Shown piece by piece: positions 1 through 51,990 of a stretch of 51,990 nt of DNA. This DNA comes from a virus. Where the stretch lies: the IMG/VR virus record IMGVR_UViG_3300028569_002318, positions 1 through 51,990 of that record; one strand, 5' to 3'. Positions within the stretch are counted from its first letter, which is position 1; each line of letters starts with the position of its first letter. The position numbers and the translations under genes are program-made. The notes under the pieces are model-generated. The model was not told the DNA's origin, made no database searches, and saw only the letters and a program-made list of their open reading frames with translations.

Positions 1-527
1 CAGCAGGAAGTGTAAATTACGCTACCAACGCAGGGGTTGCTCAATCTGCTGGGTATGCTACAACAGCAGGAAGTGTAAATTACGCTACCAACGCAGGGGT
101 TGCTCAATCTGCTGGGTATGCTACAACAGCAGGAAGTGCACAAAATTTAGCCGCAGGAGGATCCGTGCCTTATGCTACATTAGCTGGTTACGCTACCAAT
201 GCAGGGGTTGCTCAATCTGCTGGGTATGCTACAACAGCAGGAAGTGTAAATTACGCTACCAACGCAGGGGTTGCTCAATCTGCTGGGTATGCTACAACAG
301 CAGGAAGTGTAAATTACGCTACCAACGCAGGGGTTGCTCAATCTGCTGGGTATGCTACAACTGCAGGAAGTGCACAATCTTTAGCCGCAGGAGGATCCGT
401 GCCTTATGCTGGGTCTGCTGGGTATGCTGGTTCTGCTGGATCCGTTAGTCAAATACTTGGGGGATCCGTGACTACAAAAACAATAAATGTTTGTGGTATT
501 GGTAGCGTAACATTTATAACAAGATAA
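1..527 (+). CDS. Tail-fibre-like repeat protein, C-terminal part (5' end outside window)
   Basis: The frame is open from the left edge (first complete codon at base 3) to a TAA at 525-527, so the start lies outside the window and the internal Met at 165 is not a convincing start. The product is almost entirely Ala/Gly/Ser/Thr/Tyr-rich repeats of the pattern NYATNAGVAQSAGYATTAGSV, 21 residues long, followed by a short tail ending in VTFITR. Such YAxxAGS repeats are known from fibre proteins of aquatic tailed phages, where they are expected to form an elongated beta-structured shaft. Its end abuts the stop of a heptosyltransferase-like gene on the other strand, with no gap. Assignment to the tail is by repeat type only. 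Confidence 0.75.
   Translation, partial: AGSVNYATNAGVAQSAGYATTAGSVNYATNAGVAQSAGYATTAGSAQNLAAGGSVPYATLAGYATNAGVAQSAGYATTAGSVNYATNAGVAQSAGYATTAGSVNYATNAGVAQSAGYATTAGSAQSLAAGGSVPYAGSAGYAGSAGSVSQILGGSVTTKTINVCGIGSVTFITR
3..410 (+). repeat. 63-bp tandem repeats inside the tail-fibre gene
   Basis: A 63-base unit encoding 21 residues recurs with almost no base changes (the AATTAC landmark falls at 14, 77, 249 and 312). It is interrupted twice by a variant segment that encodes AAGGSVPYA, near 150 and 385. Two near-identical blocks (about 1-175 and 240-412) give a second, longer repeat level. The near-perfect nucleotide identity suggests recent expansion or gene conversion. Confidence 0.9.
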
Positions 528-1409
528 TTAAAAATTATCTTTTATAACCAAATCAATTTTTTCTTTCACCATCTCAAATGAGATTTTTTTAGAACACTCA
601 AAAATATCATCTGTGCCTTTCTTTCTCGGACACCAAAGCCAATCGTCTCTACTAAAGCCTTCTTGTCCCCAGCAGTTAGTGCAAACATTTTTATTAATAA
701 CTCTATAAGGATTTTCAAATTCAATTTTTGGATCTGTAAATCCACCAATCATTATTGTTGGTTTTTTAAGAGCCCAAGATAACCAGGATAATCCTGAGCA
801 TAAACCAATAAAAAAAGAACAATTATGAAGGTCTGTTATCCTATCGTCTAATGAGAATTCTTTGCCAGTGATCCCAGTTTTATCTATTACATTTTTTGGC
901 GTAGTATTTACCATTCCCGCTTCAAGATTACCAAAATTAGCATATTGATCTATACAAACGACTTCATAGCCTAATAATTTTAAATAATTTATTGTTTGGC
1001 CCCATCCAGTCGGATTATTCCAGAATTTAGCCTGGCAAGTACTTTTTGTAGCTATACAAACATATGGTTTATTAAAATTACTTTTTTTATTTTTAATAAA
1101 AACTTTTGGTCTCACATCACCCACATAATTTATACCTAAAGAAAAAGCAGCGACTTTTTGCATAGGATAATATTTTTCTATATCATATTGATACCCACAT
1201 ACCGTTTTTACATTCAACATATTGTTTGATCTACTATCTATAAAATGTATATTATCATACACAGGAGAAAAAATTTCATTAAACGATGTTTTACAAAAAA
1301 CATTTTTTTGAGTTTCTTTTTGAAATAAATCAACATACGGCAACCAAGCTATAGTATCGCCTAGTCCAGCTTCTAAATTTATTTGGACGTTTTCTGGTTT
1401 CGAATTCAT
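528..1409 (-). CDS. Autotransporter-type O-heptosyltransferase (BAHT/GT9-like)
   Basis: A 293-residue protein resembling the bacterial autotransporter heptosyltransferases (TibC/Aah type), which transfer heptose from ADP-heptose to Ser residues of strand-loop-strand repeat proteins. Supporting segments are a glycine-rich start (LEAGLGDTIAWLP), AKFWNNPTGWGQ in the middle, and FIGLCSGLSWLSWALKKP in the nucleotide-sugar domain. The C-terminus carries a four-cysteine pattern, CTNCW, then WLWCPRKKGTD, then FECSK, matching the iron-binding cysteines known from TibC. It is shorter than TibC and lacks obvious room for the N-terminal accessory domain. It lies tail to tail with the repetitive fibre gene, a plausible substrate. 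The family is read with good confidence; the actual sugar and target are inferred. Confidence 0.82.
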   Translation of the reverse strand: MNSKPENVQINLEAGLGDTIAWLPYVDLFQKETQKNVFCKTSFNEIFSPVYDNIHFIDSRSNNMLNVKTVCGYQYDIEKYYPMQKVAAFSLGINYVGDVRPKVFIKNKKSNFNKPYVCIATKSTCQAKFWNNPTGWGQTINYLKLLGYEVVCIDQYANFGNLEAGMVNTTPKNVIDKTGITGKEFSLDDRITDLHNCSFFIGLCSGLSWLSWALKKPTIMIGGFTDPKIEFENPYRVINKNVCTNCWGQEGFSRDDWLWCPRKKGTDDIFECSKKISFEMVKEKIDLVIKDNF

Positions 1410-1412
1410 AAA

Positions 1413-2216
1413 CTATGGATTAAAAAATGGACATTTACTTTTATAAAGTTTTTCTATATCTTCTCTTTGCCGCTTTCTGGATGGCACAAATGAACGCCTA
1501 ATAAAAGGTACCGCTAATTTTTCAGCTTTTAATTCTTCCTCGGTTATTTTTCTAACAGAAAAATCGAATTTTTGATTTTGTTTAATTGGTATCATCTTCA
1601 CTAAAGAAATTCCTGCTGGAAAAAACACCGCTTCTCCACCTTTTTTATGTATTTGCAAATTAATATTGAGATGTCTGCCGTATTCAGGATTCCATACGCC
1701 AGGCACAGCAGAAAACCAAGGATTATCAGAATAATATATTGGCAGCAAAAGAAATACCCATCCTGGAGATAATTTAGCCCTCCACGGCGTTACAATTTTA
1801 ACTATAGTAGAAAACGTATCTTCTCTTGCGTTGCAAAAAGATGGAAATTGATTTTGTGTATGAAATTGAACTTCTGGCTCAAAAAATTTTGCATTTTCAT
1901 TCAAAACAGACAAATGATTTGGGAGATGAAATTTAAAAGATCCATCATGATTTAAAAATATTGATATATCTTGCCAGGTTTTCAGATGAAAACCTAGATC
2001 CATTATTCCTCTTATACCTGGGCATTTTTCTATAGAAAATCTAGAATTATCTGGAACATTTTTTTCTTGCAACCATTTTTTAGTTTCAGCTGCGTGTAGG
2101 GCGACCCATTTCGGGCTTGGTTCAGACCTAGCTAGTGTTGGAGGGTTTATTTTTTCTAAACCATCACAGACATTATAGAATTCTATTTTAGGTTTTTCTT
2201 TGAAAAAAGAAAACAT
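1413..2216 (-). CDS. Conserved phage protein, possibly DUF6065-like (unknown function)
   Basis: A 267-residue protein with no signal peptide or membrane segment. It is rich in aromatic residues with alternating hydrophobic stretches (PGWVFLLLPIYY, then VPGVWNPEYGRHLNINLQIH, then FPAGISLVKMIPIK), suggesting a double-stranded beta-helix (cupin-like) core. This order of a Trp/Pro-rich start, a mid 'pre-strand' LLLP segment and a late Gly-x-x-hydrophobic-Pro segment reminds me of the DUF6065 group, but I cannot confirm it. It sits 3 bases from the heptosyltransferase and 1 base from the next small gene, so it is probably co-transcribed with them. No catalytic motif is evident. Confidence 0.6.
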   Translation of the reverse strand: MFSFFKEKPKIEFYNVCDGLEKINPPTLARSEPSPKWVALHAAETKKWLQEKNVPDNSRFSIEKCPGIRGIMDLGFHLKTWQDISIFLNHDGSFKFHLPNHLSVLNENAKFFEPEVQFHTQNQFPSFCNAREDTFSTIVKIVTPWRAKLSPGWVFLLLPIYYSDNPWFSAVPGVWNPEYGRHLNINLQIHKKGGEAVFFPAGISLVKMIPIKQNQKFDFSVRKITEEELKAEKLAVPFIRRSFVPSRKRQREDIEKLYKSKCPFFNP

Positions 2217-2408
2217 TTATCTGACAGAATTCTTTGGATCAAAGATAGAAATTACTTTATTCATTTCTGGGACCTCTGCTCCTTTTAGATCTGCCCTCGA
2301 TAAATATTTAAATATCAATTCAAGATCTTTTCTAGCAATTTTAAAATTAAAGACCTCGTCTTGATCGTTTGTTCTCACGTTACTATCTGCAGTATTTGGG
2401 GTTGTCAT
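2217..2408 (-). CDS. Small hypothetical protein (63 aa)
   Basis: A short acidic to neutral protein with a disordered first 20 residues and a helical second half (FKIARKDLELIFKYLSRADLKG). Its ATG overlaps the last 4 bases of the upstream gene and its stop is directly next to the start of the following one, which supports a real operon member. No function recognised. Confidence 0.6.
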   Translation of the reverse strand: MTTPNTADSNVRTNDQDEVFNFKIARKDLELIFKYLSRADLKGAEVPEMNKVISIFDPKNSVR

Positions 2409-3181
2409 ATTTTTTTTATCCTTTCAATTAATTCGAATATCTTACTTTTGGGAATATCTTTAATAGAAGATATATCTCCAAAATTCTCTTTAATAAGTTT
2501 ATCTTTTAAAGTATTAAAGGTTATATTCTTTTCTTTCATTAATTTCTCTAATAAATTATATGGTGAAGTTGGGTTTACTGCTAAAATATTTTCTTCTAGA
2601 ATCTTTGCGTCCCCTAGCTCTTCTTGCCCAACAATATTTATTCTTAGAAAGCTTCTGACGCACCTGACGAAAGCTCTATTTTCTGCAATTGCAGCCAAAA
2701 AATATCTAGCAAAACTTTTTGTATTGCTCCCAGATGCATCAGCCAATGATTCAAAAGAGATCTCTCTACCTTCGGTCTCATAATTTGGAATCCATGTTAT
2801 TCTACAAGATGTAGCGAAATAGCTTTCGGATGCTGCAACGACTTTGTAACTGACATTGGTGTATCCTCTTATCTGTGCTAATTCCTTAATTCCACCTAAT
2901 AAGATTAGAAGGTCTTTATCCTCTAACTTAGATACATCTGTTTCTTGTGTCTTCTGTCTATTGGGTACAAGATATTGTGTTTTTACCATGGCTCGCCAAT
3001 TTATTGTGCCATCTTCATTATATGTATAATTCGTGTCCTTATTATTAATAAGCCCATAAGAATTTCGATTAAATACTTTACTCGGTATATTGAATTGATT
3101 ATCAATAGGGCTAGATGGAGAAAAAATTAATTGATTATTTTGACCCTTAATATCTATAGTCTTTGTGTTTTCTTCTTTCAC
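2405..3181 (-). CDS. Possible Rad52/Sak-like ssDNA annealing protein
   Basis: A 258-residue protein that starts with GTG; the start is supported by a promoter ending 8 bases upstream. The central region (about residues 66-190) has the order expected of Rad52-family annealing proteins: strands around YTNVSYKVVAASE and SCRITWIP, a hairpin GREISFESLADAS, then a long helix FLAAIAENRAFVRCVRSFL. The last 55 residues are lysine-rich and helical. The first 40 residues look disordered. Rad52-type proteins anneal complementary strands in phage recombination; here it would work alongside RecA. Assignment is by pattern only and could be wrong; the protein is otherwise a conserved phage protein of unknown role. 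Confidence 0.45.
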   Translation of the reverse strand: MKEENTKTIDIKGQNNQLIFSPSSPIDNQFNIPSKVFNRNSYGLINNKDTNYTYNEDGTINWRAMVKTQYLVPNRQKTQETDVSKLEDKDLLILLGGIKELAQIRGYTNVSYKVVAASESYFATSCRITWIPNYETEGREISFESLADASGSNTKSFARYFLAAIAENRAFVRCVRSFLRINIVGQEELGDAKILEENILAVNPTSPYNLLEKLMKEKNITFNTLKDKLIKENFGDISSIKDIPKSKIFELIERIKKI

Positions 3182-3189
3182 TTTATATA

Positions 3190-3218
3190 AGTTTAAGACA
3201 AATATATTTATTTGTCAA
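3190..3218 (-). promoter_or_regulatory. Sigma-70-type promoter for gene starting at 3181
   Basis: On the minus strand: TTGACA (3213-3218), 17-base spacer, TAAACT (3190-3195). The GTG start follows 8 bases after the -10 hexamer, so the transcript would be leaderless or nearly so. Confidence 0.6.
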
Positions 3219-4344
3219 TAGAGAACATATATAAATTCTCGAATTCTTTAGGGTCTATATCTTTTGTAAAAATGGGAATATCTTTCATCGGCATGTTATT
3301 CGTCCAATGATATTTGGTGGCGAAAAGCCCCTCTTTACTAAATAAAAATCTAGAAGACTTGAAGAAATAAATTTTATCTTTAGACAGCAAATTATCTGGA
3401 ATTTCTTGCGGGTCTTTTCTGTGTATTAATGCTAGATCTAAATACTTAAGTTTAATTTTATTAAGCTCGGTTTCAGATAAATAGCTTACTAAATCATATT
3501 TAATGCCAATATTTCTTATATCTAATATAAAATTAGCGTCATTTTGCTCATCTATTTCATAGACTACGCTCAATATATTATTTCTATATTTTTCTAAAAG
3601 ACTTAAATTAATTCGGCGGTTCGTGATAATAATTGATTTCTTGTAGTTTAAGAAAAAATCTAAACATTTTTCGTCAAAAAAGTAATCCATCCTGATAATT
3701 AAATTAGCCACTTGCTCTGGAGGGTGAAAAAACCCATTTGGTATGATTTCAAAAGTTTTATTAACGTAGCTCTGTCCAATAAATTCTGTTTTAATCATCT
3801 TTTCGTATTTTATATCCAACAAATCTAGTATTTTAGCAGCAATTTCTTCTGGTTTTATTTCATTAATTTCGTTTGTGTCATTTATATTATAATTTGGTTT
3901 TTCGTCCTTCTTTAGAGTGATATCAAAAGATTTGTTCTCTTTTGCCCAATATGGTTTTTTATTTTCTGGAGGAAAGTCTCCATATAGTGTCACTATTTTT
4001 TTATCAAAAATAGAAGAGATCTGAGAAGCTAAATTGTCTGATCCAAAGTGAAGTAGCGAGTGCTTAATTAGATATGCTTCATTTTTAAAATCAATTTGGC
4101 CATTTAGATTAAAACAATTATTTACTTTGTCTCCATTTAACTGGACTATTTTAATATCTTTTTTTTCTAAATATGGATTTATAATATCAATCACATCTGA
4201 CCAATATAAGTATCTCTGTTTATTTTTATTTAAAGGGGAAAAAGATATATATTTTTGAAAAGGTAACGGAAAAAATGTCTCAAAAATAAAAGGTTTATCT
4301 ATTTTAGAAGCAGACTCTAGGGCGTATTTTTCTAGTATGTGCAT
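3208..4344 (-). CDS. Glycosyltransferase-like protein with GT9-type C-domain at its N-terminus
   Basis: A 378-residue protein. Residues about 85-175 (SLLHFGSDNLASQISS, then KKIVTLYGDFPPENKKPYW, then IKPEEIAAKILDLL) resemble the C-terminal nucleotide-sugar-binding half of heptosyltransferase-like (GT9) proteins. The remaining 200 residues are an AT-rich-coded domain with Lys/Asp/Ile bias and no motif that I recognise. Its start lies 1 base after the stop of the upstream glycosyltransferase gene, whose C-terminus looks like the matching GT9 N-terminal half, so the two may be pieces of one split enzyme. No membrane segment. The catalytic role is inferred. Confidence 0.55.
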   Translation of the reverse strand: MHILEKYALESASKIDKPFIFETFFPLPFQKYISFSPLNKNKQRYLYWSDVIDIINPYLEKKDIKIVQLNGDKVNNCFNLNGQIDFKNEAYLIKHSLLHFGSDNLASQISSIFDKKIVTLYGDFPPENKKPYWAKENKSFDITLKKDEKPNYNINDTNEINEIKPEEIAAKILDLLDIKYEKMIKTEFIGQSYVNKTFEIIPNGFFHPPEQVANLIIRMDYFFDEKCLDFFLNYKKSIIITNRRINLSLLEKYRNNILSVVYEIDEQNDANFILDIRNIGIKYDLVSYLSETELNKIKLKYLDLALIHRKDPQEIPDNLLSKDKIYFFKSSRFLFSKEGLFATKYHWTNNMPMKDIPIFTKDIDPKEFENLYMFSIDK

Positions 4345-4345
4345 A

Positions 4346-6262
4346 TCAATATTTTATGTTGTATGGTATTTTAGTTTTACCATTATGTGTATAAGACATA
4401 AGTCTTTGAGAAGCTAAATGAGGAAGAAAGGCTACGTCAAAATATCCTTTATGTGAACCGTTCCCTTCTAGCCACAATAGATTATCCATTTGAGGAAGAT
4501 ATTGTATAGTTTTGTAAATAAATGGGTTACCTTCTAGTATGGAGAAAAATTCTGGTTTCGTAGCAAAATATAAATAATGCTCAGGATAATTTTCCTTAAT
4601 TGATTTTAATAGTGAGGTCGCCATAAAAACATCTTCTTCGTTCTCAGGCATAACGAAAAGAATTCTTTTTGATGGATCAATATCGTCTTTTAAAAATTTA
4701 TTAAAATCAATAGTTTCGTCTTTTTGATTTTCTTGAAGAGCAACTCTTCTGAAATAATTTTCTATTGAAACTCTCGGCGTAGACTTACGAATTTCTTGCA
4801 TCCAATACTTATGGCCGTCATCATTTTCGTCTACTTCTGGTCTATTTAAGATGTGGGTATACATGTATATTAACCATTCTGAATCATTTTTAATTTCTGG
4901 TATTTCTACATACGGGTCTTTTTTAAGCTCCTCAAACGAAAAATCTTCTTCTAGAAAACTTGCGCTATCTATAAATTTTTCAATTTCTTGACCTATGACT
5001 TCTGCTGAATAATTTTCTATAGTCCATTCTCTAGCTTTTTTGCCCCATTCTTTTCTTTTCTCTATTGGCATGGTATAGACTTTATTTAATTGTTTTGCTA
5101 TAGAGCTTGGCTTTGTTGAAGCCTTTATAAATTCCGTTCCGTGTTCTCTGTATTCGCTCCATTCTAACGGGAGGGACCGAGCTTCTTCTTTGCACATCTC
5201 TTCTCCACATGAGTAATTCGTGACAAGAGTGATTAATTCAGTCAATTTCGCTTCTTGTATTGGTATTTCTTGTCCACCACTAGTAAACGGATGGCAATAA
5301 ACATCCATTAGATTATAAACTTCATTTAATTGTTTTTCTGTAACGCCAACGCTTACGTTTGTAGTAGATTGACATTTTTCTGCACCGCATGCTTCGCAAT
5401 CTATATTTTCCCCAAAATATTGTTTGACTTTATATTGTCCACATTTTTCGCAGACATAAGTCGTGAGAATTTCTCTTAGATCGAGTCCATACTCTTTAGA
5501 TAATCTAAAAATATTCCAACCTTCTTTCCACGAAGTATGTAGCAGTAAAAAAGTATTTTTTATCTTAGGATTGCTTTTTTTCCAGAGAGCATATCCTTCT
5601 AAAAGATTTGGGACGCTTTTTCTGAGTTGATTTCTAAACACAAACCCAATAATAAATGCATCTTTGTTAATGCCGTGCTTAGTTCTCAAATCTTTTCTTT
5701 GTTCGTCATTGAGTCTAAAAAAATTATCTGTTTCTATTGGGCCATGCATGGTTCTAACATGTTCATGGCCTAACTCATGTAAGCCTTGCGTAGCAAAATC
5801 ACTCCATATCCAATAATTTTTAATTTTATTTGCTTTTTCTACAGCAGAAGGCAGAATTGGTAGAGAATCTAGTGTAGTCCATAATACGCTATTTATTTTA
5901 TTGAACCATTTTTTTTCAATTGCAAAATCTATACCCCATATATCTTGTGCCGCAATATAAACATCTGGCTTAATATCTTTTATAACTTTATCTAATAAAT
6001 AAGCACCATAGCTTGCCATTCTGAAGTTAGACGGATCTTTATTAAGCTCTTCTAATTCTGATCTCGATGATGGCAGGGTTCCTATAGATTTCCATGGAGT
6101 TTTTAAAAGTTCTGGATGATTATAAGTAAGCCCACAACAATAATGAGTTATTTCATATTTGCCAGTACTATAAAGATGTTTCAATAAGGCTTTTGAAGCT
6201 CTTCCAAAACCTGTTTTGGCTAGACTAAAATCTGATTGATATAATATTTTTTTCTTCTTCAC
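4346..6262 (-). CDS. GT4-type glycosyltransferase fused to a GT9-like N-half
   Basis: A 638-residue protein. Residues 1-430 form a GT-B glycosyltransferase: SDFSLAKTGFGRASKALLKHL at the start, VLWTTLDSLP, GFVFRNQLRKSVPNLLEGY near residue 206, and VYCHPFTSGGQEIPIQEAKL near residue 322 as the donor-binding region. A four-cysteine cluster (CEKCGQ and CEACGAEKC, about residues 270-294) is inserted in the C-domain and may bind zinc. After a helical linker, residues about 530-638 (RILFVMPENEEDVFMATSLL) look like the N-terminal half of a GT9 enzyme, which ends abruptly at TGA. The likely job is sugar transfer in a glycan pathway; donor and acceptor are unknown. Confidence 0.75.
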   Translation of the reverse strand: MKKKKILYQSDFSLAKTGFGRASKALLKHLYSTGKYEITHYCCGLTYNHPELLKTPWKSIGTLPSSRSELEELNKDPSNFRMASYGAYLLDKVIKDIKPDVYIAAQDIWGIDFAIEKKWFNKINSVLWTTLDSLPILPSAVEKANKIKNYWIWSDFATQGLHELGHEHVRTMHGPIETDNFFRLNDEQRKDLRTKHGINKDAFIIGFVFRNQLRKSVPNLLEGYALWKKSNPKIKNTFLLLHTSWKEGWNIFRLSKEYGLDLREILTTYVCEKCGQYKVKQYFGENIDCEACGAEKCQSTTNVSVGVTEKQLNEVYNLMDVYCHPFTSGGQEIPIQEAKLTELITLVTNYSCGEEMCKEEARSLPLEWSEYREHGTEFIKASTKPSSIAKQLNKVYTMPIEKRKEWGKKAREWTIENYSAEVIGQEIEKFIDSASFLEEDFSFEELKKDPYVEIPEIKNDSEWLIYMYTHILNRPEVDENDDGHKYWMQEIRKSTPRVSIENYFRRVALQENQKDETIDFNKFLKDDIDPSKRILFVMPENEEDVFMATSLLKSIKENYPEHYLYFATKPEFFSILEGNPFIYKTIQYLPQMDNLLWLEGNGSHKGYFDVAFLPHLASQRLMSYTHNGKTKIPYNIKY

Positions 6263-6266
6263 TTAA

Positions 6267-6824
6267 TCACCAAAGATCACCATCTTCTTCTTGTGGTTGT
6301 TGTTCTGGATTTTCGACTGGTTTATTTTGATCTTTGGGACTATTTTTTAGTTTTTTAATTGCTTCTATTCTTTGAGACTCAAATACTGAATTTAACGCAT
6401 ATATTAAAAATTCTTTCAAAAGCCTAGCTTCATTAAAATAAAATCCGATAAGATAAGATTGTTTGTTTTCGCTATTTTGTTTATCAATTTTATTTACAAT
6501 ATAAGAAAACCCTACTTGTTTTCCTTCTTTTACATAAGGACTCAATTTGATTTGAGTAGATTGCTTTTCCGAAGTATGATATGCAGAAAACTCTGCGTTT
6601 CTTTCTAATGCGTCAAGCATTCCAGCGACTTCCGTAAGCGCGAATTTAACTTTTACGCTTTTATTTGGATTATTTTGATTTTCTGAAAATGATCCAATTT
6701 TCTTAGACTCATTCCAAGAGCTTTGTTTTATAAGAGAGCCCCAAAAGGATTCGTCTTTTTGATTTACTGAAAAACTGCAGGCAGTTCCTGTATTTTTACT
6801 ATTAGGTTTATAAAATGATATCAT
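6267..6824 (-). CDS. Candidate single-stranded DNA-binding protein
   Basis: A 185-residue protein with an N-terminal beta-rich region (MISFYKPNSKNTGTACSFSV, then FWGSLIKQSSWN), then a Lys/Ser-rich strand region and a helix EARLLKEFLIYALNSVF. It ends in a low-complexity Pro/Gln segment and an acidic tip, EEDGDLW, much like the acidic C-terminal tails by which single-stranded DNA-binding proteins recruit partners. It has its own near-consensus promoter and lies beside the DNA polymerase core gene, as expected for an abundant replication protein. I do not recognise an OB-fold signature; a PC4/whirly-type fold is possible. The function is inferred from tail, context and promoter strength. Confidence 0.5.
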   Translation of the reverse strand: MISFYKPNSKNTGTACSFSVNQKDESFWGSLIKQSSWNESKKIGSFSENQNNPNKSVKVKFALTEVAGMLDALERNAEFSAYHTSEKQSTQIKLSPYVKEGKQVGFSYIVNKIDKQNSENKQSYLIGFYFNEARLLKEFLIYALNSVFESQRIEAIKKLKNSPKDQNKPVENPEQQPQEEDGDLW

Positions 6825-6830
6825 ATAAAT

Positions 6831-6859
6831 ATATTATCTTGAATATAAAGTAATGTCAA
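6831..6859 (-). promoter_or_regulatory. Sigma-70-type promoter for gene starting at 6824
   Basis: Minus strand: TTGACA (6854-6859), 17-base spacer, TAATAT (6831-6836), then only 6 bases to the ATG. The -35 overlaps the stop codon of the upstream polymerase gene. The hexamers, spacer length and AAGA before the -10 match the promoter at 36509. Confidence 0.8.
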
Positions 6860-9453
6860 TTATTTTTATCAATCTTTTTCAAGTCGTTTAGTTTCATATA
6901 GATTTCATGATCTTGAATAGCTATTAGATCACCAAATATACAATCATCTCTCTTTGAACCTTTAACTATAACAATATTACCCTCTTCAAAATTTTTATCA
7001 TTTAATAATTTGTTTGTTTCAATATTGTCATTGAATATTAATACGCTAATTGTGTCTGTTTCATCTGATATCTTTAATCTTATATATCTTGTCTTTTTAG
7101 CATTTTTAGATATCCCAGAGAATACTTCTTCTATTTGCCCTACTAAAGCAACTTTAGAGTTTACTGGTTCATCTAATATATCAGATATATATTTAAGATT
7201 TTCTCTTTTTTCAGCGAATATGTCTTTTAAATTTTTATTATAAGTGTATCCCAAAAGTTTTTTTTCATAATACCAATTAGCAAAACTTTCACTTTTGTTA
7301 TTTTGTTCGTATATGCTTAAATATGGCGCATATTTTTGTTTGATTGTGGTCAATCTGTTGTCTTTAATAACTACTTTGTTTTTTTCATCAGTGAATTTAT
7401 TGAGATGTTTGATGATTTTAATTAGATCATAATCAAATTTTTCTGCGAATGATATCGCGTACTTTTTCTCCTTAGAAGTTAACATGTTCCATAATTGGAC
7501 TTCTAATACTATTTTACTCCTTGATTGATTGAATCCGCTAAGTGCGCCAGCTTGAATTAATGCAGATAATGCTCCAATATTTAATCCTGCTTCTTCTGCA
7601 GCTTCAAATATTTCAAATTTATTTGAATATTTATTTCTAAAACTATTTAATTTCTCTATTGACTTATCACTAATCCCTTTGATTGATAATAAACCAAACC
7701 TTATATTATTATTCTCAATTGAGAAATCCATTTCCGACTTAATAATATGAGGAGGCAAAAGTCTGATTCCAAAATTATGCATCTCTTTTTGTATCTTAGA
7801 TATCTCTCCAATCGGATCTGGCTCATTCCTGCTCATTTTTAATAATGATAAAAAGAATTGCTGAGGATAATTAAACTTGAGATAAACTGTAATTGCTGCT
7901 AATCCAGCGTAAGCTATAGAATGAGATTTATTAAATGAGTAATTCGCAGAATCTTCTAGGATCTTCCAAAGAATTTCGCTAACTTCTTTTGGGATTTTGT
8001 TTTCTTTACATTTTTGTTCAATTTTCTGTTTCCAAGATTTAATCTCATCAACTTTCTTTTTACCTACAATTCTTCTTAGGATTTCCGCTTCATCCAAAGT
8101 AAAACCAATCTTATTGGCCATTTTCATTAATTGTTCTTGATATAAAGCAACCCCTCCAGTTTCTTTTAAAATTTCATCAAAAAATGGATGAATGCTTTCT
8201 GATTGTTGACAGTTTGTATGGGCTGCGTATTTATCTACAAACTGTAATGCTCCAGGTCTAGCTAAAGCGAGCACGCCACTTAACTCTTCTAGATTTTTTG
8301 GTTTAACTTTTTGACATACCCTAAAATTAGTCTCTGCTTCTATTTGAAATAATCCGTGTGGCGATTTTAAATCTTGTAAATTCCGATAAATAGATTCGTG
8401 ATTTAAATCTATATCTTCAATTTTCAAATTAATCCCTTTGCATACGTTATCCACTACAGAAACGCTCCTTAAACCGAGGATATCTAATTTTATATTAAAA
8501 ACGCTTGCCCAATTCATGTCGAAACTAGACACAACTTCTTTATCCGAAGAAAATTCGGTTGGACATATAGTCTCCAAATCGTAATAAGAAAGTAACACGC
8601 CAGAAGGATGAACTCCTTTATTTTTAATTAAGTCTCTTAATTTAAGAGCTATCTGGTACGCCTCTTTATTTTGGTCACACCAATCTTTAAACTGCTCGAC
8701 CTCTTGATAAGCCTCTGAAATGTCCTTCACTTGACCGTATGTTTTCGGAATTAAAGAAGAAATCATAGTCATTTCTTGTTCTGGTTTTTCAGCTATAATT
8801 TTGCCACATTCTTTGATAAGTAATTTTCCACTTAAGCTATTAAAAGTTAATATTTTGCTAGTTTTACCTGCGAATTTACTCTCTAGGTACTGAAGTACTT
8901 TTTGACGATTATAGTAACAAATATCTAAGTCTACGTCGCACATTAAACTACCATCTAAATATGTGACCCCATCGACCACCTGCTTTTTCGCACGGATTTT
9001 GGATATAAATCTTTCAAAGTAGAGATCGTATTTGACAGGATCTATTCTGGTGACGCCAATTAAATACAATATTAAAGACCCCGCCGCCGAACCTCTGCCT
9101 AGACCTGTTGGAATATCGTTAGTTTTACAAAAGTGAATGACATCCCACACTAATAATATATAATCTATGAACCCTAACTCTTTTAGAGTTTGTAATTCAT
9201 ATTTTGCTCGATTAATATATTTATTATAATTTTTATCAGATTTATTAATATTTAAATTTTTAAATCCATTTAATGCTAAATCTCTAAGAAAGTCGTAGTT
9301 TGACGAGTCTTCACTAAGCCCTAAGCGTCTTTTAGATGCTAGATCAATTTCGAACTCAGGCAATCGAACACCATGTATGTCTAATTCCATCGATTCAAAT
9401 TTATCTGAAAACTCTTTGCAATCGGAATAATTATTCGTGTTGATTTTCATCAT
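6856..9453 (-). CDS. dnaE: DNA polymerase III alpha subunit, polymerase core (PHP domain absent)
   Basis: An 865-residue C-family DNA polymerase that begins where full DnaE proteins enter the palm/thumb region. It has TGLGRGSAAGSL (about residues 116-126), catalytic aspartates in LMCDVDLDICY (173-177) and KLDILGL (324), HPSGV (282-286), GGVALYQEQLMKMA (432-445), a helix-hairpin-helix segment near LIQAGALSGF, and a C-terminal OB fold (about 765-850, VALVGQIEEVF). Bacterial DnaE is about 1100-1160 residues; the missing N-terminal PHP domain is encoded separately at 10301-11047. The AGGAGG directly before the first ATG suggests that the real start may be this ATG or the next codon. No clear clamp-binding peptide was seen. 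It is the likely replicative polymerase of the phage. Confidence 0.92.
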   Translation of the reverse strand: MMKINTNNYSDCKEFSDKFESMELDIHGVRLPEFEIDLASKRRLGLSEDSSNYDFLRDLALNGFKNLNINKSDKNYNKYINRAKYELQTLKELGFIDYILLVWDVIHFCKTNDIPTGLGRGSAAGSLILYLIGVTRIDPVKYDLYFERFISKIRAKKQVVDGVTYLDGSLMCDVDLDICYYNRQKVLQYLESKFAGKTSKILTFNSLSGKLLIKECGKIIAEKPEQEMTMISSLIPKTYGQVKDISEAYQEVEQFKDWCDQNKEAYQIALKLRDLIKNKGVHPSGVLLSYYDLETICPTEFSSDKEVVSSFDMNWASVFNIKLDILGLRSVSVVDNVCKGINLKIEDIDLNHESIYRNLQDLKSPHGLFQIEAETNFRVCQKVKPKNLEELSGVLALARPGALQFVDKYAAHTNCQQSESIHPFFDEILKETGGVALYQEQLMKMANKIGFTLDEAEILRRIVGKKKVDEIKSWKQKIEQKCKENKIPKEVSEILWKILEDSANYSFNKSHSIAYAGLAAITVYLKFNYPQQFFLSLLKMSRNEPDPIGEISKIQKEMHNFGIRLLPPHIIKSEMDFSIENNNIRFGLLSIKGISDKSIEKLNSFRNKYSNKFEIFEAAEEAGLNIGALSALIQAGALSGFNQSRSKIVLEVQLWNMLTSKEKKYAISFAEKFDYDLIKIIKHLNKFTDEKNKVVIKDNRLTTIKQKYAPYLSIYEQNNKSESFANWYYEKKLLGYTYNKNLKDIFAEKRENLKYISDILDEPVNSKVALVGQIEEVFSGISKNAKKTRYIRLKISDETDTISVLIFNDNIETNKLLNDKNFEEGNIVIVKGSKRDDCIFGDLIAIQDHEIYMKLNDLKKIDKNN

Positions 9454-9661
9454 CCTCCTGCTCTTTTGAAATTTTATCTATTTCTTGATTAAAAATACTT
9501 AACCCTTTTGCCAGAATTTTCATAGATGCTTGATCTTTTAAGCTGTAAAAAACGTCGGCTTTGCCTTTTTTCTTGCCTTTTTCTACAGTTATAAGAAGAT
9601 ATTCTATTTCATCGTCTTCTAGCTTCTGTATTGCATCATAAATATTATCTAATGAAGCCAT
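9431..9661 (-). CDS. Small acidic protein between exonuclease and polymerase genes
   Basis: A 76-residue protein with an N-terminal helix (MASLDNIYDAIQKLEDDEIEYLLITVEKGKKKGKADVFYSLKDQ region) and an acidic C-terminus (KEQEDDENQHE). It overlaps the polymerase start by 23 bases and has a GAGGT ribosome-binding site ahead of its ATG. Its fixed place between polymerase and exonuclease suggests a role in the replisome, but no family is recognised. Confidence 0.65.
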   Translation of the reverse strand: MASLDNIYDAIQKLEDDEIEYLLITVEKGKKKGKADVFYSLKDQASMKILAKGLSIFNQEIDKISKEQEDDENQHE

Positions 9662-9662
9662 T

Positions 9663-10301
9663 TTATACCTCTATCTGCCATTTTAATTTATTCCATACTT
9701 TTAAATTTAAATCAAGATCATTTATCGCGTCGTGAAGATTTTCGTAGTCATGGTCTATGCCGTTCTCTTTGCCTAAAAAAGTTAAAGAGCTTTTAATATT
9801 TTTCTTTCTGGTATTAAGAACTTTATATTGATATTCAAGTAGATCGTCTTTAGGGGTATAAATAGAATTATATTTTATACCTCTAGCCACCGCATTGGTA
9901 TCTATGATTTTATTCATTAGCCCCTTCCAATTACATTGCATGGCTTTATAATATTCTTTTATAAGGTAAATGTCAAACCCTAAAATATTATGCCCGATGA
10001 TATGATCTGCATGGTCGAGCCAGTCTTTTACAGTAGGGAATACCTCTTTTGGGTCAAGCCCTTCTTTTTGAACTTTTCTATGATCATATCTTGTGATTCT
10101 CGCAGCGTCTTCGCTTATCTTTAAATTTGTATCCCATTTTAAATAAAAATTTTTCTGGTCAATCTTCTTGTCTCCTTTAACTTTTATCATAGCTATCTGC
10201 CAAGGAATATTATGACAAAAATTAAGGCAAAGATTAAAAGTCTCGCAATCTATAAAAACAATAGTCTTATTTTTATCGTATCTTAAAAGATGTTCGTCCA
10301 T
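9663..10301 (-). CDS. DnaQ-type DEDDh 3'-5' exonuclease (proofreading subunit)
   Basis: A 212-residue exonuclease of the DnaQ superfamily. The four metal-binding acids and the general base are visible: FIDCET (D18, E20), HNILGFD (D110) and HDAIND (H190, D195), the DEDDh arrangement. Its ATG overlaps the stop of the PHP-domain gene by one base, and it is followed by a 76-residue gene and then the polymerase core. The position and type argue that it supplies proofreading for the split polymerase, as epsilon does for DnaE in bacteria. Confidence 0.88.
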   Translation of the reverse strand: MDEHLLRYDKNKTIVFIDCETFNLCLNFCHNIPWQIAMIKVKGDKKIDQKNFYLKWDTNLKISEDAARITRYDHRKVQKEGLDPKEVFPTVKDWLDHADHIIGHNILGFDIYLIKEYYKAMQCNWKGLMNKIIDTNAVARGIKYNSIYTPKDDLLEYQYKVLNTRKKNIKSSLTFLGKENGIDHDYENLHDAINDLDLNLKVWNKLKWQIEV

Positions 10302-11047
10302 TAGTCCTTTTTATTGACACTTTCAAAGCAAAATTCATTACTTGACATATGGTCTAAATTGGGTTTATTTAAAACGCTTCTATTATTAATGCACCTAAAG
10401 GTTAGGTAGGCTTTAAAGTCTTTTCTTTCTTTGTAAAAAACGCTTTTGGTTTTGTATATTTTGAGATTATTGTTTTCTGCAAAAGATAAAGCTTTTTGTT
10501 TTACTAAAGAGTCAAACGGTAAGTCATTATCTTCTATAAAAAATATAGGTTTTGTGAAATCAAACTGAGGGATACAGAGGCTATTTTTAAGCGTATTATT
10601 GAATATAAAAGAATCATAAAAAGGTATACATAGAATTAAATCATCCGTCCAATTTTTAGAAATTGTTTCATAGTCTAATCTGGGTTCATAATAAAAGCCT
10701 TCTTTAGCCGCTATACTGTAAAGTTTTGTCAACAGCTGGTATCCTTTTTTATTTTTAAAGAATAAAATAATTTTTGAAGATTTAGTCTTTGAGTCTTCGG
10801 ATTTGTCAGCCATAGATTCAGTAACTGAAATTCTTAATCCGTAATTTAATTTGATATTATTTTTTCGACAATTAGAATAAGCCTCAAGAAATGAGGACAT
10901 ATTATCTTCTACTAGATAAACTTCTTTCATTTTATTTTCTTTACAAATCTGAATAATGGAATCTGGATAGTCATCTTTTTCGGCTTTATCCTCAAGGGTT
11001 AAAATTGACCTGCCCAAAGAGTAGTGAGATTTAAATAGCGGTATCAT
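10301..11047 (-). CDS. Detached PHP-like N-terminal domain of DNA polymerase III alpha
   Basis: A 248-residue protein that reads like the first 250 residues of DnaE: FKSHYSLGRSILTLEDKA at the start (compare FVHLRVHSDYS), then VYLVEDNMSSFLEAYSNCRKNNIKLNYGLRI, GYQLLTKLYSIAAKEGFYYEPRLDYE, and a late segment resembling the PHP C-terminal region. Several residues that bind metal in active PHP domains appear changed (DN where DH is usual, GLRI where GxE is usual), so it is probably a structural domain rather than an enzyme. It is the first gene of the polymerase group and has its own promoter 7 bases upstream. Split from the polymerase core by two genes. Confidence 0.75.
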   Translation of the reverse strand: MIPLFKSHYSLGRSILTLEDKAEKDDYPDSIIQICKENKMKEVYLVEDNMSSFLEAYSNCRKNNIKLNYGLRISVTESMADKSEDSKTKSSKIILFFKNKKGYQLLTKLYSIAAKEGFYYEPRLDYETISKNWTDDLILCIPFYDSFIFNNTLKNSLCIPQFDFTKPIFFIEDNDLPFDSLVKQKALSFAENNNLKIYKTKSVFYKERKDFKAYLTFRCINNRSVLNKPNLDHMSSNEFCFESVNKKD

Positions 11048-11054
11048 CTATACT

Positions 11055-11083
11055 AGATTAACAAGAATTTTCTAAAAAATCAA
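11055..11083 (-). promoter_or_regulatory. Sigma-70-type promoter for the PHP gene
   Basis: Minus strand: TTGATT (11078-11083), 17-base spacer, TAATCT (11055-11060), and 7 bases to the ATG at 11047. The -35 overlaps the end of the upstream nuclease gene. Confidence 0.55.
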
Positions 11084-12030
11084 TCTAAAAAATGGTCTTT
11101 ATCTGTATTTTCTTGTTTATTATTGAATTTTGGGCATCCTTCATATTTTCTTGTTTCTATTTTAAACCCATCAACATTTTTGAAATCATTATTTAGGCTC
11201 GTTTCTATTATTTCTCCGTCCTCATTTATTTTCACATAATAATCATAAGGAGCTTTATATGGGCAAACCCAAGATCCTATGCCACACATCCATTTGTTCT
11301 TTTCGTTATCTATTGCAAAATTGGCTTTTGCGCTATTTTCATCAAAATTATTTATATACTCATTAATATGCTCTAAATAATATTCAAAACCTTTGATCTG
11401 TTCGTCGTTAAACGAAAGTTCTTGAGTGGGCTTTTTAGGAAATCTAAGGAAAAGGAATTTAATTATAGGTTTTAATTTAGGCCAAAGCTTTTTACTGGCT
11501 AGACTATACATCATTGCTTGGATATTAGCTTCTAGTTCGTCTCCTCTGAATTTATATTTAGAGCTCTTGTAGTCGATTATATGCATTTCTTTTTTGATTT
11601 TAATGGGTTTATCCATAAATCCACGGATATGATACTTGGGCTTATCATTTTGAATATTAAAAGCGTACTCTGGTTTGACTATCTTTCCATTTTGTCCAAA
11701 AAAGTCTTCTTTAAGACCTACCATGATCATTTCATCTAATAATTCATAATGAGATTCCGCAAGGCCTACTTTTAATGATAATTTTTTAACTAGTTTAGAT
11801 ATGCCTTTACTACCATTAATTGAATTATTTTTAATTATAATATCGTAATGTCTTTTATGTCTTTCTTTTAATAGTAATTCAAAAACTGTGTGGCAAAGCG
11901 TTCCCCTAAGAGCTCCTTCATTCTGAGTTTGAGGGATTTTATCATGATAATTGTTCCAGTAAACCCAAGAACAAGTTTCAAGAGTTTTAATTCTAGACGC
12001 TGATAAGACTTTTAAAGAGCTTTTTTCCAT
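11080..12030 (-). CDS. Cas4/RecB-like PD-(D/E)XK nuclease with four cysteines
   Basis: A 316-residue protein with the RecB/Cas4 nuclease layout: LSASRIKTLETCSWVYW at the start (C20), GTLCHTVFELLL (H47), GFMDKP (D140), then IIDYKSSK (D153, K155), followed by a QAMMYSLA helix. Cysteines at 249, 256 (CGIGSWVC) and 299 (YEGCP), with C20, match the arrangement in which one N-terminal and three C-terminal cysteines hold a 4Fe-4S cluster. Expected activity is single-strand DNA exonuclease or endonuclease in recombination or DNA processing. It overlaps the primase gene by 19 bases. There is no CRISPR array or other cas gene here, so a recombination role is more likely than spacer acquisition. Confidence 0.82.
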   Translation of the reverse strand: MEKSSLKVLSASRIKTLETCSWVYWNNYHDKIPQTQNEGALRGTLCHTVFELLLKERHKRHYDIIIKNNSINGSKGISKLVKKLSLKVGLAESHYELLDEMIMVGLKEDFFGQNGKIVKPEYAFNIQNDKPKYHIRGFMDKPIKIKKEMHIIDYKSSKYKFRGDELEANIQAMMYSLASKKLWPKLKPIIKFLFLRFPKKPTQELSFNDEQIKGFEYYLEHINEYINNFDENSAKANFAIDNEKNKWMCGIGSWVCPYKAPYDYYVKINEDGEIIETSLNNDFKNVDGFKIETRKYEGCPKFNNKQENTDKDHFLD

Positions 12031-12917
12031 TGAAGTATTTCCTCCTTTGTCATCTCTCCAAAATCTTTTTTGATAGGCAAAGCAATTTTAAGTTGTCGTT
12101 GATCAAAATATCTTTTAAGTCTAGAGTAGATTTTGTCTGCGCCAATATTTCCTGCCATATTTTTATTTGAATCATTATTCAAGCTGATATATATCTTTTT
12201 AATATCTAATTTGAGCATATGATTTAATATGGGTAGACTAAGACTCGTGCCAAAAGTGACTAAAACATTTTTAATGCCACTTTGCCATAAATTCAACATG
12301 TCTCCCACGCTTTCTACTAAAATAACTTCTCTTTGTTCTTGCAAAATGGAATGATTTAAAAATAATGGATATAAAAAGTCACTCTTCTCTCCAAGATGTT
12401 TCCATTTGATCTTAGATATATTTGTAACATCCCTACCAGAAAATCCTATAATATTATTTCTTAAATTGAAAATAGGGAAAACATATCTATTCTTCATTTT
12501 ACCAGCATGAGCTACGCCACCTTTAAATTGAGATATAGTTTCTTGGGTTATATTTCTATTGATCCAATAATCATGTCGATTCTCTAGTCTGTCTAAAATA
12601 TTTATATCAAAACTTTTAGCAGATTTAATTAAAGGCTTTTCTACATCGGAAGTAATTTGAGATATAAAATTTTTATTTTTGAGCCATTGTTTAGCTTCGT
12701 CAACTCCATCTAATTTTAAGGTTAATTTTACTAATGAATTTAAATCACCACTTATATTCTGTTTAAAATCAAACCAGTTACCGCTATTTTTTTCTATTTT
12801 TAATACTGTATCATTATCGCTATCTCTATATAAAGGCCTTGCGCGATATTCTTTGCCATGATCTTTCAATTTATATCCTAAATCTGTAAGAACCTGAAAG
12901 ATGTTTAACTCTTCCAT
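12012..12917 (-). CDS. DnaG-like primase with TOPRIM domain
   Basis: A 301-residue protein with an N-terminal zinc-ribbon-like region and a C-terminal TOPRIM domain. The N-terminus (YRARPLYRDSDNDTVLKIEKNSGNWFDF, spaced like the CHC2 finger) keeps the fold's pattern but has lost the cysteines. The middle follows DnaG/phage primases (YWINRNITQETISQFKGGVA; RYVFPIFNLRNNIIGFSGRDV; KWKHLGEKSDFLYPL). TOPRIM motifs are VILVESVGDMLNLWQSG (E202) and IYISLNNDSN (N247, D249). It is shorter than bacterial DnaG because the helicase-binding domain is missing, as in phage primases. It overlaps ThyX by 13 bases in the replication operon. Confidence 0.85.
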   Translation of the reverse strand: MEELNIFQVLTDLGYKLKDHGKEYRARPLYRDSDNDTVLKIEKNSGNWFDFKQNISGDLNSLVKLTLKLDGVDEAKQWLKNKNFISQITSDVEKPLIKSAKSFDINILDRLENRHDYWINRNITQETISQFKGGVAHAGKMKNRYVFPIFNLRNNIIGFSGRDVTNISKIKWKHLGEKSDFLYPLFLNHSILQEQREVILVESVGDMLNLWQSGIKNVLVTFGTSLSLPILNHMLKLDIKKIYISLNNDSNKNMAGNIGADKIYSRLKRYFDQRQLKIALPIKKDFGEMTKEEILQWKKAL

Positions 12918-13561
12918 TCTAACGCCTCTGCTATTACTGGGAAGTTATTTATAAATATTTTTTTACAATCTTCTGCAATTAACCTATGTTCTTTTTGACT
13001 ATTTTGTTGAGCCCTTAATTCAATATAATGAATCCAGCTTCTCAAAGACCCCTTCATATACATTGTGGTTTGAGTTGTTAAAGGCAAAACCATTCTTGCT
13101 ACTTCTTTAGCGATACCATTATCAATCATGGTTCGATAACAATGCTCTGACAAAGAAAGAGCCTCTGCTAATAATCCATTTAAATTATTATATTCTGGAT
13201 GGTTTTTAGATAAAAGGTCTTCTCCAACTTGTCTGTTCTTACTTCCTTGAAGTCTTAATTCTACATCTTCGTAATCGGTGGCCTCGCTGTATCTTTGTGA
13301 AAATTCTTGAAAGCTAAATGATCTATGTCTTAAAATTTGAGCAGCGATTCCGCGGCTAGTTTTAATTTCAACGCACATGTCAACAAGTTCAAATGGACTC
13401 CAATGCTTATGTTTAATTAAAAATTTTAATAGTTTTGGGGCGGTTTCAATATTCATTTGATTTGATGGGTTGCTAACTCTAGCGCAAAATGCAACTAAAT
13501 CTTCTCCATTTTTAATTTCTTTAATTTCTGGTTTTGTTACGGACACTAAGCTCACACTCAT
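12905..13561 (-). CDS. thyX: Flavin-dependent thymidylate synthase ThyX
   Basis: A 218-residue protein that makes dTMP from dUMP using methylene-tetrahydrofolate and FADH2. The ThyX signature RHRSFSFQEFSQR is complete (RHR 78-80, SQR 88-90). Other typical segments are FLIKHKHWSPFELVDMCVEI near residue 47 and SWIHYIELRAQQNSQKEHR near the C-terminus. Length and motifs are those of a full enzyme. It overlaps the helicase gene by 4 bases. Together with the dCMP deaminase gene at 33741, it provides a dCMP to dUMP to dTMP route. Confidence 0.97.
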   Translation of the reverse strand: MSVSLVSVTKPEIKEIKNGEDLVAFCARVSNPSNQMNIETAPKLLKFLIKHKHWSPFELVDMCVEIKTSRGIAAQILRHRSFSFQEFSQRYSEATDYEDVELRLQGSKNRQVGEDLLSKNHPEYNNLNGLLAEALSLSEHCYRTMIDNGIAKEVARMVLPLTTQTTMYMKGSLRSWIHYIELRAQQNSQKEHRLIAEDCKKIFINNFPVIAEALEWKS

Positions 13562-15042
13562 AGTATTTCTCCATCATTTTCACTAGAGTCATTAAGTTCG
13601 TAACGCTCTCTTTGTGAGGCAGAGACATCATTCAAAGAGCCTCGCTCTTCAATATTAAAATTTTCTACTTGATAATTTAGATAATTCTGTGCCCATATTT
13701 CTTTGCCAGTACAATCTAATCTTCTAACTAAGTCTTGGTGGCCAGCAGCGTCTTTACCTTGAAATCTAGTTTTTGTTGGTATCAGTTTATGTGTGCCAAA
13801 CGCTTGACCATCTAGAGCAAGCTCATCTAAAGTTTTTCTTCTAAAAATAGCTACGAAAGAGGCAAACCATTGAAGTCTATCTGATAAAGATATCACTGAG
13901 CTATCGTCAACGACTTCTGTGCCTTTTCTATTGAAACTTTCTCCAGTTCTGTTTAATTGCATCGCAGTAATAACTGGGCATTGAATTTCTTCTGATATTC
14001 TTTTAAGCTTATCAATTTTATCTCCAATAGCTTGATGCTCTGCCCAGTTTTGACCAACCCTTTCTCCAGTTAATTTTATATAATCATAAGCTATCATAGC
14101 TTGATTTCCTCTGCCAACTTTTGAAAGATACCATCTACGAATAATAGAACAAATTTGATCTATATTTTTATTACCAACATGATAATGAAAATATTCATAT
14201 TTCTTTACTTTGCTCCAAGCTTCTCTTACTTTTCTTGTCATCTCTTCGTTTTTACGCCAGTTGCCAGTTTCAAGATACCAAACTGGTACTCCACTCAAAG
14301 ACGCAACCATTCTTAATTGAATATCTACGGTTTGCATTTCAGTATCTAGAATCAAAGTCTTTGTTTTGTTCTTTGGATTAATTGCAGTTTTAAAACAGAT
14401 GTCATTGAGCCAAGTCGATTTGCCTTGTCCAGGTCTACTAGCGATAGCATAAATATTACCATTTTTAAAACCACCATACATTCTATTGAATTCTGAATAT
14501 GGCGTGATCAGTCCAGTTTCATCTTTAGGAGAGTTTCCTCTTTCTTCGATAAGATCTTCTACTCCTTCAAAGATATTAATTGGTATATCATTTTCTGAAT
14601 AAGATGATATTTTTTTGTTATATATACCGTCTATCTTGCTAATTATCTCATCTAATGAATCTTCTGCATTTTTAGAAACATATTCTTTAAGATTATCTGC
14701 TGTTTGGCAAAGCTCTCTTCTTACTCTAAATTTAATTAACTCTTTGCAGGCCGTCATTGTGGCTTCTTCTGTAATCTGAGAAAAAGTTAAATTATCTATA
14801 TAATCAAAAATATTAATTTCATCTCTAAACGATATACCTAAATTCTTTATCTTTTCTGCTAGCAAGACTTTATCTACATTTTCGCCCTTATGTTTAATAT
14901 TCTTAAATACAGAGTAAATTGTAGAATGGACATCATTAAAGAAGTCATTTTCAGATAAAAATACATCAATATCTGCAAAGAGATCTTGATATTTTAATAA
15001 ACCGCTAAGGACATGACGCTCTACTTGTAGGGAATAAATCAT
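13558..15042 (-). CDS. dnaB: Replicative DNA helicase, DnaB family
   Basis: A 494-residue RecA-fold hexameric helicase. The N-terminal domain (about 1-110) has the DnaB start ERHVLSGLL. The C-terminal ATPase has Walker A ASRPGQGKST (201-210), a Walker B-like LILDTE (230-235), the catalytic region MIAYDYIKL, and PVITAMQLNRTGE. The C-terminal 20 residues are polar and acidic. It unwinds DNA ahead of the polymerase and works with the primase gene two positions downstream. It is the first gene of the helicase-ThyX-primase-nuclease run and has its own promoter. Confidence 0.94.
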   Translation of the reverse strand: MIYSLQVERHVLSGLLKYQDLFADIDVFLSENDFFNDVHSTIYSVFKNIKHKGENVDKVLLAEKIKNLGISFRDEINIFDYIDNLTFSQITEEATMTACKELIKFRVRRELCQTADNLKEYVSKNAEDSLDEIISKIDGIYNKKISSYSENDIPINIFEGVEDLIEERGNSPKDETGLITPYSEFNRMYGGFKNGNIYAIASRPGQGKSTWLNDICFKTAINPKNKTKTLILDTEMQTVDIQLRMVASLSGVPVWYLETGNWRKNEEMTRKVREAWSKVKKYEYFHYHVGNKNIDQICSIIRRWYLSKVGRGNQAMIAYDYIKLTGERVGQNWAEHQAIGDKIDKLKRISEEIQCPVITAMQLNRTGESFNRKGTEVVDDSSVISLSDRLQWFASFVAIFRRKTLDELALDGQAFGTHKLIPTKTRFQGKDAAGHQDLVRRLDCTGKEIWAQNYLNYQVENFNIEERGSLNDVSASQRERYELNDSSENDGEIL

Positions 15043-15051
15043 TCAATATAC

Positions 15052-15080
15052 ATGATACCAAACTAAAAATCAAAAGTCAA
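15052..15080 (-). promoter_or_regulatory. Sigma-70-type promoter for the helicase operon
   Basis: Minus strand: TTGACT (15075-15080), 17-base spacer, TATCAT (15052-15057), and 9 bases to the ATG at 15042. No Shine-Dalgarno sequence lies in between. Confidence 0.7.
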
Positions 15081-15083
15081 GTT

Positions 15084-15356
15084 TTAACTGTGCTCGTCGT
15101 TGTCTTCTTCATCTTGTTTTTCGTTATTTCTATTAATTAAATCTGTAGTCGCTTCAAAATTTAATTGATCAACACTTTGGCCCCATGTATTTAAATAATA
15201 TAAAAGAGCCATAGCATTTATTTGATTATCAAATTTTGTATATACTTGAGGCTCACCTTTTGCTGAGAAATTAAATAAAATATATCCACCATAACTGCAC
15301 TCATCAATTTGCTTTAATAAGGCCTCTGGAAAATTAAATTTTTTCTTATTTGTCAC
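15084..15356 (-). CDS. Conserved hypothetical protein (90 aa)
   Basis: A 90-residue protein with a GTG start. The core (ALLKQIDECSYGGYILFNFSAKGEPQVYTKFD) looks like an alpha/beta unit, followed by a helix (INAMALLYYLNTWGQS) and a strongly acidic tail (KQDEEDNDEHS). It sits between the nuclease and helicase genes. A GTGTAAAA element ends 7 bases before the start, like the presumed late promoters elsewhere, which may be chance. No function recognised. Confidence 0.7.
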   Translation of the reverse strand: MTNKKKFNFPEALLKQIDECSYGGYILFNFSAKGEPQVYTKFDNQINAMALLYYLNTWGQSVDQLNFEATTDLINRNNEKQDEEDNDEHS

Positions 15357-15363
15357 TAATCTT

Positions 15364-15371
15364 TTTTACAC
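15364..15371 (-). promoter_or_regulatory. GTGTAAAA element upstream of 90-aa gene
   Basis: Minus-strand GTGTAAAA, 7 bases before the GTG start at 15356, preceded by A-rich sequence as at the other GTGTAA sites. Weakest of the set, because the gene is in an early-type block. Confidence 0.35.
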
Positions 15372-15806
15372 TTAAATAATCAATATTTTGCATTTTTCTT
15401 CTATATATTGTGGTGATAAATTCTTAAGGTCATCTTCATAGAGTTCAAGGAATTTAAATTCATTCATTTCAAGCCATTTTTCTTTTTTGACATCCCTTTT
15501 TATACTTTGAAGGTATTTTAATCGTGAATTATCGTGAAAGAATTTATTAAAGGACTCATGCTGATCGCCTTGTATCTCAACCGCTATCTTTTTAGTTGCA
15601 TTTAATAAATCAACTTTAAGCATACTTCCGTAAACTGGAAACTCTTCATAAACTATATGATTTTTCCAGTATGGAAAAAAGAATTGTTTAAATTTAAATT
15701 GAAGTTTACTGCGACTTTTACCTTGCCAATTTATAAGATTTTTTCTTACATTTTTATTAATGAGTTTGCCATTAATATTTAATAATCTCATTTTAGGATA
15801 AACCAA
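15372..15806 (-). CDS. Restriction-endonuclease-fold nuclease (Vsr/DUF559-like)
   Basis: A 144-residue protein. After a basic N-terminus comes the core EEFPVYG (E55), LKVDLLNATKKIAVEIQGDQHESF (D66, E77, Q79, H83) and a C-terminal helix-strand segment KWLEMNEFKFLELYEDDL. This E...D...ExQ...H order is typical of small endonucleases with the restriction-endonuclease fold, such as very-short-patch repair and DUF559 proteins. In the replication block it could resolve junctions or nick DNA. Substrate unknown. It overlaps the methyltransferase gene by 19 bases. Confidence 0.7.
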   Translation of the reverse strand: MVYPKMRLLNINGKLINKNVRKNLINWQGKSRSKLQFKFKQFFFPYWKNHIVYEEFPVYGSMLKVDLLNATKKIAVEIQGDQHESFNKFFHDNSRLKYLQSIKRDVKKEKWLEMNEFKFLELYEDDLKNLSPQYIEEKCKILII

Positions 15807-16357
15807 CTCTTATATTCGTGTGATTCTTTAGTTGAATAAACTTTTAAATTATTTTGTAAAGCAAATTCATCTACTGCTGATTTTACTCCAAAAACTCCAT
15901 TACTATTTACTGCATCTAAATAATCATGACCAGCAAATAAACCGCCTTTTTTAATTTTTGGAAACCATTTATTTATATCATTTTTTGCGGCTTCATAAGA
16001 ATGATTTGCGTCAATATATATAAAATCAAAAAAGTTATCTTCAAAAAAATTTACAAATTCATCAGAATAACCTTTGATAATTTTAACATTATGAAAAAAT
16101 TTGGAAACATTAGAAATAGTATTTTTCATAAATTGAACTTGCGTTTGGTTATCTACATTTGATACATCATGATATTTTAAATCTGGTTGATTGTCCCAAC
16201 AATCTAATAAATATAAATTAAGATTATTAGAATTTTCTAATATATGTTTAGAAAAAACTCCTTCTTTAACTCCAATCTCAATGCCATTTCCAGTTGGTTT
16301 AAAAATTTTAATTAAATCATCTCTACAAGAGATATTTTCTAAATTTAACATATTCAT
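15788..16357 (-). CDS. Class I SAM-dependent methyltransferase (Methyltransf_24-like)
   Basis: A 189-residue Rossmann-fold protein. Motif I is GIEIGVKEGVFSKHIL near residue 24, the acidic residue after strand 2 is in LYLLDCWDN, and FDFIYIDANHSYEAAKNDINKWFPKIKKGGLFAGHDY carries the later motifs. This form of motif (IDANHSYE...KGGLFAGHD) is typical of the Methyltransf_24 group acting on small molecules or sugars. Target unknown. It overlaps recA by 4 bases and the nuclease by 19, so it belongs to this operon. Confidence 0.85.
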   Translation of the reverse strand: MNMLNLENISCRDDLIKIFKPTGNGIEIGVKEGVFSKHILENSNNLNLYLLDCWDNQPDLKYHDVSNVDNQTQVQFMKNTISNVSKFFHNVKIIKGYSDEFVNFFEDNFFDFIYIDANHSYEAAKNDINKWFPKIKKGGLFAGHDYLDAVNSNGVFGVKSAVDEFALQNNLKVYSTKESHEYKSWFILK

Positions 16358-17499
16358 GATGTAAGAGTATTAACAAATTTATTGTAAAAATAATCTACAA
16401 TTGGTCTATTTTCTTCTAAATAAGATCTTAGATTATCTATGCCTTGATGTTGCTTCTTTAGTTCTAAATTTTGTTCTTTTAGTTCATTAATAATTTCGTC
16501 TGAGAATGTCACCCATGCTCCTTTTGCTGTTGCAAATTCCCAAGCAAGGATTTGATCAATGACTTCGTATTCTTTCCATACTGAAGAGCCATCTTTCCTG
16601 CCGTATTTAATAGGGTATTGGACTTTTGAATTGGTAGTTTCATTAGTAGATTTTTTAATTGTAATTTTAACATTATGTCCAATAATTTTATTTTTCATTT
16701 GGTCATATCTTTCGTTTGGTTTTTCTAATATAAGATCTTTACCAAATTTTGGCTCAAATTCAAGAATCCAATTAGCAAAGTGTAAAAGCGCATTTCCACC
16801 CGTTGCGGTGGTTTGTCGAATATCTTTATTCGCAGCGTATGGGTCAAGTTTAATATCAGAACGCACTTGGCTTATAAAAATAGCCATATGTCCACGCTTA
16901 GAAAGCGCCAATGATATTTTTTTCATAAGCATTGAAGATATTACTGCTCCTCCTGCAACTTTTGTTGATTCTGTCATGCTTTTAAGACTATCTCCTTTAG
17001 TCATTAAACCATCAACAGAGTCTAGCACGAACATATATTTTTTGCCTTCGTCATTATTTTGAATTAGGTCTTTCATAAGCTCAGAAACTGTTTCAAAAAT
17101 ATTACATTCGAAAACAAAGCATGTGCCATCTTCCCACTCTTCGGCAGAAGTTACAAATTTTATTCCAGATCTTTCTTTAATTTCTTTGCTTAATCTTCCT
17201 TCTGCTTTAAATAATAGAGCTTTAGAGTCTTTTACTGTTTTAAGAAAATTCTTCATAACCTCTAATGCTTCTGAAGTTTTTCCGCCCTCATTCATTCCAA
17301 TAAATCTATGCAATCCTGGGCATAAGCCTCCGCTTGTCGCAATATCTAAATTTAGACTTCCAGTAGATACTTTATAGTGGACTTCTTCTTCATAATTATA
17401 ATGATCATCTTTATTCTCTTTTAAGAATGAAGACAGTCTGCTCTTTGCGCTAGGGCCCGTATCTTGTACTGCCTCTTGGTCTTTAGGTTTTCTTCCCAT
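16354..17499 (-). CDS. recA: RecA-family recombinase
   Basis: A 381-residue RecA-like strand-exchange protein. It has an N-terminal linker, Walker A GMNEGGKT (68-75), Walker B YMFVLDSVDGL (155-165), the L1/L2 region around VAGGAVISSMLMKKISLALSKRG, and FISQVRSDI with the conserved Gln. It contains KSTNETTNSKVQYPIKYGRKDG in the C-terminal region. The phosphate loop reads NEGGKT in place of the usual ESSGKT. It would load on single-stranded DNA during replication-linked recombination. It precedes the methyltransferase in the operon, and downstream of the 2OG oxygenase gene by 24 bases. Confidence 0.93.
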   Translation of the reverse strand: MGRKPKDQEAVQDTGPSAKSRLSSFLKENKDDHYNYEEEVHYKVSTGSLNLDIATSGGLCPGLHRFIGMNEGGKTSEALEVMKNFLKTVKDSKALLFKAEGRLSKEIKERSGIKFVTSAEEWEDGTCFVFECNIFETVSELMKDLIQNNDEGKKYMFVLDSVDGLMTKGDSLKSMTESTKVAGGAVISSMLMKKISLALSKRGHMAIFISQVRSDIKLDPYAANKDIRQTTATGGNALLHFANWILEFEPKFGKDLILEKPNERYDQMKNKIIGHNVKITIKKSTNETTNSKVQYPIKYGRKDGSSVWKEYEVIDQILAWEFATAKGAWVTFSDEIINELKEQNLELKKQHQGIDNLRSYLEENRPIVDYFYNKFVNTLTS

Positions 17500-17523
17500 G
17501 ATATTATATATTTAATAAGTATT

Positions 17524-18219
17524 TTACGTTTTCCAGTCTAAATTAAAACTTACTATTCTTCTTTCGCCTTCTCCCTTAAAAGGATAAACTGTATGTGGTG
17601 TCCAAGCTGGAAATACGTACATGTCCCCTTCTACTGGTGTTATTTTCCTGTGGCCTATCGTTCCAAAATTAAATGGATAATTGCTTCCATATATAATTTC
17701 TAATCTCCCATCACATAATCCGTGATTTTCTGGGACACCATGCTCTTTTTCTCTTGTTCCATCTGCAATTTGTTCTGGAACTTTTATATAAATTACACCA
17801 GATAATTTTCCAAAATGAAAATGCAATGGATTATAATCGTCTTCTTTGTTAGAGATTCCCCAACAGCCACGAATTATTATATCATTTTTATCTTGTATTG
17901 CTCCATCTCCTGATCCAAATAGCTGACCTTTGATATTTAAAAGCTCTGCATACTTTACAGCACACTCTTTAAGAAAATTTTTGAATTCATCATCTATTCT
18001 GTGATATATGGCAAATGATCCCGCGCCCTTAAACGCTCGAGCGACTATTTCTTTCCTTAAATCATATTTATTAATTGAGTTTAGTTCACTTTCAGTTATT
18101 TCTGTAAGATGAGACATTATGCTTTTTGGTAATTGTATTTTCATTGGTCCGCAATAAAACATTGGATTTATCGCTGATTTTTGCATAGCTTCTTCTATAG
18201 TATTTGGTAAATTTTGCAT
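17524..18219 (-). CDS. 2OG-Fe(II) oxygenase-like protein (PF13759 type)
   Basis: A 231-residue protein with a double-stranded beta-helix C-terminal half. The iron ligands are visible as LHFHFG (H133, H135) and PAWTPHTVYPF, followed by RRIVSFNLDW where the 2-oxoglutarate-binding Arg is expected. This resembles the putative 2OG-Fe(II) oxygenases common in aquatic phages. Substrate unknown: nucleotide, protein and sugar hydroxylation are all possible. It is 1 base from the next upstream gene, at the junction of the recombination and glycan blocks. Confidence 0.78.
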   Translation of the reverse strand: MQNLPNTIEEAMQKSAINPMFYCGPMKIQLPKSIMSHLTEITESELNSINKYDLRKEIVARAFKGAGSFAIYHRIDDEFKNFLKECAVKYAELLNIKGQLFGSGDGAIQDKNDIIIRGCWGISNKEDDYNPLHFHFGKLSGVIYIKVPEQIADGTREKEHGVPENHGLCDGRLEIIYGSNYPFNFGTIGHRKITPVEGDMYVFPAWTPHTVYPFKGEGERRIVSFNLDWKT

Positions 18220-18220
18220 A

Positions 18221-18565
18221 TTATTGGGTCTTTCTTTTATGGTTTATGAATTCTAACAGGCTTTTAGGTTTTTGGCAAACTTTTTTATCTTCTCCAATTT
18301 TTGCTTCTTGTACTTTAAATTTAATTGGTTTATCTAGCTCTAGATTATCTTTCATTTTTTCTATAGCTATAAATTTCTTCCCATCTTCTGTCAAAAAGAA
18401 CGCTAGACTAGGTAATTTCGCAGGCTTGAGGCCATTCCAAAAAGAATACCCTTTATAGGTTTTAATTAACTTTTGGGCTATTTTAATTTCTCTTGGCCAA
18501 TCTATTTTTTGATTAATGTACTTTTTAATTATGAATTGGCAGAGTTTATGGCTTGTAATTTTCAA
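18221..18565 (-). CDS. Hypothetical basic protein (114 aa)
   Basis: A 114-residue lysine-rich protein (LCQFIIKKYINQKIDWPREIKIAQKLIKTY; FWNGLKPAKLPSLAFFLTEDGKKFIAIE). It overlaps gmd by 20 bases and abuts the oxygenase gene. The WPREIKIAQKLI segment resembles small phage DNA-metabolism proteins but is not assignable. Confidence 0.65.
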   Translation of the reverse strand: MKITSHKLCQFIIKKYINQKIDWPREIKIAQKLIKTYKGYSFWNGLKPAKLPSLAFFLTEDGKKFIAIEKMKDNLELDKPIKFKVQEAKIGEDKKVCQKPKSLLEFINHKRKTQ

Positions 18566-19691
18566 TATCCGATATTACCATCTTTTTTATTAAATTGTCA
18601 AATAAAATTTTAGGTTGCCAATTCAATTCTTTTCTTGCTTTCGTTGAATCTCCTAGCAACAATTCTACTTCTGCTGGTCTATAGAATTTAGGATTTATTT
18701 TAATTAATGTCTTTCCATCTTTAGAAATATATGTTTGATTTTCGTTTTCACCTGTCCAATATCCTTCAATTCCTGCAAAAAGAAAAGCTTTATCTGCAAA
18801 TTCTTTGATTGTGTGAGCCTCATTAGAAGAAAATATATAATCGTTTGGGCTGCCATTATAATTTTTATTGTATACGTCTTGATTTAGCATCATCCAAACT
18901 CCATCTATAAAATCTTCCGCATCGCTCCAATCTCTTTTCGCTTCTATATTGCCTAACTCCAGCGGAATAAAATCTTGATTATCTTTTATTGCATGATAAA
19001 TTCTTGCTACATTTTTAGTTATTTTTCTTGTTACGAACTCTTCTCCTCTGCGAACTCCTTCGTGATTAAATAGCCAACCTTGTATAGCATAAAGATTATA
19101 AGACTCTCTATATACTTTAACTAGCTGTCTGGACGCTGCTTTGCTTGCCCCATATGGGCTCCTTGGTTTTAATGGATGATTTTCGTCTTGAGGAGTATAT
19201 TCAACATTCCCAAATTCTTCGCTTGAGCCAGCTTGATAAAGCCTACAAGATGGCTTATAAAGTCTTATCGCTTCCAAGATATCTAAAATAGCCGTAGAGT
19301 TTGTTTGCCAAGTTTGACGAGCAAAATCCCAACTACTCGCTACAAAACTTTGGGCCGCAAAATTAATAAAATAATCTGGTTGAAGTTTTTCTATTGTCCT
19401 AGATATGGCGTGAGGGTCTGTTAGATCAAAATTAATAAGATGAAATCTATCAGAATCAATATGTTTAATATTTTCATGATTATATACGCTTAATCTTCTA
19501 ACTCCTCCGAATATTATATAATTTGTATGTTTTAATAGGTAGTCTGCCATATGACTACCGTCTTGGCCAGTGACTCCAGTTATTACTACAGCTTTCCTGC
19601 CGTCAAGTAATTTACTAGCATCATCAATATTTAATATATTTGCTGTGTCTATTTTTTTGCCATGATATGTTTCTGTAAAGTTTACGCTCAT
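18546..19691 (-). CDS. gmd: GDP-mannose 4,6-dehydratase
   Basis: A 381-residue extended short-chain dehydrogenase that converts GDP-mannose to GDP-4-keto-6-deoxymannose, the first step to GDP-fucose and related sugars. It shows the NADP-binding GVTGQDGSHMADYLL (39-53), FAAQSFVASSW (111-121), the catalytic QAGSSEEFG and YGASKA (Y180, K184), and NHEGVRRGEEFVTRKI, all characteristic of Gmd. The N-terminal 30 residues are an extension compared with bacterial Gmd. The neighbours include an epimerase-like gene and a GT11 fucosyltransferase-like gene. Encoded in the middle of the minus-strand glycan block. Confidence 0.95.
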   Translation of the reverse strand: MSVNFTETYHGKKIDTANILNIDDASKLLDGRKAVVITGVTGQDGSHMADYLLKHTNYIIFGGVRRLSVYNHENIKHIDSDRFHLINFDLTDPHAISRTIEKLQPDYFINFAAQSFVASSWDFARQTWQTNSTAILDILEAIRLYKPSCRLYQAGSSEEFGNVEYTPQDENHPLKPRSPYGASKAASRQLVKVYRESYNLYAIQGWLFNHEGVRRGEEFVTRKITKNVARIYHAIKDNQDFIPLELGNIEAKRDWSDAEDFIDGVWMMLNQDVYNKNYNGSPNDYIFSSNEAHTIKEFADKAFLFAGIEGYWTGENENQTYISKDGKTLIKINPKFYRPAEVELLLGDSTKARKELNWQPKILFDNLIKKMVISDIENYKP

Positions 19692-19714
19692 TTAGTTTTA
19701 ATAAGTTAAATAAT

Positions 19715-20302
19715 TTATATGATATTTATTGTTTGTATGTTGTCTTCATGATAAGAGGAAAATAAATGTTTTTTTAAAGAGGTTGCAAAAAAATCCACAG
19801 ATATACATCCTTCTCCTACTTTTTCTGATGTGTTTTTCCAAAAAAAGATATTATCTTTTTTATAAAATCTGTTTGTATAGTCATTATCTCCGTAGACCGC
19901 GCAAGGTCTGACTATCAAACCTTTGATCGAATTCTTCCTGATGTATTCTTCTACGGCAAGTTTATTTTTTGAATAGTCATAATATTCATTTTTCTTATTT
20001 AAATTTAAAACGCCCATAGTAGAGATATATATGTATTTTTTTGTATTTAAATTTTTAAATGTATTTTCAAATTGATCTACATTATAACAAGAAAAATCTA
20101 TAGTAATGTCATATGATTCTTTTTTTAAAGCCAAACAAGTTTTAGGTATATTTCTATCTATTTTTATTTTTTTTAAATCTGAAAATAAAAATGAATTGGT
20201 GCGGTTTCTATTTGCTAATGTTATATCTTTGTATTCTTCTTTTAAGATCTCAACGAATCTTCTTCCAAGCATTTGCGTCCCGCCTAAAATTAAAAATTTC
20301 AT
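19715..20302 (-). CDS. NAD-dependent epimerase/reductase-like protein (short)
   Basis: A 195-residue Rossmann protein with an N-terminal FLILGGTQMLGRRFVE, IDFSCYNVDQF in the middle, YISTMGVLN and DYSKNKLAVEEYIR (a Tyr-x-x-x-Lys pair), and IVRPCAVYGDNDY. These are all features of extended short-chain dehydrogenases, but it is about 100 residues shorter than GDP-fucose synthase. The C-terminal substrate domain is truncated, so the true substrate may differ or the protein may be partly degenerate. Beside gmd it could complete a deoxy-sugar route, which is inferred only. Confidence 0.75.
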   Translation of the reverse strand: MKFLILGGTQMLGRRFVEILKEEYKDITLANRNRTNSFLFSDLKKIKIDRNIPKTCLALKKESYDITIDFSCYNVDQFENTFKNLNTKKYIYISTMGVLNLNKKNEYYDYSKNKLAVEEYIRKNSIKGLIVRPCAVYGDNDYTNRFYKKDNIFFWKNTSEKVGEGCISVDFFATSLKKHLFSSYHEDNIQTINII

Positions 20303-21027
20303 TAAAATATTTTAACTGGATCAAGCGATAGAGGCTTATTGTTTTTTATTCTGAAAAATAAAGTTTGGAATAACCTACCAGTTGCTGGGTCATTAGAATA
20401 ACCATCTGCTCCACTATGTGGTTTTTTACCTCTAATTAAAACTAATCTATTAAATACTGGAGCATAAATATCTTCTCTTTGCCATTCTTCTGCAGAGCTC
20501 ATATATCTATAATCATTTCCTAATTTATTTTTCCATGTATACAGACCAACGTCTTCTTTCATGTTTGGATTTAAATATATTATCCCCGCCCATCCATAAT
20601 CTTTAACGTCATCCCAAAGAACTCCAGCGTGGGTATGTATACTCGTTTTTTGCGTAGGCGCTCCCACTTCCATTTTTAAATGAAATGAACAGTTCCACTT
20701 ACAGCTGATTTTGCCTTGCTCAGCTAATTCTTCATATTCTTTACGTTTTATATGATCTGGATATATAGGCCAATCAGTTGGAAAATCTGCATTCCATTGC
20801 TCTATGTCAATTTTCTCTCCAGTATAAAATTCTAATTTTTCTATTAAATTTTTAGATGATTTAAATGGGCATTCATTTGCAGGCATCCATTTGCTAGTAT
20901 TCCACATGCGTATGTTAGAACGAGGGTAAGAGTCGTAATAATTATTTGTAAGTTGATTTATAGCATAATCTCTAATTAAGTGGGGGTTATCATAAAAATT
21001 TTCTATAACAATAACATCTTTTTGCAT
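20302..21027 (-). CDS. 2OG-Fe(II) oxygenase-like protein (DUF6445 type)
   Basis: A 241-residue protein. The beta-helix region has IHTHAGVLWDDVKDYGWAGIIYLNP (H131 and the Asp pair) and ends in LVLIRGKKPHSGADGY, followed by RLFQTLFF, giving the H-x-D...H iron triad and the 2OG-binding end. The N-terminus (NFYDNPHLIRDYAI) is the classic start of DUF6445-type proteins. Its stop overlaps the start of the epimerase-like gene. It has a promoter 4 bases upstream, so it starts the transcription unit that includes gmd. Confidence 0.75.
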   Translation of the reverse strand: MQKDVIVIENFYDNPHLIRDYAINQLTNNYYDSYPRSNIRMWNTSKWMPANECPFKSSKNLIEKLEFYTGEKIDIEQWNADFPTDWPIYPDHIKRKEYEELAEQGKISCKWNCSFHLKMEVGAPTQKTSIHTHAGVLWDDVKDYGWAGIIYLNPNMKEDVGLYTWKNKLGNDYRYMSSAEEWQREDIYAPVFNRLVLIRGKKPHSGADGYSNDPATGRLFQTLFFRIKNNKPLSLDPVKIF

Positions 21028-21031
21028 ATAT

Positions 21032-21059
21032 ATTATATTGCTGTAGTCAATAAAGTCAA
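21032..21059 (-). promoter_or_regulatory. Sigma-70-type promoter for gene starting at 21027
   Basis: Minus strand: TTGACT (21054-21059), 16-base spacer, TATAAT (21032-21037), and only 4 bases to the ATG. A leaderless start is required if this -10 is used. Confidence 0.7.
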
Positions 21060-21105
21060 AAAATATTTTAATTACTATTAAAGAGGTTTATCTGGCTTAT
21101 CCAAA

Positions 21106-21729
21106 TTATAAAATCCATCCTATTTGATAGTTTTCGAATAAAGGCTTGGCGCCAATATTTGCCATAAAATCTTTAACGTAAGTTCCTTTGCCAATTTTGC
21201 CACCAGTAAGAAATGCATCATGATCATCTATAACTAATATTGTATTTTTATTAAGTTTATTTATAACCGCACAAAGCTCTTTTATGTGATGTAATTGCGA
21301 GGGGTGTGGGTTCTCTTTGCTAATATCAAAAGAGTCTAAATATATTAAATCTATTTCTAAATCTTTGGGCAATTGCCAAAGAAAACCAACTGAATCTTGG
21401 CAAAAAATTTTGCTTTTTGAAGAAACATACTTTTTGGCATGTTCTACATTTACTGGATTAATGTCTACAGACAATAGTTCGCCATCATAAAAGTTAATAA
21501 ACTGATCAAAAATATAAGTTGATGCGCCATCGTCTCCAAAACATAATTCTCCATGGTCTGCTCTCATTGTGCCTGTCTCTATTAGCTTGAATTTTTTATT
21601 CTGTTTTTTTTCAAGAATTGAAAACATCTTCAAGAAATTATCTGCTCGATTTCTAATTGGATTAGATGGGTGACCAGGTTTGAGCATCTTATGGTAAAAG
21701 TTTTCTTTAAAAAAATCTGAGAATTTCAT
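21106..21729 (-). CDS. Putative SAM-dependent methyltransferase
   Basis: A 207-residue protein. LIETGTMRADHGE near residue 49 is motif I, followed by LLSVDINPVNVEHAKKY and IDLIYLDSFDISKENPHPSQLHHIKELCAVINKLNKNTILVIDDHDAFL, typical of the Methyltransf_24-like group. The DSFD motif and DDHDAF end correspond to the metal-binding or catalytic positions in that family. It sits between glycosyltransferases and an oxygenase; the target could be a sugar. The 78 bases upstream (21028-21105) hold the next gene's promoter and no gene. Confidence 0.75.
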   Translation of the reverse strand: MKFSDFFKENFYHKMLKPGHPSNPIRNRADNFLKMFSILEKKQNKKFKLIETGTMRADHGELCFGDDGASTYIFDQFINFYDGELLSVDINPVNVEHAKKYVSSKSKIFCQDSVGFLWQLPKDLEIDLIYLDSFDISKENPHPSQLHHIKELCAVINKLNKNTILVIDDHDAFLTGGKIGKGTYVKDFMANIGAKPLFENYQIGWIL

Positions 21730-21731
21730 TG

Positions 21732-22550
21732 TTATATATTGTACGTTGCGCCGTGTTGATAAGCTATATTATATATTGGATACTTATTAACGTCTTCCAT
21801 AAGCATATTAACGCCAAGATACCTAATAACATGATCTCCCCATCTATTAGTGTAGATTCCGCCTAGATGGTCTATAAAGTCATAAAAATCAAGGTACTTT
21901 GAATTTTTAAACCAATTTAAATCACAAATTTCAAAATTCGTATAATATAACCTATGCTCTTCTATGTCTTTGATTGGCTGCTTTAAACACGCACTATTAT
22001 TAAGATTAAACCAGTCTAATGCACCGCTAGACAAATTCTCGCACACCTTGGGGTTATCTAATTGCACAGCGTCAGCAATAAAACCGTAATATTTATTATT
22101 TGATAACATATAGTCAAAAACATTGTATTGCGCTGGTCTTAATATTTTAGAATCGGTGTCCATTCTCATTATAAACTTATATTGATTTAAATTTTGATTT
22201 TTAAAAATTTCACCAGCAAAAAATCTGCACATATGCCTATATCCTAAAGTAAAACCTGGATGACCATAAGCTATTGGTCCATTTCCATGTGTTGGATGCG
22301 GATAAAACTCTGGTATTTCTAAATTCTTGTTAGAATCTGGAATACTAAATTCTATTTCTATGTATTTTATATTAGTATTAATTCTATTATTTATCGTCGG
22401 TATGTAATTATTTAATGTTTTTTCGTGAAAACAGATTATATCCGCAACATTGTTTTTAAAGAAAAAATTTTCTAAAGAACGAATTGACCCCACGAACTCT
22501 TCTATATCTTTTTCGGAAGACCTAACCAAATAGACTATTGCATTTTTCAT
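21732..22550 (-). CDS. GT15-like (KRE2/MNT1-type) alpha-mannosyltransferase
   Basis: A 272-residue GT-A protein with the layout of GT15 alpha-1,2-mannosyltransferases. It has YGHPGFTLGYRHMCRFFAGEIFK, then YKFIMRMDTDSKILRPAQYNVFDYMLSNNKYYGFIADA, then GGIYTNRWGDHVIRYLGVNMLM and a closing IAYQHGATY. The DTD is the likely nucleotide-sugar metal site, and WGDHVIRYLGV corresponds to the acceptor-side motif of yeast KRE2. GT15 is best known from fungi, with scattered bacterial and viral copies. GDP-mannose is the expected donor, the same substrate as the Gmd encoded nearby. Overlaps the next gene by 4 bases. Assignment rests on motifs. Confidence 0.7.
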   Translation of the reverse strand: MKNAIVYLVRSSEKDIEEFVGSIRSLENFFFKNNVADIICFHEKTLNNYIPTINNRINTNIKYIEIEFSIPDSNKNLEIPEFYPHPTHGNGPIAYGHPGFTLGYRHMCRFFAGEIFKNQNLNQYKFIMRMDTDSKILRPAQYNVFDYMLSNNKYYGFIADAVQLDNPKVCENLSSGALDWFNLNNSACLKQPIKDIEEHRLYYTNFEICDLNWFKNSKYLDFYDFIDHLGGIYTNRWGDHVIRYLGVNMLMEDVNKYPIYNIAYQHGATYNI

Positions 22551-23353
22551 ATCGCTCTATTTTCTATTAGTCTAGATTCATTTTTTAATAAATTTTTATA
22601 CCTATTGACAAAAATTTTGCTATTTTTAAAATTAGCATTAAGCATCCATTGACTAGTCTCGCCATTTTTTCTTGTGCCTCCCCAATCTGGATCAGATAAA
22701 AAATCAATCCAATAACAGCCGCATTTGTATCCATGCTCTCTTGCTCTATAGAATAGATCATGTTCATCCATATCTTGAGGAGCATAAATTTCGTCAAAAT
22801 AATTTAATTTTTTTAATATTTCATGTTTAAGTAATAGTGGCCCTCTATTCGCAGAGTTTCTAACCGCAAAGGTATTTCTATCTATAGAATTTCTATCTGC
22901 ATGATCTGTGTGTATTAATATATCTGCCCATCTATTCAAATTAAAATTTTCTAAATTAATATCTTGACTGTATTCATTTAGCACCCAATTGTGTGCTGTC
23001 CTTGATGTAACCCCAAATACGTCATCAAATTTTTTAATGGGCTGAATCATTCTAATGTTCCAGTTTTTTTCTTGAATTATCATGTCGTCTTGAATTATGA
23101 TTATGTAATCTTCTTCGCTATTTTTTGCAGCAATATTGTTAGCTTTTGTTTCAAATACGTTTTCTTGATATAACAATTTATATTTTATATTTTTGTTTTT
23201 TAAAAAACTTTTTACTATTGCTTCTGAATTATCTTGGCATCCATCTAGAACTATGATTAGTTCATAGCTTCCAGACGTATTTTTGTATATTCCATCTAAC
23301 ACATGCTCTATTAGAAAATCTTTATTATGTATAGTTAAATTTAAACTAAACAT
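22547..23353 (-). CDS. GT2-family glycosyltransferase
   Basis: A 268-residue GT-A fold protein. It has LNLTIHNKDFLIEHVLDGIYKNT and LIIVLDGCQDNSEAIV (first acidic motif), and DYIIIIQDDMIIQEKNW (metal-binding DD) near residue 90. The C-terminal half has FDEIYAPQDMDEHDLFYRAREHGYKCG, the acceptor-side ED/DxD region. It adds a sugar to a growing glycan; donor unknown. Overlaps both neighbours by 4 and 13 bases in the glycan operon. Confidence 0.88.
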   Translation of the reverse strand: MFSLNLTIHNKDFLIEHVLDGIYKNTSGSYELIIVLDGCQDNSEAIVKSFLKNKNIKYKLLYQENVFETKANNIAAKNSEEDYIIIIQDDMIIQEKNWNIRMIQPIKKFDDVFGVTSRTAHNWVLNEYSQDINLENFNLNRWADILIHTDHADRNSIDRNTFAVRNSANRGPLLLKHEILKKLNYFDEIYAPQDMDEHDLFYRAREHGYKCGCYWIDFLSDPDWGGTRKNGETSQWMLNANFKNSKIFVNRYKNLLKNESRLIENRAI

Positions 23354-24039
23354 CTTAATAAATTTTCTTTATTGCAATCTATATGTAACCTTTGATAAAA
23401 CGGTATAGCTCCCATACTATGTTTAAGTTTTAAAATCGTAAGAAGGCTTTGATCCCGTCTATGCTCTATAAAGTTTTCATTATTTATTTGAAAATTATAT
23501 CTCTTATCCGACACTAATTTTTCATTCTCGCATAGGTTAAGCCATTCCGTCAAAAACTTTATATTGCTTTCTGTTTTTTTAAAGCCACATATCCCTGCTT
23601 CTAATTGAATTGCATCTTTATATTCATCTCCTAGTTTTAGTTCTTCAAAAACTTCTGGTTTAGTATATGCGCTATTTTTTCTATCTCCTTCGTATAAAAT
23701 ATAATCAAAATATTTAAAATGCTCCGATAGAAAAGAACCAAGATGTTCGTTCGGTATATCCCCAGAGTCTATATAAAAAATAATATCATCTGAATTTGAT
23801 TTTTTAATTTCTTCTAATATTATATATGGCTTCCAAATAAAATAGCCAGCCCCTATCTCATTAGACAAAATGCTTTTATTTTTTTGCTTAAACTCTTCAG
23901 ATAAGTCTTTTGGGCTGTATTCTGTAACGTTGTATCCAATTGTTCTCATTAAAGAAGACTGCGCCCTCCTTATGGATTCATATTTTTCGTTTGCGTAATT
24001 AATTATTTTTATATTTTTGTCTATATTCGGCTTTATCAT
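23341..24039 (-). CDS. Putative glycosyltransferase (GT-A, unassigned family)
   Basis: A 232-residue protein. GAGYFIWKPYIILEEI followed by DIIFYIDSGDIPNEHL looks like a GT-A active site (DSGD as metal-binding motif). Later IQLEAGICGFKKTESNIKFLTEWLNLCENE and IEHRRDQSLLTILKL fit family members that act on glycans in phage and bacterial surface loci. It overlaps the flanking glycosyltransferases by 13 and 41 bases. The exact family could not be fixed. Confidence 0.7.
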   Translation of the reverse strand: MIKPNIDKNIKIINYANEKYESIRRAQSSLMRTIGYNVTEYSPKDLSEEFKQKNKSILSNEIGAGYFIWKPYIILEEIKKSNSDDIIFYIDSGDIPNEHLGSFLSEHFKYFDYILYEGDRKNSAYTKPEVFEELKLGDEYKDAIQLEAGICGFKKTESNIKFLTEWLNLCENEKLVSDKRYNFQINNENFIEHRRDQSLLTILKLKHSMGAIPFYQRLHIDCNKENLLRCLV

Positions 24040-24805
24040 AGAATTCCTTTGTTTGTTTTAAATCTAAGCTTCTTAGGTATTGATACATATTCCAATTTTG
24101 ATTGAAATATAAATTTTTTTCTGATGAGTCTTCTCCTCTGAAGTGTTGAAGATGGTATACTGGCGAATTTCGTATGAAATGTATTTTCTTTCCAAATCTA
24201 TGAAATCTTTCAAATCTTTCTTTATCTTCTGGACCGTATGATATAAAATATTCATTTTCCATTCCATTCTCAATATAATATTTAGTATTAAAGAATTGGC
24301 AATGACCGACTTCACTTAGATGATTTTTTATCGAAAAATCTTCATCCTGTAATAAATCAAAAGAGTAATTATTTTTTTTAATTTTCTCTTTGCCTGAAGC
24401 GTTTATTTCATGCTGCATTTTACCATACTGAAATGGGTAGACTAAGTCCGCCGAATCATTTATGATTAAATCGTAAGCGAATTTATAGGCATTAATTGGT
24501 AGTAGAACGTCTATGTCATAATTAATAACGCATTTAGTTTTGACTTGAGCTAGCATAATATTAAGAAATTTTGTCCTATGAAAAAATGAGTCGGAAGACT
24601 TATTGAAAATATAATTTATATTATTATTTATAATATTATTTATCTTTGGAGTTTCATCTGATTCTAGTATGAAAATATTAGTATCAAAATTTGATGATAA
24701 AAATTCCATAGTTATTTTAAAGTTTTCTAATCTATCTTTTGATTCAATCTTTAAGGGGATAATGAACGTAGCTTCTTTAAGATCAATTTTTTGCTTAATG
24801 TTCAT
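23999..24805 (-). CDS. GT2/GT27-like glycosyltransferase
   Basis: A 268-residue protein. It has ATFIIPLKIESKDRLENF, CVINYDIDVLLP (DxD motif) and a C-terminal FISYGPEDKERFERFHRFGKKIHFIRNSPVYHLQH, which is the galactosyltransferase-like C-motif of the GT27/GT7 group. The overlap with the upstream GT11-like gene is 4 bases. Probably a sugar-adding enzyme in the same glycan as its neighbours. Confidence 0.78.
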   Translation of the reverse strand: MNIKQKIDLKEATFIIPLKIESKDRLENFKITMEFLSSNFDTNIFILESDETPKINNIINNNINYIFNKSSDSFFHRTKFLNIMLAQVKTKCVINYDIDVLLPINAYKFAYDLIINDSADLVYPFQYGKMQHEINASGKEKIKKNNYSFDLLQDEDFSIKNHLSEVGHCQFFNTKYYIENGMENEYFISYGPEDKERFERFHRFGKKIHFIRNSPVYHLQHFRGEDSSEKNLYFNQNWNMYQYLRSLDLKQTKEFYDKAEYRQKYKNN

Positions 24806-25623
24806 AATTTAATCCATCCATCGCAGTAAATGTCTTTTGATTCTTTATCTTTATAGCTGTGATTAAACCACACTGCAGGAGCTACGACTTTCTTGTTTTT
24901 GTTTTGATTCAACCATGCCCCCCACCAGCTAAAAGAGCTATTAGCTATAATATTATGATCACAAATGCTCATCATCGCTAGTTCAACAAATTGATTACCA
25001 AAATTGCAAATTTTAAAGTTTTTTTTATCACTAAAATTTTCGTTTAAATAATTAACATCATCAGAGAATAACAAGAATATATATTTCTTATCTGAAAATA
25101 ATTTAAATGCTTTTTGATAATAGTCTTCTAAATTTGTATTATAAAAATCTTTCAAGATCAAATAGTCCGATCTTCTAAAATGAACGCCAACAATTTCTTT
25201 ATCTTTAATCGCGTCTATATTTGCCTCGGCTTTTTGTTTTATATGATTAGGAAAATCATATTCTTTTAAGATTTCGTTTTCAATATGTTCGAAATATTTT
25301 GCTGTTTGAAAATATCCATGTAAATTAATATTATCGTTTATTTGAAAAAGTTCTTTGCAAAAATTGAAATGTGGTTCGACTATTGTAGGAAAATTTTTGT
25401 CGCTTGAGTCTTGAGCAGATAATTTGAATAACCTTGACAAAGATAAGATGTTTTGATTCATATGAATATCTTTAGGGATCTCTTCCAGGTCTAAATTAAA
25501 ATCATTACTATAGTTTATGCCATAATCAAAATTATTTTTCTTTGCGATTCCTAATAGTGCCGCATATTGGAACATTTGATTGCCAAGCCTACCATTAAGT
25601 CCTATGTCGTTCATTGTGATCAT
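24802..25623 (-). CDS. GT11-like alpha-1,2-fucosyltransferase
   Basis: A 273-residue protein with GT11 hallmarks: GLNGRLGNQMFQYAALLGIA at the start (residues 8-27), IVGVHFRRSDYL in the middle (the donor-binding HxRRxDY motif), and NSSFSWWGAWLN near the C-terminus. GT11 enzymes use GDP-fucose, and the Gmd gene nearby could help make it, so the two genes fit one pathway. Length is normal for bacterial alpha-1,2-fucosyltransferases. It overlaps the next gene by 4 bases. Confidence 0.9.
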   Translation of the reverse strand: MITMNDIGLNGRLGNQMFQYAALLGIAKKNNFDYGINYSNDFNLDLEEIPKDIHMNQNILSLSRLFKLSAQDSSDKNFPTIVEPHFNFCKELFQINDNINLHGYFQTAKYFEHIENEILKEYDFPNHIKQKAEANIDAIKDKEIVGVHFRRSDYLILKDFYNTNLEDYYQKAFKLFSDKKYIFLLFSDDVNYLNENFSDKKNFKICNFGNQFVELAMMSICDHNIIANSSFSWWGAWLNQNKNKKVVAPAVWFNHSYKDKESKDIYCDGWIKL

Positions 25624-26549
25624 ATTGATTTTAGTATGTTATTATATTCGATATTATCAAAAGTGAATATAGAATCCTTTAGCTTGCCTCCAAAATTTGC
25701 TTCTATATTTTCCATGAACTGTTTGGCTAAAAAATTATTTTCTTGTATTTCTAATTTTCTCATTAAGTCAAATCCTTCTGCTTGATACCCATATTGGAAT
25801 AATTCAACTCCAAATTTATATAATATATCTTGATTAAAATTGAAGTTAAAGCACCATCTTTGATCATTATTTGCAGTTCTTCTTCTAACCACTCTTCCTA
25901 TAGACGTATATGTAGCGTCATCGTGATAAACTAAGACCTGTGGTACGTATTTTATTTTAAATCCATTTTTTCTACATTTTAGCGAATAGTCCGTGTCTTC
26001 GTTATGCATGCCCTTTGTATATTGGTCTAGATTCTTCATGTTGTATATTAGTATATCCTCGTCCCATTTTACTTTATCAAATACATATTTCTTCATTATC
26101 CATGATTGCCCACCAGACATATATAAATAATCATCTGTTTCATTATGATTTAATATGATATGCCCTTTTTCTGGACTCATATAGCAGGCATTATCCCAAA
26201 ATCTTGTGCCGTCTGGCAATTTTATTTTAGGAGTTAAAATATCAAATTCTTTATTTTTTTGTACATTTAAATACCAATCTAAAGAGAAAAGCATGTCATC
26301 ATCAGATATTACAAGATTTTCATATTTTGCTATATTACATGCTTCGTTACGAAGCCCTCCTAAAGATCCAGAATTAGCTTTTTCTTCATTTTTTATATAT
26401 ATAATGTTCTCTTGCTCGAATTTTAAATCTGTGCTACCAGAAATTATTATCTCATAATTTTTAATTTTTTGTTTTTGGATACTTTTTATTTGGTTTATCA
26501 GCTTTTGATTGTTTTTTCCATTAGTGATGATAATAAAAGATATGTCCAT
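25620..26549 (-). CDS. GT2-family glycosyltransferase, first gene of the glycan operon
   Basis: A 309-residue GT-A protein. It has FIIITNGKNNQKLINQIKSI at the start, NYEIIISGSTDL, LGGLRNEACNIAKYENLVISDDDMLF (catalytic DDD) and MHNEDTDYSLKCRKNGFKIKY (acceptor-side ED). A TATAAT lies 5 bases before the ATG, though its -35 is poor. It is the most upstream gene of an overlapping series of glycosyltransferases on the minus strand. Confidence 0.87.
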   Translation of the reverse strand: MDISFIIITNGKNNQKLINQIKSIQKQKIKNYEIIISGSTDLKFEQENIIYIKNEEKANSGSLGGLRNEACNIAKYENLVISDDDMLFSLDWYLNVQKNKEFDILTPKIKLPDGTRFWDNACYMSPEKGHIILNHNETDDYLYMSGGQSWIMKKYVFDKVKWDEDILIYNMKNLDQYTKGMHNEDTDYSLKCRKNGFKIKYVPQVLVYHDDATYTSIGRVVRRRTANNDQRWCFNFNFNQDILYKFGVELFQYGYQAEGFDLMRKLEIQENNFLAKQFMENIEANFGGKLKDSIFTFDNIEYNNILKSI

Positions 26550-26570
26550 TTATTATTATATAAAAAAAAC

Positions 26571-26599
26571 TTGATTTTTAAAAAAAAGTTTAGTATGAT
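26571..26599 (+). promoter_or_regulatory. Sigma-70-type promoter for the structured RNA
   Basis: Plus strand: TTGATT (26571-26576), 17-base spacer, TATGAT (26594-26599). The start of transcription is expected near 26606, at the base of the first hairpin of the RNA. It lies divergently to the glycan operon start. Confidence 0.65.
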
Positions 26600-26605
26600 A
26601 TATGC

Positions 26606-26940
26606 ATCAGTAAATACCGCCCAATTAGCGGATAAGGTTTGTCGTACTCCGAGAAACGATAAGTCTTATTAGTTCGAACGTGGGCAACGCTTAGGAGCTT
26701 GCGACCCAGATAACCATTATCAATAATGGGAGTGTAGGTGTAAGGGCTAACGCGCGATGGATGATCCTACCGACATCCGATAAGTGTTAGGGGCCGAAAG
26801 GCTTATAGACTCAACTGGGAAGTAGAACTAATAGGCTTTGCCAACTTTGTATAGAATACAGGGAAAGCTCCGCTTTGAAGAGCTCACTGGGAAGTCATTA
26901 TAAAAAGAAGTAATAGTTGTACACTTTAATTGGGCTAAAA
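26606..26940 (+). ncRNA. Structured noncoding RNA of about 335 nt, unknown family
   Basis: No plausible gene runs through this 470-base gap, but the sequence can fold strongly. Paired elements: hairpin CCGC/GCGG at 26617-26631, whose 7-base loop CCAAUUA is fully complementary to UAAUUGG at 26927-26933 (a pseudoknot joining the two ends); hairpin 26639-26645 with 26656-26662; an 11-pair long-range helix of 26665-26675 with 26825-26835; hairpins at 26681-26708, 26714-26729, and GCC-GAAA-GGC at 26793-26802; CUAACGC/GUGUUAG (26747-26753 with 26784-26790) around GGAUG/CAUCC, whose loop can pair with GUAGG at 26734-26738; further hairpins at 26845-26867 and 26866-26884. ACUGGGAAGU is repeated exactly at 26814 and 26886. 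It has its own promoter and sits before nrdA. It does not match the RNase P, tmRNA, 6S or group I signatures that I know. It could be an RNA with its own function, or a long leader of nrdAB. Confidence 0.8.
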
Positions 26941-27021
26941 TAATAAATGTGAATAAGATTTTATTTTTTTCTTTTAAAGAATCAAAAAACGCTGTAATAT
27001 ATAGTTCCCCCTGTTTACAAA

Positions 27022-29268
27022 ATGAACGTCAAAAAAAGAAATAATACTACAGAAAAATTTGATATAGAAAAAATTAACAGAGTAATAAATTGGGCAATAG
27101 ATGGATACTCTGGGGTAAGTTTAACAGACATAGAAATAAATGCAAAAATTAATATAACAGATGGTGTTCATACAAAAGAAATACATAGCCTATTGATTGA
27201 GAGCGCAGCGAATTTAATTTCTATAGAAAAACCAAATTATCAATACGTTGCGGCTAGGCTTCTTAATTATCAATTAAGAAAAGACGTTTGGAAGGGTAAG
27301 CATGCTCCAAGACTTTCTGAATTTATAAATAATGGTTTAAAAAATAAAATCTATGATCCGATTATCCTAGAAAAATATACAGAAGATGAAATAAATAAAC
27401 TAGGCGAAATTATAGATCACGAAAGAGACTTTATCTTTACCTATGCTGGTATAAAACAATTGTGTGATAAATATTTAATAAAAAATAGAACCACCCAACA
27501 GATTTATGAAACTCCACAATTCGCTTATATATTGATCTCTGCTTATGCATTTATTAATTATCCAACAGAGACTAGATTATCTTATGTTAGAAAATTTTAT
27601 GATGCTATTAGCAAACATAAAATAAATTTACCAACTCCAGTTATGGCAGGAGTAAGAACATCCAGTAAGAATTATGCAAGCTGTTGTTTAATCGGAGTAG
27701 ATGATACAAGAGAAAGTATTACTGCTAGTGCTACAGCTGTTAGTATGGCTACAGCAAATAGATGTGGTATTGGTATTGATGTTAGTAAAATTAGAGCAAT
27801 TGGCGCACCAATTAAAAATGGAGAAGTCGTTCATACTGGTTTGATTCCATTCTTAAAAATTTATGAGAGTAGCGTAAAAGCTTGGCAACAAAATGGACTA
27901 AGAGGTGGAAGTGCAACTTGCAATATTCAATGGTGGCATTACGAAATTGAAGATATCATAGTGTTAAAAAATAACGCTGGAACAGACGATAATAGAGTTC
28001 GTAAACTTGATTATACAGTTGGCATGAGTAAATTATTTTATGATAGAGTTTTAAAAGATGAAGATGTTATGCTATTTAATACTGCCGAAGTACCAGAGCT
28101 TTATGAAGCTTGGGGAACAAAAGACTTTGATAAGATTTATAAAGAGTGCGAATCTAAGAAGCTAAAAATCAAAAAGAAAATCTCTGCTCGTAAATTATTT
28201 TCTCTTATAGTAAAAGAAAGAGTTGAAACTGGAAGGATTTATGTCCTAAATGTAGATCATGCTAATAATCATGGAGCATGGTCTGACAAAGTCACCATGA
28301 GCAATCTTTGCACAGAAGTTATTCATCCTACGATTCCACTTAACGATTACCATGATAAAGATGCAGAAATTGGTATGTGTATTCTTTCAGCAGTTAATAT
28401 GTTAGAAGTTAAAAACTGGCAGGATTTAGAAAAAGTTTGTGATTTGATCGTAAGATTTCTTGAAGAAATCATAGATATTCAAGATTATTTTAATTTCGCA
28501 GCAGAAAATTTTGCAAAAAAGCGTAGAAGCCTTGGAGTTGGAATTACTAATCTTGCAGCTTTTCTTGCTAAAAATGAATTAAAATATAATTCAGACAAGT
28601 CTCTTTCAGTAATAGATGAATGGATGGAGCATTTTCAGTACTATCTCTTAAAGAGCAGTTGCCAATTGTCTAAAGAGAAAGGTAGATGTGAAAAATTTGA
28701 AAACACAAAATACTCTAAAGGTATACTGCCAATAGATACATATAAAAACAAAGTAGATGAATTAGTCAAAAGAAAACTATCACTTGATTGGGAGAAGTTA
28801 AGGAAAGATATTAAAGAATTTGGTTTAAGACATTCTACATTATCTTCTTGTATGCCTTGTGAGAGCAGTTCTGTAATTCAATCATCTACAAATGGAGTTG
28901 AACCAATTCGTAGTCTTATCACTTATAAAACAAGCAAAATGGGTAAACTTCCAGTTATGGTTCCAGGAATTGGAAAATATGATCATAATTATGAATTAGC
29001 TTTTGACTTTAAAGACAATTTAGGTTTATTGAGAATTAATGCAGTAATTCAAAAATATATTGATATGGCTATTTCAACTAATGTGTATTATAATTATAGT
29101 CATTATGACAACCATATATTACCAGATAGCAAAGTTATGAAAGAAATAATGTATGCTTATAGCCTTGGACTAATCAGTTTGTATTATAATAATACAGACG
29201 ATGGAGATAAAGAGCAGTCTATGACACAAAAGGAAGATGACTGCGCTAGTGGAGCTTGTAAATTGTGA
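27022..29268 (+). CDS. nrdA: Class Ia ribonucleotide reductase, large (alpha) subunit
   Basis: A 748-residue protein that reduces NDPs to dNDPs. The N-terminal ATP cone (1-95: KKRNNTTEKFDIEKINRVINWAIDGYSGV; YQYVAARLLNYQLRK) is present, so allosteric activity control may be kept. Active-site regions include YASCCLIGVDD (about 218-228), MSNLCTEVIHP (about 425, with N-x-C-x-E), MCILSAVNML, and the C-terminal redox pair in CASGACKL. Length is typical (E. coli 761). It overlaps nrdB by 4 bases. No Shine-Dalgarno sequence is visible; TAATAT at 26995-27000 may be a weak -10. The structured RNA lies upstream. Confidence 0.96.
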   Translation: MNVKKRNNTTEKFDIEKINRVINWAIDGYSGVSLTDIEINAKINITDGVHTKEIHSLLIESAANLISIEKPNYQYVAARLLNYQLRKDVWKGKHAPRLSEFINNGLKNKIYDPIILEKYTEDEINKLGEIIDHERDFIFTYAGIKQLCDKYLIKNRTTQQIYETPQFAYILISAYAFINYPTETRLSYVRKFYDAISKHKINLPTPVMAGVRTSSKNYASCCLIGVDDTRESITASATAVSMATANRCGIGIDVSKIRAIGAPIKNGEVVHTGLIPFLKIYESSVKAWQQNGLRGGSATCNIQWWHYEIEDIIVLKNNAGTDDNRVRKLDYTVGMSKLFYDRVLKDEDVMLFNTAEVPELYEAWGTKDFDKIYKECESKKLKIKKKISARKLFSLIVKERVETGRIYVLNVDHANNHGAWSDKVTMSNLCTEVIHPTIPLNDYHDKDAEIGMCILSAVNMLEVKNWQDLEKVCDLIVRFLEEIIDIQDYFNFAAENFAKKRRSLGVGITNLAAFLAKNELKYNSDKSLSVIDEWMEHFQYYLLKSSCQLSKEKGRCEKFENTKYSKGILPIDTYKNKVDELVKRKLSLDWEKLRKDIKEFGLRHSTLSSCMPCESSSVIQSSTNGVEPIRSLITYKTSKMGKLPVMVPGIGKYDHNYELAFDFKDNLGLLRINAVIQKYIDMAISTNVYYNYSHYDNHILPDSKVMKEIMYAYSLGLISLYYNNTDDGDKEQSMTQKEDDCASGACKL

Positions 29269-30329
29269 AGAGTGTATTAAATTTTAAAAATGTAGATTTT
29301 ACTAAGCAACCATTATTTCTTGGTGAAGATTTAAACTTGCAAAGATACGATAGGTTTAAGTATCCAATATTTTTTGAACTATTCAAAAAGCAAAATGAAA
29401 ACTTTTGGTGGCCTCATGAAATAGCTTTAGGAAAAGACAGAAGCGATTATAAAAACTTAACCGATACAGAAAGATTTGTATTTGACAGTAATTTAAGATT
29501 TCAAACTCTTGGAGACAGTATGTTATCTAGGAGCATACATTCTCTTAAAGATTATGTCAGTAATCCAGAACTAGAAATATGTATGAATACTTGGGCTCAA
29601 TTTGAAGGTATTCATTCTTATTCTTATTCCTATCTTTTAAATAATGTGCATCCAGATCCTACTAAATTCTTTGATAGCATTATGGAAGATAAAGAAATTA
29701 CAAGTCGCGCTGAGTTAATTAGAAATAATTTTGATAAAATTCTTGGTAGCGATGAGAAAAAAGATATTAAACAAAAGATTTTTGACGCTATTCTTTCTAT
29801 TAATGTTATGGAGGGACTTGTATTTTATGTTTCTTTTGCTTGCTCTTTCTATTTTGGGTATCGTGGGAAAATGGAAGGAAACTCTAAAATTATTAAATTT
29901 ATTCAAAGAGATGAAGCCTTACATTTTGCAACAAGTCAAAATCTAATGAAAATCTTAAAAGAAGAAGATAAAGAAGGTTTTACATCTCTTGTGAAGAAAA
30001 ATGAAGACAAGATATATGCTTTTTATGAACAAGCCGCGAAGAATGAAAGTGAATGGGCTAAGTATCTCTTCAGTAAGGGTAGTTTACTTGGATTAAATGC
30101 CGACGTTCTAGATGGCTACTCTAAGTGGCTTTGTGATAGTAGACTAAGAAGTTTAGGGTACAAGAAGATATTTAATCAAAAAGACAATCCTATAGCTGGA
30201 TGGCACGACAGCTATTTAGACAGCAGTAAGGTGCAAGTTGCGCCACAAGAGACTGAGATATCTAGCTACAAAGTAGGTGCGAGAAAGACAGATATTGAAG
30301 ACAAAGATTTTTCTGATTTAAAACTATAA
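29265..30329 (+). CDS. nrdB: Class Ia ribonucleotide reductase, small (beta) subunit
   Basis: A 354-residue protein that carries the di-iron centre and tyrosyl radical for NrdA. Metal ligands are visible in FVFDSNLRFQTLGD (Asp), WAQFEGIHSYSYSYL (Glu, His and the radical Tyr) and IQRDEALHFATSQ (Glu, His). The C-terminus is acidic and polar, as needed to dock on NrdA. It starts with GTG overlapping the nrdA stop (GTGA), so translation is coupled. Confidence 0.94.
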   Translation: MKSVLNFKNVDFTKQPLFLGEDLNLQRYDRFKYPIFFELFKKQNENFWWPHEIALGKDRSDYKNLTDTERFVFDSNLRFQTLGDSMLSRSIHSLKDYVSNPELEICMNTWAQFEGIHSYSYSYLLNNVHPDPTKFFDSIMEDKEITSRAELIRNNFDKILGSDEKKDIKQKIFDAILSINVMEGLVFYVSFACSFYFGYRGKMEGNSKIIKFIQRDEALHFATSQNLMKILKEEDKEGFTSLVKKNEDKIYAFYEQAAKNESEWAKYLFSKGSLLGLNADVLDGYSKWLCDSRLRSLGYKKIFNQKDNPIAGWHDSYLDSSKVQVAPQETEISSYKVGARKTDIEDKDFSDLKL

Positions 30330-30354
30330 TAGATAATAAAAGTGTAATTATCTA
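30330..30354. promoter_or_regulatory. 8-bp inverted repeat with GTGTAATT in loop region
   Basis: TAGATAAT (30330-30337) and ATTATCTA (30347-30354) are perfect inverted copies around a 9-base loop. GTGTAATT (30342-30349), one of the recurring late-type elements, begins in the loop and runs into the right arm, ending 6 bases before the GTG start at 30356. It may be an operator or a promoter element for the following gene. Confidence 0.45.
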
Positions 30355-30355
30355 C

Positions 30356-30706
30356 GTGAATTTAGATATAACACTAGTCTTTGATTTGGTTATGGGAGCC
30401 GCTTCATTTTTAGGAGGTTGGCTATTTACTAGATTATTCTCTCTTTTTGATAAACAAGAGATTTTAATGAAAGAGATCAACGATAAAACCTTTAGTGATT
30501 TTATTACTTTGAGAAAAGAACTAGAATTAGAGTCCAGAAAACATCAACAAGAAATAGCTGATCTAGCTTTAAAGATTAGTACAACATACGCTACTAAAGA
30601 GGCTTTTGATATTTATTTAGATAGAATTGAATCTAAAATAGATAGAAATTTTGAAACTATTCAGTCTTATATCATCAGACATAATGAGAAAAATAGCCAA
30701 GATTAA
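30356..30706 (+). CDS. Small membrane-anchored coiled-coil protein
   Basis: A 116-residue protein with a GTG start. It has one N-terminal hydrophobic segment (about residues 6-28, DLVMGAASFLGGWLFTRLF) and then a long helical, coiled-coil-like region (EINDKTFSDFITLRKELELESRKHQQEIADLALKIS; RIESKIDRNFETIQ). Such short single-anchor coiled-coil proteins are common in phages near lysis or structural genes. It follows nrdB by 26 bases and overlaps the next gene on the other strand by 4 bases, so its transcript converges there. Confidence 0.65.
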   Translation: MNLDITLVFDLVMGAASFLGGWLFTRLFSLFDKQEILMKEINDKTFSDFITLRKELELESRKHQQEIADLALKISTTYATKEAFDIYLDRIESKIDRNFETIQSYIIRHNEKNSQD

Positions 30707-31050
30707 CTTACATCTTTAGGATGTTTTTTACCTTTTCTTTGTTTAGACCAGTCTTTATAATATTGTTTTTTAACTTTATCTATGCCAAAACGATCTTGCC
30801 TTTTCTCTGATAGCTCTCGACTTTTATCCCAGAGATCTCCAACAGAGTATTTTTTGTCTTTAGTAAAGTTTTCAAAATCTTTAGATGATGAGTTTTCATT
30901 TAATTTTTGATCGGCATTAATTTGCGGTGAAGTAAAACATCTATCCCATTTTATTTTTTTTTCGTCTATATATTCATGAGTATCATGAACAGATTGATAT
31001 ATAGATATTATTTTTTTTGTTATAGGATGTTGATACAGATATTCTGGCAT
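30703..31050 (-). CDS. FmdB-like small protein lacking zinc cysteines
   Basis: A 115-residue protein. The N-terminus (MPEYLYQHPITKKIISIYQSVHDTHEYIDEKKIKWDRCF) follows the pattern of FmdB/phage zinc-ribbon proteins, which start MPIYEYxC, but the cysteine pairs are absent except for one. The remainder is a basic, disordered-looking helix (SRELSEKRQDRFGIDKVKKQYYKDWSKQRKGKKHP). It lies 1 base after the glycosyltransferase upstream. Function unknown. Confidence 0.65.
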   Translation of the reverse strand: MPEYLYQHPITKKIISIYQSVHDTHEYIDEKKIKWDRCFTSPQINADQKLNENSSSKDFENFTKDKKYSVGDLWDKSRELSEKRQDRFGIDKVKKQYYKDWSKQRKGKKHPKDVS

Positions 31051-31051
31051 T

Positions 31052-32137
31052 TTATTCTAATAATTTTAAGATTTTATCAGTAGTTTTATTTATAGAGAAA
31101 TCTTCTTGTATCTTAAGTCCAGCTTCATTAATTCTATTATTTAAATATTTTTGTTCAGCTTTTTGGCATGCCTCATAGAAGGCTTCTTCAGAAAAATCAA
31201 AGATCTCTCCTTGATTAAATCTATCGCCTTTCTTAAAGAAAATATCATCATAAGCTTCTATTTTATTTTTAGACGGTTTTACTAAAACTGCATTTTCTTC
31301 ATTAGCCCATTCTTGGTATCCGTGGGCATCTAAAATAACACCATACTTGCCAATGCCTACAGAATGAAACTCTGGTAAACCCCATCCTTCTCCACCACTC
31401 AAGCCAAGCACTATATTACCGCTATTTAAATAATCATTATAAGATGAGTTGGATTGCATGAAGTTTAAGAAAGTTATATTAAAATATCTTTTGTTTTCCA
31501 AAGCAGAAGAGATTAAAGCTTGCTGATCCTCAACTTTTAAAAATGGGTTATATATTGCACATTGCAAAGAATATTTCGGATTATTTCCATATTTTTTTGC
31601 CCAAAGACTTATTATTTTTAAATGATGTTTTCTTTTTTCTAACTTGCCAGTTAGATTGAACACGACTCTATCTTGGCTATAATTCTTATCTATTTTGGAA
31701 AAATTATTTTTATCAAAAGCTAATTGTATTTTTTGTACATTCGAGCAACCATTCTCTTTGAATAAATTAGTAAAATACTCCGATGCGAAAGCTGTTACAA
31801 AATTGTTTTTGACAGTGTTAATCTCTTCTTCTGTTGGTGAGCTTAACTCATAAAAAGACATGAGTATTTGTTTTTCCGCAAAACTTTCTAAGCCGCCATT
31901 AAGATGCCATAATTTAAATATTTTATTAGACCTCTTGAACTCTTTTAAGAACCTACTAGTATTTTTCAGCAACCAGTTTTTAAATTTTTCATCATTAAAT
32001 CCTGAAGATAAGTCAAGATTTGACCCAATAGGTTGTATTAGTACATCTAAATCTCTTTTATAGCATTCATTGAGAATACCTAGACTTGTCTGGCCAAAGG
32101 AAAGTGAATTTATGGGTACGTTAAAGCAATAGGGCAT
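31052..32137 (-). CDS. GT4-like glycosyltransferase
   Basis: A 361-residue GT-B protein. VVFNLTGKLEKRKHHLKIISLWAKKYG starts the C-terminal donor-binding domain, followed by NIVLGLSGGEGWGLPEFHSVGIGKYGVILDAHGYQEWA, the donor-loop with the ExG...E motif. The N-terminal domain (INSLSFGQTSLGILNEC) is less typical. It overlaps the DUF736-like gene by one base. It may act on the same glycan as the large cluster, or on virion proteins. Confidence 0.82.
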   Translation of the reverse strand: MPYCFNVPINSLSFGQTSLGILNECYKRDLDVLIQPIGSNLDLSSGFNDEKFKNWLLKNTSRFLKEFKRSNKIFKLWHLNGGLESFAEKQILMSFYELSSPTEEEINTVKNNFVTAFASEYFTNLFKENGCSNVQKIQLAFDKNNFSKIDKNYSQDRVVFNLTGKLEKRKHHLKIISLWAKKYGNNPKYSLQCAIYNPFLKVEDQQALISSALENKRYFNITFLNFMQSNSSYNDYLNSGNIVLGLSGGEGWGLPEFHSVGIGKYGVILDAHGYQEWANEENAVLVKPSKNKIEAYDDIFFKKGDRFNQGEIFDFSEEAFYEACQKAEQKYLNNRINEAGLKIQEDFSINKTTDKILKLLE

Positions 32138-32481
32138 TAAAGTACTTCTTCTTCAGCTTCTAATTCTATCGCAGAACTTTTGGAGGATAAAACCTTGGCG
32201 TTAGCCTTATTAGGTTTTTCTATGGTCTGTTCAGTTTTTTTAACTGAATTTAAACCTTTATCCAAAGGCTTAGAAACATAGATTCTATAGTCTGGTGCTT
32301 TTTCGTTATCGTTCTTATTTTTATTAGAAAAAACTACAATTTTTAGTTCTCTCTCTATTCCTAATTCATCTACTTTTACATATCCAGAAAGATATTTCTG
32401 GTTTTGACCTTCTCTTTTCCAGAGAGCGCCAACGTCTCTTTTTGCCCAATCAGTTTTTTCATTATTATTTGTATTATTCAT
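32137..32481 (-). CDS. DUF736-like protein
   Basis: A 114-residue protein. The core WKREGQNQKYLSGYVKVDELGIERELKIVVFSNKNK...KAPDYRIYVS matches DUF736, a small beta domain with a conserved KAPDxRI end. The second half is charged and disordered, with an acidic C-terminus (ELEAEEEVL). It is preceded by a strong promoter and a clear AGGAGA ribosome-binding site, so it is probably highly expressed. Role unknown; DUF736 is often found with DNA-processing genes. Confidence 0.75.
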   Translation of the reverse strand: MNNTNNNEKTDWAKRDVGALWKREGQNQKYLSGYVKVDELGIERELKIVVFSNKNKNDNEKAPDYRIYVSKPLDKGLNSVKKTEQTIEKPNKANAKVLSSKSSAIELEAEEEVL

Positions 32482-32487
32482 ATGTTT

Positions 32488-32536
32488 TCTCCTATATTGT
32501 TAATTAAATGATATCACTATTATTTAAACTTGTCAA
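32488..32536 (-). promoter_or_regulatory. Sigma-70-type promoter and Shine-Dalgarno site for DUF736-like gene
   Basis: Minus strand: TTGACA (32531-32536), 17-base spacer, TATCAT (32508-32513), then a 26-base leader with AGGAGA (32488-32493) 6 bases before the ATG. Unlike the other promoters here, it has room for a leader. The -35 and -10 lie within the 3' end of the sigma-factor gene. Confidence 0.75.
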
Positions 32537-33103
32537 CTTATTTTTTATAAATCTTTTGCCTTTGTTATGCAAATTAATAGCGGTCTGAGTACTTATGCCT
32601 AATATTTTGCCGATTTTATTCCAAGCCATATGCTTAGAGTCATTAAAGTATCTTAATTTAAAAATCCTTAATATTCTTTCATCTTTTGTTCTTTCTAATA
32701 AAGAAAAGATAAAATCTGATTTTTCTTTTATTAAAGATTCAGAATAATCATTTTTTTTCTGATTTTTTTCAACTATATTTTTTATAGCGTCGTTTTCCAT
32801 GGCTAACAATGGCCCTTTTTTATTCAAACAATTTAAGCAGTGATATCTCATTTGGTTGCCTAACCAAGTAGAAAATTTTACATTTTTTTCTGGATTATAA
32901 TTTAGTACTGATCGATATATTACCATTAATTTATCTGAAGCTATGTCTTCGGGGTCAATACCAGAATTGACCATGTTTTGGTAATATCTTTTAATCATTT
33001 GATGACATATACCGCTATGTCTAGCTTCTAATTCTTTTAAAGCAACACTATCATTTTTATTTTTAATGTTATTTATTAGATCTATGTCTTCTGTATAATT
33101 CAT
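32504..33103 (-). CDS. Sigma-70-family RNA polymerase sigma factor (phage type)
   Basis: A 199-residue protein. Region 2 is visible as MVIYRSVLNYNPEKNVKFSTWLGNQMRYHCLNCLNK (about residues 60-95), the -10-binding helix of sigma factors. Region 4 is KIGKILGISTQTAINLHNKGKRFIKNK (about 165-190), a helix-turn-helix. There is no room for region 1 or the full region 3. It resembles the small sigma factors used by T4-like phages for late transcription (gp55 type), although it is not closely similar. It is encoded in an overlapping arrangement with dNMP kinase (35 bases). It is the natural candidate for recognising the GTGTAATA elements found at structural genes. Confidence 0.85.
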   Translation of the reverse strand: MNYTEDIDLINNIKNKNDSVALKELEARHSGICHQMIKRYYQNMVNSGIDPEDIASDKLMVIYRSVLNYNPEKNVKFSTWLGNQMRYHCLNCLNKKGPLLAMENDAIKNIVEKNQKKNDYSESLIKEKSDFIFSLLERTKDERILRIFKLRYFNDSKHMAWNKIGKILGISTQTAINLHNKGKRFIKNKLTSLNNSDII

Positions 33104-33662
33104 ATATTTTTTCTAAATTTCTTTCTATTAGTTCATATAAAAAATTAGTATCTTGACAGGTATCCCAACAAATAGTGAAATCTGCCACAGCTTTTAATTT
33201 ATTATCATTTGCTTTTTCTTCTATATTCACTGGAGGGACCAATGATCCATCATCTAATTTTCTTGATAGATGTATTAATATACCATTATAATTTTTGATC
33301 CATGAATATTCATCTCCTTTATACTCTATGTATCTTACGTCAGTTATTATAGGTATAATGTTTTTACTCTCTAAACTTTTAACATCACCATCAAGAAGAG
33401 ATGTCCAGTACTGACCTTCGCTTTGAGCTCTTCGGCATTTTCCATAAGCGACCATTAGAGGTCTTATAATTTCTTTTTCTTCTGGAGTGCAGTTTTTTAA
33501 ATCAATTTTGAAATTTTCTTTAACAAAAACATTTAATTCTTTCTTTAGATTATCAGCGAAAGCTAATCTTTTACATTTTAAATTCTTTGATTCTAAATAT
33601 TTAGCTAGTATAGTGTAAAATGTATCTTTTCCAGACCTTGCTACTCCTGTTATTCCTATCAT
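33069..33662 (-). CDS. Deoxynucleoside monophosphate kinase (T4 gp1-like)
   Basis: A 197-residue P-loop kinase that phosphorylates dNMPs. GVARSGKDT (6-14) is the P-loop, followed by LAFADNLKKEL, RPLMVAYGKCRRAQ (substrate region), IPIITDVRYIEY (Walker B-like) and LIHLSRK, all in the order of phage dNMP kinases. Length fits. Its first ATG lies 6 bases from a perfect -10, so the transcript is leaderless. It works with ThyX, dCMP deaminase and the reductase to make dNTPs. Confidence 0.86.
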   Translation of the reverse strand: MIGITGVARSGKDTFYTILAKYLESKNLKCKRLAFADNLKKELNVFVKENFKIDLKNCTPEEKEIIRPLMVAYGKCRRAQSEGQYWTSLLDGDVKSLESKNIIPIITDVRYIEYKGDEYSWIKNYNGILIHLSRKLDDGSLVPPVNIEEKANDNKLKAVADFTICWDTCQDTNFLYELIERNLEKIYELYRRHRSNK

Positions 33663-33668
33663 TTATAA

Positions 33669-33697
33669 ATTATATTCTAGATAATATTTAAAGTCAA
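33669..33697 (-). promoter_or_regulatory. Sigma-70-type promoter for dNMP kinase and sigma factor
   Basis: Minus strand: TTGACT (33692-33697), 17-base spacer, TATAAT (33669-33674), 6 bases to the ATG at 33662. Forms a divergent pair with the promoter at 33705. Confidence 0.82.
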
Positions 33698-33704
33698 TAT
33701 AGAA

Positions 33705-33733
33705 TTGACAGATTTTTAATAATTTGATATAAT
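33705..33733 (+). promoter_or_regulatory. Perfect-consensus sigma-70 promoter for dCMP deaminase
   Basis: Plus strand: TTGACA (33705-33710), 17-base spacer, TATAAT (33728-33733). Seven bases later comes the TTG start. Both hexamers and the spacing are exact consensus, the strongest promoter in the window. Confidence 0.88.
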
Positions 33734-33740
33734 TTTAATC

Positions 33741-34160
33741 TTGAATAAAAGAAAATCTTTTGAAGAATGCGCAATAAAAACAGCCAAATTATGGGCTGAA
33801 AGGTCTGAAGACATACATAAAAAAGTTGGATGTGCAATTTTAAATAGAGACGGAAGATTATTGTCTATTGGATATAATGGCTTAAAGCCAAAACAAAAAA
33901 CTCAATCAAGATTTTGGTCTAATAGAGATAAGAGAAGAAGTAAAATTATTCACGCAGAAATAAATGCATTATCTTGTATAACTAGATACGATAACCCATA
34001 CCTTTTAGCTACGACGCTCTCTCCATGTGCCTCATGCGCTGTGAATATAGCTTCTTACGGAATAAAAAAGGTTTTATATTTAGAAAAATATGAGAACGAC
34101 GTAGAGGCTTTCAATATTTTTAAGTTTTTTAATATTGAAATAATAAAGTTTAAAGAATGA
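33741..34160 (+). CDS. dCMP deaminase (CMP/dCMP deaminase family)
   Basis: A 139-residue zinc-dependent deaminase converting dCMP to dUMP. Zinc and proton-shuttle motifs are complete: HAEINAL (71-77, His-Ala-Glu) and LSPCASCAVNI (95-99, Pro-Cys-x-x-Cys). The N-terminus has SIGYNGL, typical of the family. The start is TTG; no better start exists between it and the promoter, and the -10 is 7 bases away, so it is read as leaderless. The stop overlaps the carbamoyltransferase start by 4 bases. Feeds ThyX. Confidence 0.9.
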   Translation: MNKRKSFEECAIKTAKLWAERSEDIHKKVGCAILNRDGRLLSIGYNGLKPKQKTQSRFWSNRDKRRSKIIHAEINALSCITRYDNPYLLATTLSPCASCAVNIASYGIKKVLYLEKYENDVEAFNIFKFFNIEIIKFKE

Positions 34161-35875
34161 ATATACTGTCCTGTAATTATAATCATGATGGGTCTGCTGC
34201 AATATTAAGCGATGGGAAAATCAAAGCTTATCTTAGTACCGAAAGATTTTCTAGAATAAAGAAGCATCCTGGAGCAACAAAAGAAGTTTTTGATGAACTA
34301 TTTAAAATAGCAGAAGTAAGTCCAGCAGATATAGATTTGTATTTATTGAATAATTTAAATTACATGTTTGCACCTAAGTATTATTCCGATAACAACGGAT
34401 ATTTTCAAAATACTTGGGAAAATTTTGTAATTGAAGATACTGGTGAAAATGGCAAAAAAGTTTTCCTAGATGTCAAAGACTATGGCTTAGATCCATGCAA
34501 TAAAGACTTTTTTCCTAAAATGAAAAACAATAGACCAAATTTTAAAACATATGCTTTTTTTAGGGGCTTCAAAAGACAATGCATTATTAATCCACCTCAT
34601 TACTTATCTCATGCTTCTGCAGTCTATTATTCTTCGCCTTTTGATTCTTCTATAATATTTGTTTGGGATCCAACGGGTTTTGAAGCTTTTATTGGCAAAG
34701 GCAATAAAATATATCCAATATTTAATGACCAGGATTTAAAAATGATAAATTTAGGCCAAATTTACGCACAAGTTAGCGAACAAATATTAAGCGAAGATTC
34801 TTTAACTGGCGCAGGAAAAATGATGGGTTTGTCTGCGCATGGTGCAAAAGCTCTCAATAAAAATATTTTCGATTATAATTTATTTTTAAATAAAGATTAC
34901 GATAACTTTTTTAAAATTTTAAGAAATGAATCTGAAAAAGATCCACTATATTATAAAGAAAGACTTAAAGAACTTAATGCCACCAAAGCTTTCGTAGTTC
35001 AATCTATATTTGAAAATCAATTAGAGTATATATTTAAACTTGCATATCAGTATAGCGTCTTGCACGATATAGAACCAAACATCTGCCTATCGGGAGGATC
35101 CACATTAAACTGTATTGCCAATGAAAAAGCTTTCAAAAAATCTAAATTCAAAAATATATTCTTGCACCCAGCTTGCGGAGATGATGGTACCTCGATAGGA
35201 TCAGCCCTTTGGTATTGGCACAACGAATTAGGAAACCCAAAACAAAAATACTTAAACTCAGAGCTTATGTATTCTAAAAAAGAATATAGTACCAAAGATA
35301 TCAAAAATTCAATAGACTTATTCCAAGATAGAATTAATTTTCGTGCAGACACAGACTACATAAAAATTGCTGCCGAGCTTTTATCAAATGGTAAAGTATT
35401 GGCTTGGTTTGATGGCGGAAGCGAAATAGGGCCAAGAGCTTTGGGGCATAGAAGTATTTTGGCTGACCCTAGATCAAAAACTATTAGAGATTTTTTAAAC
35501 GGAGAAGTAAAAGACAGAGAATCTTATAGACCCCTTGCCCCCTCTATTCTAGAAGAATATTCTGAGGAATGGTTCGATATAAAAGATAGCCCATTTATGC
35601 TTAGAGCTGCAAAGATCTTAAAGGATAGCCTTCCAGGTATTTCTCATGTAGATCAGACATCTAGACCGCAAACCGTAAACGAAAAAGATAACTTAAATTA
35701 CTACAATCTAATAAAAGCATTTTTTGAAATAACGGGAGTGCCTATGGTTTTAGACACCTCTTTTAATGTAAAAGGTGAACCAATAGTAGAAAGCCCAAAA
35801 GATGCGATTAAAAGCTTTTTGAACAGTAGAATCGACGTCTTGATATTTCCTAACTTAATTGTGACAAAAAAATGA
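34157..35875 (+). CDS. Carbamoyltransferase (NodU/CmcH family)
   Basis: A 572-residue protein. The N-terminal domain has HDGSAAILSDGKIKAYLSTERFSRIKKHPGA, then LSHASAVYYSSPFDSSIIFVWD and LTGAGKMMGLSAHGA (YrdC/carbamoyltransferase features). The C-terminal domain has NICLSGGSTLNCIAN, CGDDGTSIGSALW, and FDGGSEIGPRALGHRSILADPR, then YRPLAPSILEEYSEEWF. All are signatures of O-carbamoyltransferases that use carbamoyl phosphate. In bacteria they modify Nod factors, antibiotics or surface sugars. Here it could decorate a glycan or a nucleotide/tRNA-like substrate. Overlaps both neighbours by 4 bases. Confidence 0.92.
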   Translation: MNILSCNYNHDGSAAILSDGKIKAYLSTERFSRIKKHPGATKEVFDELFKIAEVSPADIDLYLLNNLNYMFAPKYYSDNNGYFQNTWENFVIEDTGENGKKVFLDVKDYGLDPCNKDFFPKMKNNRPNFKTYAFFRGFKRQCIINPPHYLSHASAVYYSSPFDSSIIFVWDPTGFEAFIGKGNKIYPIFNDQDLKMINLGQIYAQVSEQILSEDSLTGAGKMMGLSAHGAKALNKNIFDYNLFLNKDYDNFFKILRNESEKDPLYYKERLKELNATKAFVVQSIFENQLEYIFKLAYQYSVLHDIEPNICLSGGSTLNCIANEKAFKKSKFKNIFLHPACGDDGTSIGSALWYWHNELGNPKQKYLNSELMYSKKEYSTKDIKNSIDLFQDRINFRADTDYIKIAAELLSNGKVLAWFDGGSEIGPRALGHRSILADPRSKTIRDFLNGEVKDRESYRPLAPSILEEYSEEWFDIKDSPFMLRAAKILKDSLPGISHVDQTSRPQTVNEKDNLNYYNLIKAFFEITGVPMVLDTSFNVKGEPIVESPKDAIKSFLNSRIDVLIFPNLIVTKK

Positions 35876-36237
35876 ACGACAATTTTTTTATTTTCTTTAA
35901 TTTTTTTATAATTTATATATGGTTTAAAACTGATGCTTTTATCGAGTATTTTAAATATATTAAATATTTTAATAAGTTATTCAAAATCAATGATTTTATT
36001 CTTTTTAGAGAAAACTATAATAATATAGATTATCATGCCTTTTTATTATTGAATTATAATAATTTCTTTACTAGGCTTATAACCTGTCCGTCTTGTGTAA
36101 GTGTCTGGGTTACCTCTATGTCTTGGGTTTTTTATGCAAATAAATACAATTTTTTTAGTAATTTTGCTTATTTAATGATATTATATTATATTGTATCAAT
36201 ATTAAAAAATAAATATGACAGAGACAACAACATTTAA
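35872..36237 (+). CDS. Small membrane protein with CxxC (DUF1360-like)
   Basis: A 121-residue protein with two or three hydrophobic segments: about residues 4-18 (FFIFFNFFIIYIWF), 67-90 around FFTRLITCPSCVSVWVTSMSWVFYA, and 96-112 (FAYLMILYYIVSIL). CPSCVSVWV resembles the CPxCxxxW segment of DUF1360-type membrane proteins. Very AT-rich. It overlaps the carbamoyltransferase stop by 4 bases and the next gene by 23 bases. Function unknown. Confidence 0.7.
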   Translation: MNDNFFIFFNFFIIYIWFKTDAFIEYFKYIKYFNKLFKINDFILFRENYNNIDYHAFLLLNYNNFFTRLITCPSCVSVWVTSMSWVFYANKYNFFSNFAYLMILYYIVSILKNKYDRDNNI

Positions 36238-36508
36238 TATAGAATCTTTCGTAGAATTTTTAAAAAAAAATAACTATTCATCAAACGCTAAAATCAATAA
36301 GTTCTCAGATATTGTAAAATTTTTTCAAAACTCTCTTGGCGGGTGCGGATGTAATAGAAAAACTAGAGCTCAATTTGCTAATGATTTTTATGAGAACTCT
36401 ATAAAAAATAATCTTTCTATTGAAGACCAAGCCTTTATAAAAGAATTATCTTTTTCAAAAAATATAGTTTTTGTTGATAAAAATAATTTAAATTTCAAGC
36501 AATTCTGA
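36215..36508 (+). CDS. Small protein with CGC motif (97 aa)
   Basis: A 97-residue helical protein with a GGCGCNRKTRAQFAND segment at about residues 42-58, a recurrent feature of small phage proteins next to structural or membrane genes. Otherwise Asn/Lys/Phe-rich. It overlaps the upstream membrane-protein gene by 23 bases in another frame and ends just before the 36509 promoter. Confidence 0.65.
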   Translation: MTETTTFNIESFVEFLKKNNYSSNAKINKFSDIVKFFQNSLGGCGCNRKTRAQFANDFYENSIKNNLSIEDQAFIKELSFSKNIVFVDKNNLNFKQF

Positions 36509-36537
36509 TTGACATTATTTTATTTATAAGATAATAT
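36509..36537 (+). promoter_or_regulatory. Sigma-70-type promoter for IMPDH/GMPR gene
   Basis: Plus strand: TTGACA (36509-36514), 17-base spacer ending AAGA, TAATAT (36532-36537), and 6 bases to the ATG at 36544. Hexamers and the spacer end are the same as those of the promoter at 6831. Confidence 0.82.
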
Positions 36538-36543
36538 TACCCA

Positions 36544-37656
36544 ATGTTTAAAAAAGCTATTGGATATGACGATATTTCTCTTTTACCAAATTTTTCAGAC
36601 ATTTACTCAAGAAAAGAAGTAGACATATCTACAAAAATTTCTAGAAATAATAAGATTAAGATCCCCATAGTACTATCTCCGATGGATACTGTTTCATCTG
36701 TTAAATCATGTATTAAAATAAATAAAATTGGTGGAGCGGGAGTACTTCATCGCTTCATGTCTATTGAGGACCAAAAATTAAAATCAAAAATAATTAAGGA
36801 TCAAAGTGGATTTTCAATAAATGCAATTGGATTAAAAGACTCAGAAGAAAGAATTCGAGCCACGAATACATATACAGACATTTATTTTCTTGATACAGCT
36901 AATGGTTTATCTAAAAACGTAGAAGACTTTCTTAGATGGTATAAAACTGCTGGGTTTTCTCAAGATATAATTGTTGGTAATACATTAACTAAAGAAAGCG
37001 TTTATAGGTTAGCCAATTTAAAAGCAGACGGTTTTAGACATCTTATTGGGCCAGGCTCGATGTGCTTAACCCAAGTAAAAACTGGAATTGGTTGTCCAAG
37101 TGTGACTGGTAATTATTATGCATGGAAAGCCGTTAGAAATTGGGAGTTATCTCAAATTGATCTCTTTAAACAAGACAAACCAAACCCACAGCATAGACCA
37201 AGTGTTCTAGCTGATGGCGGTATTCGCTACCCAAAAGATTTGGTAAAAGCTATTGCTAGCGGATGTGATGCGGTTATATGCGGAAGGATTTTTGCAGGAT
37301 TAGAAGACACAGTAGACGATGAAGATATTGTAGAAAAAGATGGTAAAAATTATGCCAAATATAGAGGTATGGCATCTAAGGATGTTGTGGAGGATTACGA
37401 ACTCTACGATGGAACGAAAAAAAATCTTTTTGTCGAAGGAGACAATACGCTAATTCCTCTATCAAATAGGACGATAGAAGATATTGTTTATGATTTTGCA
37501 AATGGCTTAAGAAGTGCAATGAGCTATTTAGGGTTTAGAACTATAGACCAAATGCGAGGCGGCATATGGAATGACACGATTAAAGTAGTACAGGTTTCTT
37601 CTAATAATATGTACGAGGGATTTTCTCACGGTAAAAACGCAGTTGACAATTTATGA
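36544..37656 (+). CDS. IMP dehydrogenase / GMP reductase family enzyme, CBS-less
   Basis: A 370-residue TIM-barrel protein. Its start YDDISLLPNFSDI matches the family. The catalytic loop is HLIGPGSMCLTQVKTGIGCP (Cys near residue 174). ADGGIRYPKDLVKAIASGCDAVICGRIFAG holds phosphate-binding residues, and the flap reads YRGMASKDVVEDYE. There is no CBS pair. IMPDH makes XMP for GMP synthesis; GMPR turns GMP back to IMP. The flap and C-terminus do not let me decide between them, since both families lack or keep CBS domains. The nearby adenylosuccinate synthetase makes an IMP-supplying (GMPR) role attractive. Length is close to GMPR (about 345) but also to CBS-less IMPDH. Confidence 0.85.
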   Translation: MFKKAIGYDDISLLPNFSDIYSRKEVDISTKISRNNKIKIPIVLSPMDTVSSVKSCIKINKIGGAGVLHRFMSIEDQKLKSKIIKDQSGFSINAIGLKDSEERIRATNTYTDIYFLDTANGLSKNVEDFLRWYKTAGFSQDIIVGNTLTKESVYRLANLKADGFRHLIGPGSMCLTQVKTGIGCPSVTGNYYAWKAVRNWELSQIDLFKQDKPNPQHRPSVLADGGIRYPKDLVKAIASGCDAVICGRIFAGLEDTVDDEDIVEKDGKNYAKYRGMASKDVVEDYELYDGTKKNLFVEGDNTLIPLSNRTIEDIVYDFANGLRSAMSYLGFRTIDQMRGGIWNDTIKVVQVSSNNMYEGFSHGKNAVDNL

Positions 37657-37671
37657 TATTTGATATAGACT
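37643..37671 (+). promoter_or_regulatory. Possible promoter for gene starting at 37681
   Basis: TTGACA (37643-37648), inside the 3' end of the upstream gene, 17-base spacer, TAGACT (37666-37671), 9 bases to the ATG. TATAGA at 37664-37669 is an alternative -10 but leaves a 15-base spacer. Confidence 0.5.
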
Positions 37672-37680
37672 TGTACTAAG

Positions 37681-38046
37681 ATGAATTATTTTAAATACAT
37701 ATCGATTATACTTGTAACAATTTGGGTAATTTTTTATTCAGAATGTAAAGCTGAGGACTTTAGCAAGACGGTTTACCTAAACTCTTTAACCTCGTACAAT
37801 CAGTCAAGAGTCAAATATTTTAACATTACAGCTCAAATGAAAAAGAATAATCAAGATATAGAGTTCTATAGATCTAGAAGATTAGAAACAATGTCTAATG
37901 GTGATTTTAAATCTGAAAAATATAACAGATTATCGTCAATCATTCAAGACAGAGTAAGACTAAATGAGAGACTCGCTTTGCAAAAGAATAGTCTTTCTTA
38001 TAGTGACTTCAAAATCAAAAACCAGGAGGATATTGTAAACAGATGA
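37681..38046 (+). CDS. Putative exported or membrane-anchored protein (121 aa)
   Basis: A 121-residue protein with an N-terminal hydrophobic segment (about residues 5-20, KYISIILVTIWVIFYS) followed by ECKAEDF, possibly a signal peptide with an Ala-x-Ala-like cleavage region or a lipoprotein-like cysteine. The rest is highly charged and helical (NITAQMKKNNQDIEFYRSRRLET; RLSSIIQDRVRLNERLALQKNSL), with coiled-coil character. It may be a spanin-like or periplasmic protein of the phage. Overlaps the next gene by 4 bases. Confidence 0.65.
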   Translation: MNYFKYISIILVTIWVIFYSECKAEDFSKTVYLNSLTSYNQSRVKYFNITAQMKKNNQDIEFYRSRRLETMSNGDFKSEKYNRLSSIIQDRVRLNERLALQKNSLSYSDFKIKNQEDIVNR

Positions 38047-38246
38047 GCGATAATAAATTATTTTATGCAAAAAAAATGATCGGTAAAAGAGTAGCTGTAA
38101 TTAAAAGCCCCAAGAATTTAGATTTTTATTTTGGGACAGTAGAATCAGTGAAAGATGGATGTACTCTTGTAGTAAAAAATGAGAATGATGAAAAAAATGA
38201 GGTATCAATTTTTGATATTAGAAATCCAAACCAAAATATTTTATAA
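38043..38246 (+). CDS. Small SH3-like beta protein (67 aa)
   Basis: A 67-residue protein (KKMIGKRVAVIKSPKNLDFYFGTVESVKDGCTLVVKNENDEKNEVSIFDIRN) with a regular alternating strand pattern, as in small SH3 or KOW-type folds. Overlaps its upstream neighbour by 4 bases. Function unknown. Confidence 0.6.
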   Translation: MSDNKLFYAKKMIGKRVAVIKSPKNLDFYFGTVESVKDGCTLVVKNENDEKNEVSIFDIRNPNQNIL

Positions 38247-38249
38247 TTT

Positions 38250-38756
38250 ATGAGTAAAAAATCTGAATATAAAATTATTGATAACGCTCTTAATTATGAA
38301 GCATTTAACGCTATTAAAAAAGCTACATTAGATTATAGTACATTTCCGTGGTACTATGGACCAAGCATAACCAATATTGGAGACAGTCAAAATAAATATT
38401 GTTTGTTCTTCCATTTATTTTATTCTGGCCCAAGGTCTATTCCATCTTCATTTTTTGGATTAGTTTTACCAATATTAGATATATTAAAGCCCGTAAGTTT
38501 AATAAGAATAAAAGGCAACCTCTATCCTAATAGCGGAGACTTACATGAGCATGAAATGCATATTGATTTTGATGTGGCACATAAAGGCGCTTTGTATTTT
38601 GTTAACACAAATAATGGATACACAATTCTAGAAGACGGTACAAAAATAGAAAATATTGAGAATAGAATTCTATTATTTGATACTTCTAAGCCGCATACTG
38701 GCACGACTTCTACGAATGTACCAGCCAGGTGCAATATAATATTTAACTATACATAA
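38250..38756 (+). CDS. 2OG-Fe(II) oxygenase-like protein
   Basis: A 168-residue protein with LHEHEMHIDFDVAHKGALYFVNTNNGYTILEDGTKI, where H104-x-D106 is the first iron motif, and LLFDTSKPHTGTTSTNVPARCNIIFNY, with H149 as the third ligand and R in the 2OG-binding end. Its shape resembles prolyl-4-hydroxylase-like proteins found often in aquatic phages. Substrate unknown. This is the third oxygenase of this kind in the window. Confidence 0.76.
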   Translation: MSKKSEYKIIDNALNYEAFNAIKKATLDYSTFPWYYGPSITNIGDSQNKYCLFFHLFYSGPRSIPSSFFGLVLPILDILKPVSLIRIKGNLYPNSGDLHEHEMHIDFDVAHKGALYFVNTNNGYTILEDGTKIENIENRILLFDTSKPHTGTTSTNVPARCNIIFNYT

Positions 38757-38763
38757 AATAAAA

Positions 38764-38985
38764 ATGAACCACCAAGATAATCAAAATGATCAAGATCTTG
38801 AAATAGACGCTCTTAATCCTTATTTAAGAGCTTATGCAAATGCCCCTATCCATCGGGTCATGAAAAAAATGAATAGGAATGAAATGTGTCCTTATACCAA
38901 TATAAAATTTAAAAAATGTTGCGGTAAAGATGGCAAAAATTTTTGTCCTAGAATGATCAAGGATTATATTGACAGTGTTAAATAA
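38764..38985 (+). CDS. SEC-C-like zinc-binding small protein
   Basis: A 73-residue protein. The segment MNRNEMCPYTNIKFKKCCGKDGKNFC has the SEC-C motif pattern (RNexCPC...KFKKCCG), which binds zinc in SecA and related proteins. The first 25 residues are acidic. Its stop abuts the ATG of purA, so the two are co-transcribed. Confidence 0.7.
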   Translation: MNHQDNQNDQDLEIDALNPYLRAYANAPIHRVMKKMNRNEMCPYTNIKFKKCCGKDGKNFCPRMIKDYIDSVK

Positions 38986-39996
38986 ATGTCTTTAAATTAT
39001 GTAGATATTATTTTTGGGCTCCAATGGGGGGACGAAGGCAAAGGTAAAATTAGTAACGCTATATCCAAAGACTATGATATGGTATGTAGATGGAATGGTG
39101 GTCCAAATGCTGGGCATACAGTATACATAAATGAAAAAAAATATAAAACTCATATTATTCCTTGTGGAGTTTTTCAAAATAAATTAAGCATTATTGGCCC
39201 CAATTGTGTTATAAATATAGATAAATTTTATGACGAAATAGATTATTTAAAAAAAGAAGGATTTAATACCTCATTAATTAAAGTTAGTCCAAAAGCACAT
39301 ATTATTACAGACAGACATTTAATCTACGATAAGACACATTTAAAAGAGATATTTGGAACTACTGGACAAGGAATTGCACCAGCTTATTCTGATAAAATGT
39401 TAAGAGTTGGTAAACTAGCGAAAGATTATATTGATAAACAATATATTTGGGACGGCAATTTGTATGGAAAAATTCTATGCGAAGGAGCTCAAAGTTTTTG
39501 GTTAGATGTTAATTATGGAAATTATCCCTACGTAACAAGTAGCGAGACATTGCCATATAGTGCTTGCTCTTTAGGTTTTAGTCCTAAAAAAATAAGAGAT
39601 ATAATTGGAGTAGCAAAAATTTATGATACAAAAAGTGGAGTAGACCCACTGTTTCCAATATCATTATGGGATGATAAAGAGTTAGAAGAGATTATCAATG
39701 TAGGAAGTGAATATGGATCTACAACTGGTAGGAAAAGATTAGCGAATTGGTTAAGATTAGAACACCTTATTCAAGCAATAAAAATATCTGGAACAAATAA
39801 ATTAATAATTAATAAGTGCGATGTTTTAGAAAAAGTTGGTAAATTTAAAATTATATTAGACAACACAACAATTCATCAAAGAGATTTAAATTTCGATTCC
39901 TTAAATGCCATGAAAGATTTCATAAGAAACTACATCTATCAAGAAACCCAAGATTTTTCAGAAATAATATTTTCTGGCGATAAAAGTAAAATTTAA
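38986..39996 (+). CDS. purA: Adenylosuccinate synthetase, short form
   Basis: A 336-residue P-loop enzyme that joins IMP and aspartate in the first committed step to AMP. It has GLQWGDEGKGK (11-21; catalytic Asp16), GGPNAGHT (38-45; His44), FGTTGQGIAPAYSDK (about 123-137) and TTGRKRLANWLRLE. Length is that of archaeal-type PurA (about 335-340) rather than the 430 of E. coli. Viral PurZ homologues that make 2-aminoadenine have lost the catalytic Asp (GSTGKG-type motif), whereas this one keeps it, so normal PurA activity is more likely. The C-terminal STGPDR-like motif is changed to SGDKSK. Follows the IMPDH/GMPR gene by a short operon. Confidence 0.9.
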   Translation: MSLNYVDIIFGLQWGDEGKGKISNAISKDYDMVCRWNGGPNAGHTVYINEKKYKTHIIPCGVFQNKLSIIGPNCVINIDKFYDEIDYLKKEGFNTSLIKVSPKAHIITDRHLIYDKTHLKEIFGTTGQGIAPAYSDKMLRVGKLAKDYIDKQYIWDGNLYGKILCEGAQSFWLDVNYGNYPYVTSSETLPYSACSLGFSPKKIRDIIGVAKIYDTKSGVDPLFPISLWDDKELEEIINVGSEYGSTTGRKRLANWLRLEHLIQAIKISGTNKLIINKCDVLEKVGKFKIILDNTTIHQRDLNFDSLNAMKDFIRNYIYQETQDFSEIIFSGDKSKI

Positions 39997-40003
39997 TTTA
40001 TTT

Positions 40004-40924
40004 TTAAAGACTGTTAGGGCTATATGCGTAGACATAATTTACGTCTTGCATTGCACCGTCAACAAAACGATAAGGGTAGTCAGCCCATCGAGTAGGAGGG
40101 TAAAAACTTTTCCAGCCTCCGCATGAATAACGTATGCCTCTTTTACCATATTCTGGAAGCCAATCCCAATCAGTACACCCCGAAGACCGAGGGAATCCTG
40201 GAATACTTCCAACAGGAGAAGACGGCGCATTAGGTTTGTTACAGTCTGGATGACAAGGATGGCCTACCCTTGGATTTGGGGTACACGGAGGTACGTAGGA
40301 ATAGCACTCTACGGGATTTTTTATACCAGAGTAATAATTTACTGAATTAATTGTCCACCCAAGCGATATTTTAGGTCTTGAAAAATTAATATTGCGATCA
40401 CGAAATTTAAATGCAGGAGCCCAACCTGATATTGTTGAATTATCAGTGTGGTGATTGTTCTGAAAACGAACATATTCTCTAGTTCCACTGCGAGTAGTAT
40501 ACATTGTACCGTCATCATAAACAAATTGGCCGTTTTCTACACGATATGGCCCAAGACCTTGTGTGCATTTAAATATTGCATACGCACAACCCCCTTTTCT
40601 CCACCATCCTATTATTGATGGAGCGCGTCCTTTTAATCCATTTGGATGTTTGCAGTCCGCGTAAATGCGACTAGGTCCACTAGTCATACTATTACCAAAA
40701 TCCCACATCCATGCATTTTGACATTTTTGGCATTTATATGCCCATTTATAGCAACCAGGACATTTAGTGGGTTCTGGGTATATTCTTCGTGGATTCCTAA
40801 AATTATCTAATTCCATTTCATAAGATACCCCAGCGAGACAAGTTAACGGTTTGTTATTAGTGTCTACAATAGTTTTCCATCCTGGAATATTTTGACAAAT
40901 ACAAGGTTTAGGTTTTTTAGCCAT
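40004..40924 (-). CDS. Cysteine-rich protein, unknown (306 aa)
   Basis: A 306-residue protein with many cysteines arranged in pairs (CPGCYKWAYKCQKC near residue 54) and further ones in CTPNPRVGHPCHPDC. It is rich in Trp, Tyr, Gly and Pro. There is no signal peptide. It looks like a zinc-binding or disulfide-rich extracellular or virion protein, but no family is recognised. It faces the gene at 40973 divergently, and both are preceded by GTGTAATA. The style resembles the proteins at 40973, 50974 and 51771, which may form a related group. Confidence 0.7.
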   Translation of the reverse strand: MAKKPKPCICQNIPGWKTIVDTNNKPLTCLAGVSYEMELDNFRNPRRIYPEPTKCPGCYKWAYKCQKCQNAWMWDFGNSMTSGPSRIYADCKHPNGLKGRAPSIIGWWRKGGCAYAIFKCTQGLGPYRVENGQFVYDDGTMYTTRSGTREYVRFQNNHHTDNSTISGWAPAFKFRDRNINFSRPKISLGWTINSVNYYSGIKNPVECYSYVPPCTPNPRVGHPCHPDCNKPNAPSSPVGSIPGFPRSSGCTDWDWLPEYGKRGIRYSCGGWKSFYPPTRWADYPYRFVDGAMQDVNYVYAYSPNSL

Positions 40925-40930
40925 AATTTT

Positions 40931-40938
40931 TATTACAC
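40931..40938 (-). promoter_or_regulatory. GTGTAATA late-type element, minus strand
   Basis: GTGTAATA on the minus strand, 6 bases before the ATG at 40924. It mirrors the copy at 40956, with an A/T-rich stretch between. Confidence 0.55.
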
Positions 40939-40955
40939 ATATTTTTTTTAAAAAA

Positions 40956-40963
40956 GTGTAATA
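40956..40963 (+). promoter_or_regulatory. GTGTAATA late-type element, plus strand
   Basis: GTGTAATA preceded by a run of A, 9 bases before the ATG at 40973. Same 8 bases as the diverging copy at 40931. Confidence 0.55.
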
Positions 40964-40972
40964 CGTTTATAT

Positions 40973-41419
40973 ATGCGACCTATATCACCTCAACCTGACA
41001 CAACTAAATGCCAACGTTCTACAGTTGTAGATAGGTTTAATCGTACTTTGAGATGTGACAAACACCAAAGTATAGTTCCTGATGTTCTTATACAACCAAA
41101 TTCAAAATGTGTTCCATTTATGAGTTATAGATGCGAAAATTGCGGATGCTATCTCTGCACACAAGGTTGGTATCTTTGTAAAAAAGGAGGAGGTGCTTAT
41201 ATCGTAGGATGGAATATAATTGGATCATGCGCTATTGCACAAATAAGTAGGCCTGGTACTGGTAGAAGCAGTTGTTATGGCACAGATGCTATCCCACCAA
41301 TGGGCTATTCTGTGCCAGGTTGTAGACGATTTGGTAAAATTTTGAGTTATTCAAAGCCTACGCCTAAAAATATTATTTGTTTTGATCTGAAAAAAATTCA
41401 GACATCAGACGAACAATAA
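40973..41419 (+). CDS. Cysteine-rich protein, unknown (148 aa)
   Basis: A 148-residue protein with about twelve cysteines, including CENCGCYLC (about residues 53-61), GWYLCKKGGGAYIVGWN and SRPGTGRSSCYGTD. The CENCG...C pattern suggests zinc-binding or disulfide knuckles. It has no signal peptide. It shares the divergent promoter region with the 306-residue cysteine-rich gene. No known family recognised; a structural or tail-associated role is inferred from context. Confidence 0.7.
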   Translation: MRPISPQPDTTKCQRSTVVDRFNRTLRCDKHQSIVPDVLIQPNSKCVPFMSYRCENCGCYLCTQGWYLCKKGGGAYIVGWNIIGSCAIAQISRPGTGRSSCYGTDAIPPMGYSVPGCRRFGKILSYSKPTPKNIICFDLKKIQTSDEQ

Positions 41420-41425
41420 CTTCTA

Positions 41426-41887
41426 TTATATAAAATAAACTTCTAAATGAGTTTCTTTATCTACCACAGAAAAGTTTTGAAACTGCAAGCTTGATCTTAT
41501 CTTTGTAACAAACTCTAACCAAGCTTCATCACTTTTTTCTACTTTATAAATTTTTCCAGGAGAGGCAAACTCTAAAGATACATTTTGTTTTTTAAAAGTT
41601 TCTTCCTCTATTATGAATTTCCAATTTTCATTTATTTCTTCTCTGAGTTTTTTAGCATTATCTGAGTCTATTAAACCCTTTAAAAAGGTTTCATCTTCTT
41701 TTATATTTAATCTAGTTGTTAAATAATTAGTCACTCTTTGCTTGCATTCGCAATTTGGGTTGTCTCTAGAGCTTAATAAATCAATTTCTAATTCTGGATA
41801 TTTCTTTTTAATTTCATTAAAAATTGTATCGTCTCGGAGGATAACATCGTAATATCTTGGTATATATGGGATTTCTTCTATGTTCAT
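41426..41887 (-). CDS. Hypothetical protein (153 aa)
   Basis: A 153-residue protein, helical in the middle (KKLREEINENWKFIIEEETFKKQNV) with a terminal beta pair, and CECKQRVTNYLTTR near residue 47. It lies between the two presumed late genes on the opposite strand. No family recognised. Confidence 0.7.
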   Translation of the reverse strand: MNIEEIPYIPRYYDVILRDDTIFNEIKKKYPELEIDLLSSRDNPNCECKQRVTNYLTTRLNIKEDETFLKGLIDSDNAKKLREEINENWKFIIEEETFKKQNVSLEFASPGKIYKVEKSDEAWLEFVTKIRSSLQFQNFSVVDKETHLEVYFI

Positions 41888-41937
41888 ATTAGTATATTAT
41901 ATATCTATTTTTTATAATTTCTATTTTTTTTCTATTT

Positions 41938-41945
41938 GTGTAAAA
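41938..41945 (+). promoter_or_regulatory. GTGTAAAA element before the intron region
   Basis: GTGTAAAA preceded by a T-rich run. If used, transcription would begin almost at the intron's 5' end, so the real start may be further upstream (a TATAAT lies at 41913-41918). Confidence 0.35.
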
Positions 41946-42331
41946 TATGGTGGCCTTATTGGGTGAATTCGGTGAAAGTCCTATAAATAAAAAATAGTTC
42001 TTTGAAATATATAGGATAACGCCGAGCCAAGCTTGAACTGCGACAGACATGGTTCAAGAAGGTGTAGAGACTAACTCTTGAGCTATCGCAGCAATAAAAG
42101 AGACACGAGCGCCCAAGGTTGCTTTTAGAAAAGCAGCTAAGACATAGTCCGATCTTAATGGTAACATTAAGTCTTAAAATTAAAAATTTAAGAAAAACAT
42201 TATGATAATAAGTACAATTGCAAATCGCTACGCGTGGCAATCACAATAAAAGTCAGATTCTAGTACGGAAGCGACTCACTTCTTTTATATGTTGAAAGAC
42301 CATCCATCGCAAGATGAAGATAAGCAAAAGG
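41944..42331 (+). ncRNA. Group I intron in the leader of the 564-aa gene
   Basis: The catalytic core is present. P4 pairs 41968-41974 (UUCGGUG) with 42020-42026 (CGCCGAG). P5 pairs UCCUAUA at 41979-41985 with UAUAGGA at 42010-42016. P6 pairs CUUGAAC at 42032-42038 with GUUCAAG at 42052-42058. P7 pairs GACUA at 42069-42073 with UAGUC at 42145-42149. Sequence motifs include GCCGAGCCAAGC (Q), GUAGAGACUAAC (R) and AAGACAUAGUCC (S). A GUAA tetraloop hairpin (42154-42171) follows, as P9 does. There is no reading frame for a homing endonuclease. P3 and the exact splice sites are not certain; ends are given within about 15 bases. It lies before the ATG at 42342, in the 5' leader. Confidence 0.87.
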
Positions 42332-42341
42332 CTAAACTAAT

Positions 42342-44036
42342 ATGAATTTATACAATAAAACTAGAGCTGGATTAGATCCAAGTATATCTGCAGGAGACTT
42401 AAGAAAAATTCTTGCTGTAAACAAGAAGACCTTTAAAACATTCTCTAAAGATTATCTCACTAGCGAAGAAGCGCTTTTTTATAAAAGTGGTTTTTATACC
42501 CCAAAAAGCGAGTCTATTTCTAAAAGAGAAAATGATCAAAAATTTGGAGAAGATTATAGAGAGTCAAATTATAATGGTTTTTGGAAAGAATCTGGATGGA
42601 TTCCAATTGAAAAAACTATACAAAATCCAAAAAAACTTTATTTAGATAAACCAAGACCTTTTTGCCCAAGAAATAATCTTCCATATACAGTAGTAGATGA
42701 TCCAAGCAATTTAAACCCTTGGCTCGTTTCAGGAGCAGCGCAAACACGAGACCCATCTAGAGCTTCAACAGGAGTATATGTTGATTTGAAATGGTCTGGA
42801 TATCAAATAGAATATGATAACGAAAAATATTGCGTAGCTGGACTTCTTAGAAAAGCAATTTATAATAACCAAACTATCGATCCAAATAGAGGCATTGTAC
42901 CATATAGAAATTATTTTGAAATTTTTGAACATAGTGGAAATCAAAAATTTGATATAGGCAATCATAAATTTTATTTAGAGTCAGGGTATAAACATGGCCA
43001 AGTTATTGGTTATAATCAAATATTTTTTCAATCTGGATTAAATCCTTCTGGATTTATAAATTATAATTTCTTGGCTCTTCCAAACAGAAGAATTACTCGT
43101 TGGGATAAAAGATTAGGCAGGGCTGCTAAAAGCTACATTGGCTCTACACCCAATTATCCTAGCATAACAGAACCAAGAAACATTGTCAGATATCATATAT
43201 TCTTTTTTACAGGAGAATTACCAGTTGTTTATTTAACTGGCGGAGCTAATTTAACAAAAAGAGGCTTTGGTTTTGGTTCAGTATATGAGCATAACAATCC
43301 TAAATATAAATTATCCGTAAATAATAACTATAGAATGGTATTTACTGGCATATATGCAGAGTCTGCCACCAAAGAACTATCTATTTTTAATACAGGTAAT
43401 ATAACAGAAAGATTTTACGTAGGTATTAATAATCCAAATATCATTTCTATACAACAAAATAGAATACCAGGAATTCCTAATCATGGAGTTTGGTCTAATG
43501 AGGGACAAAGTGGCCATCAATACGGTGAAATAATTGAAAAAGTTTATAAAATTGGAAGAGAATCTAATATCAATTTTAAAATTAAAATTAATACCAAAGG
43601 ATTAACCCCAAACGCCTTGAACACGGCTCATATTAATATATATAGAATTACTGGTACAGTTAGACCTTTCACAGATGAATTTCCAGCCACATTAGTTAAA
43701 GTCGGTCGTTTTACCGATTATGGCAACGGAGTTAAAAATTTAGCTTACCAATCTCAAAAGTATACAATACCTATCGATATATATCCTAAAACCAATGATT
43801 CTCGAATAATCAGCGATGGAAATCTTTATCAAAATTTACAAAGCGGTGATTATAAACCAATTTTTAAAGTTGGACAAGTAATTGATATAAACCCAAACAA
43901 TAAAAATCATTTTAATTTAAATAGCTCAATGGGATTAACTTTTTACAGTAATGGGACAAATTTAAAAGATTTAAGTGTAAGTTTAGATACAAGAGGAAAA
44001 ATTAAAAGAAAAGGTATAGAAGACGGTCAGGTTTAA
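42342..44036 (+). CDS. Virion-associated protein, unknown (564 aa)
   Basis: A 564-residue protein with no signal peptide. The first 150 residues are charged and mixed (MNLYNKTRAGLDPSISAGDLRKIL, then DKPRPFCPRNNLPYTVVDDPSN); the rest is strand-rich with many Gly, Asn, Ser and Tyr residues (GYKHGQVIGYNQIFFQSGLNPSGF; YRITGTVRPFTDEF). It is 2 bases ahead of the 2312-residue repeat protein, and the context suggests a structural or tail-tip role. It follows the group I intron. The AUG is the first in frame after the in-frame stop at 42333. Confidence 0.72.
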   Translation: MNLYNKTRAGLDPSISAGDLRKILAVNKKTFKTFSKDYLTSEEALFYKSGFYTPKSESISKRENDQKFGEDYRESNYNGFWKESGWIPIEKTIQNPKKLYLDKPRPFCPRNNLPYTVVDDPSNLNPWLVSGAAQTRDPSRASTGVYVDLKWSGYQIEYDNEKYCVAGLLRKAIYNNQTIDPNRGIVPYRNYFEIFEHSGNQKFDIGNHKFYLESGYKHGQVIGYNQIFFQSGLNPSGFINYNFLALPNRRITRWDKRLGRAAKSYIGSTPNYPSITEPRNIVRYHIFFFTGELPVVYLTGGANLTKRGFGFGSVYEHNNPKYKLSVNNNYRMVFTGIYAESATKELSIFNTGNITERFYVGINNPNIISIQQNRIPGIPNHGVWSNEGQSGHQYGEIIEKVYKIGRESNINFKIKINTKGLTPNALNTAHINIYRITGTVRPFTDEFPATLVKVGRFTDYGNGVKNLAYQSQKYTIPIDIYPKTNDSRIISDGNLYQNLQSGDYKPIFKVGQVIDINPNNKNHFNLNSSMGLTFYSNGTNLKDLSVSLDTRGKIKRKGIEDGQV

Positions 44037-44038
44037 TT

Positions 44039-47000
44039 ATGGATATATCTTCAATTAAAACAGTACAAATCACAGAAAAAAATTTAAATCCAAATGGGAT
44101 TTTATTATTTGATAATTATGTCAAAAAAATGGTTTCTAATTATGTTGTTTCATGGATATCTAATAGCGATCAAACTCTTTCTATGTTTTATCAAGGAAAT
44201 CCTCCAGTTGAAGTTGGAGATGTAGATTCTGTATATAGAGGATACGGAGTAGGTGGAAGCAAAAAAAGAATTATTGCGAATGCTTATTATGAGTCAATGC
44301 CGCCAGAAGCTAGAAATTTAACTGGCGTTAATGATATTGACGGTTCACATGTTCACGGAATAGCTATATTAGAAGATAAAACTATTACTGGCTGGTCTAT
44401 GACTGGATATGCTTATCCACAGGGTAGTAGGACTTACATTGCTACTAGTGACACAATGTATAAACAATCTAGGCATCCTGCCACAGGAGGAGCGCTTCTT
44501 AGAAATGTTAAAAAAATTGGAGCAGATTTTCAAGCTAGTTTTGCTTTATTAGAAGGGGACATTCTCACTGGATGGGGAAATATGGGATACACTTCACTGG
44601 GCAGTAATTCACATTACGCTAGGAGAAGCCCCGCGGTTTATTTTATGGACTCTGGTAAACATTTTACATTTTGGTCAGGAGTTCGGAGTGGAAATTTACA
44701 ATGGTATAACTACGACATAATTACAACACCAACTGCGCCAAGCTTAAATTGGAAGTGGATTAAAACATTTGCTATTTATCCATACAATGAGCCTTTTGCA
44801 CTTGGTTGTTATGAAACAAGCGATGCAACTCATTTACTTAGGCTTAACAAATTTCCAAGTAATGAGACTTTTCATCACGAACCATTTATTAGATACGATT
44901 ACAGCGGATATCAATATAATTCAACAAAGTTTTCTGGAAATAGTCTACCCAAAACTAGCGGTCAATATGTAGGAGCAGTTCAAAGTAATTATCTGCTAAA
45001 TATGTTAATTGTAAGTGGTGGTAATAATTTTATTTTTACTTCTGGTTGCGATCCTTATTTTGGTAAAGGAAGCTTGGGGAACGGGTGGTCGCCAGGGGTA
45101 AATGATCAAGGAGATGTTTTTCAACAAGTAATTATTGGTGGTGGGCCAAAAGCATGGGTTGATGGATTTATGTATGTAAAACCTTCTAGAGATGTTGTTG
45201 ACAATCCTGGAATATTTAATTTTAAACATCAGTACAATTCTACGACACAAAGAAACGATAAGATTATTACCACTGGCTTTAGTCAAAAAACTATTTTATT
45301 AGAAAATGATGGAGATATTTGGGTATCTGCCGATACGGGCGGCCAATGGAATGATTGGTCAACAAAAGGTATAATTAAAAAATGGAGAGGGTTAGCTTAT
45401 AATGCTGGCGGATCTCAAGGACCACAAAGTGCTTATCCCGGTGCGCAAAATAATTTTAATTTTAATTACGGAAAATACATAACTGCTTTTACAGATAGTG
45501 GATATCTTTGGGTTTCCAATGATACAGGAGAAACTTGGACACAAAAAAGTACTTTACAAGATTGGTCTTGCGCAGCAATATCTTCTGGTGGAAAATATCA
45601 AGCAGCAGGCACGCAAAGTGGATATCTTTGGAGATCAGAAGATTATGGACAAAATTGGTCTCCAATAACTGATTTGGGAATTAAAAAATGGAAATATGTT
45701 TATATTGGTGGCCCAATGGATTCAAAGTATCGGTCTTGGGTTGGTAGTTTTGAAACAGGAGGTAGATATATAGATAATGATTTTACAGAAGGTGCATATT
45801 TTTCAGCAGTTGCGTCAGATGATATTTTAACCTCGTATAATTTTGGTAAAACTTGGCGTGGAAAATTTGATAGAGCAATTTTTGCAGATAAATTAAATTC
45901 ATTACCTAATCCAACAGGAACGACTGAACTTGTTGGGGGTCTTTTTGACTATACGGATGCTGAACATGATGGGGCTGGTAATTATAGTTTTTTTATTACC
46001 AAAAGTGGACAAGCATTTGAAACTCAAAATAAATTCTTTAATAGTAGTAACTATGCGCTAACTACATATAATGTAACTTATGGATATTATAGTGGTCTAG
46101 CAGGTCCAACAATTCCATTAGCTTCTTATCCAAATATATACTTAACTGGCGTTAAAGACTTTGATATAGGTGAAAATTATATTAATGTATTACTTAAAAC
46201 TGGTTCTAATGATACATATATGCTGAGTGGTTTTGGGAGCATGAAAGCAAGAATAAGAAAAGACGGGCTTAGAGATGTTAAAAAAGTTATTTCTACAGCA
46301 GATCATGTTTTTGCATTATTAAAAACTGGAAATACTACAGTTATATCTGGATGGGGAAAAGATGAAACCAATTTAGACGGTTTTGAAACATGGATACTAT
46401 CGTATTTTGGTTATTTATCTGGTCTGTATAGCGGATTTCTTCATGACTACAAAGGGTGGACTGGAATTAAAGATTTTGATGTAGGCTATAATCATGGAAT
46501 TGCAATTTTTGAAAATGATAAAGTCTCTGGGTGGTGCTCCTCACAACCTGCACAAGGAAAAAGTTTAATAGCACAAATAAATAATAAATATAAAACTGTT
46601 TTAGATGCAAAAATGAATTTTTATTTAGATGTGCCTTCATTTAGCGGAGGCGAACACATTTATTTTAATGAGATTACTCCTTACCAATTAAGATTTAATC
46701 AAAGCTTAGATCAATGGGAAGCTGTATCTGATATAAATTCTTTAAATCCAGTTGCTTATAGATCTAAAGGGTATGGTTCAGGTGCATTACTAGGTACTTG
46801 GGATGGAGTGGGGAATTCTGAGGGACAGCAGTTAGAGGTTGTCAATAATACAGCTCAATCAATTTATCCAATAGAAAAAGGCGAAGCATATATATCAGCA
46901 GTTTCAGACAAAGATTGGATACAAATTGATAACCAAAATTTAATTTTTCCATGGAATAAAACTGTTGCATATGTTGGTTCTACTGGAACGCCAATTCAAT

Positions 47001-50000
47001 TATTTAATTTACCGACTGGAATAAATTATAATTTTGTGTCGGGAAGTACATTGCTTACTCCTTACGAGGGAGCAGACCCAATTAGTTTTCAAAGTCTATA
47101 TGACTCAAATGGCATAAATTCAGAAAATTTTTCAGAATACGGTATAAACGCACAAGGTAATTATCACTCTACGAACACTTATGTTCCATATAAGACTTTG
47201 TTTATTACTGACGAATTTGGCAAAAATTGGCTGACTGGAATTAGTAATGATAACAAACGCTATACATCTTTATCAATGGATAGAGAAGGAAAAGTTATTG
47301 TTGCGGTTAACGCAGAAGGAGATATCTGCGCTTCAAGTAATTCAGGTATAAATTGGAGTACGCAATCATTTCCAGGATATAGTTGGAAATCTGTAGATTA
47401 CAATAAATCAGGCTCAATAAGCGGTAATCTTTATCTCACAGATTATAATGGGTTTGTTTACTGCTATCCTCAAACTGGACTTGGAGACTATTGGAATTCT
47501 TTTTCAAACCCTAGTCTTAATTATTTTGCTCTAAGAAATATAAATAGCAACACACAATTCAGTGGCGTAAATTTTGTTAAAAGTTTTCCTAATTCGCTAG
47601 TAATACCAAATGGATATTTAATAGGAACTATTCCTACTTACTATGATAATGTCCTTGAGAATAGTAATGCTCAAATTATAGGAGAAAAATCAGGAACATT
47701 AAAAATAACGCTAAATGGCGGTACATCATTTGATGAGATATATAATGTTTTTGGTACAGAAGAACAAGATAAGGTTCCGTTTTTAATGCCATCGAACGAG
47801 TGGGTTGATGTTGCTTGTTCTCAAGATTACCAATACACAATTGCTCTTAGAAAAAATAAAGCTCCATTATTTTCTGATAATTCAATGATGAATATTTTTG
47901 AAATTCTTACTACAGGTAATTGGACTAGCGCAGCAATAAGCAAAGACAACAAATATATGTTGATTACTTCCTCTGGTCGAGGAGTTTATCAAAGTATGGA
48001 TTTTGGAGCAACGTGGAATAAGACTAGCGTTACTAGTTCAACTGTGGCTTCAAATAGAAGTTACACATCTTGCGCCATGAGCGATGATGGAAAATTTCAA
48101 GCATTTACAGCAGATAGGCTTTATATATATACATCAAGAGATTATGGATTAAATTGGTCTTTATCTAACGCATCTCCAATAGGAGCAAGATCATGGTCTG
48201 ACTTAAAAATAAATAGTTCTGGAGACAATCTTGTGGCTTGCTCTACTCTTACGGGCGCACAAACGCCCAATAGCATTGTTGTTTCTTCTGGTTGTGTTGT
48301 TATTTCTGAAATGCCTAAAGCTTTTGTCGGTGGAGTTACTCTTTATCCTACTACGGATTATCCTCTTACAGTTTATAGAGAGACCTCTGGAGTTTCTAGC
48401 TCTGCAGAAATGCAAAAAACAACAAACCCTGAAATAGGCATAACTGAAGCGCAAATTTCTGAATTATTTTTATATCAAAAAAATTCTAAATCTGGCGAGT
48501 GGATTTTGTCTTTAAGATACCTTAAAGACTTTTTGTTTGGCTCTTACACTTTTGATAAAGGAGAAGAGATAATTACTTCTCAAGCAAGAAGTTTTGCTGA
48601 ACTTGGTGGATATGTTTTTCCCCCAAGCGGATCATGGAATAACTTCTATACTAAAGCTGCAAATGGTAGTGACACGGTATTAAATACAGGATTGAGGCTA
48701 GAATATTCGATTACCGATACTATAAAATCTATAGATTCAAGAACAGGTTATATGCAAGATGTTAATTTTTATATTGATTATTCTAAGATGCTACCAAATT
48801 ATTCTAATCCAAGTCAAGTATATTTATATGATGATGGCACTACTCTTAACTATACAAAATTTGGAGCAAATATCACAGTTAAAGATGCAACTTCATCTAA
48901 CTGGTCTTTTAACCAGAATGGCGTAATAGAAGCTAATTCAGATTTTGCTGTTAACATAGCAAGATTTTCTGAAGATACTGCCGTTGATTGGAATCAGAGT
49001 ATTAGCTTTGCTAAGTGCCCGAACACCTTTTCTACTAATTTATATGGTCCATTATTACCAAATGATGATATGCCATTAAGATCGACGTATGTGTATAATC
49101 CTGCACATCTTGATGATCCAACTAGAGGCAATAATCCTTGGTACATCCTTATAAAATTTTTAATTACTGGATTTAAAAACTATTCAGGTGAAGCCGGAAA
49201 TAGGTGGGGTAGTTTTAACTGGAAAAATCCATATATATTTGATAAATTATCAAATACAAAAATTCCATTAATTTCTGAAGTTTATACTATAGGGAACTTA
49301 AGCAGAGGATTACCATTATGGTCAGGCCTAGCAGATAATCAAAAAATACCAATATACTCTGGAAATTGTCATCATTTTCAAGTTAGATTATATCATCCTC
49401 TTTTAAATTCAGGGGGTTACGAAAATAAAGAAAGAAATATTTGGAGTCAATTAAGTACAACTGGAACATATTCTGGTGGATATCTCTGGAATGGAATAGA
49501 AGATCAAGGCAGTGGAGAATTATCACCAGGTTTGAGTTTAGAAAGAGGCAGAGAATATAGGTTTATTCAACAAAAGCCTATTAACGATACAAATAAACTT
49601 AAAATTTATCCTAGTAGCGGAGTTGAAGTTTTTGAATACGATTCTGACAACTCATCAGATTATAGATTTATTCAAGTAAAAATTAATTCAGAAAATGACA
49701 ATGAAAAATCTATCTCTTGGTCTAAAGGAGATCAATCTTATATTACTGGATTTACAGGCAATTTTGCAAATTGTAGAGGCAATTATACTATAGGTAAATT
49801 TTATGAGACTGATATAACTGGAATAATTCCAGATCGAGCAAAGCCTAATTATGTTAAATACTCTTCTAATCAAGCTTCTGGTGAATGGTACTTTAATAGC
49901 AGTATTGAAAATAAAATGCTTGGCACAATTAGATTTCTTGATAAACTATATCCAGCAGAGTTTTGGTATCTTTCTGGTTTAAATTATAAAACTTGGCCGA

Positions 50001-50977
50001 ATAATAAAGAAAATGGATTTAAAACTACAACTGCTTATGCATTCTTAAAATCTGGAGATACTAAAATCCCATTTTATGGTACTTTGGTTCAAACAGCAAA
50101 AGGCATAAATACTGGAATATTTAATCCAAGCGGTAACGGTTCATCTCAAAAACATATATGGAATGGAAGATTTAAAATTATAGGTACAAATAATTTTTCA
50201 CAGCGAGCAAATTTTGCTGCTGAATATCCAAATTTAGGAGATAAAAATCCATTTGATATTAATATTTGCACAGATTATAATCGAGCAAGTGACCCAAACA
50301 CTTGGTCATTGTTATTTCAACCTCTTGCAGAAAGAAGCGGAATCTCAGCTTTTTCTGGAATTGCAAGCAGTGGATATTTCTTTACGGATAGAAAGAATAA
50401 TTTTTACGCCAGAGATACGATTTTAGGTAGAAAAAATAGCATAGTAAATATAGCATTCCTTCCGCCAACACAAGCTAGACTAGCAGCTAATAAAATAGCT
50501 TTTTGGACTGGGTCCAGCAAAACTGGACCATGGGCAGAAGTAACTGGCTCAGAAGCAAGCATTTTTGGAGGAACTAGTAATTTCTATAATGTAAATTCAT
50601 CCACCTTTACGGACTCTAGTATAACTGCATCATTTGGAGAAGTCTGGCAGTTGATACAAGTATATATTCCAAATACCGTGAACTCATCACAAATTTTTAC
50701 AAAATTTGGTCCAGCAAATAGTAATCCAAATTGTGCTTCAGGCACAGGATGTAGACACACAAACCTAGTATTTATTGATGACGGTTTACCAACTGTTTCT
50801 CCCAGCGGATATTATCAACTTATTAGCGGAAATAATATTTTTAAAACTACAGTCAATTATTCTCAACCAACTTCAGCTTTATTCAAAGGAAATGTTAACG
50901 TGTGGTCTTCTGATCCATACTTTACCAAACAAATACCTTTGCAATTAACTGGCGCTATAGATTATATAAATTATTAA
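44039..50977 (+). CDS. Giant RCC1/BNR-repeat protein (2312 aa)
   Basis: A 2312-residue protein with interleaved propeller-like repeats. RCC1-type repeats recur as GWSMTGY (about residue 117), GWGNMGY (178), SGFGSM (729), SGWGKDE (769) and SGWCSSQ (829). BNR/Asp-box-type repeats recur as WVSADTGGQW (425), WVSNDTGETW (487), WRSEDYGQNW (528), YNFGKTW (598), TDEFGKNW (1055), SSNSGINW (1096), QSMDFGATW (1315) and TSRDYGLNW (1363). The last 800 residues (about 1500-2312) are strand-rich without such repeats and end in LTGAIDYINY. The likely role is a large virion surface, tail or baseplate protein with sugar- or receptor-binding propellers. No signal peptide. Confidence 0.78.
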   Translation: MDISSIKTVQITEKNLNPNGILLFDNYVKKMVSNYVVSWISNSDQTLSMFYQGNPPVEVGDVDSVYRGYGVGGSKKRIIANAYYESMPPEARNLTGVNDIDGSHVHGIAILEDKTITGWSMTGYAYPQGSRTYIATSDTMYKQSRHPATGGALLRNVKKIGADFQASFALLEGDILTGWGNMGYTSLGSNSHYARRSPAVYFMDSGKHFTFWSGVRSGNLQWYNYDIITTPTAPSLNWKWIKTFAIYPYNEPFALGCYETSDATHLLRLNKFPSNETFHHEPFIRYDYSGYQYNSTKFSGNSLPKTSGQYVGAVQSNYLLNMLIVSGGNNFIFTSGCDPYFGKGSLGNGWSPGVNDQGDVFQQVIIGGGPKAWVDGFMYVKPSRDVVDNPGIFNFKHQYNSTTQRNDKIITTGFSQKTILLENDGDIWVSADTGGQWNDWSTKGIIKKWRGLAYNAGGSQGPQSAYPGAQNNFNFNYGKYITAFTDSGYLWVSNDTGETWTQKSTLQDWSCAAISSGGKYQAAGTQSGYLWRSEDYGQNWSPITDLGIKKWKYVYIGGPMDSKYRSWVGSFETGGRYIDNDFTEGAYFSAVASDDILTSYNFGKTWRGKFDRAIFADKLNSLPNPTGTTELVGGLFDYTDAEHDGAGNYSFFITKSGQAFETQNKFFNSSNYALTTYNVTYGYYSGLAGPTIPLASYPNIYLTGVKDFDIGENYINVLLKTGSNDTYMLSGFGSMKARIRKDGLRDVKKVISTADHVFALLKTGNTTVISGWGKDETNLDGFETWILSYFGYLSGLYSGFLHDYKGWTGIKDFDVGYNHGIAIFENDKVSGWCSSQPAQGKSLIAQINNKYKTVLDAKMNFYLDVPSFSGGEHIYFNEITPYQLRFNQSLDQWEAVSDINSLNPVAYRSKGYGSGALLGTWDGVGNSEGQQLEVVNNTAQSIYPIEKGEAYISAVSDKDWIQIDNQNLIFPWNKTVAYVGSTGTPIQLFNLPTGINYNFVSGSTLLTPYEGADPISFQSLYDSNGINSENFSEYGINAQGNYHSTNTYVPYKTLFITDEFGKNWLTGISNDNKRYTSLSMDREGKVIVAVNAEGDICASSNSGINWSTQSFPGYSWKSVDYNKSGSISGNLYLTDYNGFVYCYPQTGLGDYWNSFSNPSLNYFALRNINSNTQFSGVNFVKSFPNSLVIPNGYLIGTIPTYYDNVLENSNAQIIGEKSGTLKITLNGGTSFDEIYNVFGTEEQDKVPFLMPSNEWVDVACSQDYQYTIALRKNKAPLFSDNSMMNIFEILTTGNWTSAAISKDNKYMLITSSGRGVYQSMDFGATWNKTSVTSSTVASNRSYTSCAMSDDGKFQAFTADRLYIYTSRDYGLNWSLSNASPIGARSWSDLKINSSGDNLVACSTLTGAQTPNSIVVSSGCVVISEMPKAFVGGVTLYPTTDYPLTVYRETSGVSSSAEMQKTTNPEIGITEAQISELFLYQKNSKSGEWILSLRYLKDFLFGSYTFDKGEEIITSQARSFAELGGYVFPPSGSWNNFYTKAANGSDTVLNTGLRLEYSITDTIKSIDSRTGYMQDVNFYIDYSKMLPNYSNPSQVYLYDDGTTLNYTKFGANITVKDATSSNWSFNQNGVIEANSDFAVNIARFSEDTAVDWNQSISFAKCPNTFSTNLYGPLLPNDDMPLRSTYVYNPAHLDDPTRGNNPWYILIKFLITGFKNYSGEAGNRWGSFNWKNPYIFDKLSNTKIPLISEVYTIGNLSRGLPLWSGLADNQKIPIYSGNCHHFQVRLYHPLLNSGGYENKERNIWSQLSTTGTYSGGYLWNGIEDQGSGELSPGLSLERGREYRFIQQKPINDTNKLKIYPSSGVEVFEYDSDNSSDYRFIQVKINSENDNEKSISWSKGDQSYITGFTGNFANCRGNYTIGKFYETDITGIIPDRAKPNYVKYSSNQASGEWYFNSSIENKMLGTIRFLDKLYPAEFWYLSGLNYKTWPNNKENGFKTTTAYAFLKSGDTKIPFYGTLVQTAKGINTGIFNPSGNGSSQKHIWNGRFKIIGTNNFSQRANFAAEYPNLGDKNPFDINICTDYNRASDPNTWSLLFQPLAERSGISAFSGIASSGYFFTDRKNNFYARDTILGRKNSIVNIAFLPPTQARLAANKIAFWTGSSKTGPWAEVTGSEASIFGGTSNFYNVNSSTFTDSSITASFGEVWQLIQVYIPNTVNSSQIFTKFGPANSNPNCASGTGCRHTNLVFIDDGLPTVSPSGYYQLISGNNIFKTTVNYSQPTSALFKGNVNVWSSDPYFTKQIPLQLTGAIDYINY

Positions 50978-51513
50978 TAACAAGGTTGACAATCCTGAGT
51001 CCAAAAACTAGCAGTAGATCCTGCACTAGCAAATTTAGCATCATTTAAATAAGCATGGTAACATCTTATTTGAGCTCTATAACATACGGAGCCAGGAAGT
51101 CCGGTCGAGGTGGTGTTGGAGCTCCATGTTCCTAGAGCTGATAAATATATTTGGCAAGTCATAGTCAAGGACGTTCCTGTTTGGGTATTTGTTATAGATG
51201 CTCCATTAAAAGAAAAAGTTCCGTTATTTAGCGTGCTAGAACAACTGTTAGTTAAGAAAGTTTGCCCTATATAGTATCTACCATCGCCATAGCCTGTTGT
51301 TCTTCTTGGTGTATCTGTATATCCATTGCATATAGTAGTAGCGCTGACTGCTGAGCTTGATACGCAAGTTCTGGCACCATAACATCTACTTGGATCCGAT
51401 GCAGAAGAACTTATGTCTCCATAAACCAGCCATCCGCAGGGATATGACCCTCCCCAACGTGCTGAATACTTATAAGTGCAACCTCCAGGAATAAAAAATG
51501 GACTAGTAGCCAT
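50974..51513 (-). CDS. Cysteine-, Ser- and Thr-rich protein (179 aa)
   Basis: A 179-residue protein rich in Ser, Thr, Gly and Cys (CTYKYSARWGGSYPCGWLVYG; NSCSSTLNNGTFSFNG; QTGTSLTMTCQIYL), ending WTQDCQPCY. It looks like a secreted, surface or virion protein with disulfides and O-glycosylation-like low complexity. Its stop overlaps that of the giant gene by 4 bases on the other strand, and its start abuts the 51513-51761 gene. Resembles the other cysteine-rich proteins of this region in style. Confidence 0.7.
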   Translation of the reverse strand: MATSPFFIPGGCTYKYSARWGGSYPCGWLVYGDISSSASDPSRCYGARTCVSSSAVSATTICNGYTDTPRRTTGYGDGRYYIGQTFLTNSCSSTLNNGTFSFNGASITNTQTGTSLTMTCQIYLSALGTWSSNTTSTGLPGSVCYRAQIRCYHAYLNDAKFASAGSTASFWTQDCQPCY

Positions 51514-51761
51514 TATGCCTCCGGCATTATATCAATAATCAATCTGTCGCAATGAATATACTGCTTTATAGAATTATCTTGATTAACGCATTCTTTCTCT
51601 TCTTGATAAAATATAACTGACAAATTAGCGTAAGTTTCACTATCCATTATAAGAAAAGCTAAATCACACTCTGCCTCTTCTTTTTCAAAATTTATATTAT
51701 TACAAAAGTCCACATATATTATATGGCTTTTAAAGAACTTTATATATAAAAAGTGTAACAT
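51513..51761 (-). CDS. Hypothetical protein (82 aa)
   Basis: An 82-residue acidic protein (FEKEEAECDLAFLIMDSETYANLSVIFYQEEKECVNQDN). It overlaps the cysteine-rich gene by 1 base, and its 5' end overlaps the GTGTAACA element of the diverging gene. Beta-rich; no family recognised. Confidence 0.6.
   Translation of the reverse strand: MLHFLYIKFFKSHIIYVDFCNNINFEKEEAECDLAFLIMDSETYANLSVIFYQEEKECVNQDNSIKQYIHCDRLIIDIMPEA
51753..51760 (+). promoter_or_regulatory. GTGTAACA late-type element
   Basis: GTGTAACA after an A-run, 10 bases before the ATG at 51771. It differs from the consensus only at position 7. Confidence 0.45.
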
Positions 51762-51770
51762 ATTAGATAT

Positions 51771-51990
51771 ATGAAAAAATTTAACAAGATTTTCGTTAAG
51801 AATAATTTGCTCCAGGAAGGGGAAGACGTTCGGGGGTTATGGGAATGTATAGGTTGCAACTATTGCTATTTTTGTCCAACTACTCCAACCACTCCAACCA
51901 CGCCAACCACGCCAACTACGCCAACCACGCCAACTACTCCAACCACGCCAACTACTCCAACCACGCCAACTACACCAACTACTCCAACTA
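51771..51990 (+). CDS. Cysteine-knuckle plus Pro-Thr-Thr repeat protein, 3' end outside window
   Basis: The frame starts with ATG at 51771 and is open to the window edge. It encodes a basic start (MKKFNKIFVKNNLLQEG), then WECIGCNYCYFC (about residues 25-35, a dense Cys cluster), and from 51876 a pure Pro-Thr-Thr tripeptide repeat. Such Pro-Thr-rich stretches form extended, glycosylation-prone stalks. It is likely a surface or virion fibre protein of the same late class as its neighbours. Confidence 0.72.
   Translation, partial: MKKFNKIFVKNNLLQEGEDVRGLWECIGCNYCYFCPTTPTTPTTPTTPTTPTTPTTPTTPTTPTTPTTPTTPT
51876..51990 (+). repeat. 9-bp tandem repeat encoding Pro-Thr-Thr
   Basis: The unit CCAACNACN repeats about 12.8 times to the window edge, with wobble-position variation only (Thr as ACT, ACC, ACG or ACA). 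The total number of copies is unknown because the window stops. Confidence 0.95.

Follow-up and report, generated by a model that had tools for sequence, protein, structure and literature searches.

The window examined here is the whole of IMG/VR virus record IMGVR_UViG_3300028569_002318, a 51,990-base linear record of a freshwater phage. A GC-rich island (45% GC vs approximately 28% GC around it) separates nrdA (27022..29268, + strand; PHROG 84, E 4e-287) from a divergent glycosyltransferase gene, and in this island alignments place a structured RNA at 26606..26899 on the + strand, with a conserved core at 26612-26895 and no long ORF in any frame upon translation. Its folding z against shuffled sequence was -3.0 on the + strand vs -0.3 on the - strand. 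The initial annotation had described an orphan structured RNA of approximately 335 nt with pseudoknots; the RNA is indeed structured, orphan, and pseudoknotted, whereas the extent had to be shortened, because conservation ends near 26899, giving approximately 290 nt (284-315 nt of conserved length in five reference sequences, one per type). The + strand shows no intrinsic terminator, and the 3' end is therefore predicted only.

Homologues were collected starting from an NrdA search of IMG/VR, which gave 80 loci, 14 of them with the RNA at 72-84% identity. The covariance model R1, built from these 14 nrdA-linked relatives, found divergent forms at other positions, and pattern scans together with model searches brought the total to 70 distinct sequences, all from IMG/VR contigs of uncultured phages. 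They fall into five divergent types: A (20 sequences), B (5), C (1), D1 (8), and D2 (36). The model R2, built from types B and D only, detects the RNA of the window with E 3e-6, which independently indicates that the types are homologous. Type C was found at E 0.004 by R1 and at only E 0.75 by R2, so that its membership is supported by R1 and by its own helices rather than by R2.

The known copies occur in phages with an NrdA identity of about 86% or higher; no convincing match came from relatives in the 77-79% range, among them contigs of 157 and 121 kb. There was no second copy at any of the fetched loci, and blastn found no copy in a collection of 50,697 records of phage isolates. The last pattern scan returned the known types and six loci without a model match. 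A weak match at locus L190 was unlike the RNA, and another at L105 (E about 0.05-0.1) was judged to be chance; eight motif matches in genome contigs, considered as cellular copies, had no covariance-model match and also look like chance.

Comparison of the 70 sequences shows a compact predicted fold in which two pseudoknots hold together about ten helices. All 12 helices, including the two pseudoknots, are kept across the five types via compensatory change, with 92-100% of positions paired when each sequence is scored within its own strands. On the + strand, the 5' part comprises the hairpin P1 (CCGC/GCGG, 26617..26631; 96% paired over 70 sequences, with seven fully paired forms), the hairpin P2 (GUCGU/ACGAU, 26641..26660; 99%), and the 5' strand of the long-range helix P3 (26661..26675 with 26825..26838; 98-99% over 70 sequences), which contains the 11-pair helix proposed initially at 26665-26675 and 26825-26835. 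P3 is followed by the hairpin P4 (GGG/CAA/CGC...GCG/A/CCC, 26682..26707), 100% paired in forms such as AUAG/CUAU, GGG/CCC, AUGG/CCAU, and AGG/CCU, and by the hairpin P5 (26714..26729; 92%). The helix P6 (26747..26790; strands 26747-26753 and 26784-26790), which is 100% paired against a tree-aware null maximum of 84.5%, surrounds the hairpin P7 (26760..26777), where three pairs reach E<0.05 in the tree-aware test. The hairpin P8 (GCC-GAAA-GGC, 26793..26802) is 96% paired. The GAAA-capped hairpin and the first hairpin with its loop CCAAUUA (26621-26627) are thus among the local hairpins that were present as the initial annotation claimed.

The first pseudoknot, PKa, joins GUAGGU (26734..26739) to a 3' strand at 26765-26770 in the P7 loop and corresponds to the pairing of GUAGG 26734 with CCUAC 26766 suggested earlier. 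It is borne out by five exchanged complementary sets: GUAGG/CCUAC, GUGGC/GCCAC, GUGGAU/AUCCAC, GUAGC/GCUAC, and GUAGUU/AACUAC. The second, PKb, pairs GGAGCUU in the P4 loop (26694..26700) with AAGCUCC (26865..26871); it is 98.6% paired and occurs in eleven different strand combinations, each fully paired, among the 70 sequences. PKb and a doubled motif described below were absent from the initial annotation. That annotation had also proposed an end-to-end pseudoknot between CCAAUUA (26621-26627) and UAAUUGG (26927-26933), which did not hold: the complementarity is present in the window sequence alone, the 3' strand lies beyond the conserved RNA, which ends near 26899, and no counterpart of that strand is found in relatives whose loop is the same. 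A pairing of the P1 loop with AAUUGGG was likewise discarded, as variants read from the alignment break it.

The compensatory changes proposed as a check on homologous regions were found both by RNAalifold, with two-sided changes at 17 pairs among the nrdA-linked type-A relatives, and by a tree-aware test. In the latter, the seven helices shared by every type had 98.6% standard pairs, against a null mean of 68.8% and a maximum of 83.8% in 1000 tree simulations, and five column pairs reached E<0.05, all of them in helices, vs 0 of 1860 others; the single-pair statistics of this test are conservative. When the partners were slid by 1-3 columns, pairing fell from 97% to 24-54% (alignment A5). PKa by itself was the weakest helix in the tree-aware null, being matched by 59 of the 1000 simulations, so that what supports it is the exchange of complementary sets. 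Since the helix positions were drawn manually, using a single reference for each type, the tests gauge the fit of that proposal and are no blind discovery; RNAalifold unaided recovered most of the type-A helices. A conserved fold alone says nothing on function.

No known family matches this RNA. With cmscan, none of the 4227 Rfam families reached gathering score anywhere in the window, and the region 26550-27030, searched with E up to 10, gave chance matches only, as did a type-B copy. The absence of RNase P RNA, tmRNA, 6S, and group I introns, which had been read from missing landmark sequences, agrees with the lack of Rfam matches and of ARAGORN hits in the window. Group II introns and ribozyme families were also unmatched in Rfam, as were the covariance models of GOLLD, ROOL, and OLE, and neither ARAGORN nor RF00023 found a tRNA-like domain with a tag reading frame in the window. 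HEARO and the omega RNAs, which are encoded with IscB or TnpB, are roughly 300 nt long and pseudoknotted. The present RNA resembles them in size and pseudoknots and differs in having no Rfam match to them; the TnpB/Cas12f zinc ribbon PF07282, the one profile that this search covered, had 0 matches in 12 contigs. Type III toxin-antitoxin RNAs consist of tandem repeats with a toxin gene downstream. In this RNA, only one short motif is doubled, and the downstream genes vary between phages. A literature keyword search turned up no account of the family, which is weak evidence of absence, since most subscription journals lie outside its coverage. By these sequence comparisons, the RNA is a new RNA family without a detectable Rfam relative, the newness being that of the family and not of a mechanism.

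The RNA appears to have its own promoter. A sigma-70-type promoter, TTGATT-17-TATGAT (26571..26599, + strand; expected +1 near 26606), had been placed at its 5' edge and is well supported by comparison: TTGACN-17-TANNNT, of which the window promoter is a weaker version, precedes the RNA in 66 of the 70 homologues, with the -10 box ending 4-10 nt upstream and a spacer of 17 nt in 65 of these 66 (random expectation 0.1%). No protein-coding gene constantly adjoins the RNA among the compared phages, and its neighbours vary, some of them being convergent, which indicates a separate gene. We are almost certain that the RNA is real and independent.

This independence bears on the proposed role as a regulator of nrdAB. 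In the window, the RNA lies on the same strand as nrdA, about 120 bp upstream, and it is also upstream of nrdA in types A, B, and C, which is the arrangement of a cis-regulatory leader. In types D1 and D2, however, the RNA is separated from nrdA and in most cases is oriented towards a convergent gene. Because its position moves in this way, rather than staying constant upstream of nrdA, the RNA is no nrdA leader or riboswitch, and in this phage nrdA is its downstream neighbour by position only. Moreover, the T-rich stretch before nrdA, by reading, recurs with and without the RNA and is possibly a phage promoter. A leader function is largely refuted by the moving location, and we consider it extremely improbable. 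Types A, B, and D2 are each found among phages whose nrdAB is about 90% identical in DNA to that of the window, so that there is no close coupling between RNA type and nrdAB. The T-rich leader itself ends in TGTAAYAT, lies at approximately 26940-27015 of the window, and is also found at other nrdA loci.

The most unusual element of the RNA is a doubled motif, here called X. In the window, both copies read CUGGGAAGU; copy 1 (26815..26823, + strand) follows UCAA just ahead of the P3 3' strand, and copy 2 (26887..26895, + strand) follows UCA at the conserved 3' boundary. In all 19 type-A RNAs for which both copies were available, the two are identical over 8-9 nt, although the motif takes six forms: UUGGGAAGU, CUGGGAAGU (window), UUGGAAAGU, UUGGGAAUU, UUGGGAAGA, and UUGGGAAAU. 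None of 10,000 shuffles equalled the observed identity, a comparison that ignores relatedness. A number of the variants are each found in one phage only, in both copies, and therefore several independent double changes are needed. In the other types, the motif is GGGAAAAAG or AAGAAAAGU, likewise doubled, and UCA has become UUA in both copies jointly in D1 and three D2 RNAs. X is purine-rich and wholly different between types.

An internal pairing partner for X was considered and rejected, as no complementary site within the RNA is kept among relatives. No exact complement of X occurs in the window, and none was found beyond the RNA when two fixed X forms were looked for in 19 contigs as exact 10-12 nt strings, a search that short or imperfect pairing with other RNAs may escape. 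The X strings outside the RNA were same-sense copies, at window 12937 and possibly once more in contig G036. The lack of a complement points to recognition by another molecule over pairing, and the simplest reading would be that both X sites are recognised by one partner; the identical copies could instead reflect contact between RNA molecules.

Based on these observations, we propose that host RNA polymerase would transcribe the RNA early in infection and that the RNA would act in trans, showing its two identical X copies to one co-evolving candidate partner, in all likelihood a protein; its role would be that of an assembly scaffold or of a decoy that sequesters this partner. An independent RNA with two-site display to one partner is the best explanation overall, with belief and doubt about evenly balanced, and the scaffold or decoy mechanism proper, drawn from patterns in aligned sequences, is plausible with doubt slightly prevailing. 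More tentatively, the RNA might represent a new class of phage RNA, with two obligatorily identical sites, a fast co-evolving partner, and the whole RNA swapped as alternative alleles.

Contact between RNA copies through the doubled motif and the pseudoknots would suit an RNA-only self-assembling particle, and the initial annotation had likened the RNA to GOLLD and ROOL. The likeness stands as an analogy: GOLLD is a structured RNA of phages and prophages, of obscure function, near stable-RNA genes, and ROOL is a pseudoknotted phage RNA that occurs near tRNA islands and has no known protein partner (PMC12286853). The present RNA shares the phage origin, the elaborate pseudoknotted fold, and the freedom from an obligatory protein-coding neighbour, and in types D1 and D2 its neighbour is a second stable-RNA gene, comparable to the tRNAs near GOLLD and ROOL (PMC12286853). 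The likeness does not extend to family membership, as neither sequence nor covariance model matches GOLLD or ROOL, whose profiles in that work, like that of OLE, were taken from Rfam. The RNA is also less than half their length, at about 290-315 nt vs 659 nt for the ROOL studied and >800 nt for many GOLLD RNAs (PMC12286853); GOLLD, ROOL, and OLE are about 600-800 nt or more. Such a particle is accordingly an unlikely reading, argued by analogy. A base-pairing regulator using the two X copies as seeds against a host RNA would explain why X is duplicated, exposed, and sequence-constrained; it fits poorly with a purine-rich motif that changes wholly between types and with the lack of a conserved complement in the RNA or the phage contigs tested, a search that covered phage sequences, and we regard it as very unlikely. 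Slightly less probable again is a ribozyme or nuclease substrate in which X marks processing sites: the position of copy 2 at the conserved 3' boundary would fit, as would the absence of an intrinsic terminator, but no Rfam ribozyme family matches.

The phage tmRNA is another conceivable partner, with which the RNA might work in maturation, stability, or tag choice. All 15 RNA-bearing contigs examined, 77-172 kb long, encode a tmRNA, compared with about 2.3% of phage genomes (PMC9004378), and in nine D1/D2 contigs the two RNA genes are immediate divergent neighbours. Against this, where positions were compared in contigs of types A, B, and C, >10 kb separates the tmRNA from the RNA, and one of three long RNA-less relatives (157 kb) also has a tmRNA. 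Pairing of the RNA with its own phage tmRNA was no better than with swapped ones, and the phage has no SmpB gene. Both RNAs are stable and pseudoknotted, and they are co-present in all long contigs tested; the present RNA differs in lacking an RF00023 match, and ARAGORN finds nothing at its position. The co-occurrence may reflect shared ancestry, not function, and a functional partnership is quite unlikely, if somewhat less so than base-pairing regulation. The presence of a tmRNA together with the RNA in every long contig tested makes a loose link to translation control during infection.

Few large structured phage RNAs are known, mostly without a known job. This RNA exists in at least 70 distinct forms, its small size puts chemical probing and structure determination within reach, and the lockstep change of motif X offers a direct handle on what binds it.

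Several other genes were recorded in passing. The phage tmRNAs carry conserved 24-residue tags, AKTAKYKGHISARVSLVEETASVA and AKSAKLKGSFSLRVSH... (L002 9677-10062, L010 9850-10268, L196-L210); tags of this length exceed the common bacterial ones. In the window, an IMP dehydrogenase/GMP reductase-like gene lies near adenylosuccinate synthetase (36544-37656 and 38986-39996); PHROGs files the latter with phage purine-modification (PurZ-like) enzymes, and an altered-adenine genome is possible. A DnaE-type polymerase is encoded at 6856-11047, with separate PHP-domain and 3'-5' exonuclease genes, and a sigma-70 region 2 protein at 32504-33103 is a candidate phage sigma factor.

What the first reader, a model, noticed from the sequence alone, without database searches (positions are those of the whole stretch)
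41944..42331. Group I intron without a homing endonuclease, located in the leader of a virion gene
The P4, P5, P6 and P7 helices and the P/Q/R/S sequence elements are all present, so this is a group I intron. It has no endonuclease frame and sits in front of, not inside, a coding region, which is unusual: most phage group I introns interrupt conserved genes. If it splices, the product would be a shorter leader.
Basis: partly seen in the sequence, partly recalled or inferred. Interest (0 to 1): 0.72.

Follow-up and report, generated by a model that had tools for sequence, protein, structure and literature searches.

The report
Back-to-front group I ribozyme leader
In front of a virion gene this phage carries a self-splicing-type ribozyme whose two cut sites are in reversed order, so instead of removing itself as an intron it probably makes a small RNA circle and trims the messenger just before the start codon, an arrangement conserved in dozens of related phage leaders.

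Summary
The group I catalytic core is real (RF00028, 74.5 bits, E 4e-19 in a short scan) and carries no endonuclease. It is not a conventional intron, because it has no 5' exon. A promoter-like GTGTAA ends 8 nt before the internal guide sequence (IGS), which lies directly 5' of P3, with no P2 and no upstream partner. The partner lies about 280 nt downstream, beyond the core. UGGCCU (41951-41956) pairs with AGGCU|A (42329-42334), 8 nt before the ATG, with a U.G wobble at the inferred cut.

About 30 related phage leaders share this layout. Across 25 sequences, four of the five pairs show two-sided changes and the wobble is G.U in 24 of 25. In a blind test, 15 of 16 IGSs match the 30 nt before their own start codon; permutation mean 4.2, 0/20,000. 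A canonical-looking 3' splice site follows P9.1. Both splice sites are thus present in permuted order (IGS-core-3'SS-'exon'-5'SS), which predicts back-splicing: a 129-nt circle (42205-42333) and an mRNA cut just upstream of its ATG. The architecture is well supported; the chemistry is inferred. The only natural permuted group I case I found is coral mitochondrial ND5-717.

The parts
41938..41945 (+). promoter-like motif GTGTAAAA; a transcript from it would start at or just before the guide sequence
   Evidence: GTGTAA lies within 45 nt upstream of 49/484 ORF starts in the window and clade loci vs 5/484 internal windows; permuted hexamers mean 5.9. Present at the same place in nearly all relatives. 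Promoter function is inferred.
41951..41956 (+). IGS (guide) UGGCCU, 5' strand of permuted P1; wobble G = 41952, 7 nt 5' of P3
41959..41965 (+). P3 5' strand UUGGGUG, pairs with 42110-42116
41970..42024 (+). P4 (41970-41974 / 42020-42024) enclosing P5 (41978-41984 / 42011-42017)
41996..42006 (+). boxA-like AGTTCTTTGAA in the loop of P5 (NusB/NusE antitermination site by resemblance)
   Evidence: nearly all relatives read have one such motif, either here or between promoter and IGS. Function is inferred.
42032..42058 (+). P6 (42032-42038 / 42052-42058); loop UGCGA 42039-42043 pairs with 42086-42090 (L6/L7.1 pseudoknot)
42069..42149 (+). P7 (42069-42073 / 42145-42149, guanosine-binding helix) with P7.1 (42075-42079 / 42098-42102), P3 3' strand 42110-42116 and P8 (42118-42126 / 42129-42137)
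   Evidence: P7 invariant in 14 relatives; RF00028 match
42154..42171 (+). P9 hairpin with GUAA loop
42172..42193 (+). P9.1 hairpin
   Evidence: sequence differs widely while pairing is kept in about 25 relatives
42194..42204 (+). 3' splice-site-like AAAACAUUAUG|, terminal G = 42204
   Evidence: (G)AUAACAnnnnUG| follows P9.1 in the relatives, as in canonical IA introns of the same scan and, from memory, phage T4 td
42205..42333 (+). 'exon' enclosed by the reversed splice sites; predicted 129-nt circular RNA
   Evidence: inferred from the order of sites; relatives give 60-192 nt
42329..42334 (+). 5' splice-site-like AGGCU|A, 3' strand of permuted P1; inferred cut between U42333 and A42334
42342..44036 (+). 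downstream ORF, 564 aa, probable virion (tail) protein without Pfam match
   Evidence: distant homologs are preceded by the same RNA

Best explanation
A late-expressed group I ribozyme with its splice sites in permuted order. Transcription from GTGTAA starts at the internal guide sequence, so there is no 5' exon. The core folds (P3-P9.1), leaving a normal 3' splice site after G42204. The guide then pairs with AGGCU|A about 280 nt downstream, making P1 from the two ends of the RNA. A bound guanosine or GTP would cut at U42333|A42334, releasing the mRNA with a 9-nt leader (G + AAACUAAU) before the AUG; the freed U 3'-OH would attack the 3' splice site, closing 42205-42333 into a 129-nt circle and freeing the ribozyme. 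Shown: the core, the permuted P1 with covariation and conserved U.G wobble, the absence of an upstream partner, the conserved 3'SS-like sequence, the position just upstream of start codons. Inferred: transcription start, catalysis, circle formation, benefit to the phage (trimming the late mRNA to the near-leaderless form of its other late genes, and/or the circle itself).
For: Core. Permuted P1: five pairs, 98.6% paired in 14 sequences and 98.4% in 25, covariation score 0.456 vs shuffled 0.114 (0/500), slid controls 0.013-0.100, third pair occurs as GC, AU, CG and UA, wobble G.U in 24/25. Blind test: own guide's exact complement within 30 nt of the start codon in 15/16, foreign guides 11/96, permutation 0/20,000 reach 15. 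Wobble G exactly 7 nt 5' of P3 in all the close family, against a minority of the other group I introns from the same scan, which mostly have a P2 hairpin there. No upstream partner with more than two WC pairs next to a U. 3'SS-like sequence after P9.1. Found independently by protein: 24 of 26 loci encoding relatives of two downstream virion proteins have the RNA upstream. Promoter motif. The same topology (target downstream of the ribozyme, antisense upstream) circularises RNA when engineered from the Tetrahymena intron (PMC10415121, abstract).
Against: No transcript, circle or cleavage data exist. Exon sequences are poorly conserved between subgroups and most fold little better than shuffles, so a function of the circle itself is not supported. 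No consistent P10 was found. One member (L162) has C-G instead of U.G at the cut and, with the L148-L150 group, a second GTGTAA before the ORF, so there the ribozyme is not needed to start the mRNA. The 3' site was first picked by eye for complementarity; only the blind test is free of that.
Confidence: 0.66

Rival explanations
1. Single-step leader processing: the ribozyme uses the downstream pairing only to cut (by guanosine or hydrolysis) just before the start codon, giving a short-leader mRNA; nothing is ligated or circularised.
For: The cut lies only a few nucleotides upstream of the start codon in most members; late genes of the clade have very short leaders after GTGTAA (7-20 nt); exons are poorly conserved.
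Against: The 3'SS-like sequence after P9.1 is kept in the family although cutting alone would not need it; L162 and the L148-L150 group have a separate promoter motif for the ORF.
Confidence: 0.18
2. A non-catalytic or regulatory leader: a former group I intron now acts as a switch, in which guide/leader pairing near the start codon responds to guanosine or to Nus factors bound at boxA.
For: Pairing lies beside the translation start; boxA-like motif in nearly every member; leader group I RNAs with regulatory roles are known (from memory: the c-di-GMP-II riboswitch/group I intron of Clostridioides difficile).
Against: The whole catalytic core incl. invariant P7 and the strict U.G at the inferred cut are conserved, which mere pairing would not need.
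Confidence: 0.09
3. A conventional intron whose 5' exon lies further upstream or on another RNA (cis- or trans-splicing).
For: The core and the 3'SS are canonical.
Against: No upstream partner; a convergent minus-strand ORF ends the + strand gene space at 41888-41937; promoter-like GTGTAA directly before the guide in most relatives; the downstream partner covaries.
Confidence: 0.04
4. A lariat-capping (GIR1-like) ribozyme that cuts downstream and caps the mRNA with a 2'-5' branch.
For: Same position (leader of one mRNA, 3' cut) and a group I-like core.
Against: Normal P1-type U.G wobble and td-like 3'SS are kept; no P15-type rearrangement was noted, though none was searched for systematically.
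Confidence: 0.03

Closest known systems
Bacterial and phage group IA introns (Rfam RF00028; T4 td, Twort, SPO1 type)
   Same: Core P3-P9.1, P7 guanosine site, td-like 3' splice site, U.G wobble at the 5' splice site
   Different: No 5' exon, no P2; the 5' splice site lies downstream of the 3' splice site; sits in leaders or between genes; no endonuclease
Corallimorpharian mitochondrial ND5-717 back-splicing group I intron (PMC6545197)
   Same: Permuted exon order and back-splicing through an exon circle, the first natural case reported
   Different: There the order results from a circular mitochondrial genome and the intron still joins ND5 exons; here it is a compact phage RNA with no gene to restore
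Engineered permuted intron-exon and Tetrahymena ribozyme circularisation systems (PMC10415121)
   Same: Guide/antisense 5' of the ribozyme, RNA to be circularised 3' of it
   Different: Man-made; here natural and conserved
[quoted passage not shown]
   Same: Natural rearranged self-splicing RNAs producing RNA circles outside genes
   Different: Unrelated ribozyme fold

Membership tests
Group I ribozyme (RF00028 core) | P3-P9 core above the family cut-off | tested here: met
   74.5 bits vs 50; covariation
Group I ribozyme (RF00028 core) | conserved P7 guanosine-binding helix | tested here: met
   invariant in 14 sequences
Conventional group I intron | 5' exon pairing with the IGS upstream (P1) | tested here: not met
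   no upstream partner in 16 members examined
Conventional group I intron | interrupts a gene that is intact without it | tested here: not met
   lies between genes, before start codons; no intron-free copy of the leader was found
Conventional group I intron | 3' splice site with terminal G after P9.x | tested here: met
   sequence consensus only
Permuted (back-splicing) group I ribozyme | 5' splice site located 3' of the 3' splice site and paired with the IGS | tested here: met
Permuted (back-splicing) group I ribozyme | exon circle formed | not testable with these tools
   needs RNA
Lariat-capping (GIR1) ribozyme | P15-containing rearranged core and 2'-5' branch | not tested
   no systematic search for P15; branch needs chemistry

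The most novel reading that the evidence does not exclude
A phage-wide family of naturally permuted group I ribozymes that act as circular-RNA generators and leader trimmers in late transcripts, with the circle or the new mRNA 5' end having a role in virion gene expression.
Probability: 0.6. Interest if true: 0.92.

Novelty: new variant of a known kind. Interest (0 to 1): 0.85.

Why it matters
If it works as the sequence predicts, evolution has arrived in phages at the same arrangement that engineers use to make circular RNA, in RNAs of about 340-450 nt. That would give a first compact, multi-copy natural family of back-splicing group I ribozymes, show a use of group I catalysis other than removing introns, and make two questions testable: whether phages make circular RNAs on purpose, and whether ribozyme cutting next to the start codon controls late gene expression. 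It also shows that standard Rfam scans of long sequence can miss such leaders.

Tried and rejected
My first P1 (GCCU/GGGU at 41953-41964) was wrong: GGGU is part of P3. Placing the 3' splice site at the ATG (G42344) was dropped once relatives showed the site after P9.1. A P10 between the IGS extension and the exon start was looked for and is not consistent. tRNA or tmRNA in the exons: none. Rfam families in the exon: none in the short scan of the window, and none convincing in the relatives' loci. Exon fold as a conserved RNA: weak; in the short-exon subgroup the exon looks like one hairpin that brings the two splice sites together, but this was noticed afterwards and not tested formally. L014, L111 and L212 resemble the layout but are ambiguous (L014 also has a possible upstream P1; in L111 and L212 the site lies in the P9.1 loop) and are not counted. 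Whole-protein search with ORF 42342 alone found no relatives, and BLASTN of the phage collection gave only chance matches; a pattern scan of bacterial and archaeal genomes found none.

Full report
Observation. The region holds a complete group I core. Rfam RF00028 matches 41921-42171 at 74.5 bits in a short, sensitive scan although the whole-window scan with fast filters reports nothing; the later scan of relatives' loci also lost most of them. The RNA folds well below shuffles. No endonuclease frame exists and the element lies between the convergent minus-strand ORF 41426-41887 and ORF 42342-44036. The window is a 52-kb virus record with one copy.

Relatives. The exact motif GAAGGTGTAGAGACTA is common in viral contigs. 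One hit, L099, proved to be a syntenic relative (IMPDH-like, PurA-like, RNA, then a homolog of ORF 42342). PurA-based and RNA-based searches gave more. A covariance model of the core (R1) scores the window and its closest relatives at 199-248 bits and a second subgroup mostly at 112-127, with other group I introns from the same scan mostly below about 108; tRNA-Tyr intron L077 reaches 121, so score alone does not define the family. Some records carry two or four copies (G008, G009, G037: two; G046: four).

No 5' exon. In about 30 leaders a GTGTAA motif stands just before the RNA. This hexamer is strongly enriched just upstream of ORF starts in the clade (49/484 vs 5/484 internal windows), so it is probably the promoter of these genes; in the window it ends 8 nt before the guide's wobble G. 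P2 is absent: the wobble G is exactly 7 nt from P3 in the family, while the other introns have P2 hairpins and A-rich joints there. In the 100 nt upstream no member has more than two Watson-Crick pairs next to a U.

The partner is downstream. The guide pairs with a site beyond P9.1: window UGGCCU/AGGCUA, L099 GGUCC/GGACU, L128 GGGC/GCCU, L148 GCCC/GGGU, L176 GCCUU/AAGGU, L206 GUCC/GGAU, L208 GACC/GGUU, L218 GCCA/UGGU. Formal counts: 98.4% of cells pair in 25 sequences, 16 two-sided changes vs 2.4 in shuffles, covariation 0.456 vs 0.114, slid versions at most 0.100; the pair at the inferred cut is G.U in 24 of 25 (first 14 sequences). Because the sites had been chosen for complementarity, a blind test was made on 16 members with a nearby start codon: the exact complement of the own guide is within 30 nt before the ATG in 15 of 16, foreign guides 11 of 96, and 20,000 permutations never reach 15 (mean 4.2, max 13). 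One of the 15 (L205) is matched there by a neighbouring GACU and not by the GGCU taken as the site, so 14 is the safer count; the permutation maximum of 13 is still below it.

The other splice site. After P9 comes a P9.1 hairpin, different in sequence but paired in the members read, then (G)AUAACAnnnnUG, the kind of 3' end seen in canonical IA introns of the same scan and in T4 td (from memory). In the window the terminal G is 42204. The order is therefore guide - core - 3' splice site - exon - 5' splice site.

Gene association. Searches by protein, blind to the RNA, for relatives of two virion proteins gave 15 and 11 loci; 24 of the 26 have the RNA upstream, the two without being the weakest partial matches. 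Many of the 26 were contigs already known from RNA searches, but L223, L226 and L230 are new and follow the rule. The window's own downstream protein has no Pfam match.

Mechanism. By analogy with permuted intron-exon constructs, guanosine would cut after the U of the downstream site and the freed end would attack the 3' splice site. This yields a circle (129 nt here, 60-192 nt in relatives), the free ribozyme, and an mRNA whose leader is a few nucleotides. The exon sequences differ between subgroups, which argues that the cut, not the circle, may be what is selected; the kept 3' splice site argues the other way. Both remain open.

Known systems. The literature held names ND5-717 of corals as the first natural group I back-splicing (PMC6545197); a natural permuted family is known for group II (PMC8637638). 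The same layout has been engineered (PMC10415121). Searches for phage examples found none, but the library lacks preprints and most subscription journals.

Noticed in passing
41996-42006 and relatives: A boxA-like AGTTCTTTRAA occurs in nearly every member, either about 15 nt after the promoter motif or in the loop of P5, apparently never both; suggests antitermination of the long late transcript (next ORF is 2312 aa).
   Followed up: partly
40924-40973: Divergent virion-type ORFs 40004-40924(-) and 40973-41419(+) each have GTGTAATA 6-12 nt before the ATG: nearly leaderless late mRNAs.
   Followed up: partly
32504-33103 (-): Phage sigma factor with Sigma70_r2, a candidate for reading GTGTAA.
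   Followed up: no
36544-37656 and 38986-39996: IMPDH/GMP reductase-like and a short (336 aa) PurA-like protein with WGDEGKGK: phage-encoded purine metabolism.
   Followed up: partly
L214 and L230: The predicted circles of two different phages share two nearly identical blocks (22 and 26 nt), so at least some exons are conserved RNAs.
   Followed up: no
L162 (rc), after the RNA: An intrinsic terminator-like hairpin and a second GTGTAA separate the RNA from the ORF, as if the RNA were its own transcription unit.
   Followed up: no
51729-51739 (-): A second boxA-like motif upstream of ORF 51513-50974(-), without a ribozyme match.
   Followed up: no
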